A stretch of 53,836 bases of DNA from a virus, in the IMG/VR virus record IMGVR_UViG_3300045257_000186, positions 1 to 53,836 of that record. One strand, written 5' to 3'. The position numbers and the translations under genes were made by a program. Below the pieces are notes generated by a model. The model was not told the origin of the DNA. It ran no database searches and saw only the letters and a program-made list of their open reading frames with translations. Of the stretch, positions 1 through 53,836 are shown piece after piece; the stretch's first letter is position 1, and every line of letters begins with the position of its first letter.

Positions 1-1
1 G

Positions 2-133
2 GGCCATTTCAGGGGCCGGATCGAGAGCGTCGATTTTCCGTCCGATGAGAAAGACAAGAAGTGCCGCTGCGAAATACAAATCCAAGAGTTAGGACTAGTG
101 TGCGAGGGTGAAGGCGAAGAGGATGAGGATTAG
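2..133 (+). CDS. C-terminal end of an upstream gene (partial)
   Basis: An open frame enters at base 2 and ends at TAG (131-133), giving 43 residues that finish in an acidic tail (EGEGEEDED). The start lies outside the window. It is followed two bases later by the next ATG. Podoviruses usually have the capsid gene just before the tail-tube genes, so this may be the end of a head or head-associated protein, but nothing in the fragment identifies it. Confidence 0.5.
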   Translation, partial: GHFRGRIESVDFPSDEKDKKCRCEIQIQELGLVCEGEGEEDED

Positions 134-135
134 TC

Positions 136-363
136 ATGCCCGCTCGTCTGAAAGACACCAAATACGGCGTACATAGGTGGGATCGTTCGCGGTCAGGACT
201 GCGGTTTGTCGGATGGGCGACGGATGATCCAGAATTTCCGCCTGACCAGCCGGCAGAACCCGTGGTGCTGGAAACGCTGCCTGACGGATCGGAGGTAATC
301 GAGGCCGGGGGCGAGGCACCGCCCATCATAGCCGGCCCAAAGCCAGCAAAAAAGAAGAAATGA
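136..363 (+). CDS. Small hypothetical protein, 75 aa
   Basis: The frame starts at ATG 136, two bases after the preceding stop, and ends eight bases before the next ATG. It is hydrophilic, has a basic start (MPARLKDTKYG), a Pro/Glu-rich middle and a lysine-rich end (KPAKKKK). I recognise no domain. Its tight position between virion genes suggests a small head or head-tail accessory protein; that is inference from position only. Confidence 0.5.
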   Translation: MPARLKDTKYGVHRWDRSRSGLRFVGWATDDPEFPPDQPAEPVVLETLPDGSEVIEAGGEAPPIIAGPKPAKKKK

Positions 364-371
364 GGCCCTAA

Positions 372-914
372 ATGTTGCGCTGGTGTTGGCCCGACGGCTT
401 TATCGGCGACGATCCGACCTCTAAGCGCAACGCTCGGTGGCTCGGATTTTTCATCGCCCTATACCTATTGCTGGCCTTTGGCACCGCCGCGTGCTTCGCC
501 CAGGGCGTTATTCTACAAGCCGGGCCGGCCACCCAAGGTCACGCGCCCGCCTACGCTAACCCCTCACAGGCAGGCTCCCAGGCCGTTGTGCTGGATAGCG
601 GCCCCGCCGGAGGCGGCGGTCCTGGCGTTGGCCTAAGCGAACTCAATGTCACCGCGCGCGGTGCCGGGACCGGCCCGAACGGCGAGGTGGCCTGTATCCA
701 AGACGCGCCGACAAACAGCCCGACCGGCTACCACTACCTCTGCCTTTCGGGCGGCGTCAGCGGCAACGGCGTGATAAGCTACGGGGCAGGCGGGACCGCG
801 ACACCAGGAATTCTAATCTTCATCATCAACGGCGTGCTGGTTACGCCTGTGTCATGTACCGGTACGCCGACGTCCAGCTTCGCCGCCGTCAACGGGATCG
901 TGACCCATTGCTAA
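372..914 (+). CDS. Membrane-anchored or secreted Gly-rich protein, 180 aa
   Basis: A hydrophobic segment at about residues 24-44 (FFIALYLLLAFGTAACFAQG) looks like a signal anchor or an uncleaved signal peptide with an AFAQ-type junction. The rest is Gly/Ala/Ser/Thr-rich, with four cysteines in the last 75 residues that could form disulphides outside the cytoplasm. The stop directly abuts the ATG of the first tail-tube gene. An exported protein inside a virion gene block is unusual: it may be a virion protein that touches the envelope or an infected-cell surface protein. I do not recognise the family. Confidence 0.55.
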   Translation: MLRWCWPDGFIGDDPTSKRNARWLGFFIALYLLLAFGTAACFAQGVILQAGPATQGHAPAYANPSQAGSQAVVLDSGPAGGGGPGVGLSELNVTARGAGTGPNGEVACIQDAPTNSPTGYHYLCLSGGVSGNGVISYGAGGTATPGILIFIINGVLVTPVSCTGTPTSSFAAVNGIVTHC

Positions 915-1484
915 ATGGCCATCACCTCAAATGACGTGGCAAATCAGGCCATCCAGCTCATCGGCGATAACCAACCCGCCGTAACCGGGCAGGCGCCGAC
1001 CTTTGACACCTCTACCGCCGGTTTAGCTCTCGCCAAACTCTACGGTCCCTGTGTGCAGACCGTGGGCCGCCAGTTTGCTTGGGACATGGCGCGGCAGACA
1101 ATCGCGCTCACCCTTTCCGGCAATCCCGCGCCGTTCCCCTGGTCGTTTGAATATCTCTATCCGCCCAACGGGATCGAGGTCTGGCAACTTCACCCGAACG
1201 ACCTCGGCGACGTCAATAACCCGCTCCCGATCAACTGGAACGTGGCGAACAACGTGGTGGGCGGCCAGCAGCAGCGCGTGATCTGGGCGAACCTTGCCAA
1301 CGCCTTTGCCACCTACAACAACAACCCGAACGAGAACACTTGGGACAGCTTGTTCCGCGAGGCTGTGGTACGGTTGCTCGCCAGCGAACTCGCCATGGCA
1401 CTTGCTGGAAAACCGGACGCGGCCCAAGGGTTCATCGAAACGGGAAGCGCGTTTGAGACCGTGGCCGAGAGCCGGGAGGACTAG
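915..1484 (+). CDS. Tail tubular protein A-like, copy 1
   Basis: This 189-residue protein matches the T7 gp11 / P22 gp4 pattern of head-tail connector proteins: an N-terminal helix (NDVANQAIQLIG), WDMARQTIALTL, the signature FEYLYPPNGIEVW, and a C-terminal helical stretch (FREAVVRLLASELAMALA). Such proteins form the ring between portal and nozzle. It is the first of three consecutive paralogues (also 2186-2788 and 3394-4287), all keeping W-x-x-A and E-Y-x-Y motifs. The start directly follows the previous stop. Confidence 0.75.
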   Translation: MAITSNDVANQAIQLIGDNQPAVTGQAPTFDTSTAGLALAKLYGPCVQTVGRQFAWDMARQTIALTLSGNPAPFPWSFEYLYPPNGIEVWQLHPNDLGDVNNPLPINWNVANNVVGGQQQRVIWANLANAFATYNNNPNENTWDSLFREAVVRLLASELAMALAGKPDAAQGFIETGSAFETVAESRED

Positions 1485-2201
1485 GTGGACAACGTATTTT
1501 CCTTGCGTCGAACCGACCATTTGATGCTAACCGCCGTTTGCACCGGATGTAACAGGGAGTTGCCGGTCAATCGTTTTCGTATTGATCGCTCAACAGTCCG
1601 CCAAAGATCAACACGATGTGTAGACTGCATGGCGGAAACTTATGAACGGCGCGCTGAGCGAAATCACAAGTATCGGGCCGAAGCGATAGCGCAAGGTCAT
1701 TCCAAAAACTGCCGAATATGCGGAATCGAAAAGCCAATAGAGTTGTTTTGCGAATCCGCTCGCAATCAAGGGGGTAGTTCAAACGAATGCAAGGAATGCT
1801 ATCACATTCGTCACAAGGTTTGGCGTGACGCAAACCACGAAAGCCATAGCCGGCATGCGAGGATAAACGCTAGGCGGCGGAGAAAGAGCGCTCCCGAAAA
1901 GCAGGCGCGTTATGCAAAAAAATCGAGATTAAAGACGCTTTACGGCATTTCGGTTGAGCAATTGGAAGTAATGAGGCTTCGACAAGGCAACAGGTGTGCC
2001 ATCTGTGAGGCGGAATTTAGTGGCAAGCCATGGTCCGGAACGGCGATGAATATCGACCACGCGCACGAGAGCCGACTGATTCGAGGATTGCTGTGTACCA
2101 ACTGCAACAAGGCAATCGGCCATTTTAAGGACGACCCTTCCTTGTTGCTAAGAGCCATCGCTTACCTGAACAAGCATCAGCTCCAATGCCTAGCAGTTTA
2201 G
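1485..2201 (+). CDS. HNH endonuclease, recombination endonuclease VII-like
   Basis: The C-terminal ~100 residues match the endonuclease VII fold: YGISVEQLEVM, a zinc pair CAIC near residue 171, the catalytic DHAH near 191, and a second pair in GLLCTNCNKAIGHF near 204. Ahead of it are two more zinc-ribbon modules (CTGC..CVDC and CRIC..CKEC). The GTG start abuts the previous stop and is preceded by a GGGAGG site, which I prefer to the internal ATG at 1524. Its end overlaps the next tail-tube gene by 16 bases. The placement between two paralogous virion genes is typical of a free-standing homing endonuclease; cleavage specificity is unknown. Confidence 0.85.
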   Translation: MDNVFSLRRTDHLMLTAVCTGCNRELPVNRFRIDRSTVRQRSTRCVDCMAETYERRAERNHKYRAEAIAQGHSKNCRICGIEKPIELFCESARNQGGSSNECKECYHIRHKVWRDANHESHSRHARINARRRRKSAPEKQARYAKKSRLKTLYGISVEQLEVMRLRQGNRCAICEAEFSGKPWSGTAMNIDHAHESRLIRGLLCTNCNKAIGHFKDDPSLLLRAIAYLNKHQLQCLAV

Positions 2202-2788
2202 CCTCGCCCGCCGACCTGATCAACGCTGCGGTCACGCGCGTTGGCTATAAAGACCGCATCGGCTCGCTGTACGAGGGCTCGAAGCTCGCCAAGAAGGCTT
2301 TGGACGTATATTCCCAAACTCGCGACCAGTTACTCCGCGAAGGCGAGTGGCCGTTCGCGCAGCGCGACACGCCCGGCACCTTAATCAAGCAGGCACCGGC
2401 TGGCGGCTATTTTGGCGCGACAGTATGGAGCAATACCTACCCGCCGCTGCCGTGGCTGTACGAGTACGCCTACGGGAGCGACTTCATTAAGGTCCGCGCG
2501 GTCAAGCCCAGCCTCATCCTGCTCCCCAATTTCAGCCCGCAGCCGCACCTTTTTGCCGTCGCCAACGACGGCAACGAGCGGGTGATCCTCTCCAACGTGG
2601 CAAACGCTGTGGTGACGTATGTTGGGCAAATCACCGATCCGACGGACATGCCGCCTGATTTTATTGAGGCGCTTTGCGCGTCTCTCGCGCGCCGCCTCGC
2701 GCCGATCCTCGCCAACCTCGATGCGGTCAAACTCGAGGCGCAAGACGAGATGGTGGAAACGCAAGTCGCCGAACGTCAACAAGGGTAG
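2186..2788 (+). CDS. Tail tubular protein A-like, copy 2
   Basis: A 200-residue paralogue of the flanking tail-tube proteins: ADLINAAVTRVGYKDRIGSL at the N-terminus, WPFAQRDTPGTL, the signature YEYAYGSDFIKVR, and a C-terminal helix (FIEALCASLARRLAPILANL). It lacks the Gly/Trp-rich tail of copy 3. It starts inside the last codons of the endonuclease gene, so it is either translationally coupled to it or the endonuclease has extended into its leader. It probably belongs to the same connector ring or to an additional ring. Confidence 0.7.
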   Translation: MPSSLASPADLINAAVTRVGYKDRIGSLYEGSKLAKKALDVYSQTRDQLLREGEWPFAQRDTPGTLIKQAPAGGYFGATVWSNTYPPLPWLYEYAYGSDFIKVRAVKPSLILLPNFSPQPHLFAVANDGNERVILSNVANAVVTYVGQITDPTDMPPDFIEALCASLARRLAPILANLDAVKLEAQDEMVETQVAERQQG

Positions 2789-2794
2789 GAAATG

Positions 2795-3301
2795 TCAGCG
2801 CAACCTTGCGAATTCTCCGTGATATTTCCTTACCGCATCAGCATAGGCCTGCGCGGCATCTTCCAAGTTAGGGAACGCTCCGAGGAATTTGCCCGAGCCG
2901 TTCAGCCTTATAAAGGCGTACCACGTCATAGCTTTTCGGTTCCAGCTTACGCCTTTGTGGCCAGACTTATTGTTGCTTTGAGCGGGACGATTGCACTGGT
3001 TTTGTCCTCGCGTCGCCTCGCGAAGATTATAAAATGTGTCGTTGCCTCGGTCGCCGTCTATGTGATCGATCTCCTGCCGCGGCGACTCTCCCGTCACGTA
3101 GAACCACGCAAGCCGGTGAGCAAAATAACGCTTCTTGTCTATTCTTATATTAGAATAGCCTTCACTATGCCTGCTGCCAGCAAGCGAGCCGGCAACGCCG
3201 GTGGCGGACAACGTAACCTTCCAGGTAAAAACTCCGGTTTCTGGGCAATAATCCAGCACTTCGCGGAGGCGGTCATAGGTGATAAGGGGCTTGTCAGTCA
3301 T
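2795..3301 (-). CDS. HNH endonuclease with AP2 domain
   Basis: A 168-residue protein on the strand opposite to its neighbours. It has the HNH core EIDHIDGDRGNDTFYNLREA (H80, N93) and a C-terminal AP2 DNA-binding domain at about residues 115-165 (GHKGVSWNRKAMTWYAFIRL, then GKFLGAF). This HNH-AP2 architecture is known from T7-group homing endonucleases. The start was chosen at 3301 because GGGGAGGCGACAA precedes it; the frame is open upstream to 3487 but that part reads poorly. Convergent with copy 2 and divergent from copy 3 of the tail-tube genes, it looks like a second independent homing insertion. Confidence 0.85.
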   Translation of the reverse strand: MTDKPLITYDRLREVLDYCPETGVFTWKVTLSATGVAGSLAGSRHSEGYSNIRIDKKRYFAHRLAWFYVTGESPRQEIDHIDGDRGNDTFYNLREATRGQNQCNRPAQSNNKSGHKGVSWNRKAMTWYAFIRLNGSGKFLGAFPNLEDAAQAYADAVRKYHGEFARLR

Positions 3302-3393
3302 TTGTCGCCTCCCCGACAGGTGATTAGGGGATCGAAAGCCGCGTCCAACGGCTTCGGTCCCCGTCTTTATGAGACAAATTATGGGCTGGGGCA

Positions 3394-4287
3394 ATGAATT
3401 TACCTTCGGATTTGGCCCAACAAGCCATAGACGCTTCTGGGGTGGATTACCTTCTCGGCGACATCGAGGATGGTTCGCGCGCCGCACAGGTGATCTTGCG
3501 CGCCTATCAGCAATGCCTCATGCAACTCCTTCGCGGCGCCAATTGGGACTTTGCCAGAAAGACCGCGCAACTCACGCTCCTGGCCGATGCCACGGGGAAT
3601 ACTCCTAATGTTGGTACGGTTGTTCCTGTGCCGTGGACTTTTGAATATTCTTATCCTCCCGACTGTGTGAAAGCCCGTTTCATCCCTTGGAACCAAGCCA
3701 CACAGAACCCCGGCATTCCGCCCGGCAATATCACGCCGCCCAATCCCGGCTCGCCTATCGTCACCGGTCTCGGCAATCCACAGATCGGGGCGGGCAGGAT
3801 CAGACCCGCGCGGTTTGTGATCGCGACCGACAGCAACTACCCGCCGCCTGCCGGCTCAGCGTCATGGGAAACGCAGGGCGTTAGTCCTGCCGGCCGCACG
3901 GTCGTTCTGACCAACGTGAAGTTTGCCTATCTGGTCTATACGCAACTCGTCCTCTACCCGAGCCAGTGGGATGCTACCTTCCGCGCCGCACTGGTATCCT
4001 ATCTCGCCAGTGAGATCGCGCTGCCGCTCGCCACTGATAAGAAGCTTGGGCTGACCATGCGGGCACAGAACATCGCAATCGCCAAGTCCAAGATCGAGGC
4101 CGCCCGCATCAAGGACGGTAACGAGGGCTTCTACTCGTCCGATCTGCGCGTGGACTGGATGGCCGCTCGCTTTACCGGCGGTGCCGGCGGGTGGGGCAGT
4201 AATTGGGGCGATGGCGGAGGGTTCGGGCCAGCGACGCCCTGGGGAGGTTGGGACGCCTGCGGGTTTGCTGACGGCACGGCGTACTAG
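3394..4287 (+). CDS. Tail tubular protein A-like, copy 3 (longest)
   Basis: The longest of three paralogues (297 aa). It carries LAQQAIDASGVDYLLGDIED, WDFARKTAQLTLLAD, the signature FEYSYPPDCVKARFIPW, and FRAALVSYLASEIALPLATD. A Pro/Gly insertion follows the signature, and the C-terminus is a Gly/Trp-rich tail (GGWGSNWGDGGGFG). Length and completeness make it the best candidate for the ancestral gp11-type head-tail adaptor. The ribosome site is weak (GGGCTGGGGCA). Confidence 0.75.
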   Translation: MNLPSDLAQQAIDASGVDYLLGDIEDGSRAAQVILRAYQQCLMQLLRGANWDFARKTAQLTLLADATGNTPNVGTVVPVPWTFEYSYPPDCVKARFIPWNQATQNPGIPPGNITPPNPGSPIVTGLGNPQIGAGRIRPARFVIATDSNYPPPAGSASWETQGVSPAGRTVVLTNVKFAYLVYTQLVLYPSQWDATFRAALVSYLASEIALPLATDKKLGLTMRAQNIAIAKSKIEAARIKDGNEGFYSSDLRVDWMAARFTGGAGGWGSNWGDGGGFGPATPWGGWDACGFADGTAY

Positions 4288-4309
4288 ATGATCCGGCAAG
4301 GGGACGAAA

Positions 4310-4717
4310 ATGCCCACGGTGATCGTGACACTTGACGACGGGACGGAAATCTATTCGATCGGATTTTCTGACGGTGATTGGACCACGCTACTCGCGCCCA
4401 TCGTAGCGCAGCATCATAGTACGATCCTGGTGAGCGATGCCGTTCCGGGCATTCCTGCGGTTTTAGCAGCGGATGGCGTAACGGTTGTCACGCCGGCGAT
4501 TGACCCCATCCCTGCGGTTTATCGTGATATCACGCCAAACGAGGCCTTGGCGCTTCGGTTCGATAGCCTTTTTCAAACGCTCATCCGCGATGCGTTAACA
4601 ATTGCACAACAGTCGCTCGCGCCCCTCTCCGCGGCCGCACTCACGTCCCTTAATCCAATACCGACGTCGATCAATGTCGCGGTTGTTACCACTCCGCCTA
4701 TCAAGCCACTGGTCTAA
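4310..4717 (+). CDS. Hypothetical virion-region protein, 135 aa
   Basis: Starts MPTVIVTLDDGTEIYSIG and abuts the next gene directly (TAA then ATG). The N-terminal half is beta-rich; the C-terminal half contains a helix (LALRFDSLFQTLIRDALTIA) and a Pro-rich end. No family recognised. Sitting between tail-tube A and B genes, it may be a small nozzle or fibre-attachment component; that is inference from position. Confidence 0.55.
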   Translation: MPTVIVTLDDGTEIYSIGFSDGDWTTLLAPIVAQHHSTILVSDAVPGIPAVLAADGVTVVTPAIDPIPAVYRDITPNEALALRFDSLFQTLIRDALTIAQQSLAPLSAAALTSLNPIPTSINVAVVTTPPIKPLV

Positions 4718-7702
4718 ATGGCAACGCCGCTTCTCATCCCGGCTTTCACGCACGGCGAGATCGCGCCCAATTTGTTCGGGCGACAAGACCTTGCACAGAT
4801 GCACACCGCCGCGACGACCATGAGAAATCTATTTGTCTCCTATAAGGGCGGCGCGTATTCCCGTCCTGGCACGCGCTTCGTCGGCTGGTCGGCGCAGACC
4901 GGCAGGGGCTTCCCGCCGCGGCTGATCCCGTTCCAATTTTCGATCAATCAAGGGTTGATCCTCGAGTTCGGCAATTTCTATATGCGTGTGATCCTCAACG
5001 GCGCATTCGTTACCGAAGCGCCGATCCCGATCACCAATGTCACCCAAGCCAACCCCGGCGTGGTCACGGCGGCAGGCATCGCAGGAGCCACCGCAACGCC
5101 GGACAATTCGGCAATTGTTTCCAGCTATGCGCCAGGCGATACGATCACGCTTGACAGCGGGATATTCATCACCCGCGCTGTGCTGCAAGTCACCAATACG
5201 ATCCTGATTTCGTGCGCGCCCTTGAACCGCGGCGTAAGCGGCTATGTGCCGGGCGACACAATCACGCTGGCCGGCGGAACGGCAGTTACCCCGGCGGTTC
5301 TCACCCTGAATACAACGCGGGTTATTTCCGCGACCATAGCCGCTGCGGGCAGCGGCGGTACGCCGGGCACAGCGATCGTCACCGGCACTACCGGGGTGGG
5401 CACGAAATTCCAGGCACAGGTCACAATCGACGGGACCGGGAAGCTGTTTTCGGTCAATGCGATTACTTTCGCTGGCGGCTATACGACCAATCCGACGTCC
5501 CTGTCCAACGAACCCGTTACGGGCGGTGGTCTTTCGGGTGCCCAACTTTCGCTCGCCATGGGCGTCGATACCTATTTCGTTTCCAATGGCGGCAATTACA
5601 CCATCAACCCGGCGGGTGGAGTGTTCACCCAAGCCGGGTCCAGCGGCATCGGCACCGGCGCCACATTCCAATCGGCGATCTTCGGCCCGCTTATCGTCAC
5701 CTTTATCAATCCGGGGGTTTACATCGACCATCCCGGCAATCCGGTTGGGCAATTCTCGTCTAGCGGCGGCGGCAACGGCGCGCTCTTCAACGTCACTTGG
5801 GCAGCCTCGAGCGCCAACGGTTTTGTGACCGGAGATTGGGTCTTTATCGATGGCGTCGAGGGCATGACTGAACTTGACGGGCAGACGTTTATAATTCAGG
5901 TGGACTCGCCAACGACTTTCTCGCTGTTCGACGTGTTCGGCAATGCGGTCGATACCACCGTATTCCCGGCCTATACGGGGGGCGGCACCGTCGCCCGCAT
6001 CTTCACCTTGCCGACGATCTACGGCGAGGCGGATTTGGAGTGGCTGAAATTCACTCAGAGCGCCGACGTAATGACGCTGTGCTGCGTCAATCAGATCACC
6101 GGCACCGAATACCCGCCGCAGGATTTGGCGCGGTTCTCAGACACCGATTGGGTCTTTACGCCCGTGGTTCCGGTACCGAGCATTGGGCCGCCGACCATCG
6201 TTAGCGTGCGCTATACCGGAGCCCCGGACCCCAACCTTGGCCAAACCTGGTACTCGTACAAGGTCACGGCGGTCGCCAAGGATGGGACCGAGAGCGTTGC
6301 CTCTAACATTCTGACGCTGCAAAGCGGCAACGATTTCACCCTGGTCGCCGGGACGGTCACGGTGACATGGACCTCGGTTGCCGGCGCTGTCGGCTATAAC
6401 ATTTACCGGGCCGAGCTTGGCTTTGGCTCCGAGACCCAGAGCGCGGCACCTCCGGTTGGTGCGCTTTATGGCTTCATCGGAACCTCTTTCGGTACTCAAT
6501 TTGCCGACAGCAATATCATTCCCGACTTCACCCAGGTTCCGCCGCTGCACATGGACCCCTTTGCGCGCGGCCAAATTATCAGCGCCGAGATCGACAATTC
6601 CGGCTCCGGCTACTCGTCGGCCACCGTTACCGTCAATACCTCGACCGGTTCCGGCGCGGTCATCGAGGCGGTTATTCAGTTTGCCGACGGCGGTGGCGGG
6701 TTTAGCACCGGAACGCTGTTGACAGGACAAGTCGTGGCCTTGTTGGTGGTCGACCCCGGCAACGGCTATCTGCCCGGCGACACGATCACGATCAGCGGTA
6801 ACGGCTTTGGCGCGACCGGGCACCTCGAGATCGGGCCGGAAACCGGCACCTATCCGAGCACGGTCAATTACTTCCAGCAACGCCGCGTGTTCGGCGATAG
6901 CTTGAACAACCCCGACACTTATTGGATGAGCCAGCCCGGCGCTTTCACCAATTTCGACAGCCGCATCCCCACGATCGCCTCCGACGCGATCACCGGCTCA
7001 CCGTGGAGCACGCAAGTCAACGGCATCCAATTCTTCGTCCTCATGCCGGCCGGTCTGGCGACGCTCACCGGTCTGTCCGCTTGGTTGCTGGTCGGCGCCG
7101 GCTCGTTCGCGACCAATGTGCAGCCGATCTCGCCCTCGAGCCAAGTCGCAAACCCGCTCGCCTTCACCGGATGCTCGCCGCTCCTGCCGCCGATCAAGAT
7201 CAACTACGACATCATCTACGTCACCAGCAAAGGCAGCTATTATTACGATCTGCCGTACCAGCTTTACGCGCTGTCGGAGCCGATCGATCTGACGATCTTC
7301 TCGTCGCACCTGTTTGATGAATTCACTATGCGCGAGCACACATGGGCGGAAGTGCCGTTCAAGCTGTTGTGGGCGGTGCGCAACGACGGCATTCTGCTGT
7401 CCATGACCTATCTGAAACAGCAACAGGTCAACGGATGGGCGCGGCACGATACCAACGGGCATTTTTGGAGCATTGCCTCGGTTGTCGAGCCGGTGATCGC
7501 CAATCCTGAACTCGGCGATATTCCGGCGCAGAAGGCCGACGCGGTTTACTTTGCCGTGGAAAGGGGCTTGCTGATCGGGGCGACCGGAGGAACGGGGGCG
7601 ACCGGAGGGACGGGCGGGACGGGCGCGACCGCCGCTGGTGCGTTTTTACTTTTCGACTCAGAACTGTTCACCTTGCCGGGCGGCACGCCCGCTGTGGTTT
7701 GA
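4718..7702 (+). CDS. Tail tubular protein B-like nozzle protein, 994 aa
   Basis: The N-terminus (ITHGEI-type, here FTHGEIAPNLFGRQDLAQMH, then TMRNLFVSYKGGAYSRPGTR) matches the start of podoviral tail-tube B / nozzle proteins, and the C-terminal part has the typical EHTWAEVPFKLLWAVRNDGI and MTYLKQQQVNGWARHDT. Between them are inserted modules: repeats of the type GYxPGDTITLxGG at about residues 145, 175 and 680, a ubiquitous tail-protein segment around 380 (DGVEGMTELDGQTF), and a fibronectin-III-like domain near 488-568 (GAVGYNIYR). The end carries a short collagen-like run (GATGGTGATGGTGGTGAT). Its size is well above T7 gp12 (about 790 aa) because of the insertions. Confidence 0.75.
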   Translation: MATPLLIPAFTHGEIAPNLFGRQDLAQMHTAATTMRNLFVSYKGGAYSRPGTRFVGWSAQTGRGFPPRLIPFQFSINQGLILEFGNFYMRVILNGAFVTEAPIPITNVTQANPGVVTAAGIAGATATPDNSAIVSSYAPGDTITLDSGIFITRAVLQVTNTILISCAPLNRGVSGYVPGDTITLAGGTAVTPAVLTLNTTRVISATIAAAGSGGTPGTAIVTGTTGVGTKFQAQVTIDGTGKLFSVNAITFAGGYTTNPTSLSNEPVTGGGLSGAQLSLAMGVDTYFVSNGGNYTINPAGGVFTQAGSSGIGTGATFQSAIFGPLIVTFINPGVYIDHPGNPVGQFSSSGGGNGALFNVTWAASSANGFVTGDWVFIDGVEGMTELDGQTFIIQVDSPTTFSLFDVFGNAVDTTVFPAYTGGGTVARIFTLPTIYGEADLEWLKFTQSADVMTLCCVNQITGTEYPPQDLARFSDTDWVFTPVVPVPSIGPPTIVSVRYTGAPDPNLGQTWYSYKVTAVAKDGTESVASNILTLQSGNDFTLVAGTVTVTWTSVAGAVGYNIYRAELGFGSETQSAAPPVGALYGFIGTSFGTQFADSNIIPDFTQVPPLHMDPFARGQIISAEIDNSGSGYSSATVTVNTSTGSGAVIEAVIQFADGGGGFSTGTLLTGQVVALLVVDPGNGYLPGDTITISGNGFGATGHLEIGPETGTYPSTVNYFQQRRVFGDSLNNPDTYWMSQPGAFTNFDSRIPTIASDAITGSPWSTQVNGIQFFVLMPAGLATLTGLSAWLLVGAGSFATNVQPISPSSQVANPLAFTGCSPLLPPIKINYDIIYVTSKGSYYYDLPYQLYALSEPIDLTIFSSHLFDEFTMREHTWAEVPFKLLWAVRNDGILLSMTYLKQQQVNGWARHDTNGHFWSIASVVEPVIANPELGDIPAQKADAVYFAVERGLLIGATGGTGATGGTGGTGATAAGAFLLFDSELFTLPGGTPAVV

Positions 7703-7715
7703 AAGGACACCCGCC

Positions 7716-8084
7716 ATGGGTACGCTGACGATCCCGACCGTTCCGTTTACCTTACAGACCACGAACCAATTGCCGCCCTACGCAATCGGGACGACTTTGA
7801 GCGCGGCCAGCTACACGTTTGGCCCAGCCGATGCGCAGGTAATTATCCCGTTCAATTCGGGAAGCGGCCAAGTCGCCACTATCCCCGCCGATACTTTCCA
7901 GGTTGGCACGCAATTGACTGGCGTTCAGATGGGTGCCGGAGCCTTGACCTTCGCATCGGGGAACGGCGTCACTTTATTGCCAGCAGGCATCCTTGTCACG
8001 GCGGGCCGGTACGGCATGGTTTCGGTCCTGCAAATGTCGACAAATGTCTGGATTGCGCTCGGCGCTTTCCTCTTTACTCCTTAA
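7716..8084 (+). CDS. Small tail-associated beta protein, 122 aa
   Basis: I start it at ATG 7716 (AAAGGACACCCGCC upstream) rather than at the longer open frame. The sequence, with SYTFGPADAQVIIPFNSGSG and VQMGAGALTFASGNGVTLLP, ending VWIALGAFLF, follows the common phage fibre C-terminal beta domain pattern also seen at the end of the 52174-53430 protein. Here it stands alone as a separate polypeptide. It may be a fibre tip or a spare receptor-binding domain. Confidence 0.6.
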   Translation: MGTLTIPTVPFTLQTTNQLPPYAIGTTLSAASYTFGPADAQVIIPFNSGSGQVATIPADTFQVGTQLTGVQMGAGALTFASGNGVTLLPAGILVTAGRYGMVSVLQMSTNVWIALGAFLFTP

Positions 8085-8095
8085 AGGAAACGACG

Positions 8096-9376
8096 ATGGT
8101 CGCGCCTACGACACCGGGCCGCCAAGCGCCAACGCTTCCGCCGATCGTCGATACGATACCGACTCCTCCCGGCGTGAATATTACGCTTACGAATGTGAGC
8201 GATAGCCCCGTGGATACCGTCGATTTCGGGATCATTGCACCGCAAACAAGCATAACGGTGAACGGATTTAATTCATTCATCGCCACGGCTATCCAAAATG
8301 GTCTGTTGAGGCCGCAAGCGACTAAGAGCCCCCAAGATATGGCACCGAGTTACGGTTACATCAGGGTCAAGGCGCAAACCGACGATCCTGACGTAACTCC
8401 GACGCTGAGCTTTCAGGGGTTTGCGAACCGAACGATCGGGCAAACAAATGTCGCTTTGACTTCTGAGCCGCCGGCGGCGGGCGACTTGCACTACGTTTTC
8501 AAGGGTTCGGCAACCTTCGCTGCCGCACCGCAGAACGCGGCGGTGGCAAGCGTTGATATTAAGCTGCATTTCGATACGACGGGTTCAGGCTCTGGCAAAA
8601 TCACCTTCAATGTCGACGTTCTTTCGTTGCTTGCCGTGTCCGAGATTCAGATCAATTTCGGTCGGTTCCAATACGCATCCCTGCGTGTTTTCCAGAACAC
8701 CTCGACGCGGTACATTTCCATCAGCCTACCCTCGCCACCACCGCCGATAACCGACAGTTACCAGGACATTGCTGTGGCTTTTGATGCGCCGATCTTGGTC
8801 TCGCTCTACGGCTCCGGCAATTCCGACCCGACATTGCCGACCGACGCCGATGTGGAGATTACCGGCAGCTATAATCTGGTTAACCGCGCCTGGTCGTTGA
8901 CCCAGATGCCGCCTGTTTTCTCCTACCCACAGCGCGCCGCCTTCTATATGTGCCCGTGCCCGGAGGATTTTCCCCCGTTCGACAATACTCTGGCGCTGGG
9001 CTTCTTTCAGGACGTCAATGGCCAGCCAACCCAGCAGGGCACGGCAGGAAGCATTTTTGACACCGACGGCAGCAGCTTGATTGCCGGCACCTATCACAGT
9101 CTACCGCCGCTGACGGTCAATGTCGGGCCACCACCGGCCGGCCAGTATTGGACCCACATTGTCAACCTATCCTCCGCGAACGGCGTTCTCTCCGGAAATG
9201 TAGCCACCAATGTCGGCACCGTCGGACCGCGGGCGACATTCGACTTTAGTAAAACCACATTCACGTCCACTAGTCCGTCTCTGTCTCTAAAGGTGGCTGG
9301 CTCCGTCGCCGTGCCAGGATCAGGAACGAACGTTGTGCCCTTGGATGGAGAGCTTGCTAAATTCGTGGATGCCTGA
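8096..9376 (+). CDS. Putative structural beta-rich protein, 426 aa
   Basis: It follows the preceding gene after 11 bases (AAAGGAAACGACG site). It is beta-rich and Ser/Thr/Pro-rich throughout, with a Cys pair (MCPCPEDFPP) near residue 283 and no membrane segment. I do not recognise a domain. Position between nozzle and receptor-contact genes suggests a tail decoration or fibre component. Confidence 0.55.
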   Translation: MVAPTTPGRQAPTLPPIVDTIPTPPGVNITLTNVSDSPVDTVDFGIIAPQTSITVNGFNSFIATAIQNGLLRPQATKSPQDMAPSYGYIRVKAQTDDPDVTPTLSFQGFANRTIGQTNVALTSEPPAAGDLHYVFKGSATFAAAPQNAAVASVDIKLHFDTTGSGSGKITFNVDVLSLLAVSEIQINFGRFQYASLRVFQNTSTRYISISLPSPPPPITDSYQDIAVAFDAPILVSLYGSGNSDPTLPTDADVEITGSYNLVNRAWSLTQMPPVFSYPQRAAFYMCPCPEDFPPFDNTLALGFFQDVNGQPTQQGTAGSIFDTDGSSLIAGTYHSLPPLTVNVGPPPAGQYWTHIVNLSSANGVLSGNVATNVGTVGPRATFDFSKTTFTSTSPSLSLKVAGSVAVPGSGTNVVPLDGELAKFVDA

Positions 9377-9392
9377 AAATAGGAGTTAAGTG

Positions 9393-9554
9393 ATGAAAAT
9401 GCGCAGCCCGACCGTCGTTGAAAAGAGCCTAATCGCGATCAGTTTGGCCTTCACCGCAATACTGTCGGCCTTCTTCTTCTACCGCGTGCCGCTCGCCGAT
9501 ATGCAGAAGCGTTTTCAGCCACCTCACTTCATCGATAATTTGAATAGACCGTAA
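9393..9554 (+). CDS. Small membrane protein, 53 aa
   Basis: ATG 9393 follows a strong site (AGGAGTTAAGTG) and the stop overlaps the next start (TAATG). The product begins MKMRSPTVVEKSLIAISLAF and has one hydrophobic segment at about residues 12-31, followed by a short polar tail ending NLNRP. Single-pass, N-in/C-out topology is likely. The translational coupling to the large receptor-contact protein suggests a partner or a structural membrane-contact peptide; the function is unknown. Confidence 0.6.
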   Translation: MKMRSPTVVEKSLIAISLAFTAILSAFFFYRVPLADMQKRFQPPHFIDNLNRP

Positions 9555-12469
9555 TGGCCGCTCCGATAATTACAACGCTGTTCCCGACTAGCGGGCCTGC
9601 AATCGGCGGCACGAGCGTCAATATCGGCGGCACGTTCAATCCGGTCGCCACGGCTGTTACCTTCGGCGGCATCGCGGCCACGATCACGACCGCGTTTCTC
9701 GGCGAGACTATCGTAACCACGCCGCCGCACGCTGCCGGCACCGTCGATGTGGTCGTGACAAACGCCGATGGCAGCACGACCGACCCTGGCGCTTACACCT
9801 ATACCTCCATACCGCCGACCGTTACTCATATCGACCCCCCGACCGGGACGGCCGTGGGCGGGGCGGCCGTCGGGATCACCGGCACCAATTTCGACCAGGG
9901 CGTAACCGGCGTCACCGTCGGCGGTGTCCCGGCAACCGGTATCCTCTTCGTCGACGCAGAGCACTTGATTGCGTTCACTGGCGCGCACGTGGCTGGGGTC
10001 GTCGACGTTGCGGTGACAACGGAGGCGGGAAGCGGCGTGGGGACCGGTCTCTACACCTATACGATCCCGCCGGTCCCGGCCTGGAACGTCTATCTGTTCG
10101 ATGATTGCTGCCACCTATGGGTCTCGCACGATACCGGCGGGACCTATGTGGAGAGCGCCACGCCGTTTCCCGGCGACAATCTCGCCAACGTCGGCACGCT
10201 AGAGGACCCTTGGTCCGATTTGCTGATGGCCATCAATGATGGCGACTACAGTACGATGTGGGGCGTCGACAATCAGTATAATTTCGGCGGGTTTGGCATC
10301 TTTGCCGTGTCCAAGCAGCAGGGGGCAAATGATACTTGGACCTTGATCGATCCCGAACCCGGAACGCCGGCGGCCACCGATAACCAGGATTTCTTTACCG
10401 AGCATGTTTCCGGCGCTTTCAGCGCTAACGGTGTGTTGCTTTCTCTGCCCAACAAGTTTTTTGATAACGTCAACGGTACCGGCCCGTTCTATCCGCGCAT
10501 TTCACGCGACAACGGCGCGACGTGGAACGATCTCACCGCCTTGGGGGCAAACATCGCGTGGTCGCGTGGTTGTTTCAGCGCCAATGCGGTAACAATGTAC
10601 GCCAAGCCGTCGGGCGATAGCAGCATTGCAGGCGATAGCACCCCTACCGCCACCATCCTCAACCCGGCCTATCTGTTCAAAAGCGTCAACAGCGGCGCGT
10701 CATGGACGCAATTGGGGAGCGGTCCAAGCTTTAACGGTACAACCACAGCGGCCGATTATGAAGGCCAGATGCGGCTGCGGTGCAGCAAAAACGGCCAGAT
10801 TGTCGCCATGGTCAATGTCGGCGGCGTGTTCTGGTGGTCGACCGATGGTGGTGCTTCGTGGAGTAACAAGGACTTCAACGGATTTTTCCCTGACGCCATA
10901 ACCACCGGGACCAAGGGCGCAGCCGACTTCGGCATGTCCGACGACGGACAGACATTCATTGTTGGTTTTACGACCGCTACAGACACCAAAGCTGGTGTTG
11001 CGCTTTCCCTCAACGGCGGCATTTCATGGAACTTAGTTTCACTTAAAAATCCATCTGCGAAAATTATGAATTTCCGAGCCTGCAACACCTTCACTGACGG
11101 TGTTGCGATGGTGGTTACTGGCCAATTTGAGGATTTTCTTATTCACGGTCCGGACCACGACGTCTGCCTGATGTATGCCAATGTGTCGATAGATTCCGGC
11201 GCTACTTGGACGCTGACAGCCTATTTTGCCGACCAAGACCAGAACAGTTCCACGCTCGGCTTCTTTACCTCGCTCTTTATGGTGCCGCAGACAGCGCCGC
11301 CTAACCCATTTATGGCGCCTCGGGCCGGCTACATCATCGAGCGGCTGGACAATCGACTGTGGCCGACCGTCGAGGATTGCTGGTGCGTGGACTGTGGTTT
11401 CACCAATTTCAAGCCGACGCCAGCCGCCACGCTCTTTGCCACCTCCACTACCGGAGCCGGCATTATCACCGGGGTTACGAACCTGATCGGTGGCCAGAAC
11501 TACTCGGCGGCGACAACGGTGCAGGTGGTCGACGACGATGGCTTGGGTTTCGGCTCCGGCGCGATCGCGATCCCGACCATTACCGCCGGCGTCATAACCG
11601 CGATCAATTTCCTTCCCGGCGGCTCCGGCTACGTCTACCCGCAGCTCGTCTTTAACGATCCGGAGAATACCGGCAGCGGCGCCAGCGCGACCGTAGCCCT
11701 GGACAACTCCATGACGTTCACGGCCGATGCGCCGGTCTTTGCGGTCGGCGACATCGGCAGCGTGATCCGGGCCGGCGACGGCGTTGCCGTCATCACCGCA
11801 TTCGTCAACAGCCAGCAGGTGACGGCCAACCTTATTTCCCCGATCGCCGCCGCCCGCCTTATCTTCGACGCCGGCACTTGGACGATGACCGCGCCGTTCG
11901 ACGCGCTCTACTTGCCAGCGCTGGTCGGCTTTACGATCACCGGCTTGGCCGATGGTCAGATCATTCCGCCAACTCTGGTGCCAGCAAACGGCATGGTCAC
12001 GCTGGCAACACCGGCCTCTGCCATCATTGTCGGCCTCGCGTTCCAGGCGCAATTGCAAAGCACCTATCTGGACGCCGGCGAGCCGACGGTGCAGGGCCAG
12101 CGCAAGAAGGTCGCCGAAGTCACGGTCCGCGTCGAGCAGAGCGCGGGCTTCCAGGTCGGCGCCAATCAACCGGACGGCTCGGTGCAGAGCCCGCAGGAAT
12201 TGTTCACGCTCTGGCAGAACATGGTCGCGGCGCCGACGCACGCAGTCGCGGCGTTCAATGCGCCGTTCACGCCCCTATTCACAGGCGACATTCGCGTGCC
12301 GATTCCTGGAGGCTGGAATACGCGCGGCCAGGTGGCCGTGCAGCAATTACAGCCGCTTCCATTGCAGGTACTAGACTACGTTCCTGAGACCCTTGGCGGC
12401 GATGACCCGGCGCAGAAGGCTCCGGCGCGCAGACAAAACCGGGGTGCCGCCACGGAAGGACAGCAATAA
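9554..12469 (+). CDS. Tail protein with IPT/TIG and BNR/Asp-box domains, 971 aa
   Basis: Residues ~5-83 and ~88-170 are two IPT/TIG immunoglobulin-like domains (SGPAIGGTSVNIGG..., TGTAVGGAAVGITGTNF). Residues ~190-560 contain Asp-box motifs of BNR beta-propellers: SRDNGATW (~314), SVNSGASW (~376), STDGGASW (~428), SLNGGISW (~485) and SIDSGATW (~545), plus a weaker SHDTGGTY at ~191. Sialidase-type propellers carry such boxes structurally; they do not by themselves prove glycosidase activity. The C-terminal third is beta-rich with a GGSGYVYPQLVFND-type repeat. The likely role is binding or degrading a surface polysaccharide. Coupled to the preceding small membrane gene through TAATG. Confidence 0.75.
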   Translation: MAAPIITTLFPTSGPAIGGTSVNIGGTFNPVATAVTFGGIAATITTAFLGETIVTTPPHAAGTVDVVVTNADGSTTDPGAYTYTSIPPTVTHIDPPTGTAVGGAAVGITGTNFDQGVTGVTVGGVPATGILFVDAEHLIAFTGAHVAGVVDVAVTTEAGSGVGTGLYTYTIPPVPAWNVYLFDDCCHLWVSHDTGGTYVESATPFPGDNLANVGTLEDPWSDLLMAINDGDYSTMWGVDNQYNFGGFGIFAVSKQQGANDTWTLIDPEPGTPAATDNQDFFTEHVSGAFSANGVLLSLPNKFFDNVNGTGPFYPRISRDNGATWNDLTALGANIAWSRGCFSANAVTMYAKPSGDSSIAGDSTPTATILNPAYLFKSVNSGASWTQLGSGPSFNGTTTAADYEGQMRLRCSKNGQIVAMVNVGGVFWWSTDGGASWSNKDFNGFFPDAITTGTKGAADFGMSDDGQTFIVGFTTATDTKAGVALSLNGGISWNLVSLKNPSAKIMNFRACNTFTDGVAMVVTGQFEDFLIHGPDHDVCLMYANVSIDSGATWTLTAYFADQDQNSSTLGFFTSLFMVPQTAPPNPFMAPRAGYIIERLDNRLWPTVEDCWCVDCGFTNFKPTPAATLFATSTTGAGIITGVTNLIGGQNYSAATTVQVVDDDGLGFGSGAIAIPTITAGVITAINFLPGGSGYVYPQLVFNDPENTGSGASATVALDNSMTFTADAPVFAVGDIGSVIRAGDGVAVITAFVNSQQVTANLISPIAAARLIFDAGTWTMTAPFDALYLPALVGFTITGLADGQIIPPTLVPANGMVTLATPASAIIVGLAFQAQLQSTYLDAGEPTVQGQRKKVAEVTVRVEQSAGFQVGANQPDGSVQSPQELFTLWQNMVAAPTHAVAAFNAPFTPLFTGDIRVPIPGGWNTRGQVAVQQLQPLPLQVLDYVPETLGGDDPAQKAPARRQNRGAATEGQQ

Positions 12470-12567
12470 TGACAGTTGACGAAAAATTAGCATGGATCGT
12501 TCTGCTCTCCCTTGCGCTCGCGTTTATCGTGCCGTGTTTCTTTTATATGCTGCGAAAGACAAATTAG
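12469..12567 (+). CDS. Tiny single-pass membrane protein, 32 aa
   Basis: The start overlaps the preceding stop (TAATG) with a good site (GGAAGGACA). The peptide begins MTVDEKLAWIVLLSLALAFI and ends MLRKTN: one hydrophobic segment flanked by acidic N- and basic C-ends. It repeats the arrangement seen at 9393-9554, a tiny membrane protein coupled to the large tail protein on its other side. No family recognised. Confidence 0.55.
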   Translation: MTVDEKLAWIVLLSLALAFIVPCFFYMLRKTN

Positions 12568-12570
12568 GCC

Positions 12571-13098
12571 ATGGTTGGTTACAGGATCATCGAAGCGCAG
12601 CCGTGGCATTGCGGCCAGATGGCTAGGATACTGCGCCAGGATCACCAGAAGGCGCTGGCCATGCTTGGGATTCCCTGTCACGCCCAATTGCGCTCCATGT
12701 TCGACGACAGCTCGTACCGACGCGCCTGCGAGGTGGACGGCAAGCTGATTGCGCTGTGGGGCGTATCGGGCCCGGCACTGGCCTATTACGGCGTCGTGTG
12801 GCTCGCTCTTGCCGGCGAGATAAAGAAATACCCGATCGCGCTGATTAAAGAGGTGCGACGCCAACTCGACGAGATCATGCAGATCAAACGGCTCTTAATC
12901 TGCACGTTGCTCGAGGACGATGAGGCGTCGCACCGCTTCGCTATTTTCCTCGGATTTGTGCCGACGGTCGGTGAGGCGTATGTTCTGCCAGCCGAAACGC
13001 GATTTGGTCGCCTCGAGGTCGCGAGGCAATTAAAGGAAGCGGAATTGATACCGGCAGGCACGGGGCATGTTCGGTTCATGTCCTACAAGGGGATATAG
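12571..13098 (+). CDS. T7 gp13-like internal virion protein / GNAT-like
   Basis: The 175-residue protein has the pattern of the acetyltransferase-like proteins found at the T7 gp13 position: MVGYRIIEAQPWHCGQMAR, EVDGKLIALWGVSGPAL, then IKRLLICTLLEDDEASHRFA and FLGFVPTV. The C-terminal helix-strand resembles the GNAT acceptor half, but no acetyl-CoA-binding Q/RxxGxG/A loop is obvious, so catalysis is doubtful. It is followed without a gap by a gp14-like gene, the same order as T7. Confidence 0.65.
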   Translation: MVGYRIIEAQPWHCGQMARILRQDHQKALAMLGIPCHAQLRSMFDDSSYRRACEVDGKLIALWGVSGPALAYYGVVWLALAGEIKKYPIALIKEVRRQLDEIMQIKRLLICTLLEDDEASHRFAIFLGFVPTVGEAYVLPAETRFGRLEVARQLKEAELIPAGTGHVRFMSYKGI

Positions 13099-13602
13099 AT
13101 GGCGCTTGTCGGTCTGGTCGGCGGCCTCGTTTCCGCAGCAGGCATGGTCTACGAGGGCGTAGCGAAGGCCCAATCGCTGCGGTACCAATCCCAGGTAGCA
13201 GCAAATAACGCAATAACGGCACAGCGGCAGGCGGCTTACGCGATCGAGGCCGGCCAAGCCGCGCAGGCAAAAAAGTCCATGGAGAAGGCCGCACAGTTCG
13301 GCCAGATCAAAGCCGAGCAGGCGGCGAGCGGGACCGACGTCAATACCGGGTCGAACAAGGCGGTGCAGGTTTCGGCACGCGAGCTAGGAGAGTTGGACAC
13401 CTTGCAGGAAGGCCAGAAGTATCAATTGGCCGCCTACGGCTACCGCACTCAGGCAACCAATTTCCAGGCTCAGTCGCAGCTATACGGCTACGAGGCGCCG
13501 CAGGCCGAGATCGGTGCCGACATCGGTGCAGCAGGAACGGCCCTTGGTGCTGCGGGCAAGTGGTACGGACCTACGGGCGGCGCGCCAATAATAGGGGGCT
13601 AA
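13099..13602 (+). CDS. T7 gp14-like internal virion protein
   Basis: A hydrophobic N-terminus (MALVGLVGGLVSAAGMVYEG) is followed by a long Ala/Gln helix (QVAANNAITAQRQAAYAIEA), the typical layout of T7 gp14, which inserts into the outer membrane during DNA ejection. A GSN-containing loop (VNTGSNKAVQ) and a second helix follow; the end is Gly-rich. Length (167 aa) is close to the family. It lies between the gp13-like and the transglycosylase proteins. Confidence 0.7.
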   Translation: MALVGLVGGLVSAAGMVYEGVAKAQSLRYQSQVAANNAITAQRQAAYAIEAGQAAQAKKSMEKAAQFGQIKAEQAASGTDVNTGSNKAVQVSARELGELDTLQEGQKYQLAAYGYRTQATNFQAQSQLYGYEAPQAEIGADIGAAGTALGAAGKWYGPTGGAPIIGG

Positions 13603-13612
13603 AATCCCGCAG

Positions 13613-15082
13613 GTGCCTTATAAGCCGTATCCCGAAGAGGCGCCGCAGGCCGACGCGCCGGCACGCTATTTCGAGCCGAAGGACGTCAGCGCCGCCACGT
13701 TTGGCGGTCTCATCGCCAAGGGGGTCGAGGAATTCGGCGCGGCCGCTACGAGGGTCGGTGAGCAATGGGGGCAGACACAGAAGGACCAGGCGCTCAATGC
13801 GGCGATTGGGGAAGGGGAAACCGCAGCCGAGGAATTCGGCAAGCTGCAAGGTGCGGACGCAGTTAATGCAGAGCAGGACTACAAAACTAGGGTTGATGAA
13901 ATTGGCGCGCGCTACAAGAGCCAACTGCCAGCCTACCTACAAAACGAGTTCGACGTTGCTTTCCGGCCCTACGTCTACCGCTACATCAACGGCAAGATTT
14001 CCACCCACGCGCTCACGCAGGGCCAAGAATACCAAAAGAGCGTCAACACCGCGACGATGGCGCGGGCCGGTGAGCAGGCGGAAGCCAATTATGCCGACCC
14101 CCGCCAATTCGTCGAGCCCGATCCGAACAATCCGACCGGCTCGGCTCGCGAACTAGCTTGGTCCGCTGCGCTCAAACACCTCCAAGCGGCCGGCAACGAG
14201 AACGATCCGCTCCTTCACAAGCGGGCGATCCAAGCCGCCGACGACTATGTTCTCTCGCGAGCTGCGGAAGCGTGGTACGTCCAGAACAAGGCCGCCGGCC
14301 TAGACTTTCTCGACCATCACCGCAAAGAGTTTAGCCCTGCGGAATATGACAAACTCTACGGCAAATTCCGCAACGGTGCGGAGATTGCCGAGGACCGCGC
14401 CACCTCCGACCAGATTAGGCAGGATATCGAGGCCGGGAAAATCCCGACCGTATCCGGCACCGAGCCGCCTGCCGGGAACGTCGTTCCGATAAGGCCGGGG
14501 ATAACGCCGGGCGTAAGCCAAGCAGCGCCGCTACCATATTATGCCGCCACGACCATCCAACTCGAAAGCGGCGGAGCCGCTGGCGTGACCGCGGGAAGCT
14601 ATCGAGGGTTGGGGCAGTTCGGCCCGCAGGAAGAGAAGCGTTGGGGCATTACAAATCCGGACGATCCAGCCCAAGTCAGCCGCGCCTTAAATATGGAGGC
14701 GAACGAAAACCGCGCCGCCTTGGCTCGTGTCACTGGCCGCGAACCGACGCCGGCCGAATTCTATTTGGCACATCAGCAGGGACTTGCTGGCGCGGTCGCG
14801 CACCTTAGCAATCCGGAGCGCCTGGCATGGCGTAGTATGGCGCAAACCGGAGAGGGACGGCAGAAGGGCGAGGATTGGGCCAAGCGCGCTATCTGGGGCA
14901 ACATGACCGCATCAATGAAAGCGCAATTCCCCGGCGGCGTCGATACGGTAACGAGTGGCAATTTCGTCAAGCTGTGGGACGCGCGCTACGGCCAGATCGC
15001 GTCGCGAGTGGCCTATGATGAAGCCGCTAAAAATTATCGTCGGGCTTATGGTCTCTACGAGCCGACACAGGCGCAACGCTGA
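13613..15082 (+). CDS. Internal virion protein with lytic transglycosylase-like domain
   Basis: GTG start at 13613. Residues 1-300 are helical, with long charged helices resembling ejected core proteins. Residues ~308-430 fit an SLT-like domain: catalytic-type glutamate E318 in TTIQLESGG, then AGSYRGLGQFGPQEEKRW and a later FYLAHQQGLAGAVAHL. In T7 the transglycosylase is part of gp16; here it is in the smaller protein, while the 1434-residue partner carries none that I can see. Role: local peptidoglycan opening during ejection. The stop overlaps the next start by one base. Confidence 0.7.
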   Translation: MPYKPYPEEAPQADAPARYFEPKDVSAATFGGLIAKGVEEFGAAATRVGEQWGQTQKDQALNAAIGEGETAAEEFGKLQGADAVNAEQDYKTRVDEIGARYKSQLPAYLQNEFDVAFRPYVYRYINGKISTHALTQGQEYQKSVNTATMARAGEQAEANYADPRQFVEPDPNNPTGSARELAWSAALKHLQAAGNENDPLLHKRAIQAADDYVLSRAAEAWYVQNKAAGLDFLDHHRKEFSPAEYDKLYGKFRNGAEIAEDRATSDQIRQDIEAGKIPTVSGTEPPAGNVVPIRPGITPGVSQAAPLPYYAATTIQLESGGAAGVTAGSYRGLGQFGPQEEKRWGITNPDDPAQVSRALNMEANENRAALARVTGREPTPAEFYLAHQQGLAGAVAHLSNPERLAWRSMAQTGEGRQKGEDWAKRAIWGNMTASMKAQFPGGVDTVTSGNFVKLWDARYGQIASRVAYDEAAKNYRRAYGLYEPTQAQR

Positions 15083-16329
15083 TGGCCGAGCCGCAGCCCT
15101 TCCCGGATACCAAGGTCGGTGCACTCCCTGATTTCGGGGGCATGAACGACGACGATATCAGGAATTGGGCGGGCGGGACCGATCAACGGACGACGGCCCC
15201 CGAGCCTACCTCGGCCGCGCCGGAACCAGAGCCAGAGCCGTCGCCAGAGCCAAAGGACGGCGCGACCTTCCCGCCGCCGCCAGCCCCTACGCCCGGCGTC
15301 TACTCTCCGGCCAAGGAGCAGGCCGCGATGCGCGCCGCCAGCGCCATCCAAGACCCGGCGCGCCGCGCGCGCGTCATGCAGTATCTCAAGCAGGATTATG
15401 CCAATGACCGGATGATGGATGGCGTCACCGCGCAGATGCGCGAGGACAACAAGAACACCGCCACCGCATCCTATTTCGGCCTAGTCAATAAATTGATGGA
15501 CAGCCAGGACATTGGCTGGAACGACAAGCTGACTGGCATGAATACGATTGTCAGCCGCATCCGCAACGACCCGCGCTTGGCCTACGGCGAGACACAGCAG
15601 CTCGTAATCGACCACCTCTACAACATGGTCGGCCTGCCGAACCCGAGGACTTACGGCGCTGACTTTCTGCAAGTGCAAAGCGGTGTCGCTGACGGCACGA
15701 TCAGTAGCGTCGAGCAAATCCTGCAAATGGAGAAGCCGACGCCGGACGGTCGGCCGCCGCGACTGACTTATAAGGGCGGTCAAGAAGCGATCACGATGCT
15801 CAATGAGCGTAACAAGCCGGAAGGGAATTTGAACAAGGAGCGTGCCGAGTTTTTCAAGCGGTACGGCGGCGCGATCGATCCTGGCGTCCCCGGCGCCGGC
15901 ACCGCACTCGGCCAGCAAAAAATCTATATGGCGATGCAGGCGGCTAAAGCGCGCGAAGTCGAGGTCGTCGCTAAGAAGGGCAACCCGCTAGACGTTTATA
16001 CGCCTGGTACTAAGGATTATTTTGGCACCCCGGAAAACATGGCCAAGTACCATGTCTCGATGGCTGAGACGATGCGGTACGAGGCCGAGCGCATGACCGC
16101 GGAAGGCACGCCTGCGTCAGCCGAGGCTTCTCCCGTCGTGCCCGCGTTGCCAGCGCCAGCCGCAGGGGCGGCAGCGGCAGCGCCCGCGCCTGACGGCACG
16201 CCGTTGCATCCTTGGCCCACCACCGGCATGACGCGCGAGCAGATCATCGCCAAATACAAGCCGGGTGATAGCGTGATCCTTCCTGACGGCCGCAAGGGCA
16301 CGGTGCCTTCGCCTTCCGTGAGCCAGTGA
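15082..16329 (+). CDS. Internal virion protein, 415 aa
   Basis: It begins with an acidic/Pro-rich disordered stretch (PEPEPEPSPEPKDG near residue 48), then a helical core from about 75 to 340 (MRAASAIQDPARRARVMQYL), then an Ala/Pro linker and a short C-terminal beta hairpin motif (YKPGDSVILPDGRKGTV). The start overlaps the upstream stop and its own stop overlaps the next ATG (TGATG), so the three genes are probably coupled. It occupies the position of T7 gp15. No catalytic domain seen. Confidence 0.6.
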   Translation: MAEPQPFPDTKVGALPDFGGMNDDDIRNWAGGTDQRTTAPEPTSAAPEPEPEPSPEPKDGATFPPPPAPTPGVYSPAKEQAAMRAASAIQDPARRARVMQYLKQDYANDRMMDGVTAQMREDNKNTATASYFGLVNKLMDSQDIGWNDKLTGMNTIVSRIRNDPRLAYGETQQLVIDHLYNMVGLPNPRTYGADFLQVQSGVADGTISSVEQILQMEKPTPDGRPPRLTYKGGQEAITMLNERNKPEGNLNKERAEFFKRYGGAIDPGVPGAGTALGQQKIYMAMQAAKAREVEVVAKKGNPLDVYTPGTKDYFGTPENMAKYHVSMAETMRYEAERMTAEGTPASAEASPVVPALPAPAAGAAAAAPAPDGTPLHPWPTTGMTREQIIAKYKPGDSVILPDGRKGTVPSPSVSQ

Positions 16330-19300
16330 TGGCAGGGGAGCCCGATCAATTTGCCGATTTCTCCCCCAAGGAACAGCCACGGGGGGCAGCCGACGAATTC
16401 GCCGATTTTAATCCACATACTCTAGCGACCGCGCCCAAAGAGGCGATCCCGCATGCACTGATGCAGAGGTTTAGCGACGGCCCATGGTCCGGCGGTGCAA
16501 GCCCGGTACGGTTCTTGAACGAGGGCGTCTTGACGCCAGCACAAAGCGCTGCCGAACAACTCCTGCGCACGCCGAACTCTATCATAGAGAAGATCGGCCG
16601 GGATGGACCGTTAGACGACGAAACCGAGAAGCCAGAGCAGCCGGACGACGCGGCCCGTACTGTAGCCACGGCGGGGGTGCTAGCCGGCGCAATCCATCCG
16701 TTCGCTCGTAGCGAGACATTTGCCTCATCGGAATATGCGAAACGCTATGCCGCCGAGCAGTTCAAGCGGGCGGCAGCAACGCCAGGCCTCTTCGGCGGCT
16801 TGCCGCGCGGGCTTTTAGGGCTTGCCGGCGCAGCAGGCGCGATGATCGCGAGCGGCCCCGAGTTGATAGAGTCGCTGTTTGAAAAAGCCCAAGAAGCCTA
16901 TCGAAAGGGCCTCACGCCAGAACAGGAAGCGGAATTTGCCACCAACGCCGCGTTACTGGAACTCGGTGGCGGCGAGATATTCAGGAAGCCTCCAGACCGC
17001 GCTATCGGTGTCGTTCCTAAGCCGCAAGACTTTGCCACCGCGGCGAAAGTGATCGCTGGCAAGGACGATCCTATCGTCGCCGACAAGGCCATCCGCCTGC
17101 ACGACGAATTCGGCATCAACCCGGCCGAGGTCGTTCACGATGCCAAGACCGATCCCGAGGTCGCCGCAAGCATGACGTCGCCGCAGATCGCGGACTTGCC
17201 CCGGAAATACACGGAAGGCGAGAAGAGCGAGGATCAAAAGTTAGATGAGGCGGCGGGTGTGATCGATTGGCGGGCACCCGTGGCTACGCCACGAATGGCG
17301 ATGCCGGGAGAATTAACGGCAGAGGTGAAGATTGACGACGCCTATTATACAGGGCCGACGCACCACGAGGCATATTTAAATGCGCTTAAAGAAATCGGCA
17401 AAGGACCGAAAGAGGTTGATGTCCAAGAGACTGATGGTTTTCTCACGGCAGAAGGAGAACATATTAGCCGCGCAGAGGCTAATGATCGATACGCCAATGT
17501 CGCTACCCGGCCGCCGCCATCCAATGAGTTCTCGGTCTACCATGAACAAGCCAGAGATAACGTCATTGCCGAAAGGGACCGCTATGCCGAAAGCCAAACG
17601 CCCGAAATCAAAACCGCCCTCGAAGCCGCAGCAGCAGACGTTGCAAGACAAGGTAGCGCAGGACCAGGCGGACTTGGCGAAATGGTCGGCGGTCGCGGCA
17701 CAGCCGAACTTACCGCCCGAGGTGGCGGAGGCGGCGCGGAACTTGGCGCACTCGAGCAGGCTGGCGGTTATGCTCGGCCAGAAGGCGCTGCTGTACCAGG
17801 AGCCGAATACCCCGGAGAACCCGGAGCCGCCGCCGGCGATGTTGGCGGACGAGAAGGCCCCGCAGTAGCGGCCGGTGCCGCGCCTACCGCCGCGCAACTG
17901 CCGCCGATCGGGGTCGGCGGTGCCGGAATGCCGCGCGCCAATCCGTACTTCACCTACGATGATCGGACGTTCGCCAAAGTATTCATCGGAGCGATAAGAA
18001 CCTACAAAAAAACCTTCCAACCAGAGCTTATCAGTGATCGGGCGCTGCAAGCCGAACCGTTGTTTGCAGCATTCAAATCGGCAACGGAGGAAGGGAAGGT
18101 GGGGGTTATCAAGCAATCCGAAGATGCCCGTCAATTCTGGCGGCCTACGACCGACACCGAACGGTTTGATTATGTGGATCGGGTCGAACGGCTGAAGCAG
18201 GGCGCGGTCATGCCCGCAGAGTGGAAGGAGAAGGCCGAGCGCCACCGCATAATGCTAGACGCGGCCGAGGCGATAGAAAAGGAATTCGGCTCCAAAGCCG
18301 CATACCGCGAAGACTATTTCCCGCATCAGTTTTTGGACCCGGATAAGGCGCGCGGTTTTGTCAATGCCAAGGTTGCCCAACTCGGGCCGACTTGGTTCCA
18401 AAAGGAGCGTGTTTTCGATTTGCTCCGTGAAGCACTTGAGTCCGGATTGCGGCTCAAGACCACCAACCCGGAGGACATGGTTGTAAACCGCCTACTATCG
18501 TCCGTCGACATGCAGGAGCGTATGAAGTTACTAAAAAGCTTGGAGGAAATGAATCTTTCCAGAAAAGTCACTGATCTCAATGGCGGCAATTATGGCAATC
18601 TGAACGACCATCTGCGCGAGGGTTGGCAACCGATCAACGCGCCGGATCGCGAGCAATGGTTGCTTCATCCTGACATTCAGCCATTATGGAAGAATGCCGT
18701 CGACGCCAAGGGCTTTTGGGCAATGGAGGGCCCGGTCGGTAGCAGTTTCCGCGCCTGGATGGCGTTCAAAGCGGTATGGGTGCCGATCAAGTTGGCGCTG
18801 ACGCTTTTCCATCCGTTGCATGTCTACGGCATCAATGTCGCGCAGGGCCTTGCGCGCGGGTGGACGCAAATCGTCAAAGGCGGTGATTTTCTTGGCGCGG
18901 CGCAAAGTGTGGCGGAAGGTGTCTATGGACCGATCCTCTCTGCCGTCCCTGGCGTGCCGCATCTAGGAAAAGACATTAAACTCGCTTGGGAAACGCCGAA
19001 AGAAGAGAGAACGCCACAGCAGCAAAGCTACGTCGACGTTTTGAACGACGGCGGCTTCGTGCCGCAAATGTCCGAGCAATTGAGGATCAATGCTAGGCGC
19101 GCGCTTGAAGAAGCAATGGATAAGGGCAGTTGGCTCAAGACTATTCCCGCCGCCATCCGGCGCGGCATCGAAATCATGCAGGCACCGATTTTCGAAAAGT
19201 GGATTCCGTCGCTCAAAGCAGCGGCGTATTTTAATGATTACCAAGCATTGATGGCGCGTCGGCCCGAGTTGCTGGACAATAAAATCCAAAGAATGGCGGC

Positions 19301-20629
19301 GGCGCGAACGATAGCAAAGTCCGTCGATAACCGTTTCGGTGAAATGTTTTACGGCGGCCTGTTTTGGAACCGCTACGTCAAGGACGCGGGGATCGCCTCG
19401 TTCCTCTCATTAAGCTGGAACCTCGGCGGCATGTTCCGCGAATTCGGCGGCGCGCTGCTAGAGCCGGAAGCCCGCCTGATCGACCGCATGATAAACGGCG
19501 CGCCGACAGAGACGCAGGCGACAATCAGGGATGCGCAGAATAAGTTGCCGATGGTGATTTCTTACGCTGCGTCTGGCGCGCTCTTTTTAGGGATGTTGAG
19601 TTGGGCATTGAGCGGAAAACCGCCAGAAGGGTTGGATTGGGTTTTCCCCCGCACCGGCAGAGACAACCCGGACGGCACGCCGCATCGGCTCACCAGCATG
19701 TTTTATCATCGCGAAATCCCGATGCTACTCAAGCATGTCCAAGAGCAGGGCGGCGGTGTAAGCGGGGCGTTCGTGGGCGGCGGCGAAATGCTCTACAACA
19801 AAATGCTGCTCCAACCTTTTAAGGAATTTCTGCAAAACAAGGACTACTACGGCTCGGACATTTGGGACGAGAACGGGCCGCTTTATACAAAGGCTTGGCA
19901 ATACCTCACCCACACATTAGGCGAGCAGGCTTCGCCAATAAGCATTAGCGGCGCCAAGCAATCCCTTCTGACAGGCGGCGATTGGAAGGAGGCCGCCTTG
20001 GCGATGATGGGCTTCGGTCCTGCACCGAGCTATGTCTCCCGCGACGCCGATCAAAACCGGATCGCCTACCTATACGATCGCCACGTCGCGCCATTTGCGC
20101 GCACAGAAGAGAGCGGCGAAAAATCACGGACCCGCATCGATATCCGCAATCAACTCTTGATCGCGCAAAAGAACAACGATCAGGCCGGATTGCAGAGGGC
20201 TGCAAACGAATGGATGAAAAACGGCGGTTCGCGGCTCGCCATGTCCAATATCTTGCTTCATGTTCCTGGCGATATCCAAATGTTCCGGAGGTTGGAAATC
20301 CCAGACCAGGAAGCGGTGATGAAGGGCGCAACGCCGGCAAACCAAGCGAGATACAAGCCCTATCTGAAAACCGATATCGCGGTGCAAGCGGCCAACCTGA
20401 CGATGCAGGCCGAGCAACAGCGGGCGCAGGGCAACGGCGTGGCGGCGACGGCGACCGAACAACAGCTCTCCAAACTCATCAGCGATGCGGCGAAGAGCGG
20501 CCAGATCACCAATCTCTCGTCGTTCCGTCGCGCCCTCGCGCAACAACTTACCGCGCGCCATGCCCCAGACATCGCTGCCATCATGGCGCAACCTAAAAAG
20601 ATGCGGTCGCAATACATGGGGCCGCCACA

Positions 20630-20633
<4 letters not shown>
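16329..20633 (+). CDS. Large internal virion / DNA-ejection protein, 1434 aa
   Basis: I start at ATG 16329, which overlaps the upstream stop, rather than at the GTG three bases earlier. Size and position match T7 gp16. The protein is mostly helical; hydrophobic stretches near residues 812 (AVWVPIKLALTLFHPL) and 1074 (MVISYAASGALFLGMLSWAL) could insert in a membrane. Around residue 370 is a recurrent phage/plasmid motif (GFLTAEGEHISRAEANDRYA). Residues ~420-535 are an Ala/Gly-rich low-complexity stretch whose codon positions look out of frame, because the same DNA carries the 17584-17868 frame. C-terminal helices follow (ANLTMQAEQQRAQGNGVAAT). Confidence 0.7.
17584..17868 (+). CDS. Overprinted gene inside the ejection-protein gene, 94 aa
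   Basis: In the +1 frame, ATG 17584 follows AAAGGGA at good spacing. The product begins with a basic Pro/Lys-rich segment (MPKAKRPKSKPPSKPQQQ), continues as an amphipathic helix (DKVAQDQADLAKWSAVAAQP, then EVAEAARNLAHSSRLAVMLG) and ends Pro/Glu-rich. Over ~51 codons from 17641, I count G/C at the third position in about 88% of codons of this frame against about 43% in the host frame, whose translation there is Gly/Ala low complexity. That is the signature expected if this frame is the selected one. A start at ATG 17542 is possible. Function unknown. Confidence 0.6.
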   Translation: MPKAKRPKSKPPSKPQQQTLQDKVAQDQADLAKWSAVAAQPNLPPEVAEAARNLAHSSRLAVMLGQKALLYQEPNTPENPEPPPAMLADEKAPQ

Positions 20634-22563
<1,930 letters not shown>

Positions 22564-22576
22564 GAAGGGGCCCCCG

Positions 22577-23077
22577 ATGTCCACCGTCAAGCTGAACTAC
22601 GCCTCGCCGGTCACGCTGACGATCACCAACGCCAGCTTGGCCACCTCCGCGACGGCCGGATGGCAATCGGCCGGGCAGGATAATACCTCAAACCTGTACC
22701 TCGATGCTCTAGTTCAAGTGAAACTCGCCGCAGTCAACACCGCGCCATCAGCCAGTGCCGCGATTTTTCTATACGCTTTTGGTGTGGCGGACGGCACGAC
22801 AACTGATTACGGCACCACTGGCGCGGCGGCGGTCACGGGGAGCGAGGGCACGCTGACGTTTCCGAACGTCACGACACTGGTGCCGGTGTGCCCGCTGATC
22901 GGGATCATCCCCTATCCGACACAGAATGTCGCGATTATCTCGCCGCCGTTCTCGATCGCGGCAGCGTTCAATAACATTTTGCCGGCCAAGTATGCGATCG
23001 GCATGGTCAACAATAGCGGCATGACACTCAGCGTCACCAGCATCAAGATCGTGCCGGTTTATAATACGGTGGTCTGA
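22577..23077 (+). CDS. Fibre-locus structural protein, 166 aa
   Basis: It starts 13 bases after the fibre stop with a G-rich leader (AAGGGGCCCCCG). The sequence is beta-rich, mainly Ala/Thr/Val (VTLTITNASLATSATAGWQS; YFGVADGTT-type loop), without membrane segments. The pattern resembles small phage tail or fibre-associated proteins of unknown structure. It is probably an accessory or receptor-binding subunit of the neighbouring fibre. Confidence 0.55.
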   Translation: MSTVKLNYASPVTLTITNASLATSATAGWQSAGQDNTSNLYLDALVQVKLAAVNTAPSASAAIFLYAFGVADGTTTDYGTTGAAAVTGSEGTLTFPNVTTLVPVCPLIGIIPYPTQNVAIISPPFSIAAAFNNILPAKYAIGMVNNSGMTLSVTSIKIVPVYNTVV

Positions 23078-23079
23078 CC

Positions 23080-23847
23080 GTGGCCTATAAGTTCAACGGC
23101 ACAACGCAAGAAATCCAAATAACCTCGCCGCCGGTATCGGCATTGCCGTTGACGATGATGGTCGATTGCAACCCGGGCTCCCAGAGCAGCGGGGCAATAC
23201 CGTTGTCTATCACGAACGCAACCCTCGCCCTCGACGGCTGGTTTCTTATAGCTGGTGCCAGCAGCGGTGCGACAATTCTTGCCAGGGCGTCGCAGGGCGG
23301 CTCGCAGACAACCGGAAGCTCTCTCGCAAATTTCTTTGCTGGCTCACGCCATATAGCGACAGGGGTGTTTACGTCGAATACATCGCGACAAGTCTTTTGC
23401 GATAATCAAGCCGGTGCCGTGGAGGCGACATCTAAAATCCCAACCGGACCACAGAACAGACTTACCATATCGGGGGCTAACCAGAGCGCCCAATTTATCC
23501 TCCCATTTATCGGCCCGATGTCCCGAGTGTGCCTTTGGTCACAAGCGTTGACTTTCGCAGAGCATATTGAGGTCTACCGCGGCACCGATCCCCGATCCAT
23601 CAGACCAAGTGCCATTGCTCTTTATTCTGATTTTGCCATGGTTCCGCTTGTGACCACGAATCTTATTAGCAAGCCACCGCGTTCGATCTATTTGCCCATT
23701 ACTAGGAACGCGATCAGCTCACCAGCATTCCCGACGCTGGTACCGAGCACGTCCGCCGGCTTGCCGCCGCTCCAAATTCCACGGCCGCCACTGCGCCGAC
23801 TCCCGGCGGGTCCAGCCACCCGCGCCTTCGGAACCATCATCGGATGA
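23080..23847 (+). CDS. LamG/concanavalin-like fibre-locus protein, 255 aa
   Basis: GTG start two bases after the preceding stop. The fold pattern is LamG-like: FNGTTQEIQITSPPVSALPL near the start, then FVxGSRHIATGVFTSNTSRQ-type strands and the closing SRVCLWSQALTFAEHIEVYR, a motif typical of laminin-G-like phage proteins. The last ~60 residues are Pro/Arg-rich (LPPLQIPRPPLRRLP). A carbohydrate-contact role in the adsorption apparatus is likely by analogy. Confidence 0.6.
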   Translation: MAYKFNGTTQEIQITSPPVSALPLTMMVDCNPGSQSSGAIPLSITNATLALDGWFLIAGASSGATILARASQGGSQTTGSSLANFFAGSRHIATGVFTSNTSRQVFCDNQAGAVEATSKIPTGPQNRLTISGANQSAQFILPFIGPMSRVCLWSQALTFAEHIEVYRGTDPRSIRPSAIALYSDFAMVPLVTTNLISKPPRSIYLPITRNAISSPAFPTLVPSTSAGLPPLQIPRPPLRRLPAGPATRAFGTIIG

Positions 23848-23972
23848 GACCAGGAAAAATCCCGATCAAGCCGCCCGCTGTCCGTCGCCAGGCCGCGCAG
23901 CAGCCTAAGCCGATCCCCAAGCCGTTCCTGACCCGGCCAGCGATACGGCCGATTAGGAGGCCCAAGGTTTAG
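23844..23972 (+). CDS. Small basic proline-rich protein, 42 aa
   Basis: ATG 23844 overlaps the preceding stop (ATGA). The peptide is extremely Pro/Arg/Lys-rich (MRPGKIPIKPPAVRRQ at the start, IRPIRRPKV at the end). It contains the AGGAGG used as ribosome site by the following membrane-protein gene. It could be a real basic peptide or a leader translated for coupling; it continues the composition of the preceding protein's tail. Confidence 0.4.
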   Translation: MRPGKIPIKPPAVRRQAAQQPKPIPKPFLTRPAIRPIRRPKV

Positions 23973-23974
23973 CG

Positions 23975-24268
23975 ATGGAATTGCTCTGCATCATTTTCTT
24001 TCTCTGGCTGATTAGCTGCGCCTTTCCCTCTAGCGGCAGCGGCCACCATTTCGAGCCTATGATGGTTGTTGTGTTCATCGTTTGCGCAGCGGCGCTCGTT
24101 GGCTATGTAGCCATCGGTATTTACATTATGGCCGGCGTGGATTGGCTTACCGATAGCGGGTGGGTGGCTGTGCTCGCGGGAGCCGCATACTTCGTTGGAA
24201 CGATATGGTTGAATAAGTGGAACGCTGAAAGGCTGGATCGCCGAGATGAAGCGACGCGGCATAATTAA
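23975..24268 (+). CDS. Holin candidate, 97 aa with three hydrophobic segments
   Basis: Hydrophobic segments lie at about residues 2-19, 29-53 and 62-81, followed by a charged tail (NKWNAERLDRRDEATRHN). Size, topology and a position overlapping the start of the endolysin gene by 23 bases fit a three-segment holin. A strong AGGAGG precedes the ATG by about 17 bases. No sequence family was recognised, so this rests on topology and neighbours. Confidence 0.5.
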   Translation: MELLCIIFFLWLISCAFPSSGSGHHFEPMMVVVFIVCAAALVGYVAIGIYIMAGVDWLTDSGWVAVLAGAAYFVGTIWLNKWNAERLDRRDEATRHN

Positions 24269-24812
24269 ACGGCTCCGCGCGCTTGCGCCGATGACCGTCA
24301 GTCCGATCGGCGTCGAGAAGATCGTTCAGCGCGAGGGTGTCTACCTCCATGCCTATCAGGATACGGTGGGCGTTTGGACGATAGGGACCGGCCACACCTC
24401 GGCTGCGGGTCCGCCGCCGGTCTACCGGGGAATGACGATAACCGAGCAGCAGAATGAGCAAATCCTAGCGAACGACCTCAAACCGATTGTCGCGCAGCTT
24501 AACGCCACAATCCAGGTACCCTGCCTGCAAAACCAATTCGACGCCTTCGTATCGATCGTTTTCAACGTCGGCCCTAAATTCCTGCACTCGACTGCCATGC
24601 GGTTGTTCAATGCCGGCGACAATGCCGGTTGCGCCCAGGCGATCATGATGTGGCGGATTCCTCCGGAAATCATCGGACGGCGCAATACCGAGCGCATCCA
24701 GTTTTTGACGCCCTATCCGGTGGGTGCTAGAAGCGTACTTCGGCGTGGCAAGGTCAGGCAAAGGTTAGGCTCGGTTAGGCCTGGTGCGGCAAGGCGCGGC
24801 AAGGTGAGGTAA
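24246..24812 (+). CDS. Endolysin, GH24 muramidase
   Basis: Cleaves the MurNAc-GlcNAc bond of peptidoglycan. The T4-lysozyme triad is visible: E30 (VQREGVYLHAYQD), D39 and T45 (VGVWTIGTGHT), with the E-9-D-6-T spacing of the family, plus FDAFVSIVFNVG and RRNTERIQFL. The N-terminus is basic without a signal peptide, so export is expected through a holin. The last ~20 residues (GKVRQRLGSVRPGAARRGKV) are not part of the GH24 fold; they are translated from a 5-bp repeat array that has replaced or extended the normal end. Confidence 0.85.
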   Translation: MKRRGIIKRLRALAPMTVSPIGVEKIVQREGVYLHAYQDTVGVWTIGTGHTSAAGPPPVYRGMTITEQQNEQILANDLKPIVAQLNATIQVPCLQNQFDAFVSIVFNVGPKFLHSTAMRLFNAGDNAGCAQAIMMWRIPPEIIGRRNTERIQFLTPYPVGARSVLRRGKVRQRLGSVRPGAARRGKVR

Positions 24813-24814
24813 GG
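24742..24814 (+). repeat. Degenerate 5-bp array A, GGYNN, 14 units
   Basis: The + strand reads GGCGT, GGCAA, GGTCA, GGCAA(A), GGTTA, GGCTC, GGTTA, GGCCT, GGTGC, GGCAA, GGCGC, GGCAA, GGTGA, GGTAA, GG. All units fit GGYNN; one has an extra base. The array runs through the last codons and stop of the endolysin gene and ends at the ribosome site (AAGGAA) of the next gene. The three other arrays are at 31556, 32344 and 35772. Confidence 0.85.
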
Positions 24815-24821
24815 AACTTCC

Positions 24822-25073
24822 GTGTCAACACAGCAACGATACTCGTTTTTAGCTAACGCCCTAGTCGGTTACGCGCATCAATGGATCGCCACGCTGCCCG
24901 GCTTCGAGCAATCCTTCATCCCGATGGAGAAAATACCAGCCGCGGCGGGCGCGCTGTCGAAATTCTGCGTCGATACGATCGATCAATACGACGCCAAGAA
25001 CCCACCCGTTCCCGCCCCCACGCCGCCCGCACCGGCCTCAACGCCGCTTAAACGAGGAAGGCCACGCAAATGA
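24822..25073 (+). CDS. Hypothetical protein with AT-hook-like tail, 83 aa
   Basis: GTG start after AAGGAACTTCC. The N-terminal ~55 residues are helical (FLANALVGYAHQWIATLPGF), then a Pro-rich linker (PPVPAPTPPAPASTP) and a basic tip KRGRPRK that resembles an AT-hook. The stop overlaps the next ATG (ATGA). It lies between the endolysin and a two-segment membrane protein, so a lysis accessory role is possible; the AT-hook resemblance could be coincidental. Confidence 0.5.
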   Translation: MSTQQRYSFLANALVGYAHQWIATLPGFEQSFIPMEKIPAAAGALSKFCVDTIDQYDAKNPPVPAPTPPAPASTPLKRGRPRK

Positions 25074-25309
25074 CGATTGATCCGAGAGTAGGGGCGTGGG
25101 TGAATTTCATTGTGCTGGTTCTGGGCGCTATCGGTGCTGGCACTGTAGTATTGGCGGGACTTCCAGACGCAACCAATACGATAATCAAGACGTGGGCGCT
25201 TAACGGCGTTGTTATCCTGTCTGCGGCTAACGTAGTGTTTCATCTTTACGACACGCCATCGGTTACGCCTACCGGCCTAAAGCGCATGGTCGCGCCGCCG
25301 CAGCCATGA
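25070..25309 (+). CDS. Small membrane protein with two segments, possible second holin
   Basis: Two hydrophobic segments at about residues 9-30 (WVNFIVLVLGAIGAGTVVLA) and 41-59 (TWALNGVVILSAANVVFHLY) separated by a short polar loop, with a Pro-rich C-terminus. The topology fits a class II holin or antiholin. The start is coupled to the preceding gene by an ATGA overlap and the stop abuts the next ATG. Confidence 0.5.
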   Translation: MTIDPRVGAWVNFIVLVLGAIGAGTVVLAGLPDATNTIIKTWALNGVVILSAANVVFHLYDTPSVTPTGLKRMVAPPQP

Positions 25310-25906
25310 ATGGCCGAACAGGTTGTCATTCAGTTTAGCACCACAGCGCACAATACCTGGCGATTGCGTTGGAAAAACCGTTGGTCAGAAGCCATCCGCC
25401 GCGCCGGCCATACTCAGTTTAGTCATTCCGATCTAGTGCTGGGGGACGGCTCTTTGCTAGGAGCGTCCAACAACCCCAAGGCTCCGGTTATTCGTGGCAA
25501 TCCCAATGGTGTCGCAATAAGGCCGCCAAACTATGAGCTGTGGGGCTACCGCCGTCGCATGGTTCTGGAAACACCACGGGCCAAAGACATCGAAAACCTA
25601 TGGCTGTCGCAAGTCGGCAAGGATTTCGACACAACCTTTATCTGGGATTTTGTCTCCGACAAGTGGCCGGGTGCCCGAGATTGGCGCCTTACCGACCGTT
25701 GGGTTTGTGCCGAAGGTATAACGTGGTCGATGGAGACGGCGGGCTTTTGGGCCGATGATTTTCCTGACGGCAAGCTGCCTTGGCCAAAAAATAGAGTTTC
25801 CCCGACCGATCTGCTATTAGTGCTGTTGACCGACCGCCGATGGGTAAATCGTGATACGTTCTGGAATGCCGTGCCGGGACTGAAACTCGATCCCGGCGAA
25901 ATCTAA
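25310..25906 (+). CDS. Permuted papain/NlpC-P60-like protein, 198 aa
   Basis: A histidine in an N-terminal strand (TQFSHSDLVLGDG, H39) and a cysteine in a later helix start (WVCAEGITWS, C133) reproduce the permuted order seen in YaeF/YiiX-type papain-fold enzymes, where His precedes Cys. The surrounding pattern (GSLLGAS, VGKDFDTTFIWDFV) fits as well. Such enzymes act as peptidases, amidases or acyltransferases. There is no signal peptide. Placed in the lysis block, it may act on peptidoglycan peptides or lipids once released. Assignment is by motif order only. Confidence 0.5.
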   Translation: MAEQVVIQFSTTAHNTWRLRWKNRWSEAIRRAGHTQFSHSDLVLGDGSLLGASNNPKAPVIRGNPNGVAIRPPNYELWGYRRRMVLETPRAKDIENLWLSQVGKDFDTTFIWDFVSDKWPGARDWRLTDRWVCAEGITWSMETAGFWADDFPDGKLPWPKNRVSPTDLLLVLLTDRRWVNRDTFWNAVPGLKLDPGEI

Positions 25907-25917
25907 GGGAGAACACC

Positions 25918-26103
25918 ATGCGGCTCCTGGTGGCGCTTTTGCTTCTATCGCTGATGTTTCCCTTGGGAGGCTGCGCCCTGATCGCCGCTGGCTTTGTCGG
26001 CGCCGCGTTGGAGCGTCATCAATGGGAACAGCAGCGTCAGCAATATTACTACCATCAGTGGGGACGCTACCGCCCAGCCTACTACTCAAACAGAGGACGC
26101 TGA
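25918..26103 (+). CDS. Small lipoprotein, 61 aa
   Basis: The N-terminus is a lipoprotein signal peptide with lipobox LGGC (C19): MRLLVALLLLSLMFPLGGC. The mature part is ~42 residues with a short hydrophobic start and a Gln/Tyr/Arg-rich tail (QQQRQQYYYHQWGRYRP). GGAGAACACC precedes the ATG. It could be an outer-membrane spanin-like protein (Rz1 type), though Rz1 is usually Pro-rich and paired with an overlapping Rz gene, which is not evident here. Confidence 0.55.
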   Translation: MRLLVALLLLSLMFPLGGCALIAAGFVGAALERHQWEQQRQQYYYHQWGRYRPAYYSNRGR

Positions 26104-26105
26104 CC

Positions 26106-26447
26106 ATGCGTAAGATGACGATTGCTGCGGTTACGGCGCTGTCTTTGCTGACAGGGTGCAGCTCTGTCCAAATCACCAGTTTTCTAGCACAGGTGCAGGC
26201 GGACGCTGCGAGCCTTTGCCTGTTTGTGCCGACAATTGACACCATCCTCAATGTTGCCGCGGCTCTAGGAATACCGGCAACGGGAATTGCCGGGGCGGCT
26301 ATTAACACGGTCGCCGCTGCGATTTGCAGCCAAGTCCCGCCGCCTGCTTCGGCACGGTTCCGCTCGCTTGCCCCGCAAGGTGGTGGCCCGGCCAAGACTG
26401 TCGGCAACGTCAACGGCGTCCAGGTTAACGGCTGGCGCACGCACTAA
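26106..26447 (+). CDS. Second lipoprotein, 113 aa
   Basis: Start chosen at ATG 26106, two bases after the preceding stop; the frame is open further upstream but inside the first lipoprotein gene. It has a signal peptide with lipobox LTGC (C18), then a helical Ala/Val-rich region with two cysteines (ASLCLFVP and AAICSQVPP) and a Gly-rich tail. Its stop overlaps the next ATG (TAATG). Two adjacent lipoproteins in a lysis block suggest envelope remodelling or superinfection exclusion; no family recognised. Confidence 0.55.
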   Translation: MRKMTIAAVTALSLLTGCSSVQITSFLAQVQADAASLCLFVPTIDTILNVAAALGIPATGIAGAAINTVAAAICSQVPPPASARFRSLAPQGGGPAKTVGNVNGVQVNGWRTH

Positions 26448-27265
26448 TGCCCGACGACCTCGGTAAGCTCCCGCCGGTGCCTAACGCTGGCGTTCAGGAA
26501 CCGCTTGATCTCCCCGGCATGATGCTCGGCAAGCTCGGTGCCAAGTATATCAAAGGGGTTCCGGCGCTCGGGATTTACACCGCACAGCTACCCCCGCCGC
26601 CTGCATCGATCGCTTATAGCGGGGGATTACGCCAGCTTGGCCCGATGGCAAACGACAGGACGTCCGATTGCACTTGCGCGGCCTGCGGTCACGCCATCCA
26701 AGTATGGACATCAATGACCTCGGGAGAGGTTGTTGTGCCGGATGCGGCTATCGTCGATTTTTATTCACGCGAGTCCGGATACGTTCCCGGCGACCCCAAT
26801 ACCGACAATGGCGCGGTAGCGTCCGAGGTGCTGCTCTATTGGTACAAGAATCCGCTGGCCGGTCACGCGCTGGCTGGATTCGCCTCGATCCGCCCCGGCA
26901 ACCGCACCTCGATCCGCGATGCCATCTACCTGTTCGGCATTTGCTATCTCGGCGTGCAACTCCCTATTAGCGCCCAACGCGCTACGAGCTGGTCTTTGTC
27001 GCAAGACCAATCTCTGACCGGCTCTTGGGAGCCGGGCTCTTGGGGCGGCCACGCCATCCCGGCTTGCGATTATGACGAGAACGGCGTGACAGTCATTTCC
27101 TGGGGCAAACTGATAAAGGCATCATGGACCTGGCTGGACGCCTACATGGACGAGGGTTATGCGATTTTGTCTAAGGATTGGATGAACGCGCTCGATAATT
27201 CCCCGCCGGGGTTCGATTTTGCCGCCCTGGAAACCGACATGAACTCGCTGCGGGTATCGCCGTGA
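26447..27265 (+). CDS. Papain-like/C39-like cysteine peptidase fold protein, 272 aa
   Basis: Candidate catalytic cysteine in NDRTSDCTCAACGHAIQVW (C75, C77 or C80), histidine in GSWGGHAIPACDYD (H202), and the following VTVISWG strand that in papain-like enzymes carries the third residue. No signal peptide. The arrangement resembles C39/papain-type peptidases. It is coupled to the second lipoprotein (TAATG) and overlaps the next gene by four bases. Together with 25310-25906 it makes two different papain-fold candidates in one block. Confidence 0.5.
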   Translation: MPDDLGKLPPVPNAGVQEPLDLPGMMLGKLGAKYIKGVPALGIYTAQLPPPPASIAYSGGLRQLGPMANDRTSDCTCAACGHAIQVWTSMTSGEVVVPDAAIVDFYSRESGYVPGDPNTDNGAVASEVLLYWYKNPLAGHALAGFASIRPGNRTSIRDAIYLFGICYLGVQLPISAQRATSWSLSQDQSLTGSWEPGSWGGHAIPACDYDENGVTVISWGKLIKASWTWLDAYMDEGYAILSKDWMNALDNSPPGFDFAALETDMNSLRVSP

Positions 27266-27492
27266 AATGGCTACTCGCCTTTGCTCTGGGCTTTGCCCTA
27301 GCCGGGTCTGTTCAGGCAATCAAAAAGGCATTTGGCGCCGGCCCCGACGCCTTCGTGCAAATGCTCGAGCGCAGGGAGGGCGTGTTCCCCGGCCAAACCA
27401 AGGTGCTGCCCGACTGCAACTGTACCGTGCGCTACCTTGGCACCGTCAGGCACGGTCGCGTATACTCAGTCCAAATTGAGAAGCTGGATTGA
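27262..27492 (+). CDS. Exported or membrane-anchored small protein, 76 aa
   Basis: It starts with a signal-like segment (MKWLLAFALGFALAGSVQA) with an AQA-type junction, then FVQMLERREGVFPGQTKVLP and a Cys pair (CNC) in a beta-rich end. The start overlaps the preceding stop (GTGAAATGG region, four bases). A small periplasmic protein is likely; function unknown. Confidence 0.5.
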   Translation: MKWLLAFALGFALAGSVQAIKKAFGAGPDAFVQMLERREGVFPGQTKVLPDCNCTVRYLGTVRHGRVYSVQIEKLD

Positions 27493-27509
27493 GGAAACGC
27501 GGGGCATAA

Positions 27510-28241
27510 ATGCCAAAGCCAAACCAAACACCAGACGAGTCGATGGTGGGCCGATCCGGCATCCCGGTTGATTACGCCGGGGCGCCTACGGTTGACCCCA
27601 CTAAGAACGTCCTCGATCTGGTCCGCGCTGAAAGCAAATATCAGGATGCAATGCGCGATGCCCTCAACGATTATCAGAATGGAATGCGCGAGTCGCAAAA
27701 GGAATTCCAAAACTTTGCTCGCGATACACAAGCGACCTTCCAAAATCAGATGCGTGACGCTGAAACGCGCAGGCTAGACGAACTCGCGACGACCTCTAGG
27801 ATTTTTCAAGACACGATCCGCAATATGCTCGCCGAGTCAGTGCGAACGACCTCAGACCTCGTGAGCAACCAGCTTGTCCAGATTCAAGCCACATTCAACG
27901 AGCGCGTTAGTAAGCTAGAGGCGGGAGCGTTCATGGCGGCCGGGAAAAGCAGCGTTGCCGACCCCGCGCTCGCGGATGCTATGACGCGGATAACCAACGG
28001 CATCGCGGCGCTAGGCGCGTCAACAACAGAAACCCTAATGAAAATGCAGACCAGCAACGCGGAGGCGTGGCAAAAGCTATCGGCAAACATTGCTACCGTC
28101 GGTACAAAGGAATTGCAGACTAAAAGCGAACGCATGGGCCAGGGCCAGGTGATCGCTTGGATCATCGGCGCCGCGATGCTGATGGCCGCAATCGCAACCC
28201 CGCTTATTGCTTTCTTGGCACTAAGGCCGCCGCATCCATGA
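27510..28241 (+). CDS. Coiled-coil protein with C-terminal membrane anchor, 243 aa
   Basis: Residues ~40-160 form a long charged amphipathic helix with an apparent 11-residue spacing (DALNDYQNGMRESQKEFQNF, ARDTQATFQNQMRDAETRRL). A single hydrophobic segment follows at ~213-236 (VIAWIIGAAMLMAAIATPLI), ending ALRPPHP. This is a tail-anchored coiled-coil topology, the reverse of classical i-spanins (N-terminal anchor). The stop overlaps the next tiny membrane gene (ATGA). It could span or organise the envelope during lysis. Confidence 0.5.
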   Translation: MPKPNQTPDESMVGRSGIPVDYAGAPTVDPTKNVLDLVRAESKYQDAMRDALNDYQNGMRESQKEFQNFARDTQATFQNQMRDAETRRLDELATTSRIFQDTIRNMLAESVRTTSDLVSNQLVQIQATFNERVSKLEAGAFMAAGKSSVADPALADAMTRITNGIAALGASTTETLMKMQTSNAEAWQKLSANIATVGTKELQTKSERMGQGQVIAWIIGAAMLMAAIATPLIAFLALRPPHP

Positions 28242-28318
28242 GCGTTCTGGTGGTCCTTCTCTTGTGGTCTATCCTCGTTCTTCTTTTGCTGCTGTTCCTG
28301 CTCTACAGGCCGCACTGA
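28238..28318 (+). CDS. Tiny membrane peptide, 26 aa
   Basis: ATG 28238 overlaps the preceding stop (ATGA). The peptide is one hydrophobic helix (MSVLVVLLLWSILVLLLLLF) with a short basic end (LYRPH). Coupling to a tail-anchored coiled-coil protein suggests a membrane partner or lysis regulator. It is too short for family assignment. Confidence 0.45.
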   Translation: MSVLVVLLLWSILVLLLLLFLLYRPH

Positions 28319-28354
28319 TCTTGGGTTTGTCACAGAAAACTATTATATACGCCT

Positions 28355-28705
28355 ATGGCGTGGTTTTGGCCGGATCGGCTCGATCAGGTACTCGCGACAC
28401 AGCAGCAAATCCTGCGGCTGTTGCAACAGATCATCACAAAGGAGAATCAAATGGCAGTTAACCTTGCTGCGATCACCGCAGAAGTTGCCAATAACACCAG
28501 CGTAAGCCAAAGCGTCGTAACCCTTGTTCAAAACCTCGCGGCTCAGATCGCCGCGATCCCGCCGTCAAACGACCCGGTAACGCAAGCGGCGCTCGACCAG
28601 CTTACCCAAACCCTGACAACGAACGATGGCGCAATCGCCTCGGCCGTTACGGCGAATACGCCGGCCGCGCCGGCGCCGGCACCGGCGTCAGCCAGGAGCA
28701 AGTAA
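28355..28705 (+). CDS. Small helical phage protein, 116 aa (or 84 aa)
   Basis: The frame opens at ATG 28355 with an amphipathic helix (DRLDQVLATQQQILRLLQQI), but a much better ribosome site (AAAGGAGAATCAA) precedes the in-frame ATG at 28451, giving an 84-residue product beginning MAVNLAAITAEVANNTSVSQ. Both forms may be made. The remainder is helical with an Ala/Pro-rich tail. A weak promoter-like TTGGGT-17-TATATA ends just before 28355. Such small helical proteins are frequent in phage structural and lysis regions; function unknown. Confidence 0.55.
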   Translation: MAWFWPDRLDQVLATQQQILRLLQQIITKENQMAVNLAAITAEVANNTSVSQSVVTLVQNLAAQIAAIPPSNDPVTQAALDQLTQTLTTNDGAIASAVTANTPAAPAPAPASARSK

Positions 28706-28756
28706 CTTGCCCATAGTTGCCTAAATTCTGCCATCCGTGCATGTAGATTACGGACA

Positions 28757-28780
28757 GGGCTGCATTTACGCGGCCCTTTT
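28757..28780 (+). terminator. Intrinsic terminator
   Basis: GGGCTGC, loop ATTTAC, GCGGCCC followed by TTTT: a seven-pair stem with one G-U wobble. It separates the lysis block from the following exported-protein gene. Confidence 0.65.
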
Positions 28781-28795
28781 CGCACGGAGGGTTCA

Positions 28796-29206
28796 ATGAG
28801 AGTTGCAATTATTCTGGCCACACTGGCGCTCGGCATAACGTCAGCACAGGCAAAATCTCATCACCGCCACCATTATCGGCACTACGCCCATCATCACCAC
28901 CACTCTCGACACTACGCATCGTACCACGACGGTCGGCCGTCCGCTTGGTGCGGCTGGTGGCTCAAGAATGCGCTTCACGTCGTTAACTCGAGCCTAAACC
29001 TCAATCTGGCGCGCGAGTGGAGGCTTTGGGGCCGCCCGGCATCCGGTCCGGCGCCTGGCGTGATTGGCGTAGAACCGCACCATGTTTTCAAGGTTATCGC
29101 CGTTGTCGGCCGCGGCCGTGTGCTTGCCATCTCCGGTAACGACGGTCACGCCGTCCGTACTAGGGTACGCTCAACGCGCGGGGTAATTGCGTGGAGGGAA
29201 GGCTAA
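28796..29206 (+). CDS. Secreted His-rich CHAP/NlpC-P60-like protein, 136 aa
   Basis: Signal peptide (MRVAIILATLALGITSAQAK), then a histidine-rich linker (residues 22-39, about 11 His), then a compact domain with C52 in PSAWCGWWLKNALHV, H95/H96 in VEPHHVFKV and SGNDGHAVRTRVRS (N115, H118). The Cys-His-polar order fits CHAP/NlpC-P60-type peptidoglycan amidases common in Rhizobiales. The His-rich linker might bind metal or outer-membrane lipopolysaccharide. A GGAGGG site precedes the ATG. Its stop overlaps that of the convergent gene on the other strand. Confidence 0.6.
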   Translation: MRVAIILATLALGITSAQAKSHHRHHYRHYAHHHHHSRHYASYHDGRPSAWCGWWLKNALHVVNSSLNLNLAREWRLWGRPASGPAPGVIGVEPHHVFKVIAVVGRGRVLAISGNDGHAVRTRVRSTRGVIAWREG

Positions 29207-29349
29207 TCCGGCGGTCTGATCCACATCGAGGGAGGGTCAGGTGGCTCCTGATTATCCCACCAGCAAACGAGAAACGCGGCGGTCGCAATGACCGCCGCGC
29301 CTATTTCGAGCCACGTCAGCAAGTGACCCCGATGTTTGATGGATCGCAT
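29203..29349 (-). CDS. Small membrane protein, 48 aa
   Basis: Last gene of the leftward operon. It overlaps the C-terminus of the beta-helix gene by 34 bases and its TAG overlaps the convergent TAA. It begins MRSIKHRGHLLTWLEIGAAV and has one hydrophobic segment (residues ~12-31) and a Pro/Trp tail (NQEPPDPPSMWIRPPD). No good ribosome site is seen, so confidence is moderate. Confidence 0.4.
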   Translation of the reverse strand: MRSIKHRGHLLTWLEIGAAVIATAAFLVCWWDNQEPPDPPSMWIRPPD

Positions 29350-30239
29350 TTGCGCGTCCCGGTGCCGCTCACAGTCGACGGACCTGGGCCGCTGGTGCCA
29401 ATGCCGATCGGACAGTTCGCGATAATGCTCGATCCGGTAATCTCCACGGCAGACAACGCCAGCCACCGGCAATTCTGAGACAGGATCGGTGCGCCAATGA
29501 CGCCGCCGATGATCTTGGTCATGCTCCGCGCCGGGCCCACGTCGTTGATGTAAATCGAATTTAAGTACGGTCCGCTAAAATCGGTCTCATCAAAGCCATT
29601 CTCGAAGCACGTCGAGTTTGGCGTGATGGCGACATAGACGCCGTAGGCTACAGGATTGCCGTTGTCGATCTTGTCGCGGATATACCAATTGCCAGAGGTG
29701 GTTAAGAGGCCGCCGCCAGTGGTCCCGACTCCGGCGAGATTGGAATTGAATACGGTGCCGTCGCAGCCGTTGTTCTGCAACGCAAACCGGCCGCCGACGA
29801 TATTGACGCTATCGAAATGAGTAACCGCGTTGGGGCCTACGACGACGCAATCATTGGCAGCAAAGGCCGATTGGCTACATACCACTGAGATATTCGCTAT
29901 CTTCTCGTACTCGTTGCCGTTACCGGAGGGCTTAGGGTTGGCATTGAGCGCGGTAAAATCGCCGCTTGTTGTGATCTGCGCGCACGCCTCGTTCGCGGCA
30001 TCAACCGTTGTGGCTGTATATTGCTGCAAAGTCATCGACGTGCCGTAGTTGCCGCAGGGGAACCACAGCCGGCCGCCGCCGTTGTCGCGCATCCAATTAA
30101 ACTGGCATGTGATCGCGGGACTATCGTCGGTGCCGCTGCCGGCGGCGGCGGGGCAACCGTGGTCCCCGGATTTGACGTTGGTGCCCCCAGCAAGGGCGGG
30201 AGCCGCGGCAAGGCATAGCAAGATTGCGAAGCGGTTCAT
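29316..30239 (-). CDS. Secreted beta-helix protein, pectate-lyase-3-like, 307 aa
   Basis: A signal peptide (MNRFAILLCLAAAPALAGG) is followed by the entry motif of pectate-lyase-3/tailspike beta-helices: NVKSGDHGC, GSGTDDSPAITCQFNWM and GGGRLWFPCGNYG. The middle shows repeated short strands (VNIVGGRFALQNNGCDGTVF) with cysteines that may form disulphides. Phage tailspikes normally lack a signal peptide; here the product should be exported. It may be a polysaccharide-active enzyme or a surface-modifying protein of the infected cell. It overlaps the upstream start codon by four bases in the recombination operon. Confidence 0.6.
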   Translation of the reverse strand: MNRFAILLCLAAAPALAGGTNVKSGDHGCPAAAGSGTDDSPAITCQFNWMRDNGGGRLWFPCGNYGTSMTLQQYTATTVDAANEACAQITTSGDFTALNANPKPSGNGNEYEKIANISVVCSQSAFAANDCVVVGPNAVTHFDSVNIVGGRFALQNNGCDGTVFNSNLAGVGTTGGGLLTTSGNWYIRDKIDNGNPVAYGVYVAITPNSTCFENGFDETDFSGPYLNSIYINDVGPARSMTKIIGGVIGAPILSQNCRWLALSAVEITGSSIIANCPIGIGTSGPGPSTVSGTGTRKCDPSNIGVTC

Positions 30240-31525
30240 TTCTTCAATTCTCTCACGCGCTCGTTTTTAATATCCATCGCGTCGTCCAAGTTCTCGAAGG
30301 TCACGCCGCAGCGGTCGCGAAGATTGCGATCGGCGCGCCAAGCCTCTTCGAGGGCATCGACGGTAGTGACGAAAGCGAGCCACTTTCTCAGATAGGCGTG
30401 ATACTCGGCCGCGTTCCGCGGATTGAAAGCTTCCGGCTCGGTCATGGTTGAACTTGAGCTAATGACGGTACTTCCCGCGCCGCCACCACTTGCGGCCGGT
30501 GCCGGCGCGTTCACAGAGACATTCGTTACTTTTCCATGCTCAATGGTCGCCGTCGCATTGCCCGACGCTACCGTAATCTTGTCACTTTCCGGATATAGCG
30601 CCGGCGCCTCACCGGCATGTTTCTTAGTCTTTGGCCGACCGCGAACCTTTTTCGGCTTAACCTCGCCGGTTTGCTGATCGACCGTTTCCTCGTCACCCAA
30701 CGGGTTCGCCACCTTGTCGAACGCTCCCGCCGTCATACGGCGCGGGTCGGTTAATTCCTCCACCGTCACGCTGCCGTCCCGCAGCGCGCCGTACATGCCG
30801 CGCAACACCGGCAGATGTTCCAAGGTCAGGTCAGGCTCGCCTTTCAGCCCCAGAAGCGCGTAAATCTGGTCGGGCTTGATGCCGAATTGCGCGAAGGCTT
30901 TAATTGCTTTCCCTTTCCGCTCGGCAAAGGTTTCCTCGGTACCGCGGACAATTTGCAATGCCTTCTCATAGATCGGGAACCAAATAGCCCTCGGCACGGC
31001 GTTGAGGATCGCATTGCGCCGGGCGATCGAGGCCGCGGCCATGCCCGTAACCATAATCATGTCGTCGGAGAAGATTCGGCCGTACTTATCGACGATGCGC
31101 CGCTGTACCGGCAGCACTGTCTTGCGGTTGGTTTCGAGATCATGGAAGCCGCCCTCGGCTATCACAACCTTTTCATGGCGGTCGATGTGAACGATGCGAG
31201 CGCCGTCAGAGCAATTGCCCCAACACGACGCGATGATATTGGCGAAGCCGATGCTGGCACCGATGATCGGTTTGCCGCCACGCGGCAGGCTGTAAATGCA
31301 ATTCTCGGCCGCCTGTTCGTTGTAGCAGGCCAAGGTCTCGATTTTCTTAATGACCGTATCGAGTACCCGCGGATAGCGATGGGCTGTGGCAATCGCCTCG
31401 TCTATCTCCGCACGCGCCAAATCGACGGCGAGGCTTTGCTCGCCGAGCACTGTTGCCGGCAAATTAACAGCCTCCAGCTTGTGTTCATTTTGCATTTTCA
31501 TCTGCTCATTTCCATTGCCAGTCAT
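30236..31525 (-). CDS. Putative single-strand annealing recombination protein, 429 aa
   Basis: The core (LPRGGKPIIGASIGFANIIA, then VHIDRHEKVVIAEGGFHDLE and MVTGMAAASIARRNAILNAV) matches a phage family I know from recombination loci and associate with annealing proteins; I cannot name its Pfam. A basic linker (KKVRGRPKTKKH) and a Ser/Thr-rich stretch lead to a short C-terminal domain with EAFNPRNAAEYHAYLRKW. AAAGGAGC precedes ATG 31525. The RecE-like nuclease two genes upstream supports an exonuclease/annealing pair. Confidence 0.6.
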   Translation of the reverse strand: MTGNGNEQMKMQNEHKLEAVNLPATVLGEQSLAVDLARAEIDEAIATAHRYPRVLDTVIKKIETLACYNEQAAENCIYSLPRGGKPIIGASIGFANIIASCWGNCSDGARIVHIDRHEKVVIAEGGFHDLETNRKTVLPVQRRIVDKYGRIFSDDMIMVTGMAAASIARRNAILNAVPRAIWFPIYEKALQIVRGTEETFAERKGKAIKAFAQFGIKPDQIYALLGLKGEPDLTLEHLPVLRGMYGALRDGSVTVEELTDPRRMTAGAFDKVANPLGDEETVDQQTGEVKPKKVRGRPKTKKHAGEAPALYPESDKITVASGNATATIEHGKVTNVSVNAPAPAASGGGAGSTVISSSSTMTEPEAFNPRNAAEYHAYLRKWLAFVTTVDALEEAWRADRNLRDRCGVTFENLDDAMDIKNERVRELKK

Positions 31526-31555
31526 CGATTGCTCCTTTCTTCGTCATATCTTTCC

Positions 31556-31750
31556 CTACCTCACCACGCCTTACCGGACCATGCCGGACCAAGCCACGCC
31601 CGACCCTGCCTAGCCGAGGCTTTCCCTACCTTGCCACACCATGCCAAGCCCAACCTGACCTTACCGGACCAGACCCCGCACTACCTTGCCGTGCCTGACC
31701 GTGCCGCGCCCTGCCACGCCATGCCTTGCCCCGCCCTGCCGCACCGGGCC
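31556..31750 (-). repeat. Degenerate 5-bp array B, 39 units
   Basis: The + strand is a strict 5-bp register of NNRCC: CTACC, TCACC, ACGCC, TTACC, GGACC, ATGCC and so on, 39 units without a length change. By eye 36 of 39 fit; exceptions are GAGGC, TTTCC and CCGCA. On the sense strand of the leftward operon it reads GGYNN. It begins exactly after the TGA of the 31751-32326 gene and ends before the ribosome site of the annealing-protein gene, filling the intergenic space. Confidence 0.9.
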
Positions 31751-32326
31751 TCAATCTCTCATGCGGTCCCACCGAACAACGCGAAATGTCCCGAAGGGTC
31801 CGCGCCGTTGCGGCCGAAAATCCCCAATTCCCTGCTGTTCACCGGCCTCAGTTAATAGTTGATGCACAAATTCCTCCGGTAGTAACTTATCGTTTATCGT
31901 CAGAGTGAATTGCGCAGACCAGACGTCAAATCGCGGGCGATGCCTCATTATTCTGCCCTTTGTCGCCGGGATTGACACCGGCCTACTATCAACTTCGAAA
32001 TCTGCCGCCAAGGTTTTGCCGTCGCCGTTCCGAACCGGAATATCGATCTCTTTGACCCTAACCGCAGCCGGCACGACATATTTGGCGGACTTCCGCGAGC
32101 CGCGTAATTTGTGTGCACCGCCCGCTTCTGTGATTGAGCTGGCGATCCAAGTACCGGGGAAATAAAAACCGTTTCCGTTTCTATAAACCACCTTCTCCGC
32201 TTGCTCCCGCGGTGTTCCACGATTTTGAATGATCGTCCGCGTGGTCGTATCGACTTCTGATCCTTCCTCAAACCGATGTTGCAGCATCGGCGTAATACCA
32301 ACAATTGCGCAATCAATCGTAATCAT
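31751..32326 (-). CDS. Conserved phage protein of the recombination operon, 191 aa
   Basis: Motifs: DCAIVGITPMLQHRF at the start, GTPREQAEKVVY, FYFPGTWIASSITEAG, and a C-terminal GIGDFRPQRRGPFGTFRVVR. Many phages carry a protein with this pattern beside replication or recombination genes. The strand pattern and Gly-rich end remind me of RAMP/Cas7-like folds, but that is a guess from look, not a match. AAGGAGG precedes the ATG; arrays B and C flank the gene on both sides. Confidence 0.6.
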   Translation of the reverse strand: MITIDCAIVGITPMLQHRFEEGSEVDTTTRTIIQNRGTPREQAEKVVYRNGNGFYFPGTWIASSITEAGGAHKLRGSRKSAKYVVPAAVRVKEIDIPVRNGDGKTLAADFEVDSRPVSIPATKGRIMRHRPRFDVWSAQFTLTINDKLLPEEFVHQLLTEAGEQQGIGDFRPQRRGPFGTFRVVRWDRMRD

Positions 32327-32343
32327 AGTGTCCTCCTTCTCTG

Positions 32344-32418
32344 TTACCTGACCTCACCTCGCCATACCCAACCTCGCCTTGCCATGCCTCACCAAGCCTC
32401 ACCTCGCCGGGCCTCGCC
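32344..32418 (-). repeat. Degenerate 5-bp array C, 15 units
   Basis: Fifteen consecutive NNRCC units on the + strand (TTACC, TGACC, TCACC, TCGCC, ATACC, CAACC, TCGCC, TTGCC, ATGCC, TCACC, AAGCC, TCACC, TCGCC, GGGCC, TCGCC), all matching. As in array B it starts directly after the stop of the upstream leftward gene and stops before the ribosome site of the next; both arrays share the junction GGGCCTC or TCGCCTC before the stop. Confidence 0.9.
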
Positions 32419-33513
32419 TCAATTACGACCCCACCATGCCGGCATTTCCGCCAAATCCAATTCTTCTGGGGGGTCCAAGATCAGCCACATCTCGTTGGGG
32501 CCGAATTTGTCCATGAATGCGCGATAATTATCCGCCGCCTGATCGAGTGCGCGGCGCGCAACCTCGAGGATCGGGTTTGCAGGACTCAGGATGCGCGACC
32601 ACGTGACCGGTGCGCCCTCGCTCTGGAAAAACACCCATTGCCAGCCGAATTCTTTAGCCGCGGCGCATTTCTTTAAGAAAGCGAAAAGATCGATCGCGTT
32701 CGGAGGATTAAACCGCCCTTCGGCCATGAATTGCGGAATCATCGCCCGCGCCTCCATGTAGTGCGCCGCCTGTATTTCCATCCGACGTTGGGCAATGGCA
32801 ATCCGGCAGGCGGCCGGGAAAGCGAGTTCTCTGGTGTTGGCGATGCTTTTGAGATCGCCGATACCGCGCGGTTTAAGATAGTCGAGCCGCGCCTTGCGCC
32901 GCAGCCCGTCACGGGTCCAAAAGATCGAGATCTCGGGAAGCCCGCCGGTGAAGGCAGGCGCGAGCTTGGGGTTCTTGCTAATCATGGCCGACGCGATTAC
33001 GACGCGATCATAAGTCTCGGAGGGCAGTACCTCTTTCCCCATCTTTTCAGCTTCGGCATTGATCCGCTTGGTCTCTGCCGCCTTCTCAGACGACGGTGCG
33101 CCTTCCATCCAATCGCGCCCCCGCATATACCGCGCACTAAATGCCGCCTCGCCCTCCAGCACCATTTTGTGCATCGCCCGCCCGCGGAGCGTGGCTGGCG
33201 TGTCCCTGTCCTTCGGCCGCTGCGGGTTCATCGGGCTTTCCCACCAGAACGTAGCTGCGTTATCGACCAGCTTCCTCATGTCGGAACTACCCAAGGCGCT
33301 GTCAGCCCGATAAATCTCTTCGTCTAAATCCAGGTAAATGCCGTCCACGAGCGGCTCGACGTTGCCACCCATAGACGTGCCCGTAACCGCCGCCACTTCT
33401 TTCATTACATCTCCTATGTCTCCAGGTGATCTACCGTAGGGCGGCGGATAAGGGCCCGGCTCACCCATTAAATCACGGAACGCTTTGTTCAACCGCTCTT
33501 GGTCAATGGTCAT
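32419..33513 (-). CDS. RecE/ExoVIII-like PD-(D/E)xK exonuclease, 364 aa
   Basis: After an N-terminal extension the protein shows the family hallmarks: SALGSSDMRKL (residue ~72), TLRGRAMHKMVLEG with H115, then LDYLKPRGIGDLKS with D211, D220 and K222 as the PD-(D/E)xK centre, and RRMEIQAAHYMEA with Q248/Y252. It should resect duplex ends 5' to 3' and hand single strands to the annealing protein. I start it at 33513, overlapping the preceding stop (ATGA); the longer open frame reads through the upstream gene. Confidence 0.75.
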   Translation of the reverse strand: MTIDQERLNKAFRDLMGEPGPYPPPYGRSPGDIGDVMKEVAAVTGTSMGGNVEPLVDGIYLDLDEEIYRADSALGSSDMRKLVDNAATFWWESPMNPQRPKDRDTPATLRGRAMHKMVLEGEAAFSARYMRGRDWMEGAPSSEKAAETKRINAEAEKMGKEVLPSETYDRVVIASAMISKNPKLAPAFTGGLPEISIFWTRDGLRRKARLDYLKPRGIGDLKSIANTRELAFPAACRIAIAQRRMEIQAAHYMEARAMIPQFMAEGRFNPPNAIDLFAFLKKCAAAKEFGWQWVFFQSEGAPVTWSRILSPANPILEVARRALDQAADNYRAFMDKFGPNEMWLILDPPEELDLAEMPAWWGRN

Positions 33514-33719
33514 GCCGTGGCCGCCTTTACCGCCCACATGGCGGCATCTTCGTAAGCGTCCTGCGCTAAATCGATTATGTGGAGTTTCACACTTGTCGCA
33601 CCCCCTCTCATTCCCTCGCACAAATCGATCAATTCAGCCGATTTCTGCTTAATCTGGCTCACGAGTGAATTGTCAGACGGATTGAATTTAACGCGAACGC
33701 GGTCCTCGCCGATGGTCAT
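33510..33719 (-). CDS. acb2: Acb2-like anti-CBASS cyclic-nucleotide sponge, 69 aa
   Basis: The protein is a helical hairpin with the family marks VKFNPSDNSLVSQIKQKSAE and the C-terminal EDAAMWAVKAAT (E57-T68), which I know from phage Acb2/Tad1-hairpin proteins. Acb2 forms a hexamer that binds CBASS cyclic di- and trinucleotides and stops effector activation. AGGAGC precedes the ATG. It is the first gene of the leftward operon, so it would be made earliest, fitting an anti-defence role. The assignment rests on motif recall, not on a search. Confidence 0.65.
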   Translation of the reverse strand: MTIGEDRVRVKFNPSDNSLVSQIKQKSAELIDLCEGMRGGATSVKLHIIDLAQDAYEDAAMWAVKAATA

Positions 33720-33737
33720 GTCCTGCTCCTAGAATGA

Positions 33738-33804
33738 TTGCCTATAATTATTCTTACGCCTCGCAATATTATTTGACAAGCGCCTATCTGGAAATTATAG
33801 GCAA
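33738..33804. promoter_or_regulatory. Divergent operator: perfect 12-bp inverted repeat
   Basis: TTGCCTATAATT at 33738-33749 and its exact reverse complement AATTATAGGCAA at 33793-33804, 43 bases apart, lie between the divergent acb2-like and gcrA-like genes. The right copy covers the -10 of a promoter, so each arm may be a -10/operator for one direction. Binding protein unknown; the neighbouring GcrA is a candidate only by proximity, and no GANTC site was noted in the arms. Confidence 0.65.
33773..33801 (+). promoter_or_regulatory. Rightward sigma70-type promoter
   Basis: TTGACA (33773-33778), 17-bp spacer, TATAGG (33796-33801). It would transcribe the gcrA-like operon. A second TTGACA at 33809-33814 has a TATTTT 15 bases on. 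The matching leftward -35 is not clear. Confidence 0.55.
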
Positions 33805-33867
33805 AGTGTTGACACCCTCTTTCCGGACCTATTTTGTGGCGTGCCCAAAGAAAAGGAGGGGGTGCAG

Positions 33868-34452
33868 ATGCAGAATGTTTGGCTCGAAAGCCAGATTGAA
33901 ACCATGAAACAAATGTTCAAAGATGGGTTTTCTCACGCACAAATTGGCCGATCGGTCGGCCGATCCCGCAATGCGGTTATCGGCAAAGTACACCGCATGG
34001 GGCTGCACATCGAGGGCCAAGAGCAGGGATACCGGCCGAAACCCCAGGGCGGCCGCGTCAGTTCCAAGTCCGCGATCAAACGACCGCGCAGCAAAGGGCG
34101 GCCGCAAGTCGGACGTTGCGAGCCGCTTCCTGAGACCCCTACCGCCCCGGATTCCAAATTCATCTCGCTCATCGAGCTTAGCCGGGGAACGTGCCATTTC
34201 CCGTATGGCGACCCGCAGGAGCCCGATTTTAGCTATTGTGGTGCGCCGGTCTGGGGTAAATCATCGTACTGCGCTTCTCACGCGCGGCTTTGTTACACCA
34301 CGGCGGCCGAGCGCCGGGCCGAGCGGGCGCAATACCAGGAGGAACCGACATGGGACGCAAGCCGAAAACTGATCCGCAAGCGCCGGGCGCGGACGCCGAG
34401 AGGCCGGGCGCAGGGCACAACCAGCTCTCCGACGACGACCTCCGAGAGTTAG
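33868..34452 (+). CDS. gcrA: GcrA family cell-cycle regulator
   Basis: The N-terminus is the GcrA DNA-binding helix-turn-helix: VWLESQIETMKQMFKDGFSH and SRNAVIGKVHRMGLH (residues 33-47). The C-terminal sigma-binding part is present too: GTCHFPYGDPQEPDFSYCGA and YCASHARLCY. GcrA binds sigma70 and activates promoters with CcrM-methylated GANTC in alphaproteobacteria. Start chosen at ATG 33868 after AAAAGGAGGGGG. The last ~35 residues (basic, then Ser/Thr-rich) are beyond the family end and overlap the next gene by 103 bases. The phage copy may redirect host polymerase or respond to its methylation state. Confidence 0.85.
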   Translation: MQNVWLESQIETMKQMFKDGFSHAQIGRSVGRSRNAVIGKVHRMGLHIEGQEQGYRPKPQGGRVSSKSAIKRPRSKGRPQVGRCEPLPETPTAPDSKFISLIELSRGTCHFPYGDPQEPDFSYCGAPVWGKSSYCASHARLCYTTAAERRAERAQYQEEPTWDASRKLIRKRRARTPRGRAQGTTSSPTTTSES

Positions 34453-34898
34453 CTTTCCAGCACAAGCAGCGATACATCACGGCGTTAGCGCGGAAAAAGA
34501 CCGCCGATGCGGATTTTAAGAACACCTGCAAGGCTGCGATGGCTGAAATGGGCCGGAGCGGCGTCGCCATCATTAAACACATGATCGCGTTGGACGACCC
34601 GGAGGGCGAGGCAGAGGTGCGTGCGGAGTTGATGCAGTACGCCAGTGCGTTGCGGTGGGCCAGCGTGCCGTTAGGGACACAGATCGAGTTTGCCCTGACC
34701 GAGCCAGATGAGACGCCATCCGTCGATCGCGCCTTTGACGAGGGTAAGCAGACCAGCATGGCCAATAGGCCAGCTAAACCTCCGTATAACCCCGAGAGTC
34801 CGCAATATAGGGCGTTCATGGACGGATACTCGGATCATCAGGCTACACTGGCCCAGCGCCTTGGGCATGGGAACGGCGACCAGCCGCGACCGGAATAA
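34350..34898 (+). CDS. Conserved phage helical protein, 182 aa
   Basis: ATG 34350 follows AGGAGGAACCGAC inside the gcrA-like gene. The N-terminus is disordered (GRKPKTDPQAPGADAERPGA), then GHNQLSDDDLRELAFQHKQR and a long helix with several Lys/Ala repeats (ALARKKTADADFKNTCKAAM). This pattern occurs in rhizobial phages next to recombination or regulatory genes; its role is unknown to me. The end is Pro/Gly/Asp-rich. Confidence 0.6.
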   Translation: MGRKPKTDPQAPGADAERPGAGHNQLSDDDLRELAFQHKQRYITALARKKTADADFKNTCKAAMAEMGRSGVAIIKHMIALDDPEGEAEVRAELMQYASALRWASVPLGTQIEFALTEPDETPSVDRAFDEGKQTSMANRPAKPPYNPESPQYRAFMDGYSDHQATLAQRLGHGNGDQPRPE

Positions 34899-34968
34899 GG
34901 ACACACCATGCTTCCCGCGCCGCAAATGGTGATGCTAGAGCCGTACTGAGCGGGATAGGGAGCGGCAA

Positions 34969-35250
34969 ATGATAATCCTCGACGTGCAACCTGTCGGCCA
35001 CAGTCAATTTACCGGCTCGGTCAATGGCGAGGCTCTTGTCGGTCCTACGCCAACTCCCTTCTTTGACGCCGCAAGACGCCTAATGGCGCGGGGTGAGCCC
35101 GCCGATGAGACTTTAGTGATGCGGCATCCCACAGGCACCCTCTCAATTAAAGCTGCCCTTGGCGATGCGGCGCGGCTTGGCGTGCGGGAAGGCAACGGAC
35201 AATTACGGATTGTCGCGTGGGAACCGTACAATGTTCATCGCGGCATTTGA
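34969..35250 (+). CDS. Hypothetical protein, 93 aa
   Basis: ATG 34969 follows GGGAGCGGCAA. Contents: a beta segment (MIILDVQPVGHSQFTGSVNG), a helix (FFDAARRLMARGEPADETLV) and TGTLSIKAALGDAARLGVRE. It overlaps the RuvC-like start by 20 bases. The 70 bases before it hold no convincing gene. Family not recognised. Confidence 0.55.
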   Translation: MIILDVQPVGHSQFTGSVNGEALVGPTPTPFFDAARRLMARGEPADETLVMRHPTGTLSIKAALGDAARLGVREGNGQLRIVAWEPYNVHRGI

Positions 35251-35767
35251 CCTCGCTACCGCGACCGGCGTGTGCCACGGCACTGTCGGCGGAGTGCCGC
35301 ATGTATGGACGTGGTTTTTAAGCGATAGCGAAGGCGGCCGTCCGGTCAAGCTGGCCTACCTGCGCCGCCTACTCGACAAGTATTTCGAGTCCACCATAAT
35401 TGACGCGGTTTATTACGAGGCGCCGATGCCGCTGCGGGCGATGATGGAACGCGGCGCCAGCGAAGATGTGATTGCACTGCTGCGCGGTTCCATTGGGGTG
35501 CTCGAGAGTTGCGCCGCCCATGCTGGTATCCAGACGATTGAGGCGGTGTCGGTGCAGCGCGCTCGGACCGCGCTGATCGGCCGGCAAACCCGATCCAAGA
35601 TTAAGGGTGCGGGCAAGGAAGCGGTGCAAAGGGTTGCGAAAATGATGGGCGTTGCGGTTACGGACGACCACCAAGCCGACGCTTATGCGTGCTGGTTTTA
35701 CGCCTGCGCCAAGAACAACCCGCGACTAGCCCATATTTCGACGCCATTATTCGCGCGGCAAACTTAG
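35231..35767 (+). CDS. RuvC-like Holliday junction resolvase, 178 aa
   Basis: Acidic residues of the RNase H-like centre are in place: D7 in FIAAFDLATATG, E63 in VYYEAPMPL, D146 and D150 in VTDDHQADAYACW. The basic stretch GRQTRSKIKGAGKEAVQRVA fits the substrate-binding helix. It should cut branched recombination or packaging intermediates. Start chosen at ATG 35231 because the family begins a few residues before the first aspartate; the open frame extends upstream to 35159. Confidence 0.75.
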   Translation: MFIAAFDLATATGVCHGTVGGVPHVWTWFLSDSEGGRPVKLAYLRRLLDKYFESTIIDAVYYEAPMPLRAMMERGASEDVIALLRGSIGVLESCAAHAGIQTIEAVSVQRARTALIGRQTRSKIKGAGKEAVQRVAKMMGVAVTDDHQADAYACWFYACAKNNPRLAHISTPLFARQT

Positions 35768-35771
35768 TTCC

Positions 35772-35846
35772 TTACCTTACCGTGCCACACCTCGCCACGC
35801 CCCGCCATGCCATACCCGACCGCGCCGTACCCTACCATGCCACGCC
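35772..35846 (+). repeat. Degenerate 5-bp array D, 15 units
   Basis: Fifteen units all fit NNRCC: TTACC, TTACC, GTGCC, ACACC, TCGCC, ACGCC, CCGCC, ATGCC, ATACC, CGACC, GCGCC, GTACC, CTACC, ATGCC, ACGCC. It starts within five bases of the RuvC-like stop. Unlike arrays A-C, the G-rich strand here is the template, not the sense strand of the adjacent genes. Confidence 0.9.
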
Positions 35847-35912
35847 TTTTGGATAAGTCAGCCGCCGAAGGAAAGTTGCGCTACAATCCGCAGCGCTATT
35901 TGCAGGGAGGAC

Positions 35913-36101
35913 ATGATGGACGAAGGTGAGGCTTTAGACGAGGCGCGGGACATGATGAACGATCTCCGCGGCATTGTCGAACTAGCCCGGCAAGTCCGCG
36001 AGGCGCAGAAAAAGTATTTCAAGACACGCGACCGGAACGATCTGGTGGCCTCAAAGCAGATCGAGCGCCGGTTGGACGATGCGCTGTCAGGGCAACGATA
36101 G
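35913..36101 (+). CDS. Small helical protein, 62 aa
   Basis: GGGAGGAC precedes the ATG. The sequence is one charged helical protein (LDEARDMMNDLRGIVELARQ, VREAQKKYFKTRDRNDLVAS), probably a dimeric helical hairpin. It ends 15 bases inside the convergent leftward gene. No family recognised. Confidence 0.5.
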   Translation: MMDEGEALDEARDMMNDLRGIVELARQVREAQKKYFKTRDRNDLVASKQIERRLDDALSGQR

Positions 36102-36248
36102 TTGCGCCGCCGCATACTCACCCCGCGCGGTCTCGATCTCGCGGTCCTCTTCCGCTTCCAGCACCCAATCCCGTATTAGCCAGATACAGCGCCAGCACGC
36201 GCAGCCGACGCCGTGGGGGAAGTACCGGCGCGGTGCGGTTAGCTTCAT
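36087..36248 (-). CDS. Small Cys-rich protein, 53 aa
   Basis: I start it at 36248, overlapping the upstream stop (ATGA); the open frame extends further but into the upstream gene. It contains a CACWRC cluster (GVGCACWRCIWLIRDW) and an acidic helix (EAEEDREIETARGEYAAAQL). Possible single metal site. Last gene of the operon that starts at 37173. Confidence 0.45.
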   Translation of the reverse strand: MKLTAPRRYFPHGVGCACWRCIWLIRDWVLEAEEDREIETARGEYAAAQLSLP

Positions 36249-36685
36249 AGCGAACCCCAATCCTCCGGCGACATAAGCGGCGACCCGGCCTCCGGCATTA
36301 CGGTACGCGGCTTTTTCGGCATCCGGCGCGCATAAGCCACATTCTGCCGTCTGATCCAAGCGCGCAGCTCTCCGCTCGGCGGTGATGGCGGTTCCTTACC
36401 CTCGCCATTAGGCCAGCGTTTGAATAGCTCCTTGAATTTCATCGACGCCCAACCCGGCTTGTAGCCTTTGATCTCGGCGTGTCTTTTGAGGCCGGCAAAT
36501 GTCTGGTGCCGGGCGAGTTCAGGGTCAATCCCCTCACGATCACCGCCGATGACCAAGCCGGGAAGCTTAGTGCGGCGGATCAAGCGGGGATGGCGGCACC
36601 CACATTTTCCACAGATAAATTGTTTCTTCGGGATCGGGCTCATTTCCCGCTGGTAGCCACATGAAATGCAGATCAGTAAACCCAT
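36245..36685 (-). CDS. Zinc-ribbon protein with helicase-tail-like domain, 146 aa
   Basis: An N-terminal zinc ribbon (LICISCGYQREM ... FICGKCGCRHP) is followed by HQTFAGLKRHAEIKGYKPGW and SMKFKELFKRWPNGEGKEPP. The GYKPGWAxxKFxExF-WP pattern normally forms the C-terminus of phage DEAD/DEAH helicases; here it stands alone with a zinc ribbon, so it may be a remnant or a recruited DNA-binding tail. Its start overlaps the HNH gene's stop by one base. Confidence 0.55.
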   Translation of the reverse strand: MGLLICISCGYQREMSPIPKKQFICGKCGCRHPRLIRRTKLPGLVIGGDREGIDPELARHQTFAGLKRHAEIKGYKPGWASMKFKELFKRWPNGEGKEPPSPPSGELRAWIRRQNVAYARRMPKKPRTVMPEAGSPLMSPEDWGSL

Positions 36686-37047
36686 CAGCGCTCCACGACT
36701 TGGCCGCTGATTTTCTTTTTGAGCCGGCTATTGCGTCCGAAGGGGAGGGGGCGCTTGGAGGTTAGCGCCTTAATTTGCCGGTCGCGTATGCGCTTCACCT
36801 TGGCGATGGCGCCTTGGTCGCGCGCTGTCTTGGCGCGGTTACACTCAAAACAAATTACCGCGCAATTATGTAAGTCATTGCGTCCACTAATGAAATCAGG
36901 GTCAATATGGTCGTAGATGAAGCGGCCTAGGTCTATGGGCGCGGTGCATCGGGTATAGCCGCCATCGGTCCAAATATAGCCCTCACAGCGCCCGTTAGCC
37001 CGTTCCCACGCCTGGCGCCTGACCTTCCGGCTAAACTCGTGGCGCAT
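36685..37047 (-). CDS. HNH endonuclease, 120 aa
   Basis: Compact HNH protein: helix FSRKVRRQAWERANGRCEGY with C21, C34, then IYDHIDPDFISGRNDLHNCA (H47, N57) and VICFECNRAKTA (C66, C69). The four cysteines fit the structural zinc of the family. It is embedded in a short operon with tight junctions rather than free-standing, so it is more likely a phage nuclease (recombination or host DNA attack) than a homing enzyme. Confidence 0.8.
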   Translation of the reverse strand: MRHEFSRKVRRQAWERANGRCEGYIWTDGGYTRCTAPIDLGRFIYDHIDPDFISGRNDLHNCAVICFECNRAKTARDQGAIAKVKRIRDRQIKALTSKRPLPFGRNSRLKKKISGQVVER

Positions 37048-37173
37048 TTAGCGCACCCATGAAATTTGAATGAGACGCTCAATTTTGCCGCTCATCGGCC
37101 GACGCATCCAAACGATCTCCACCGGACCAATATGCCAACACCACCGATCGCGCTTAAAAGAGGTCACTTGCAT
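37048..37173 (-). CDS. Very small protein, 41 aa, paralogue of 53462-53584
   Basis: GGAAGGAGAAAAA precedes the ATG. The sequence (MQVTSFKRDRWCWHIGPVEI, then VWMRR) shares W-x-x-GP-x-x-x-W with the 40-residue protein at 53462-53584 (WLTVGPLHVRW). A tiny beta protein family with two members in this phage. The stop abuts the HNH start. Function unknown. Confidence 0.5.
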   Translation of the reverse strand: MQVTSFKRDRWCWHIGPVEIVWMRRPMSGKIERLIQISWVR

Positions 37174-37596
37174 TTTTTCTCCTTCCATTGGTAGGCGGCG
37201 GCCGGTTCCTGCCCTCCGGGCATATGAGAGGGAACCTCCAAGCAGCGTTTCCGGGTAGTTTGAAGTAAGAGGTGGGCGAGGAACGGTGGCTACCTTTGCT
37301 CCGTGCTTCGGCCTTGGCTCATAGTTAGCGGCTAGTCTCCATAGGGGTTTGACGCGCAAAATAATCGCGCGTCTTGAAACCGTTGCGGGGTTGGGGTATT
37401 TAAGGGAAAGAATTCCATGGCCGGTCAGGACGGTTGTGGTTTAGCCCTTCGGGGCTTTGAGGCTCGGTCTCGTCAACCGAGCCTCATCATTTATGCTCCA
37501 ATCAAAACGAAATGCAAGCGACTAGTTGTTGATTGCCCGTTCTTCATCCATACTAATACTTGATTGAAGGAACGCGCTGATGTAGTAACGGCAGCT
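37174..37596. promoter_or_regulatory. Divergent non-coding region with an inverted repeat and two hairpins
   Basis: No convincing gene. GACGCGC (37351-37357) and GCGCGTC (37367-37373) form an inverted repeat flanked by TTGA on both sides, a candidate operator for the leftward operon. AGCCC-TTCG-GGGCT (37443-37456) is a UUCG-tetraloop hairpin and GAGGCTCGGT with ACCGAGCCTC (37459-37485) a perfect ten-pair hairpin; no long T-run follows, so terminator or small RNA function is open. Confidence 0.45.
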
Positions 37597-37869
37597 ATGG
37601 GAAAGCGCGGTCCAGAAGTTTCGATGAAGTGTCCCGTTTGTAGCGGGCGTCTTGATATTAAAGATAGTCGGCCGACAGTTGTTGAAGGCTTGGCCACTGT
37701 TAGGCGGCGCCGTCATTGTCGGGAGTGTAAAGGAAGGCTAACGACATACGAAATTGTCGATGGACGGGAGCTATTTTTGCAGGTGCTTTCGATGGCTGGC
37801 GAAGTGGCGCAGTTAAATTCAATGATGCAAGCGATGGTTCGGTACGTGCAGGCGGCAGGCAAGAGGTAG
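37597..37869 (+). CDS. NrdR-like zinc-ribbon protein, 90 aa
   Basis: MKCPVCSGRLDIKDSRPTVV and VRRRRHCRECKGRLTTYEIV reproduce the zinc ribbon of the NrdR repressor (C12, C15, C41, C44; DSR, RRR and TTYE). The ATP-cone that senses dATP in NrdR is missing; the rest is one short helix. It may bind NrdR boxes of host ribonucleotide-reductase genes. ATG 37597 chosen; a TTG at 37564 and an ATG at 37624 are alternatives, none with a clear ribosome site. Confidence 0.6.
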   Translation: MGKRGPEVSMKCPVCSGRLDIKDSRPTVVEGLATVRRRRHCRECKGRLTTYEIVDGRELFLQVLSMAGEVAQLNSMMQAMVRYVQAAGKR

Positions 37870-37881
37870 TGAGGATGGACA

Positions 37882-38244
37882 ATGCCGGAATTCAACAGCG
37901 TCAGGTTGATCGCAAGCAAAGAGGGATTCCAGGTCATAGACTCTAGCGGCAAAAAACTAGCTGCCGCGGCGATCGACTGCTTCATTCGGCCAGGAGCTCC
38001 GCCGATGATTATGCTGGCGCTGGCCGGCGGCCAGATTGATATTGCCGAGGCCAAGGCGCTGTTCGCGATCGTCGATCCTACGACCGGCAAGCCGCGGGTG
38101 GTTCGCAAGATAGTATGGGCGGACGGCGGCGCGGATATGGAGTTCCCGGTCCCAGAAAAGGGCGACGGTTCCCAAGAGGCGCGGATTAAGCAAGATATTC
38201 TTGCGCGGTCTGCTAATCAGCCGCCGCCCGCGCCTAGTCCATAG
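37882..38244 (+). CDS. Hypothetical protein, 120 aa
   Basis: GGATGGACA precedes the ATG. N-terminal beta hairpin (VRLIASKEGFQVIDSSGKKL), a middle with AGGQIDIAEAKALFAIVDPT, and a Pro-rich end. Not recognised. It follows the NrdR-like gene by 12 bases and is probably in its transcript. Confidence 0.5.
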   Translation: MPEFNSVRLIASKEGFQVIDSSGKKLAAAAIDCFIRPGAPPMIMLALAGGQIDIAEAKALFAIVDPTTGKPRVVRKIVWADGGADMEFPVPEKGDGSQEARIKQDILARSANQPPPAPSP

Positions 38245-38316
38245 TTAGCGAGTCGGCCTAGCGGCTCTCCGGTTCTTCCCTCGTGGCCGCGATCGAGAGT
38301 TAGGCTGGAAGTGGTG

Positions 38317-38342
38317 GCGGCCAGGGCGGCAATCCTGGCCGC
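38317..38342 (-). promoter_or_regulatory. Hairpin with CGGCAA in the loop, 9-bp stem
   Basis: GCGGCCAGG, loop GCGGCAAT, CCTGGCCGC: a perfect nine-pair stem between two convergent transcripts, just after the stop of the last leftward gene. Its loop contains the CGGCAA shared with the hairpins at 39387, 39669, 39903 and 40508. Confidence 0.55.
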
Positions 38343-38355
38343 TGCCCAAAGTCAG

Positions 38356-38565
38356 CTAATCTTCGGGCCGCTTCCTGACAGAATAGTGGAAGTCTGCGAT
38401 TACCGCGTGCACGCGGATATTTTTGCGGTGGCTCTCATTGAGCCGCGCGCATTCCCGATCGGCCTCGCGCCTGGTCGGATAGAGGACAACGCGGCCCTTA
38501 GCTTTGAGCCAGTCCTGTCGGTCGCCGCTAGGGCCGGAGACTTCGCACCAAATCGCAAACCGCAT
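38356..38565 (-). CDS. Small protein, 69 aa, paralogue of 39693-39890
   Basis: MRFAIWCEVSGPSGDRQDWL matches MFAIWCQVSGGVTGHREAWL of the 39693-39890 protein, and both continue with a basic helix and end in a Y-YSxxK motif (ADFHYSVRK versus ADYYYSAHK). This points to a recent duplication of a small cytoplasmic beta-alpha protein in the operon. Function unknown. Confidence 0.55.
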   Translation of the reverse strand: MRFAIWCEVSGPSGDRQDWLKAKGRVVLYPTRREADRECARLNESHRKNIRVHAVIADFHYSVRKRPED

Positions 38566-38566
38566 T

Positions 38567-38692
38567 TTAGTGCCACCCGATGGGCGGGATTAGATACCAC
38601 AACAAAGCGTAGTATGTGCCCCAATAAAAGCAGGCAAGGAGCAGAACTAGGAGCACCGCTACGGGAAAGCGCCACCACATTCCTTCGTTCAT
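38567..38692 (-). CDS. Tiny membrane protein, 41 aa
   Basis: The start overlaps the preceding stop (ATGA). MNEGMWWRFPVAVLLVLLLA followed by CFYWGTYYALLWYLIPP: one long or two short hydrophobic segments rich in Trp/Tyr. Stop and next start are one base apart. Function unknown. Confidence 0.5.
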   Translation of the reverse strand: MNEGMWWRFPVAVLLVLLLACFYWGTYYALLWYLIPPIGWH

Positions 38693-38907
38693 GCTATCAC
38701 GCAACGCGGCCGCCGACATGGCTCGCGGTCTGATTTGCGGTTAGGATCGGGCAAGGTCATGTCCGGCATGATAAGCCCGTCCGCTGGCGCCCAACGTTCG
38801 GCAAACGTAGGGACCGGCGCTTGCGGCGCCGGCCAGAGGGTAAGCCCGAGGGCTATTCCAGCCGCTAATGCGGCGGCTGCAATGAGGGGTTTGGCGGTCA
38901 CAATCAT
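38689..38907 (-). CDS. Exported or membrane-anchored small protein, 72 aa
   Basis: MIVTAKPLIAAAALAAGIAL gives an N-terminal hydrophobic segment; the remainder is Pro/Arg-rich and polar (TLPDPNRKSDREPCRRPRC). I use ATG 38907, which overlaps the preceding stop; ATG 38913 is equally possible. Coupled on both sides by ATGA overlaps. Confidence 0.5.
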   Translation of the reverse strand: MIVTAKPLIAAAALAAGIALGLTLWPAPQAPVPTFAERWAPADGLIMPDMTLPDPNRKSDREPCRRPRCVIA

Positions 38908-39374
38908 AACCATCGTTGCTTGAGAGCGTAGCCCGCTCCGGCAAACCATTCATTGCTCGGCGTGGTCCAATCCGGCTTTTCTTTTTTGCCGCCTTGGTGC
39001 CAGTAGAATTTGTCAGCTTCGTAGATCGCCTTGCGTAAAGCGTTCGCGGCCTTGCCCTTCCCGTTCTTTGCCTCTTCGCCGAAAAGTGCATACCCAAGGC
39101 TGTGAACGACATGGAAACCCATGTCCATTCCGCAGCCCCCGACTCGCATTCCATCGCCGCGTCGTGCGCGCGGGTAGCCAAGTAGCACCGACACAGCCCA
39201 ATTAGGGTGTAGTGCCTCGCCATCGCGCAAAATAACCACGCGAATGTCGCGCGACATGCCGGACCTAGAAACATTATCGACAATCGTATGGACTGTATCG
39301 CCTGGTTTCAGCCATTTCCGCAGATTGGCAAAAGCTTGTTCGCGGTCCGCTTTGCTGTACTTGCTCATTTTCAT
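38904..39374 (-). CDS. Conserved phage protein, 156 aa
   Basis: LKPGDTVHTIVDNVSRSGMS, then RDIRVVILRDGE, MRVGGCGMDMGFHVVHSLGY and a Lys-rich tail with FYWHQGGKKEKPDW. The SRSGMSR and GGCGMDMGF motifs mark a widespread phage family of unknown function. Start at ATG 39374 after AAGGGGA, behind a CGGCAG-loop hairpin. Confidence 0.6.
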   Translation of the reverse strand: MKMSKYSKADREQAFANLRKWLKPGDTVHTIVDNVSRSGMSRDIRVVILRDGEALHPNWAVSVLLGYPRARRGDGMRVGGCGMDMGFHVVHSLGYALFGEEAKNGKGKAANALRKAIYEADKFYWHQGGKKEKPDWTTPSNEWFAGAGYALKQRWL

Positions 39375-39386
39375 TCCCCTTGTGTT

Positions 39387-39402
39387 GCGCTCGGCAGAGC
39401 GC
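39387..39402 (-). promoter_or_regulatory. Leader hairpin E1, loop CGGCAG
   Basis: GCGCT, loop CGGCAG, AGCGC on the + strand (sense loop CTGCCG). It lies 12 bases before the start of the 38904-39374 gene and is followed in the sense direction by AACACAAGGGGA. A second hairpin, CGGCA-TGAT-TGCCG, follows at about 39403-39416. Confidence 0.6.
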
Positions 39403-39467
39403 CGGCATGATTGCCGTTCTAGCCAATGTCTGACCCGCGCGCGCGGCATTGGCTAGGGCTGCAATCC

Positions 39468-39647
39468 TTAGCGGCTCGAGTGTCGCAGCGGAGTTACCTT
39501 TGCACTTTCCCGCTCAATGCGCCGCTCAACGCGGGCAATGCGGGCTAGGTGTTCCAGGCGATCACGGAGCCTGGATTGGTACCGCGCCAGTCTTATCGCC
39601 CGGTCCAATCGCGCCAGCTCCGCGTCATTGTAGAAACTATGAGGCAT
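39468..39647 (-). CDS. Small basic helical protein, 59 aa
   Basis: ATG 39647 follows ACACAAGGGAGCCTAAA. The product (MPHSFYNDAELARLDRAIRL, then ARYQSRLRDRLEHLARIARV) is a single arginine-rich amphipathic helix, likely a dimerising nucleic-acid or protein-binding peptide. Preceded by hairpin E2. Confidence 0.55.
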   Translation of the reverse strand: MPHSFYNDAELARLDRAIRLARYQSRLRDRLEHLARIARVERRIERESAKVTPLRHSSR

Positions 39648-39668
39648 TTTAGGCTCCCTTGTGTTGTG

Positions 39669-39684
39669 GGCACGGCAATGCCCG
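39669..39684 (-). promoter_or_regulatory. Leader hairpin E2, loop CGGCAA
   Basis: GGGCA, loop CGGCAA, TGCCC. Sense direction: GGGCA TTGCCG TGCCC followed by ACAACACAAGGGAG, the ribosome site of the 39468-39647 gene. Confidence 0.65.
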
Positions 39685-39692
39685 GTTGCAGA

Positions 39693-39890
39693 TTAGATTT
39701 TGTGTGCGGAATAGTAATAATCGGCCGTCCGGTATGGGGAGGCATTCCGATTTGTGGTTAGTTCCTTTGCTAACTTTTCGGCCTCTTGCAAAGACTCAAA
39801 GATTTGCCTTTTGCCGTTCCGTTTTAGCCATGCCTCGCGATGGCCAGTAACGCCCCCTGACACTTGGCACCATATTGCAAACATTGTCAT
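39693..39890 (-). CDS. Small protein, 65 aa, paralogue of 38356-38565
   Basis: Start chosen at 39890 (MTMFAIWCQVSGGVTGHREA) because ACACAAGGGGA stands directly before it and hairpin E3 just upstream. The body (LQEAEKLAKELTTNRNASPY) and the end ADYYYSAHKI match the paralogue. Function unknown. Confidence 0.6.
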   Translation of the reverse strand: MTMFAIWCQVSGGVTGHREAWLKRNGKRQIFESLQEAEKLAKELTTNRNASPYRTADYYYSAHKI

Positions 39891-39902
39891 TCCCCTTGTG
39901 TT

Positions 39903-39918
39903 GCGGCCGGCAAGCCGC
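39903..39918 (-). promoter_or_regulatory. Leader hairpin E3, loop CGGCAA
   Basis: GCGGC, loop CGGCAA, GCCGC. Sense: GCGGC TTGCCG GCCGC then AACACAAGGGGA, identical in the last 12 bases to the E1 downstream sequence. Confidence 0.65.
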
Positions 39919-39921
39919 GTT

Positions 39922-40134
39922 TCAAACCGGATCATTCCGGTTCGATTGGTGATAATTAAACTCAGCGTCCAATAGGGCGCCACGGAACCCAAGCCCATAG
40001 AGCACGGCGCGGAACACGACCGGGCTGATTTGAGTCGCGCGATATTGCGCCACAGCTACACCTAGCCTCCAATCCCATAGCGCGGCCGCGTCGGGATCGA
40101 TCTTGCTGCGCAGATAGGCGTCATAGTCAGGCAT
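39922..40134 (-). CDS. Small hypothetical protein, 70 aa
   Basis: Start at ATG 40134 after GGAGGGCGAAACG; the frame also opens at 40149 but that ATG lies inside the ribosome site. Sequence MPDYDAYLRSKIDPDAAALW, then VAVAQYRATQISPVVFRAVL and GFRGALLDAEFN: helical, soluble, no family recognised. Confidence 0.55.
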   Translation of the reverse strand: MPDYDAYLRSKIDPDAAALWDWRLGVAVAQYRATQISPVVFRAVLYGLGFRGALLDAEFNYHQSNRNDPV

Positions 40135-40155
40135 CGTTTCGCCCTCCATTAGAGA

Positions 40156-40179
40156 GGCGCGGTCGATTAAGACCGCGCC
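40156..40179 (-). promoter_or_regulatory. Intergenic hairpin, 9-bp stem, different loop
   Basis: GGCGCGGTC, loop GATTAA, GACCGCGCC. It sits before the ribosome site of the 39922-40134 gene in the same relative position as the CGGCAA hairpins but with an unrelated loop, so it is either a divergent member or an attenuator. Confidence 0.5.
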
Positions 40180-40185
40180 ATGATG

Positions 40186-40488
40186 TTAACCTTGCAGTTT
40201 AGGCGCAATCCAGCAGTCGAACGTTTGCTGTGCCGCTGCGAGTTCATCGGCTGTGAAGCGGTCACGGAAGGTAAGGGCGACCATGCACCAATCGCAGTCC
40301 TCTTCGAACCATCCTTCTAACCCTTGCTGATTAAAGCTTGCTCGTTTCCAAGCGTATGGAATGTCGGCAAGGATTTTGCGGCTTACCTTAAAACCGCCGT
40401 GCGACGGCGTGCTTACGAAATGGATATAACCGTCTGAGCCGCGTGGCTCGGAACTATCGGCATATCCCCAAGGGGTAGATTGTGACAT
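40186..40488 (-). CDS. DUF7007-like phage protein, 100 aa
   Basis: The pattern STPWGYADSSEPRGSDGYIH, FVSTPSHGGFKVSRK, then EDCDWCMVALTF matches a widespread phage domain I recall as DUF7007. It is the first gene of the leftward operon; hairpin E4 lies just upstream and CGAGAGGATTAA is its ribosome site. Cytoplasmic; role unknown. Confidence 0.6.
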   Translation of the reverse strand: MSQSTPWGYADSSEPRGSDGYIHFVSTPSHGGFKVSRKILADIPYAWKRASFNQQGLEGWFEEDCDWCMVALTFRDRFTADELAAAQQTFDCWIAPKLQG

Positions 40489-40507
40489 TTAATCCTCTCG
40501 TGTTTGA

Positions 40508-40525
40508 GCCGCGCGGCAACGCGGC
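40508..40525 (-). promoter_or_regulatory. Leader hairpin E4, loop CGGCAA
   Basis: GCCGCG, loop CGGCAA, CGCGGC: six pairs. Sense: GCCGCG TTGCCG CGCGGC then TCAAACACGAGAGGA before the 40488 start. Confidence 0.65.
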
Positions 40526-40789
40526 ATCACGTTATGAATAAACAACAAGGAAACAAAAGGCAATAGATTATTTTAAGCCCCGCAAAAGAAACCTGTGGAT
40601 AAGTCGGGACGGAAAGAGAACGCGGCCCAATGCCCCAAACCCTCACTTTGTTCTCATAGGGTTCGCTCCATTGTCGCCCAACCTTGATTTTTACCGCGCT
40701 CTCCCCCACACAATACACTTGCAAACACCATAGAGGAGCGGTCTCGGCGCCGGCGCTGCGAGCGCCGCGCCGCGCGCGTAATAAATACA
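40526..40789. promoter_or_regulatory. Divergent non-coding region with a DnaA box
   Basis: No gene seen. An A/T-rich stretch (about 40531-40575) is followed by TGTGGATAA (40594-40602), a perfect DnaA box. Near the right end GGCGC...GCGCC repeats (40746-40765) form a GC-rich hairpin in front of the terminase small subunit, whose own ribosome site is poor. It must hold promoters for both sides; none is clear. Possible origin or packaging site. Confidence 0.4.
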
Positions 40790-41401
40790 ATGGCGCTGGA
40801 AATCAGACGGCAAGAGATTTTCGCGTTTAACGTCGCTCACGGCAAAACACTGTCCGAAGCTTATGTAATTGCCGGATACGCAAAAAGCGCAGCAAACGCC
40901 TGCAATCTCGCTAAACGACCGGAAGTCGCCGCACGAATACAGGAAATCAGTGTCGAAATCGCAGAGGCAGCAAAAAGCCGGTCTATGGTCACAGCTGACC
41001 GTGTTTTGAGCGAATTGGCGCGCATCGGCTTTGCTGATGTGACGCAAGCCGTGCAGGTTAGGCGCGGACGCGTAAAGATCAAGGATACCGATGACTTAGC
41101 GCCAGACCTCCGCGCCGCGCTGTCTGAGATCAGGCAGGGGCGCGAGGGGACAACGGTAAAGTTCCATGATAAGGTTAGAGCGTTGGAATCATTGAGCAAA
41201 CACTTAGGACTGACGCGCGAAAACATTGACTTGAACGTGACCATTAGCCTGGTCGATCTAGTCAACGGCAGCTATGCCATCGAGCGGGGCGAGGTCCAGG
41301 CGCCGACCATTGAGCACCGGGCGGACGATGTTCCCCATGCGATCCCCAGCGATGAGCAGGCTACGTCTGACCCCAACAAGATCAACGACTTAGACCGCTA
41401 G
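40790..41401 (+). CDS. terS: Terminase small subunit
   Basis: 203 residues with the Terminase_2-type N-terminal helix-turn-helix (ETFAFNVAHGKT-like: IFAFNVAHGKTLSEAYVIAG, then NACNLAKRPEVAARIQEI), a middle part with VLSELARIGFADVTQAVQVR and FHDKVRALESLSKHLGL, typical of the family, and a disordered C-terminal tail. It binds the packaging site and loads the large subunit, encoded 2.6 kb downstream. The intervening tiny genes are an unusual insertion. Confidence 0.85.
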   Translation: MALEIRRQEIFAFNVAHGKTLSEAYVIAGYAKSAANACNLAKRPEVAARIQEISVEIAEAAKSRSMVTADRVLSELARIGFADVTQAVQVRRGRVKIKDTDDLAPDLRAALSEIRQGREGTTVKFHDKVRALESLSKHLGLTRENIDLNVTISLVDLVNGSYAIERGEVQAPTIEHRADDVPHAIPSDEQATSDPNKINDLDR

Positions 41402-41560
41402 ACCATCAGTCTATCAAACTGATGCAAGGCCGCGAAACGCCCCCACGCGCCGGCCACAGACCGAGTTCGGGGGGCGGGGTGCCGGCTCGCTGCCACGACC
41501 ACCCTCTAAGCCCACATTCTGCTGAAAATTTTCTAGTTACTTTGGCCTTTTTGGTATTAA

Positions 41561-41602
41561 GTCTTAACTTGACACTAAGACTTAACAGCATTAGGACTTA
41601 AC
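41561..41602 (+). promoter_or_regulatory. Three direct repeats G(T/A)CTTAAC around a -35-like TTGACA
   Basis: GTCTTAAC (41561), GACTTAAC (41579) and GACTTAAC (41595) are spaced 18 and 16 bp, with TTGACA at 41569-41574 between the first two. They end four bases before the ATG of the next gene. They could be operator or activator sites of a promoter for the small-gene cassette; a convincing -10 is missing (TAGGAC at 17-bp spacing). Confidence 0.45.
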
Positions 41603-41605
41603 ATC

Positions 41606-41890
41606 ATGCAGAAACCGGAGTGCAGGCTATGCCATCATCGACACTGGCCGAGCGAAGACCATGTTTGGGGCGACGCCCGGAGTTCATTGCCGGCTGGTGG
41701 GTCTGCCGTAAGTGCTCCGGCGAAGCCTTTAAAATCAATATCTGTGACGACGGGAGCGCGGTCATCATCTGCGCCAACGGCGAGTGCGGGCAGTTCTGGA
41801 CCGCACGGACCATCGCGGTTCGACCGTAAGGCTTATCAGCGGGAATACATGCGCGAGTATATGCGGAAGCGAAGGGAGAAGAGCAAATGA
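41606..41890 (+). CDS. Zinc-finger protein with YQRE tail, 94 aa
   Basis: N-terminus CRLCHHRHWPSEDHVWG (a Cys/His cluster common in rhizobial phages), then ~45 residues of Ser/Ala/Pro-rich linker, then a basic tail FDRKAYQREYMREYMRKRRE. The linker DNA has only about half G/C at third positions, because a second frame (41629-41829) seems to be the one under selection there. The stop overlaps the next start. Probably a nucleic-acid-binding protein. Confidence 0.5.
   Translation: MQKPECRLCHHRHWPSEDHVWGDARSSLPAGGSAVSAPAKPLKSISVTTGARSSSAPTASAGSSGPHGPSRFDRKAYQREYMREYMRKRREKSK
41629..41829 (+). CDS. Overprinted zinc-ribbon protein, 66 aa
   Basis: In the other frame, ATG 41629 follows CGGAGTGCAGGCT. 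The product contains EFIAGWWVCRKCSGEAFKIN, then ICANGECGQFWTARTI: two CxxC-type pairs of a zinc ribbon. I count G/C at the third position in about 79% of 52 codons. It is similar in layout to the next gene's ribbon (RCARC...CQECGAI). Alternatively a frameshift joins the first Cys/His cluster of 41606 to this ribbon. Function unknown. Confidence 0.5.
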   Translation: MPSSTLAERRPCLGRRPEFIAGWWVCRKCSGEAFKINICDDGSAVIICANGECGQFWTARTIAVRP

Positions 41891-42228
41891 TGAAGAAGTT
41901 ACCAGCCGAGGCGATATTGGGAGAACGAGCCACATCAGTACCGCAGCGTGGAGAAACCCTCCCGCTCCGATGTGCGCGGTGCCGAAAGGATAGCTTCTGG
42001 TTCTGCTACGACGCAGGAGATCCCTGCGCCCGCCTCGTCTGCCAAGAATGCGGAGCGATCCAAATCGTCTGGATCGACCGCACGGGCATACCAACGCGAG
42101 AATGTGTGGAAACGGATAGCGGTGTCGAAAGACGGACGCGGTTAGCGCGGGAGCGGATGCGCCGCTGGCGAGCGCGGCAATTATGGCAGGCCGCCAATCC
42201 GGACGCGGTACAGGAGAAGGGTGAATGA
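41887..42228 (+). CDS. Zinc-ribbon protein with Arg-rich helix, 113 aa
   Basis: LRCARCRKDSFWFCYDAGDP, then VCQECGAIQIVWIDRTG forms a zinc ribbon; a basic helix (RRTRLARERMRRWRARQLWQ) follows. The DNA aligns with the 41606-41890 region, but here the ribbon frame continues into the basic helix, while in the upstream unit the other frame carries the basic tail. Start overlaps the upstream stop by four bases. Confidence 0.55.
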   Translation: MMKKLPAEAILGERATSVPQRGETLPLRCARCRKDSFWFCYDAGDPCARLVCQECGAIQIVWIDRTGIPTRECVETDSGVERRTRLARERMRRWRARQLWQAANPDAVQEKGE

Positions 42229-42716
42229 TCGGAAGTCCGAGCAAAGTGAAGCCGAGTGCGCGGTTAAAAAGGTTGCGGTGGAGGTGGCCGAAGTTGGAGA
42301 GTGGGGTTTTTGGTCGTTCGCCTGCGGCTGACGCATTGCGGGCGATAAAGGACTTGCCTGACCCAAAAGCGTTTGTGACCGTGCGGACTAAGGTTCCGGA
42401 TGATGCTTGGCGCGATTTGTACGGGCGCTCTCCTGCAATGGAGGCATTACCGCATCTGAGGGCGTGGAATGATTTGCCGGTGGCGGAGCGGGTAAAAGCT
42501 TCGTCGGCGCTTATGCGCGAGGAGTTGCAATGTCCGGAATGCGAGCGGCGTAAGCGGTTGGCGCGGGAGCGGGCGCGGCGGTTTAGGGCGAAGCGGCAAG
42601 AGAAGCGGTGGCAGGACGAGCTTGATGCGGATGTAGCGGCTGCGCTGCGTGGTAGGACAGATAGAGTAGTCCGAGTTAAAGCGCCCCGACGGCCAAAGCG
42701 TAAGGGGGGAAAATAA
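42225..42716 (+). CDS. Basic Arg-rich protein with CxxC, 163 aa
   Basis: Residues 1-100 contain a duplicated segment: FGRSPAADALRAIKDLPDPK and YGRSPAMEALPHLRAWNDLP. Then LQCPECERRKRLARERARRF, an Arg-rich helix like the one ending the upstream protein, and a basic tail (APRRPKRKGGK). Strongly basic, probably DNA- or RNA-binding. Overlaps the upstream stop by four bases. Confidence 0.5.
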   Translation: MIGSPSKVKPSARLKRLRWRWPKLESGVFGRSPAADALRAIKDLPDPKAFVTVRTKVPDDAWRDLYGRSPAMEALPHLRAWNDLPVAERVKASSALMREELQCPECERRKRLARERARRFRAKRQEKRWQDELDADVAAALRGRTDRVVRVKAPRRPKRKGGK

Positions 42717-42718
42717 CC

Positions 42719-42769
42719 ATGCTCTACGATGGCCGCTTTGAACCGCTCACTAATGAGCAGAAGGAATAG
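42719..42769 (+). CDS. Very short frame, 16 aa (leader or remnant)
   Basis: ATG CTC TAC ... AAG GAA TAG encodes MLYDGRFEPLTNEQKE. Its end (TNEQKE) matches the ends of the 43004 (ANEQKD) and 43245 (AEQQKE) proteins, and the GCAGAAGGAATAGGGG it carries is the ribosome site of the next gene. It looks like the 3' end of a deleted cassette. Confidence 0.35.
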   Translation: MLYDGRFEPLTNEQKE

Positions 42770-42777
42770 GGGATGAC

Positions 42778-43002
42778 ATGAGCTTTGAGGAAGACGCCGT
42801 TCGCGACCTTAGAAAATTAAAAGCCGAAATCTCCAGATTGCGTCTGAGCTATCGGGAAATGTGCGACTGCGCGGAAGAATGGGAAACCACAGCCGAGCGA
42901 TTGCAGGCGGCGCTTGAGGAAGTCGCCCGCATAGCAGAGAACGGTCATGGTGCGGTAGGCGCTTCTATTGCCTCTGACATTCGCAAACTTAGCGAGGGGT
43001 GA
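42778..43002 (+). CDS. Coiled-coil protein, 74 aa
   Basis: FEEDAVRDLRKLKAEISRLR and EEWETTAERLQAALEEVARI form a coiled coil with a central CDC. GAAGGAATAGGGGATGAC precedes the ATG. Similar in style to the 43245-43436 protein. Function unknown. Confidence 0.55.
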   Translation: MSFEEDAVRDLRKLKAEISRLRLSYREMCDCAEEWETTAERLQAALEEVARIAENGHGAVGASIASDIRKLSEG

Positions 43003-43003
43003 C

Positions 43004-43153
43004 ATGAACGACACATCAAAGATCACGGTCTGCCTACAGTGCCATCGTGCATGGGAAGGAACCGAATTTGCGTTCAAGTGCGGCGGTAATCTTTGCCACT
43101 TCGAGGTCCGCGCAAAAGCCCGCAAGACGCTCGCTAATGAGCAGAAGGATTAA
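43004..43153 (+). CDS. Zinc-ribbon mini protein, 49 aa
   Basis: ATG 43004 follows GAGGGGTGAC. Cysteine pairs VCLQCHRAW and KCGGNLCHF suggest a zinc site; the end is ARKTLANEQKD, the recurring cassette end. Function unknown. Confidence 0.5.
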   Translation: MNDTSKITVCLQCHRAWEGTEFAFKCGGNLCHFEVRAKARKTLANEQKD

Positions 43154-43154
43154 A

Positions 43155-43241
43155 ATGCGCTGGCTAATCGGACCGACTGCTCTTGTCGCTATATGGTCTT
43201 TCTATTTGTGGCACACGCACCAACTGTTGCTAGGAGATTAG
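43155..43241 (+). CDS. Tiny membrane peptide, 28 aa
   Basis: ATG 43155 follows AGAAGGATTAAA. MRWLIGPTALVAIWSFYLWH then THQLLLGD: one hydrophobic segment. The stop is two bases before the next GGGG-preceded ATG. Function unknown. Confidence 0.45.
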   Translation: MRWLIGPTALVAIWSFYLWHTHQLLLGD

Positions 43242-43244
43242 GGG

Positions 43245-43436
43245 ATGACATCTAATTGGAAAACACAAGTTAAGGCTGCGAACTATGACAGACTGCAAGC
43301 CGATAACGCAAAGCTGCGCACGGCGCTTGAGAAATTGCTAAAAGATCACGAGGGCTTTTTCGGCAAGGAGTCCATATCCGAATGGAAGGGCGTTATTGCA
43401 GCCCGCAAGGCGCTCGCCGAGCAGCAGAAGGAATAA
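43245..43436 (+). CDS. Coiled-coil protein, 63 aa
   Basis: AGGAGATTAGGGG precedes the ATG. YDRLQADNAKLRTALEKLLK is a leucine-type heptad helix; the end is ARKALAEQQKE, the recurring cassette end shared with neighbours. Possible small dimeric regulator. Confidence 0.55.
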   Translation: MTSNWKTQVKAANYDRLQADNAKLRTALEKLLKDHEGFFGKESISEWKGVIAARKALAEQQKE

Positions 43437-43439
43437 GGC

Positions 43440-43643
43440 GTGCCCCTCACCATGACCAAGCTGACTGATTTGATGGGCCGCGACGTCTATATCGTCGATG
43501 CCTGGATCACACGCATCGGCGACATCCCGAGCAACGAATCCGCATTAACCGCTAAATGCAAGGTTTGGATGAGCGACGGCTTCCTGTATGTTCGGGAGAC
43601 CAAGGAAGAGGTCGTCCAGAAATTGCGCGCGCCAAACTTCTAG
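43440..43643 (+). CDS. FlbD-like small protein, 67 aa
   Basis: GTG start at 43440 behind AGAAGGAATAAGG (ATG 43452 is an alternative). The pattern MTKLTDLMGRDVYIVDAWIT, then DGFLYVRETKEEVVQKL resembles FlbD (L-x-G-x-x-x-x-V ... I ... DG-x-x-x-V-x-E-S-x-E-E-V): a small beta protein regulating flagellar genes in alphaproteobacteria. The match is by eye and weak in the middle. Confidence 0.45.
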   Translation: MPLTMTKLTDLMGRDVYIVDAWITRIGDIPSNESALTAKCKVWMSDGFLYVRETKEEVVQKLRAPNF

Positions 43644-43679
43644 GGAACCTAGGCCACGACACGGGACCACGATATCAGC

Positions 43680-43820
43680 ATGGGGCGGGATAGGGTGAAT
43701 AATGTGCGCGATGCCGTGGTGCATTTCTTTGAGAAAGCCGGAATACCGCGCTCCGATGCGTTTATGCTGATGCAGGCGATCGAGCGGTTCATCGACGCCA
43801 AGATACAGGAGCCGAAATAG
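43680..43820 (+). CDS. Small helical protein, 46 aa
   Basis: MGRDRVNNVRDAVVHFFEKA then DAFMLMQAIERFIDAKIQEP: a two-helix peptide. The ribosome site is weak; the stop overlaps the GTG of the next gene (TAGTG), supporting a coupled reading. Confidence 0.4.
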   Translation: MGRDRVNNVRDAVVHFFEKAGIPRSDAFMLMQAIERFIDAKIQEPK

Positions 43821-43999
43821 TGGCTGACGCCGCTGAGTGTGACCATGATTGGCACGAAAACTCACTCCGCGTGTCTTCGCTTGCCGACGGCTACTATTCT
43901 AAAATGAAATACAGACATTGCCAAAAATGTGGCAGGGTGGAGTGGCTGGCCTTACCGGTAAATGACTGGGGTGTGTTCCGGGCCGATCAAGATGCCTGA
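43820..43999 (+). CDS. Small zinc-binding protein, 59 aa
   Basis: GTG start overlapping the previous stop. C7 and H9 or H12 near the start and YRHCQKCGRVEWLAL (C34, C37) suggest one zinc site. Its stop lies inside the start of the terminase gene (eight-base overlap), so it is coupled to it. Confidence 0.5.
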   Translation: MADAAECDHDWHENSLRVSSLADGYYSKMKYRHCQKCGRVEWLALPVNDWGVFRADQDA

Positions 44000-45485
44000 C
44001 GTCGCCGAACTAAGGGCCATGGACAACGTGCGGCGCTGGCGGCAGTCGCCCGCAACCATGGTGCGCGAGTTGTTCCACGCCAATCCCGACCCTTGGCAAG
44101 AGGAAGCTCTCGAATGCTACGCAAAAGTACCCCGATTAGCCATGAAAGCCTGCAAAGGGCCTGGAAAGACATGCGTGCTGGCTTGGATCGCCTGGAACTT
44201 CTTGCTGACGCGGCCGCAGCCAAAAGTGTTGGCAACATCAATTTCGGGGGACAACTTAGCGGACGGATTGTGGACGGAGATGGACTTGTGGCGTGGGAAG
44301 TGTCCATTAATACAAAAGCATTTCGAGTGGACGAAAACTAGGATTTATCACCGTGGCAAATTCGAGACGACGTGGTGGATGGCGGCTCGGCAATGGAGCC
44401 AGAGTGCAGATAAGAGCCAGCAGGCAAACACCCTTGCCGGACGGCACGCAGATTACATTCTATTCCTGCTCGACGAAAGCGGTGGAATACCTGACGCTGT
44501 TATGGTCACGGCGGAGGCGGCGCTTTCTTCGTGCGTCGAGGGTCATATTGTCCAAGCGGGAAACCCCACCCACCTGACCGGCCCGCTCTATCGCGCCTGC
44601 TCGCTCGAGCGCGCGCAGTGGAAGGTCATCGAGATCACCGGCGACCCGGACGATCCGAAACGTTCCAGCCGCATATCCAAAGCCTGGGCCAAGCAGATGA
44701 TCGAGCTGTGGGGGCGCGAACACCCCTACGTCATGGTCAACGTGCTCGGCAAGTTCCCGCCGTCCTCGTTCAACGCCCTGATCGGACCAGACGAATGCCG
44801 CGAGGCACAACGCCGCTTCTATCGCGATTTCGAACTCGGCAACGCGCCCAAGGTGCTCGGCGTCGACGTTGCCCTGTTCGGCGACGACCAGAGCGTGATC
44901 GCCTACCGCCAGGGCTTGCAAATGTTCCCTTTCAAAAAGTACCGCAACCTCCAACCATCAATGGGAGCGTCCATTGTCTCTCGCGAGTGGCAAGATTTTA
45001 ACGCGCAAACCGCCTTTGTGGATGCGACTGGCGGAGCCGGAGCCGGATGGGTCGACGGACTACTGTTATTGGGACGGGCGCCTGTTGGCGTTCAATTCTC
45101 GGGGCAGGCTCACGAAAATCAACGATATGCCAATAAAAGAGCTGAAATGTATTTCGAGGCGGTCGAGTGGATCAAGCGTGGTGGTGCGCTTCCCCCGGAC
45201 GACAGGCTGATCGAGCAATTGACCGCTACCACCTACACCTACGAAAAACGCGGCGACCGCTTCCTGATCGAGCCAAAGGATATGGTGAAGAGCAAGCTGA
45301 ACGGGAATAGCCCCGACGAGGCCGACGCCTTCGTGCTCACCTTTGCCGAACCGGTTATGGCGATCGACCAAAAAGGACGGCCCAGACATTCCTATGAGTA
45401 CAATCCTTTCAGCGAAATGAATAAAGGGGAAGGTGTCGTCAGTCGCTTTCAATTCGAGTATGACCCGTATCGCGATACGCCCTGA
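43992..45485 (+). CDS. terL: Terminase large subunit
   Basis: ATPase and nuclease of the packaging motor. Walker A is CKGPGKT (residues 54-60), Walker B LLDES near 158-162, and the RNase H-type nuclease acids lie in VLGVDVALFGDD (~291), AFVDATGGAG (~343) and DEADAFVLTF (~443). 497 residues from ATG 43992, a normal length. The frame is open to 43962, but the first 10 residues lie in the upstream gene and the family begins close to MPDVAELRAM. Functions with the 40790 small subunit. Confidence 0.9.
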   Translation: MPDVAELRAMDNVRRWRQSPATMVRELFHANPDPWQEEALECYAKVPRLAMKACKGPGKTCVLAWIAWNFLLTRPQPKVLATSISGDNLADGLWTEMDLWRGKCPLIQKHFEWTKTRIYHRGKFETTWWMAARQWSQSADKSQQANTLAGRHADYILFLLDESGGIPDAVMVTAEAALSSCVEGHIVQAGNPTHLTGPLYRACSLERAQWKVIEITGDPDDPKRSSRISKAWAKQMIELWGREHPYVMVNVLGKFPPSSFNALIGPDECREAQRRFYRDFELGNAPKVLGVDVALFGDDQSVIAYRQGLQMFPFKKYRNLQPSMGASIVSREWQDFNAQTAFVDATGGAGAGWVDGLLLLGRAPVGVQFSGQAHENQRYANKRAEMYFEAVEWIKRGGALPPDDRLIEQLTATTYTYEKRGDRFLIEPKDMVKSKLNGNSPDEADAFVLTFAEPVMAIDQKGRPRHSYEYNPFSEMNKGEGVVSRFQFEYDPYRDTP

Positions 45486-45518
45486 CCTGTTATAAGCCGA
45501 ACACTAAAGGGTGTTCGC

Positions 45519-46073
45519 ATGACACGGCCCGTCATATTTCGCTTTCTCTACGGAATGTGGGGCCCGCTCACTGACCCCGGTGCCCGCGAGTTCACCGACA
45601 AGGTAAAAGCCCTCGACGTAGGAGTACCGATCGACGTCGGCGAATCTCCCTATCGCGACTTCGACATTGCCAAGATCGCCAAGGATTTTACCGACGCACC
45701 ACCCGACGCCATCCGGCTCGGCGGCGGCTCATCGCTCGGCGCCAACAATATCGCCGCGATCGGCCAGTACGCGCCCTCCGTCACGATCCACGGTATTTGG
45801 GGCTTCCAAGCATCCGACGATGGTCTGAAAGCAGTGCTCGGCTCGACTTACGAGGGCGTCGCCAAGACAGTCCTGTTCGCTCACGAGGTCTATAATCCGG
45901 TCTGGCTGCAAACAATCGGGTTCGGTCACTACGAGTGGGTGCGCGCGCCGGGCAACATGCGGACCGGGCTCCGCGCTGACAAGCGGTACGACTTTCATCC
46001 GGGCGAGACCGAAGAGATACAGGCGATGTATCTGGCGGAAATCCAGCGCGTCATAGCCAAACCAGGAGATTGA
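45519..46073 (+). CDS. Alpha/beta-hydrolase-like protein, 184 aa
   Basis: The N-terminus VIFRFLYGMWG looks like a first beta strand; GGGSSLGANNIAAI contains GSSLG, a GxSxG-like nucleophile elbow, and VTIHGIWGFQ and VLFAHEVYNP offer possible acid and histidine positions. No signal peptide. This is a motif reading only. It lies between the terminase and the fibre cassette and precedes a fibre-module gene by one base. Confidence 0.45.
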   Translation: MTRPVIFRFLYGMWGPLTDPGAREFTDKVKALDVGVPIDVGESPYRDFDIAKIAKDFTDAPPDAIRLGGGSSLGANNIAAIGQYAPSVTIHGIWGFQASDDGLKAVLGSTYEGVAKTVLFAHEVYNPVWLQTIGFGHYEWVRAPGNMRTGLRADKRYDFHPGETEEIQAMYLAEIQRVIAKPGD

Positions 46074-46074
46074 T

Positions 46075-46284
46075 GTGGCCGCACCCGTCATTCCGAACAC
46101 TGGCCCGCAGACCGTCACCGTCCTCACCGGCAACGAATTGATCTATTTCGAGTACGGCTCGCAGGACTTGCAGCGGATTAAGGCGTCGGACCTAGCTACC
46201 TATATCGCGACATTCCTTGCCGGGGCGACCGGCGCAACGGGGGCCACCGGTGCTACGGGTCCAGCCGGACCGACAGGCGCGTAA
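46075..46284 (+). CDS. Mini fibre: module plus seven collagen triplets, 69 aa
   Basis: GTG start after AGGAGATTGAT. AAPVIPNTGPQTVTVLTGNE plus IYFEYGSQDLQRIKASDLAT is the shared N-terminal module; then [21 protein letters not shown] and stop. No C-terminal domain. The stop abuts the ATG of the next, longer family member, so it may be a genuine short trimeric peg or a remnant of a fibre that lost its tip. Confidence 0.65.
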   Translation: MAAPVIPNTGPQTVTVLTGNELIYFEYGSQDLQRIKASDLATYIATFLAGATGATGATGATGPAGPTGA

Positions 46285-47292
46285 ATGGTTGCGCCGATCA
46301 TTCCGAATATCGGGCCGCGAACGCTCACTACGCTCACCGGTAATGAACTCGTCTATCTCGAATATGGCTCTCAGGAGCTTCGGCGCATGAAGATATCGGA
46401 TTTGGCGGCTTATATTTTTAGTTGTCGAGCCGGGCCGACGGGGGCAACAGGCGCGACGGGGGCAACAGGCGCAACTGGTCCCGCCGCATATACCGTCAAG
46501 GCGACCCGCTTCGATGCAACCGGCACGGGGCCGAACGGCACCGGCGGCGACAACGGGACCATGATAGATTTGGCCTCCGACGCAGCGGTTGCAACGAGCG
46601 CGGCAACGGCAAGTTGGGCAGGCTGGATGAAGCTAGGAACTGCGCCCAAAAACGGTACCCAACTCTTCACCAGCGGCGCTATTTTTACCAATTCGGCTGG
46701 CACGTTTTATCTCTCGAGCACCACCTTCAACGTCGTCGCCAACCCGACAGACCTTTACGACAGCTTTAACCAGAATAGCCCGGCCGCGTACTACCCCGCC
46801 GCGTCGCAAGCTGGTGTGCTATCGGAAAATACTTGGTGCTGGCTGGCCGGCAATGCCGACGTCGGCCATGCCGCAGGAGCGCGGACCAATCTGCAATATC
46901 TGGGCGATACCGCCGTTGTGATGACCAGTGCGTTTTCCGGCAATACGGAGACCGGCTCTGCGTTCGTTATTCCGTTCGCCGGCGGCAAAACCGAAATCTC
47001 GGCCTCCTTGGGAGCGGTCATTGATTTTGCCGAGTTGTTCCTGTGGCCCGGTCAGTTGATCGATTGGAGCCAAGTTAGCAACCGGCGCCTGCTCTTCGGC
47101 GCCAACGGCAAGCCGGTCAACCCAGCTGGAGCGATCTCAGCATTTGGTGCGCCTGCGGTTTTCCTCAGCGGCGGTGCAGCGAGTTTCGTCACAAACCAAG
47201 GCAACGGTGGCACGTTCTCACTTTATAAGAACCTTAATACTCCTGCCCTTGGCGGCGTATTATCCGACGCGCCAACCAGCCCGAGCGATTAA
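46285..47292 (+). CDS. Fibre-module protein with LamG-like domain, 335 aa
   Basis: Module VAPIIPNIGPRTLTTLTGNE, VYLEYGSQELRRMKISDLAA, then a short GATG run (residues ~50-68) and a 265-residue beta domain with DFAELFLWPGQLIDWSQVSN, which resembles LamG/concanavalin-type carbohydrate-binding domains (compare 23080-23847). Closest to the mini fibre in its N-terminus. It should be a receptor-binding fibre with a short shaft. Confidence 0.7.
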   Translation: MVAPIIPNIGPRTLTTLTGNELVYLEYGSQELRRMKISDLAAYIFSCRAGPTGATGATGATGATGPAAYTVKATRFDATGTGPNGTGGDNGTMIDLASDAAVATSAATASWAGWMKLGTAPKNGTQLFTSGAIFTNSAGTFYLSSTTFNVVANPTDLYDSFNQNSPAAYYPAASQAGVLSENTWCWLAGNADVGHAAGARTNLQYLGDTAVVMTSAFSGNTETGSAFVIPFAGGKTEISASLGAVIDFAELFLWPGQLIDWSQVSNRRLLFGANGKPVNPAGAISAFGAPAVFLSGGAASFVTNQGNGGTFSLYKNLNTPALGGVLSDAPTSPSD

Positions 47293-47294
47293 CG

Positions 47295-47651
47295 ATGACG
47301 GCGAGCCGCGGCAACCAGATCGTCGACAAGCTACGCGGCGACGAACTGTTCTCGTGCGACAATGACGCCAAGAAGATCACGGCGCGCGATCTGCGCGCCT
47401 ATCTCGGCGGCGACCGCGCCGCACCGGCGATCCGGCCGGAAGGCGGCGCTCATCCGGTCCGGGCCAGCGAGTTCCCCAACGCCGAACACGCCATGCAGGA
47501 CGCCGACAGGATTTTAGGCTTGCAGGACGGGCTGAACGTCAATTTCTCCAAGGAACAAATCACCCGTCTTATTTTCCCGCCCACATTTGATCCGCACGTT
47601 CCCGGCGCGCTGTGGAACGACAACGGCACCCCGAAAATCTCCGAGGGATAA
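47295..47651 (+). CDS. Fibre-module family protein, 118 aa, no collagen
   Basis: [20 protein letters not shown] and [13 protein letters not shown] are the shared module, without a PVIPN lead-in. The middle matches 20630-20974 ([17 protein letters not shown]). The C-terminal end [20 protein letters not shown] reappears at the end of the next protein ([20 protein letters not shown]). A short adaptor or tip-bearing subunit. Confidence 0.65.
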
Positions 47652-47652
47652 C

Positions 47653-48405
47653 GTGGCGCAAGGTCCCGTCGACCGGATCGACACGCTCTACGGCGATGAG
47701 TTCTTCGTCGTCAGCGGCGATGGCTACGACCGCAAGCAAATAACCGCCGCCAACGTCAAACGCTTCCTCCGCGGCGGCGCAACCGGTGCCACCGGGCCGA
47801 TGGGGCCGACCGGAGCTACCGCAGGCAATACCGGCGCAACAGGCACGAAAGGCGATCCCGGCAAGCCAGGCAATACCGGCGCTGCGGGGGCGACCGGTGC
47901 AGGTGAGCCAGGGCCGGCTGGCGCGACCGGTCACACAGGACCCAAGGGGGCCACAGGTCCGACAGGTCCGCACGGATCGGGCGAAACCGGGGCGATTGGC
48001 CCGCAAGGCAACACCGGCAACACCGGACCGCCTGGGCCGCCCGGTCGTGGCGATCCCGGCCCTAAGGGTGCGATCGGGATCGCAGGAGTGCCGGGATACG
48101 ATGGTGCAACCGGCGCAACCGGACCCGCCGGCACTACCGGGAATACCGGCGCACCCGGACCAGCAGGGTCCGCCGCGACAGGATCAGCCGGCAACACAGG
48201 AGCCACGGGACCAAAAGGGGACATCGGTTCGGGCGCGACAGGATCGACTGGCGCAACTGGCGTTGCGGGCAACACGGGCAACACCGGCCCGCCCGGCCCG
48301 CAGGGCGCGGCATGGGAAGGCCCGATCATCCCGCCCACATTTGATCCGCACATTCCCGGCGCGCTATGGAATAATGGCGGCGTCCCGATGATTTCAGCAG
48401 GCTAA
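47653..48405 (+). CDS. Collagen-like fibre-module protein, 250 aa
   Basis: GTG start after GAGGGATAAC, chosen over the longer open frame, which reads the preceding gene's end. Module [35 protein letters not shown], then ~175 residues of Gly-X-Y triplets including Pro-rich ones ([13 protein letters not shown] type), and the tip [20 protein letters not shown]. It has the most Pro/Lys-rich collagen of the set. Confidence 0.75.
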
Positions 48406-48407
48406 CG

Positions 48408-49949
48408 ATGCCCCCGCCCGTCATCCCGAACCCAGGTGTAGAGATCGTTACCGACCTGTTCGGCGATGAACTGTTCATCTTCGAGTCTGGGTCGCAGCAG
48501 ATCAAAGAGGTCACCGCCGCCAATCTCAAACGCTTCTGTGGCGGCGGCGGTACCGGCGACGGCAATACCGGAGCGACAGGGGCCACAGGCGCAACGGGAG
48601 CTACAGGCAACGACGGCAATACCGGGGCGACCGGGTTAACTGGCGTAAACGGCGTCACGGGAGCAACAGGCGCGGCTGGGACTACCGGCAGCACGGGTTC
48701 GACTGGGCCAACGGGCGCTGCCGGCACGACAGGAAGCACGGGGCCGACCGGGGCCGCCGGCCAAACCGGATCGACCGGCCCAACAGGCGCACAAGGTAAT
48801 ACTGGTAATACCGGGACCGCTGGCGCGAATGGCAATACCGGTGCCACCGGACCAACCGGTGCGGCAGGGCAGACCGGATCGACGGGTCCGACTGGCGCGC
48901 AAGGCAATACGGGGAACACTGGCGCTGCTGGCACCACCGGTTCGACTGGTTCGACAGGCCCCACGGGAGCCCAAGGAAATACGGGTAACACGGGTGGAAC
49001 AGGAGGCACCGGAGTCACCGGCAATACCGGTGGGACGGGTGGGACTGGCGCCACGGGAAATACCGGTGCCGCACAACCTTTCACTTGGAACTACTCGACG
49101 ACGACCACTATGGCGTCGCCCGGTACCGGGTTCTTCCGTGCCGACAACGCGACCTGGGCCAGCGTCGCTAATCTCGCGGTCATGGACACCACTGCGGACA
49201 CCGGCAATCCAGACGTTCACGCTTATCTGGAAGCCATCCCGGTCGGGTCAACGCTCTTCATCAAGGACATCACGACTCTTGGCGCGATCGCCATCTTTAC
49301 CGTCACCACCGTAACCCCGCAGGGCTCGCATACTTGGACCCAATACGCCGTCACCTTCGTCAGCCAAACCGGCACATTCACCAATAACGACAATTGCCAG
49401 ATTTCGTTTGCCGGGCCGAAGGGAAATACCGGAAACACGGGCGGGACCGGAGGAACCGGAGCGACTGGGAATACCGGGGCCGCCGGTACGACCGGCCCGA
49501 CGGGGGCTCAGGGTAATACGGGTGGCACAGGCGGAACTGGACAAACCGGGGCAGCGGGGACCACGGGACCGACCGGTGCGCAAGGAAACACGGGAAATAC
49601 GGGAGGAACCGGGGGCACCGGTGGGACTGGTGGCACTGGTGCTACCGGCGCCGGCTACGCCGTCGGCGCAACGGTCGATTTCAAGTTTTCCACCAAGATC
49701 AACGGCGTGCCGACAAGCCTGACTGGTTCTGCCGCGATCAGCGTGTACCAGGGCGGCAATTCTACGCCGTTCACGACAGGCGTTAGCTTGACGACGGACT
49801 ACAATAGCACCGTGGGATTGAATGACGTTTCGATCGGAGCGACCGGTGCTAATTATACCGCAGGCCATGACTACGACGTGGTGATTACCACGGGGACGGT
49901 CGGTGGTATAAGTCAGGTTGGGACAGTGGTGGGGCACTTTACGCTATGA
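48408..49949 (+). CDS. Collagen-like fibre protein with two shafts, 513 aa
   Basis: Module [40 protein letters not shown], then ~170 residues of Gly-X-Y, an internal ~110-residue beta domain ([20 protein letters not shown]), a second shaft of ~75 residues, and a C-terminal domain of ~95 residues ([40 protein letters not shown]) that reappears as a free protein at 51797-52138. Confidence 0.8.
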
Positions 49950-50875
49950 GCAATGTCAGCTTTCCGCTAACCGACGTCCAAGTCTTTACCAGCGGCTCAG
50001 GCAATTGGACTAAGCCGCAATGGGCGACGCTGGTGCAGGCGATCTGTGTTGGTGCGGGCGGTTCCGGCGGAGGGGGAACCTTTACCGCTACTGGAGCTAG
50101 TGGCACCGGCGGCGGCGGCGGCGGCGGCGCCGCGGCGCCGCTCATCGCGTTTTTCCAACCGTCGGACCTTGGGTCCACCGAAGCTTATGCTGTCGGTGCC
50201 GGCGCAATTGGCGGCACTGGAAGCACGGCCGGCACAGGCGCCTCGGGGACCAACGGCGGAAATTCGACTTTTGGCGGCACCACGGTAGCAATCCAGACAG
50301 CCTATGGCGGCGGCGGCGGCGGCGGCGGCACTATCGTCAGCGGCAGTGTTGGCGGCGGCGGCGCTGGCCTCGCTGGTGCCGGCTCGCAAGGTCAAATTTC
50401 CGCCGGAGGCGCCTCCGGTGCCAACGGCGGCGTTGGCGGTTCTGGAAACGGTAGTAGCGCTGGCACCAACATCGGCGGCGGCGGCGGTGGTAGCGTCAGC
50501 AGCGTGTCGCTTCTCGTAGTCACTCCATCGCCGGTTTTCACGGGGGCCGGCGGCGGTGGTGCCGGTGGTCCGAAAACGACAGTGCCGGCTTATGGTGCCG
50601 GCGGCACCGGAGCATCGATCAATAGTGTGTTGCCGGGTGGAGCGGGGGCGGCAGCTTCGACCGGAACGGTTGGCGGCCCCGGCCTCCCTGGACCGTTCGG
50701 AACTCCTGGCTCCGGGGGCGGCGGCGGAGGCGCGAGCGCAACTGTAGCCGGCAATGGCGGCGCGGGCGGTTATCCCGGCGGCGGCGGCGGCGGCGGCGGC
50801 TCGTCGATCACGACAGGAACTTCGGGGAATGGCGGTGCCGGAGCCAATGGCATTGTCGTTGTTATTTCGACATGA
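49946..50875 (+). CDS. Glycine-rich adhesin-like protein 1, 309 aa
   Basis: Opens with [20 protein letters not shown], the F-x-x-x-x-x-W-x-K-P entry of glycine-rich phage tail domains, followed by long Gly runs (GGGGGGG) interleaved with short strands ([20 protein letters not shown]). Such domains form poly-glycine sandwiches at adhesin tips, with receptor specificity set by the loops. The start overlaps the previous stop by four bases. Confidence 0.7.
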
Positions 50876-51796
50876 CCAACGCCGTTATTTTCCCCCGCAG
50901 CCACCTCGATAAATTCACGACCGGAACTGCTCAATCCTGGTCAAAAGTGAATTGGGCCAAAACCGTCAGGATCATTATGATCGGCGGCGGAGGTGCGGGC
51001 GGCGGCGGTCTTAGGAGCGGTGCAACAGGGAGTGGCGGCGGCGGCGGCGGCGGCGGTCTATTCCTCGACCGCACGTTTGCCGCGAGCCAATTGGGGACTA
51101 CCGAGACTTACACGGTTGGGGCCGCGGTTGTCGGCGGGGCGGGCGCTACCGGCGACACGCTGCCAGGAAACCAAGGTGCAACCGGCAGCTCAACGACTTT
51201 CACTATCGCCGGCCTCGGCATCACCATGACCGCCTACGGCGGCGGAGCCGGCGCGGGGGGCCAAGTAGGAGCAATCTCTGGCGGAGGTGGAGGCGCTGGG
51301 CGTGCCGGCGCAGGTGGCAGTGCCGTGACGTCGACGCAAGGCACAGCCGGTGCAGACGGTGGCGCTACAGGCGCGGTCGGCGGGGGTCCCAATCTCGACT
51401 TTAACGGCGGAGCCGGTGGGTGCAGCGGTCTCAATAGTGCCGCCGCGCCTACACAAGTTGGGCCTGTGGTTCGCGGCGGCGGCGGCGGCGGGGCTGGGTG
51501 TGGCAAAGGAACCGCCACGAATGGCACCGGCGCCACCGGCAACATTAGCCGCGACCAAGCAGGAGGCCTGCCCGGCGCCGCGGGTGTCAATGGCGGCACG
51601 GGAAAGCCGGGGTTTGGCTATCCCGGCAGCGGCGGCGGCGGTGGGGGTTCTGCCTCTGCGGCCGGCGGAACCGCCGGTGCTGGCGGCGACGGCGGCATCC
51701 CTGGCGGCGGCGGCGGCGGAGCCGGCGCAGGCGGCACAGGACATACCGGCGGGGCCGGTGGCACCGGAGCGAGGGGCGAGATTTGGGTTATCCAGT

Positions 51797-51804
<8 letters not shown>
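50872..51804 (+). CDS. Glycine-rich adhesin-like protein 2, 310 aa
   Basis: Paralogue of the preceding protein with the same length and layout: LDKFTTGTAQSWSKVNWAKT, IIMIGGGGAGGGG, TETYTVGAAVVGGAG. Loop sequences differ. The start overlaps by four bases, the end overlaps the next gene by eight. Two adjacent adhesins of equal length but different loops suggest two receptor specificities. Confidence 0.7.
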
Positions 51805-53430
<1,626 letters not shown>

Positions 53431-53461
53431 TAAAACATGCTTATCCAATAAGGAGGCTAAA

Positions 53462-53584
53462 ATGCACGTTGAATTTACTTGGTCAAAATGGACGCTCATG
53501 TTCACGCAGCAACAGACGCCTAGCGGGATAGATAAATGGCTGACGGTTGGTCCGCTTCACGTCAGATGGACTAGGAAAGATTAG
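53462..53584 (+). CDS. Very small protein, 40 aa, paralogue of 37048-37173
   Basis: AGGAGGCTAAA precedes the ATG. MHVEFTWSKWTLMFTQQQTP, then KWLTVGPLHVRWTRKD; shares the W-x-x-GP-x-x-x-W centre with the 41-residue protein at 37048. A tiny beta protein of unknown function, in a late position here and an early one there. Confidence 0.5.
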   Translation: MHVEFTWSKWTLMFTQQQTPSGIDKWLTVGPLHVRWTRKD

Positions 53585-53593
53585 GAGCCTCCC

Positions 53594-53830
53594 ATGTCAT
53601 TCCTCGGATTAGGCAGCGCGCCCGCACCGCCTCCGCCACCGCCGGCCCCTCCGCATCCGCCGACCATGGCGAGTTCGGCCGTGCAACTGGCCGGCCAGCA
53701 AGCGGCGGTTGAAGCGGCCGCAGCCGGAGGTGCCGGATTCTCGGATACCGTCAAGACCGGATCGCTCGGCGCACCGAAGCCGAGCACCACGGCCGGCGCA
53801 TCAACACTCGGCGGCACACCGTCAACCTAA
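53594..53830 (+). CDS. Pro/Ala-rich protein before the next gene, 78 aa
   Basis: AGGAGCCTCCC precedes the ATG. MSFLGLGSAPAPPPPPPAPP, then a helix AVQLAGQQAAVEAAAAGGAG and a Gly/Thr/Ser-rich end. The stop is immediately followed by ATG 53831. Small proteins like this often stand before the portal gene in podoviruses; no family recognised. Confidence 0.5.
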   Translation: MSFLGLGSAPAPPPPPPAPPHPPTMASSAVQLAGQQAAVEAAAAGGAGFSDTVKTGSLGAPKPSTTAGASTLGGTPST

Positions 53831-53836
53831 ATGGCC
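53831..53836 (+). other. First two codons of the next gene (cut by window edge)
   Basis: ATG GCC directly after the preceding stop. By gene order a portal gene would be expected here; only six bases are visible. Confidence 0.3.

What the first reader, a model, noticed from the sequence alone, without database searches (positions are those of the whole stretch)
38317..40525. Hairpin family with a fixed CGGCA(A/G) loop and different paired stems
Stems GCGCT/AGCGC, GGGCA/TGCCC, GCGGC/GCCGC and GCCGCG/CGCGGC all carry the loop CGGCA(A/G) (sense UUGCCG or CUGCCG) and stand just before the (A)ACAC(A)AGGGG-type ribosome sites of small leftward genes; a fifth copy with a nine-pair stem ends the operon. 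Stem sequences change but always pair: compensatory evidence for an RNA element read by its loop. A phage RNA-binding regulator, riboswitch-like control, or RNA processing would fit.
Basis: seen in the sequence. Interest (0 to 1): 0.8.

Follow-up and report, generated by a model that had tools for sequence, protein, structure and literature searches.

The report
Loop-conserved RNA hairpins before phage genes
A bacterial virus places small RNA hairpins with the same loop but different stems just in front of many of its genes, next to a larger, previously uncatalogued RNA structure that looks able to flip between two shapes, which points to a shared gene-control signal in many such viruses.

Summary
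Four minus-strand hairpins (loop UUGCCG or CUGCCG) end 18-20 nt before start codons; no other such hairpin occurs in the window and shuffles give 0.2 on average. A fifth, longer copy closes the operon. Contig G001 has 6 copies and the largely unrelated G004 has 3. Stems differ and covary (95.8% of cells paired, 48.2% after shuffling). In a loop-blind survey of 2.9 Mb, TTGCCG is the top start-associated loop (9 of its 11 hairpins).

It occurs in 22 phage contigs, up to 12 sense copies each, usually starting on the upstream stop codon and ending about 17 nt before the next start. Rfam lacks it.

Best reading: an operon-wide signal at translation initiation, read through loop or tail, whose larger form may sense ribosomes finishing the upstream gene. 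Reader and function are inferred; RNA processing is the main rival.

The parts
40508..40525 (-). hairpin 1, GCCGCG-UUGCCG-CGCGGC, leader of the first gene of the leftward operon (start codon at 40488)
39903..39918 (-). hairpin 2, GCGGC-UUGCCG-GCCGC, before gene 39693-39884
39668..39683 (-). hairpin 3, GGGCA-UUGCCG-UGCCC, before gene 39468-39647
39387..39402 (-). hairpin 4, GCGCU-CUGCCG-AGCGC, before gene 38904-39368, directly after the larger element
39403..39466 (-). larger intercistronic element: P1 GAUUGC/GCAAUC, A-G mismatch and G-C pair, covarying P2, tail AUGCCG able to form P3 (CGGC/GCCG) against P1
   Evidence: (58.3 bits)
38317..38342 (-). operon-end hairpin, GCGGCCAGG-AUUGCCGC-CCUGGCCGC, after the last gene (38356-38565); similar copy in G001 (11 bp)
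40156..40179 (-). 9-bp hairpin with unrelated loop UUAAUC at the same position before gene 39922-40134
40494..40503 (-). ribosome-site region ACACGAGAGG after hairpin 1
39892..39901 (-). ribosome-site region ACACAAGGGG after hairpin 2
39655..39664 (-). ribosome-site region ACACAAGGGA after hairpin 3
39376..39385 (-). ribosome-site region ACACAAGGGG after hairpin 4
40186..40488 (-). first gene of the operon, DUF7007 protein (100 aa)
   Evidence: PF22653, 1.1e-20
39922..40134 (-). small gene, homologue in G001 (51% identity)
39693..39884 (-). small gene after hairpin 2 (63 aa)
39468..39647 (-). small gene after hairpin 3; its stop codon begins 4 nt before the larger element
38904..39368 (-). gene after element plus hairpin 4 (154 aa, phrog_12365)

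Best explanation
The hairpins are cis-acting RNA signals at the translation initiation regions of one phage operon. Each presents a fixed Y-U-G-(C/G)-C-G loop on a stem whose sequence does not matter as long as it pairs. The foot of each hairpin lies at the upstream edge of the initiating ribosome, 17-22 nt before the start codon. A common reader, more likely a host protein or the ribosome than a phage protein, would recognise the loop and set initiation on all genes so marked (inferred). At some gene junctions the signal sits in, or next to, a larger element that begins on the upstream stop codon. A ribosome terminating there would cover the 5' strand of P1; the 3' strand would then be free to form P3 with the GCCG tail just before the ribosome site; once the ribosome leaves, P1 would re-form. 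So the larger element is best read as a two-state leader that reports translation of the upstream gene to the downstream one. Shown: hairpins, covariation, positions, alternative helices by sequence.
For: Covariation of hairpin stems with an invariant U-G-C-C-G in 13 of 13 copies (copies were collected by their loop). Fixed spacing: 12 of 13 copies 17-22 nt before a start with a ribosome site. Loop-blind ranking. Larger element: 51 of 52 copies have a start codon with ribosome site 11-52 nt downstream (random positions 22%), an upstream stop codon was found for 50 of 52 (random 42%), and in 38 of 52 the stop codon overlaps the element at offset -1 or -2. P2, which the search pattern did not select, has changes on both sides in 9 of 9 pairs. 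The tail NNGCCG, also not selected, is present in 22 of 24 distinct pattern matches whose helix pairs. Both mutually exclusive helices show compensation: P1 as GAUCGC/GCGAUC, GAAUGC/GCAUUC and AAUUGC/GCAAUU; P3 in 3 of 3 sense copies with altered sequence, all in G005 (CGAGC/GCUCG, CGGUGC/GCACCG, CGUGU/GCACG). Predicted energies of the two states differ by 2.7 kcal/mol on average; for the window the MFE shows P1 and the centroid shows P3.
Against: The operon-end copy (38317-38342; also G001) has no nearby gene start in the window, which a pure initiation signal does not explain. Four copies in G009 lack most of P3 (0-3 pairs), so a P3 switch is not universal. The P3 variants come from one contig only; otherwise GCCG and CGGC are invariant, which adds no covariation. 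No reader molecule is identified. Three window genes of the same operon (starts near 38907, 38689, 38565) have no hairpin, only overlapping or adjacent start and stop codons. One copy in G004 (10693) lies farther from a start. No expression data exist.
Confidence: 0.5

Rival explanations
1. RNA processing or stability: a host or phage nuclease, or a protecting protein, recognises the loop; each cistron is cut out or guarded at its 5' and 3' ends.
For: Copies flank the operon at the first gene, at junctions and at the 3' end. T4 CUUCGG hairpins of similar design are reported to stabilise mRNA (PMC8948821, passages read).
Against: The tight 17-22 nt spacing to the start codon (12 of 13) is not needed for cutting or end protection; the first-gene copy has no upstream cistron to be separated from. 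The end copies differ in loop length (8 nt) and are well supported in only two related contigs.
Confidence: 0.25
2. Plain structural insulator: any stable hairpin upstream of the ribosome site keeps it open; the common loop is only inheritance from duplicated intergenic DNA.
For: Other loops occur at the same place: UUAAUC in the window and several different loops after the larger element in other phages. The AACACAAGGGG context is shared between copies.
Against: Stems have changed on both sides at all six pairs while UGCCG has not changed in 13 copies collected by that loop; the same loop recurs in G004, which shares few genes with the window, and it tops the loop-blind ranking.
Confidence: 0.13
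3. Base-pairing signal: the loop UUGCCG pairs with the CGGCAA strand of the larger element in cis or trans.
For: UUGCCG is the exact complement of CGGCAA in P1/P3 of the element; the operon-end loop AUUGCCG extends this to 7 nt.
Against: In L250 and L252 the loop is UUGGCG while the element strand stays CGGCAA, without compensation; hairpin 4 has CUGCCG, which loses one pair.
Confidence: 0.07
4. DNA-level element: promoter, single-stranded hairpin promoter as in phage N4, or intrinsic terminator.
For: Hairpins lie upstream of genes in one orientation.
Against: No T run follows the hairpins; the largest ORF listed in the window is 1435 aa, too short for an N4-type virion RNA polymerase (size of that enzyme recalled). 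Double-strand recognition does not explain compensatory stem changes.
Confidence: 0.05

Closest known systems
T4 CUUCGG intercistronic hairpins (Tuerk et al. 1988, known here through PMC8948821, passages)
   Same: Fixed loop, variable complementary stems, mostly intergenic, many copies per phage
   Different: Loop is YUGSCG, not CUUCGG; copies keep a fixed distance to the start codon; linked to a larger two-helix element; hosts here appear alphaproteobacterial
SAS/ESAS of cluster K mycobacteriophages (PMC3203893, passages) and cluster EF Microbacterium phages (PMC7302621, passages)
   Same: Multi-copy elements at translation starts of non-structural genes; inverted repeats just upstream of the ribosome site; function unknown
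   Different: SAS/ESAS are defined by conserved primary sequence; here the stems vary with compensation and only the loop (or P1 and tail) is fixed
Phage translational operators, e.g. T4 gene 43 hairpin with UAAC loop (PMC3014915, passages)
   Same: Hairpin upstream of the ribosome site recognised partly by its loop
   Different: An operator of one gene, autoregulatory; here many genes share the signal
lambda boxB/nut (recalled)
   Same: Short RNA hairpin with a loop read by a protein and stems varying between phages
   Different: Acts on RNA polymerase with boxA; no placement at every ribosome site; not tested here beyond position and loop

Membership tests
T4-type CUUCGG hairpins | loop CUUCGG | tested here: not met
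   loops are UUGCCG, CUGCCG, in other phages UUGGCG
T4-type CUUCGG hairpins | variable complementary stems, intergenic | tested here: met
SAS/ESAS | near-invariant 13-nt sequence over the ribosome site | tested here: inconclusive
   AACACAAGGG recurs in three window copies, but it varies in G001 and G004 and is not enriched in the window
SAS/ESAS | inverted repeats of conserved sequence | tested here: not met
   hairpin stems differ in nearly all copies (12 distinct of 13 rows); P2 of the larger element varies freely
Known Rfam family | score above gathering threshold | tested here: not met
   no match in the window; no match over the elements at relaxed thresholds in 3 kb of the window or in six other loci
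Intrinsic terminator | hairpin followed by a run of T | tested here: not met
   sequence after each hairpin
N4-type single-strand hairpin promoter | giant virion RNA polymerase gene | tested here: not met
   largest ORF listed 1435 aa
Ligand-binding riboswitch | ligand-dependent structure change | not testable with these tools
   no ligand evidence; copies precede unrelated genes
Phage RNA-binding-protein operator | cognate protein binds the hairpin | not testable with these tools
   no protein family common to all seven contigs compared

The most novel reading that the evidence does not exclude
A phage-specific system of intercistronic RNA switches: the element overlaps the stop codon of one gene, flips between two evolutionarily supported helices according to whether a ribosome is finishing there, and passes that state to the next ribosome site, with a loop-coded hairpin as its constitutive form; many largely unrelated phages use it gene after gene through a host-encoded reader.
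Probability: 0.25. Interest if true: 0.88.

Novelty: new variant of a known kind. Interest (0 to 1): 0.7.

Why it matters
Recurrent start-associated motifs in phages have been described without a function (SAS/ESAS). Here compensatory changes show that RNA structure itself is under selection, and two mutually exclusive helices plus stop-codon overlap give a concrete, testable mechanism. The larger element is a candidate new RNA family, with a searchable covariance model, found in 22 phage contigs; the seven compared share few genes. It may also mark phages of alphaproteobacterial hosts: GcrA genes occur in the window and in 7 of 21 other carrier contigs.

Tried and rejected
Homologues of single window genes in other phages (L132-L135, L212) carry no such hairpin: the signal does not travel with one gene. 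A first loose pattern returned 120 stretches; scanning the L*.fa held then (L001-L003 skipped, 1.02 Mb) gave no YTGCCG hairpin of five or more Watson-Crick pairs. A stricter pattern gave 9 stretches; none of the 8 that one search scanned (L079 was scanned) had a start-associated copy. Bacterial genomes: 21 stretches matched the core pattern of the larger element, 0 of 21 with the NNGCCG tail; 0 of 397 genomes of the order of G023 matched the model, under strict filters and without a positive control. Isolated phages: no convincing copy by blastn, in Xanthomonas phage CP2 or in three GcrA-bearing Caulobacter/Brevundimonas phages. Four more isolates gave one weak match (20 bits) in Rhizobium phage RHph_X2_24 before an annotated gene; it has a long P3-like hairpin but no middle helix in the predicted fold, so I leave it as a lead. 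Two viral pattern matches (L239, L243) do not pair and were left out of A3. In the 52-copy context count I used matches of about 31 bits or more, left out antisense mirror matches, counted near-identical contig pairs (L246/L254, L249/L256, L221/L224) once, and left out weaker matches (for example L253:1882 and L241:3055, examined later). Of the 53 places I read five as antisense mirrors and two (L238 +9462, L077) as chance. Not found in print: searches (PMC open-licence papers only). Papers: passages of PMC3203893, PMC3014915, PMC7302621 and PMC8948821 were read; PMC4351075 and PMC6429828 were seen in search listings only.
Full report
WHAT IS THERE. The window is a 53,836-base virus record. 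A leftward operon of small genes lies between about 38.3 and 40.5 kb, divergent from a gene at 40790 that I take for the small terminase subunit (by position and by eye; not tested). Four hairpins with loop UUGCCG (three) or CUGCCG (one) stand before four of its genes, at 18-20 nt from the start codon with the ribosome site in between. A fifth, with nine pairs and loop AUUGCCGC, follows the last gene. No other hairpin of five or more Watson-Crick pairs with these loops occurs on either strand; 200 dinucleotide shuffles give 0.2 on average and never 4.

RELATIVES OF THE HAIRPINS. A homologue of the gene at 40790 (52% identity) led to contig G001 (locus L221). It has six copies in its matching operon, with 5' stems CGTTCGCA, GCACCC, GCGTCCC, TGCGCC, GTCCCC and GCGCT, again 17-19 nt before starts, and an operon-end copy with an 11-bp stem and loop AUUGCCGC. 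Contig G004 shares few genes with the window, yet has three copies, two of them 20 and 22 nt before starts. Over these 13 copies every one of six stem pairs has changes on both sides; 95.8% of cells pair against 48.2% after shuffling; the covariation score is 1.124 against 0.214 shuffled, and against at most 0.167 for slid partners. The loop was used to collect these copies, so I also ran a loop-blind survey: in 2.91 Mb of held DNA, 8081 distinct hexaloop hairpins include 226 start-associated ones. TTGCCG ranks first (9 of 11), TTGGCG is one of three loops that share the next count (3 of 7; L249, L250 and L252, all carriers of the larger element below), and CTGCCG has 2 of 3. The loci were partly chosen by related patterns, so this is not a random sample of phages. 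In one search, which also allowed TGGCG loops and G-U pairs, a few copies inside genes appear (for example window 48257, G004 31214); none of those precedes a start.

THE LARGER ELEMENT. Hairpin 4 follows a segment that is closely similar in G001. A pattern fixing only GATTGCAGCC and GAWCGGCAATC, with 16-46 free bases between, returned 24 viral stretches. Of 26 distinct matches, including the window, 24 show a long complementary stem in the free part; L239 and L243 do not. In an alignment of 39 copies, P2 has changes on both sides in 9 of 9 pairs and the whole structure pairs in 98.7% of cells against 75.7% after shuffling. P1 has two double changes and three G-U changes at one pair; its core was part of the search pattern, so its invariance is partly by selection. 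The model R1 finds the window copy at 58.3 bits. All 16 contigs searched whole matched, 15 of them strongly (G007 weakly), with up to 16 listed matches in a contig including antisense mirrors, 12 of them sense in G010. With the window, 22 contigs carry it; two pairs among them are near-identical in the region.

ANATOMY. Of 52 sense copies, 51 have a start codon with a ribosome site 11-52 nt downstream (random positions in the same loci: 22%), and for 50 of 52 an upstream reading frame ends nearby (random: 42%). The stop codon overlaps the first bases of the element in 38 of 52 (31 at offset -1; 7 at offset -2) (offsets counted by me from its rows). Where no hairpin intervenes, the element ends about 17 nt before the start; where one does, the hairpin ends there instead. 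The tail NNGCCG was not part of the search pattern and is present in 22 of 24. It can pair with CGGC of the P1 3' strand, forming P3 at the cost of P1.

TWO STATES. The folding model puts P1+P2 below P2+P3 by 2.7 kcal/mol on average (sd 1.6, range -9.4 to +0.7, 39 copies). In the window the MFE has P1 and the centroid has P3. Diverged copies show compensation in both helices: GAAUGC/GCAUUC and AAUUGC/GCAAUU in P1; CGAGC/GCUCG, CGGUGC/GCACCG and CGUGU/GCACG in P3. The three P3 variants are all from G005. Against universality, four G009 copies keep 0-3 P3 pairs.

WHO READS IT. GcrA, a regulator family of alphaproteobacteria (recalled), is encoded in the window and in 7 of 21 other carriers. In the phage collection all 19 records with a GcrA relative infect Caulobacter or Brevundimonas. 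This suggests alphaproteobacterial hosts for at least part of the carriers. Comparing seven contigs, no protein family was common to all (small or fast-changing proteins could be missed and contigs may be incomplete). I did not find the element in bacterial genomes, so it looks like a phage trait.

MECHANISM AND RANKING. I favour a signal at translation initiation, because the constant quantity is the distance to the start codon. The larger element adds a plausible sensing step, since a ribosome on the overlapping stop codon would cover P1. RNA processing is the main rival, because a copy also closes the operon. A passive insulator does not explain the fixed loop. Pairing between loop and element strand is attractive in the window but is contradicted by UUGGCG loops elsewhere.

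COMPARISON WITH THE LITERATURE. Fixed-loop, variable-stem hairpins in phage intergenic regions are known as CUUCGG hairpins (PMC8948821 citing Tuerk et al. 1988; passages). Multi-copy start-associated sequences with inverted repeats are known in actinobacterial phages without assigned function (PMC3203893, PMC7302621; passages). The present elements sit in the same place but fail defining sequence features of both. I therefore call them a new variant of a known kind, with the larger element a candidate new RNA family.

Noticed in passing
window 33510-33719 (-): Small protein with the Acb2/Tad1 hairpin domain (PF24729, 3.7e-8), a family of anti-defence sponges (function recalled); 69% identical over 71 residues to an ORF in G004.
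   Followed up: partly
window 33841-34452 (+): Phage-encoded GcrA cell-cycle regulator homologue (PF07750, 5.8e-33), a clue to an alphaproteobacterial host.
   Followed up: yes
window 38356-38565 and 39693-39884 (-): Two small genes of the operon look like paralogues by eye (both begin M(R)FAIWC.VSG); one has a hairpin before it, the other is directly adjacent to the gene upstream.
   Followed up: no
window 40156-40179 (-): Nine-pair hairpin with loop UUAAUC at the usual place before a start codon: same position, different loop.
   Followed up: partly
window 20971-22563 and 46285-53430 (+): Several genes with collagen-like glycine repeats sharing a similar N-terminus, probably tail-fibre type proteins.
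   Followed up: no
L338 2809-2861 (MW960031.1 24808-24860, -): Rhizobium phage RHph_X2_24 has CGGCUAUCAUGCCG, nearly the P3 sequence, inside a stem of about ten pairs 22 nt before an annotated CDS; weak model match (20 bits). A possible cultivable lead.
   Followed up: partly
L313 about 11600-11640 (G004, -): TGATTACAGCCC just before a ribosome site after a stop codon: looks like a decayed larger element.
   Followed up: no
L253 2799-2864 (-): In this copy the P3-side helix extends to 11 pairs including G-U and could reach the ribosome site, which would hide it.
   Followed up: no
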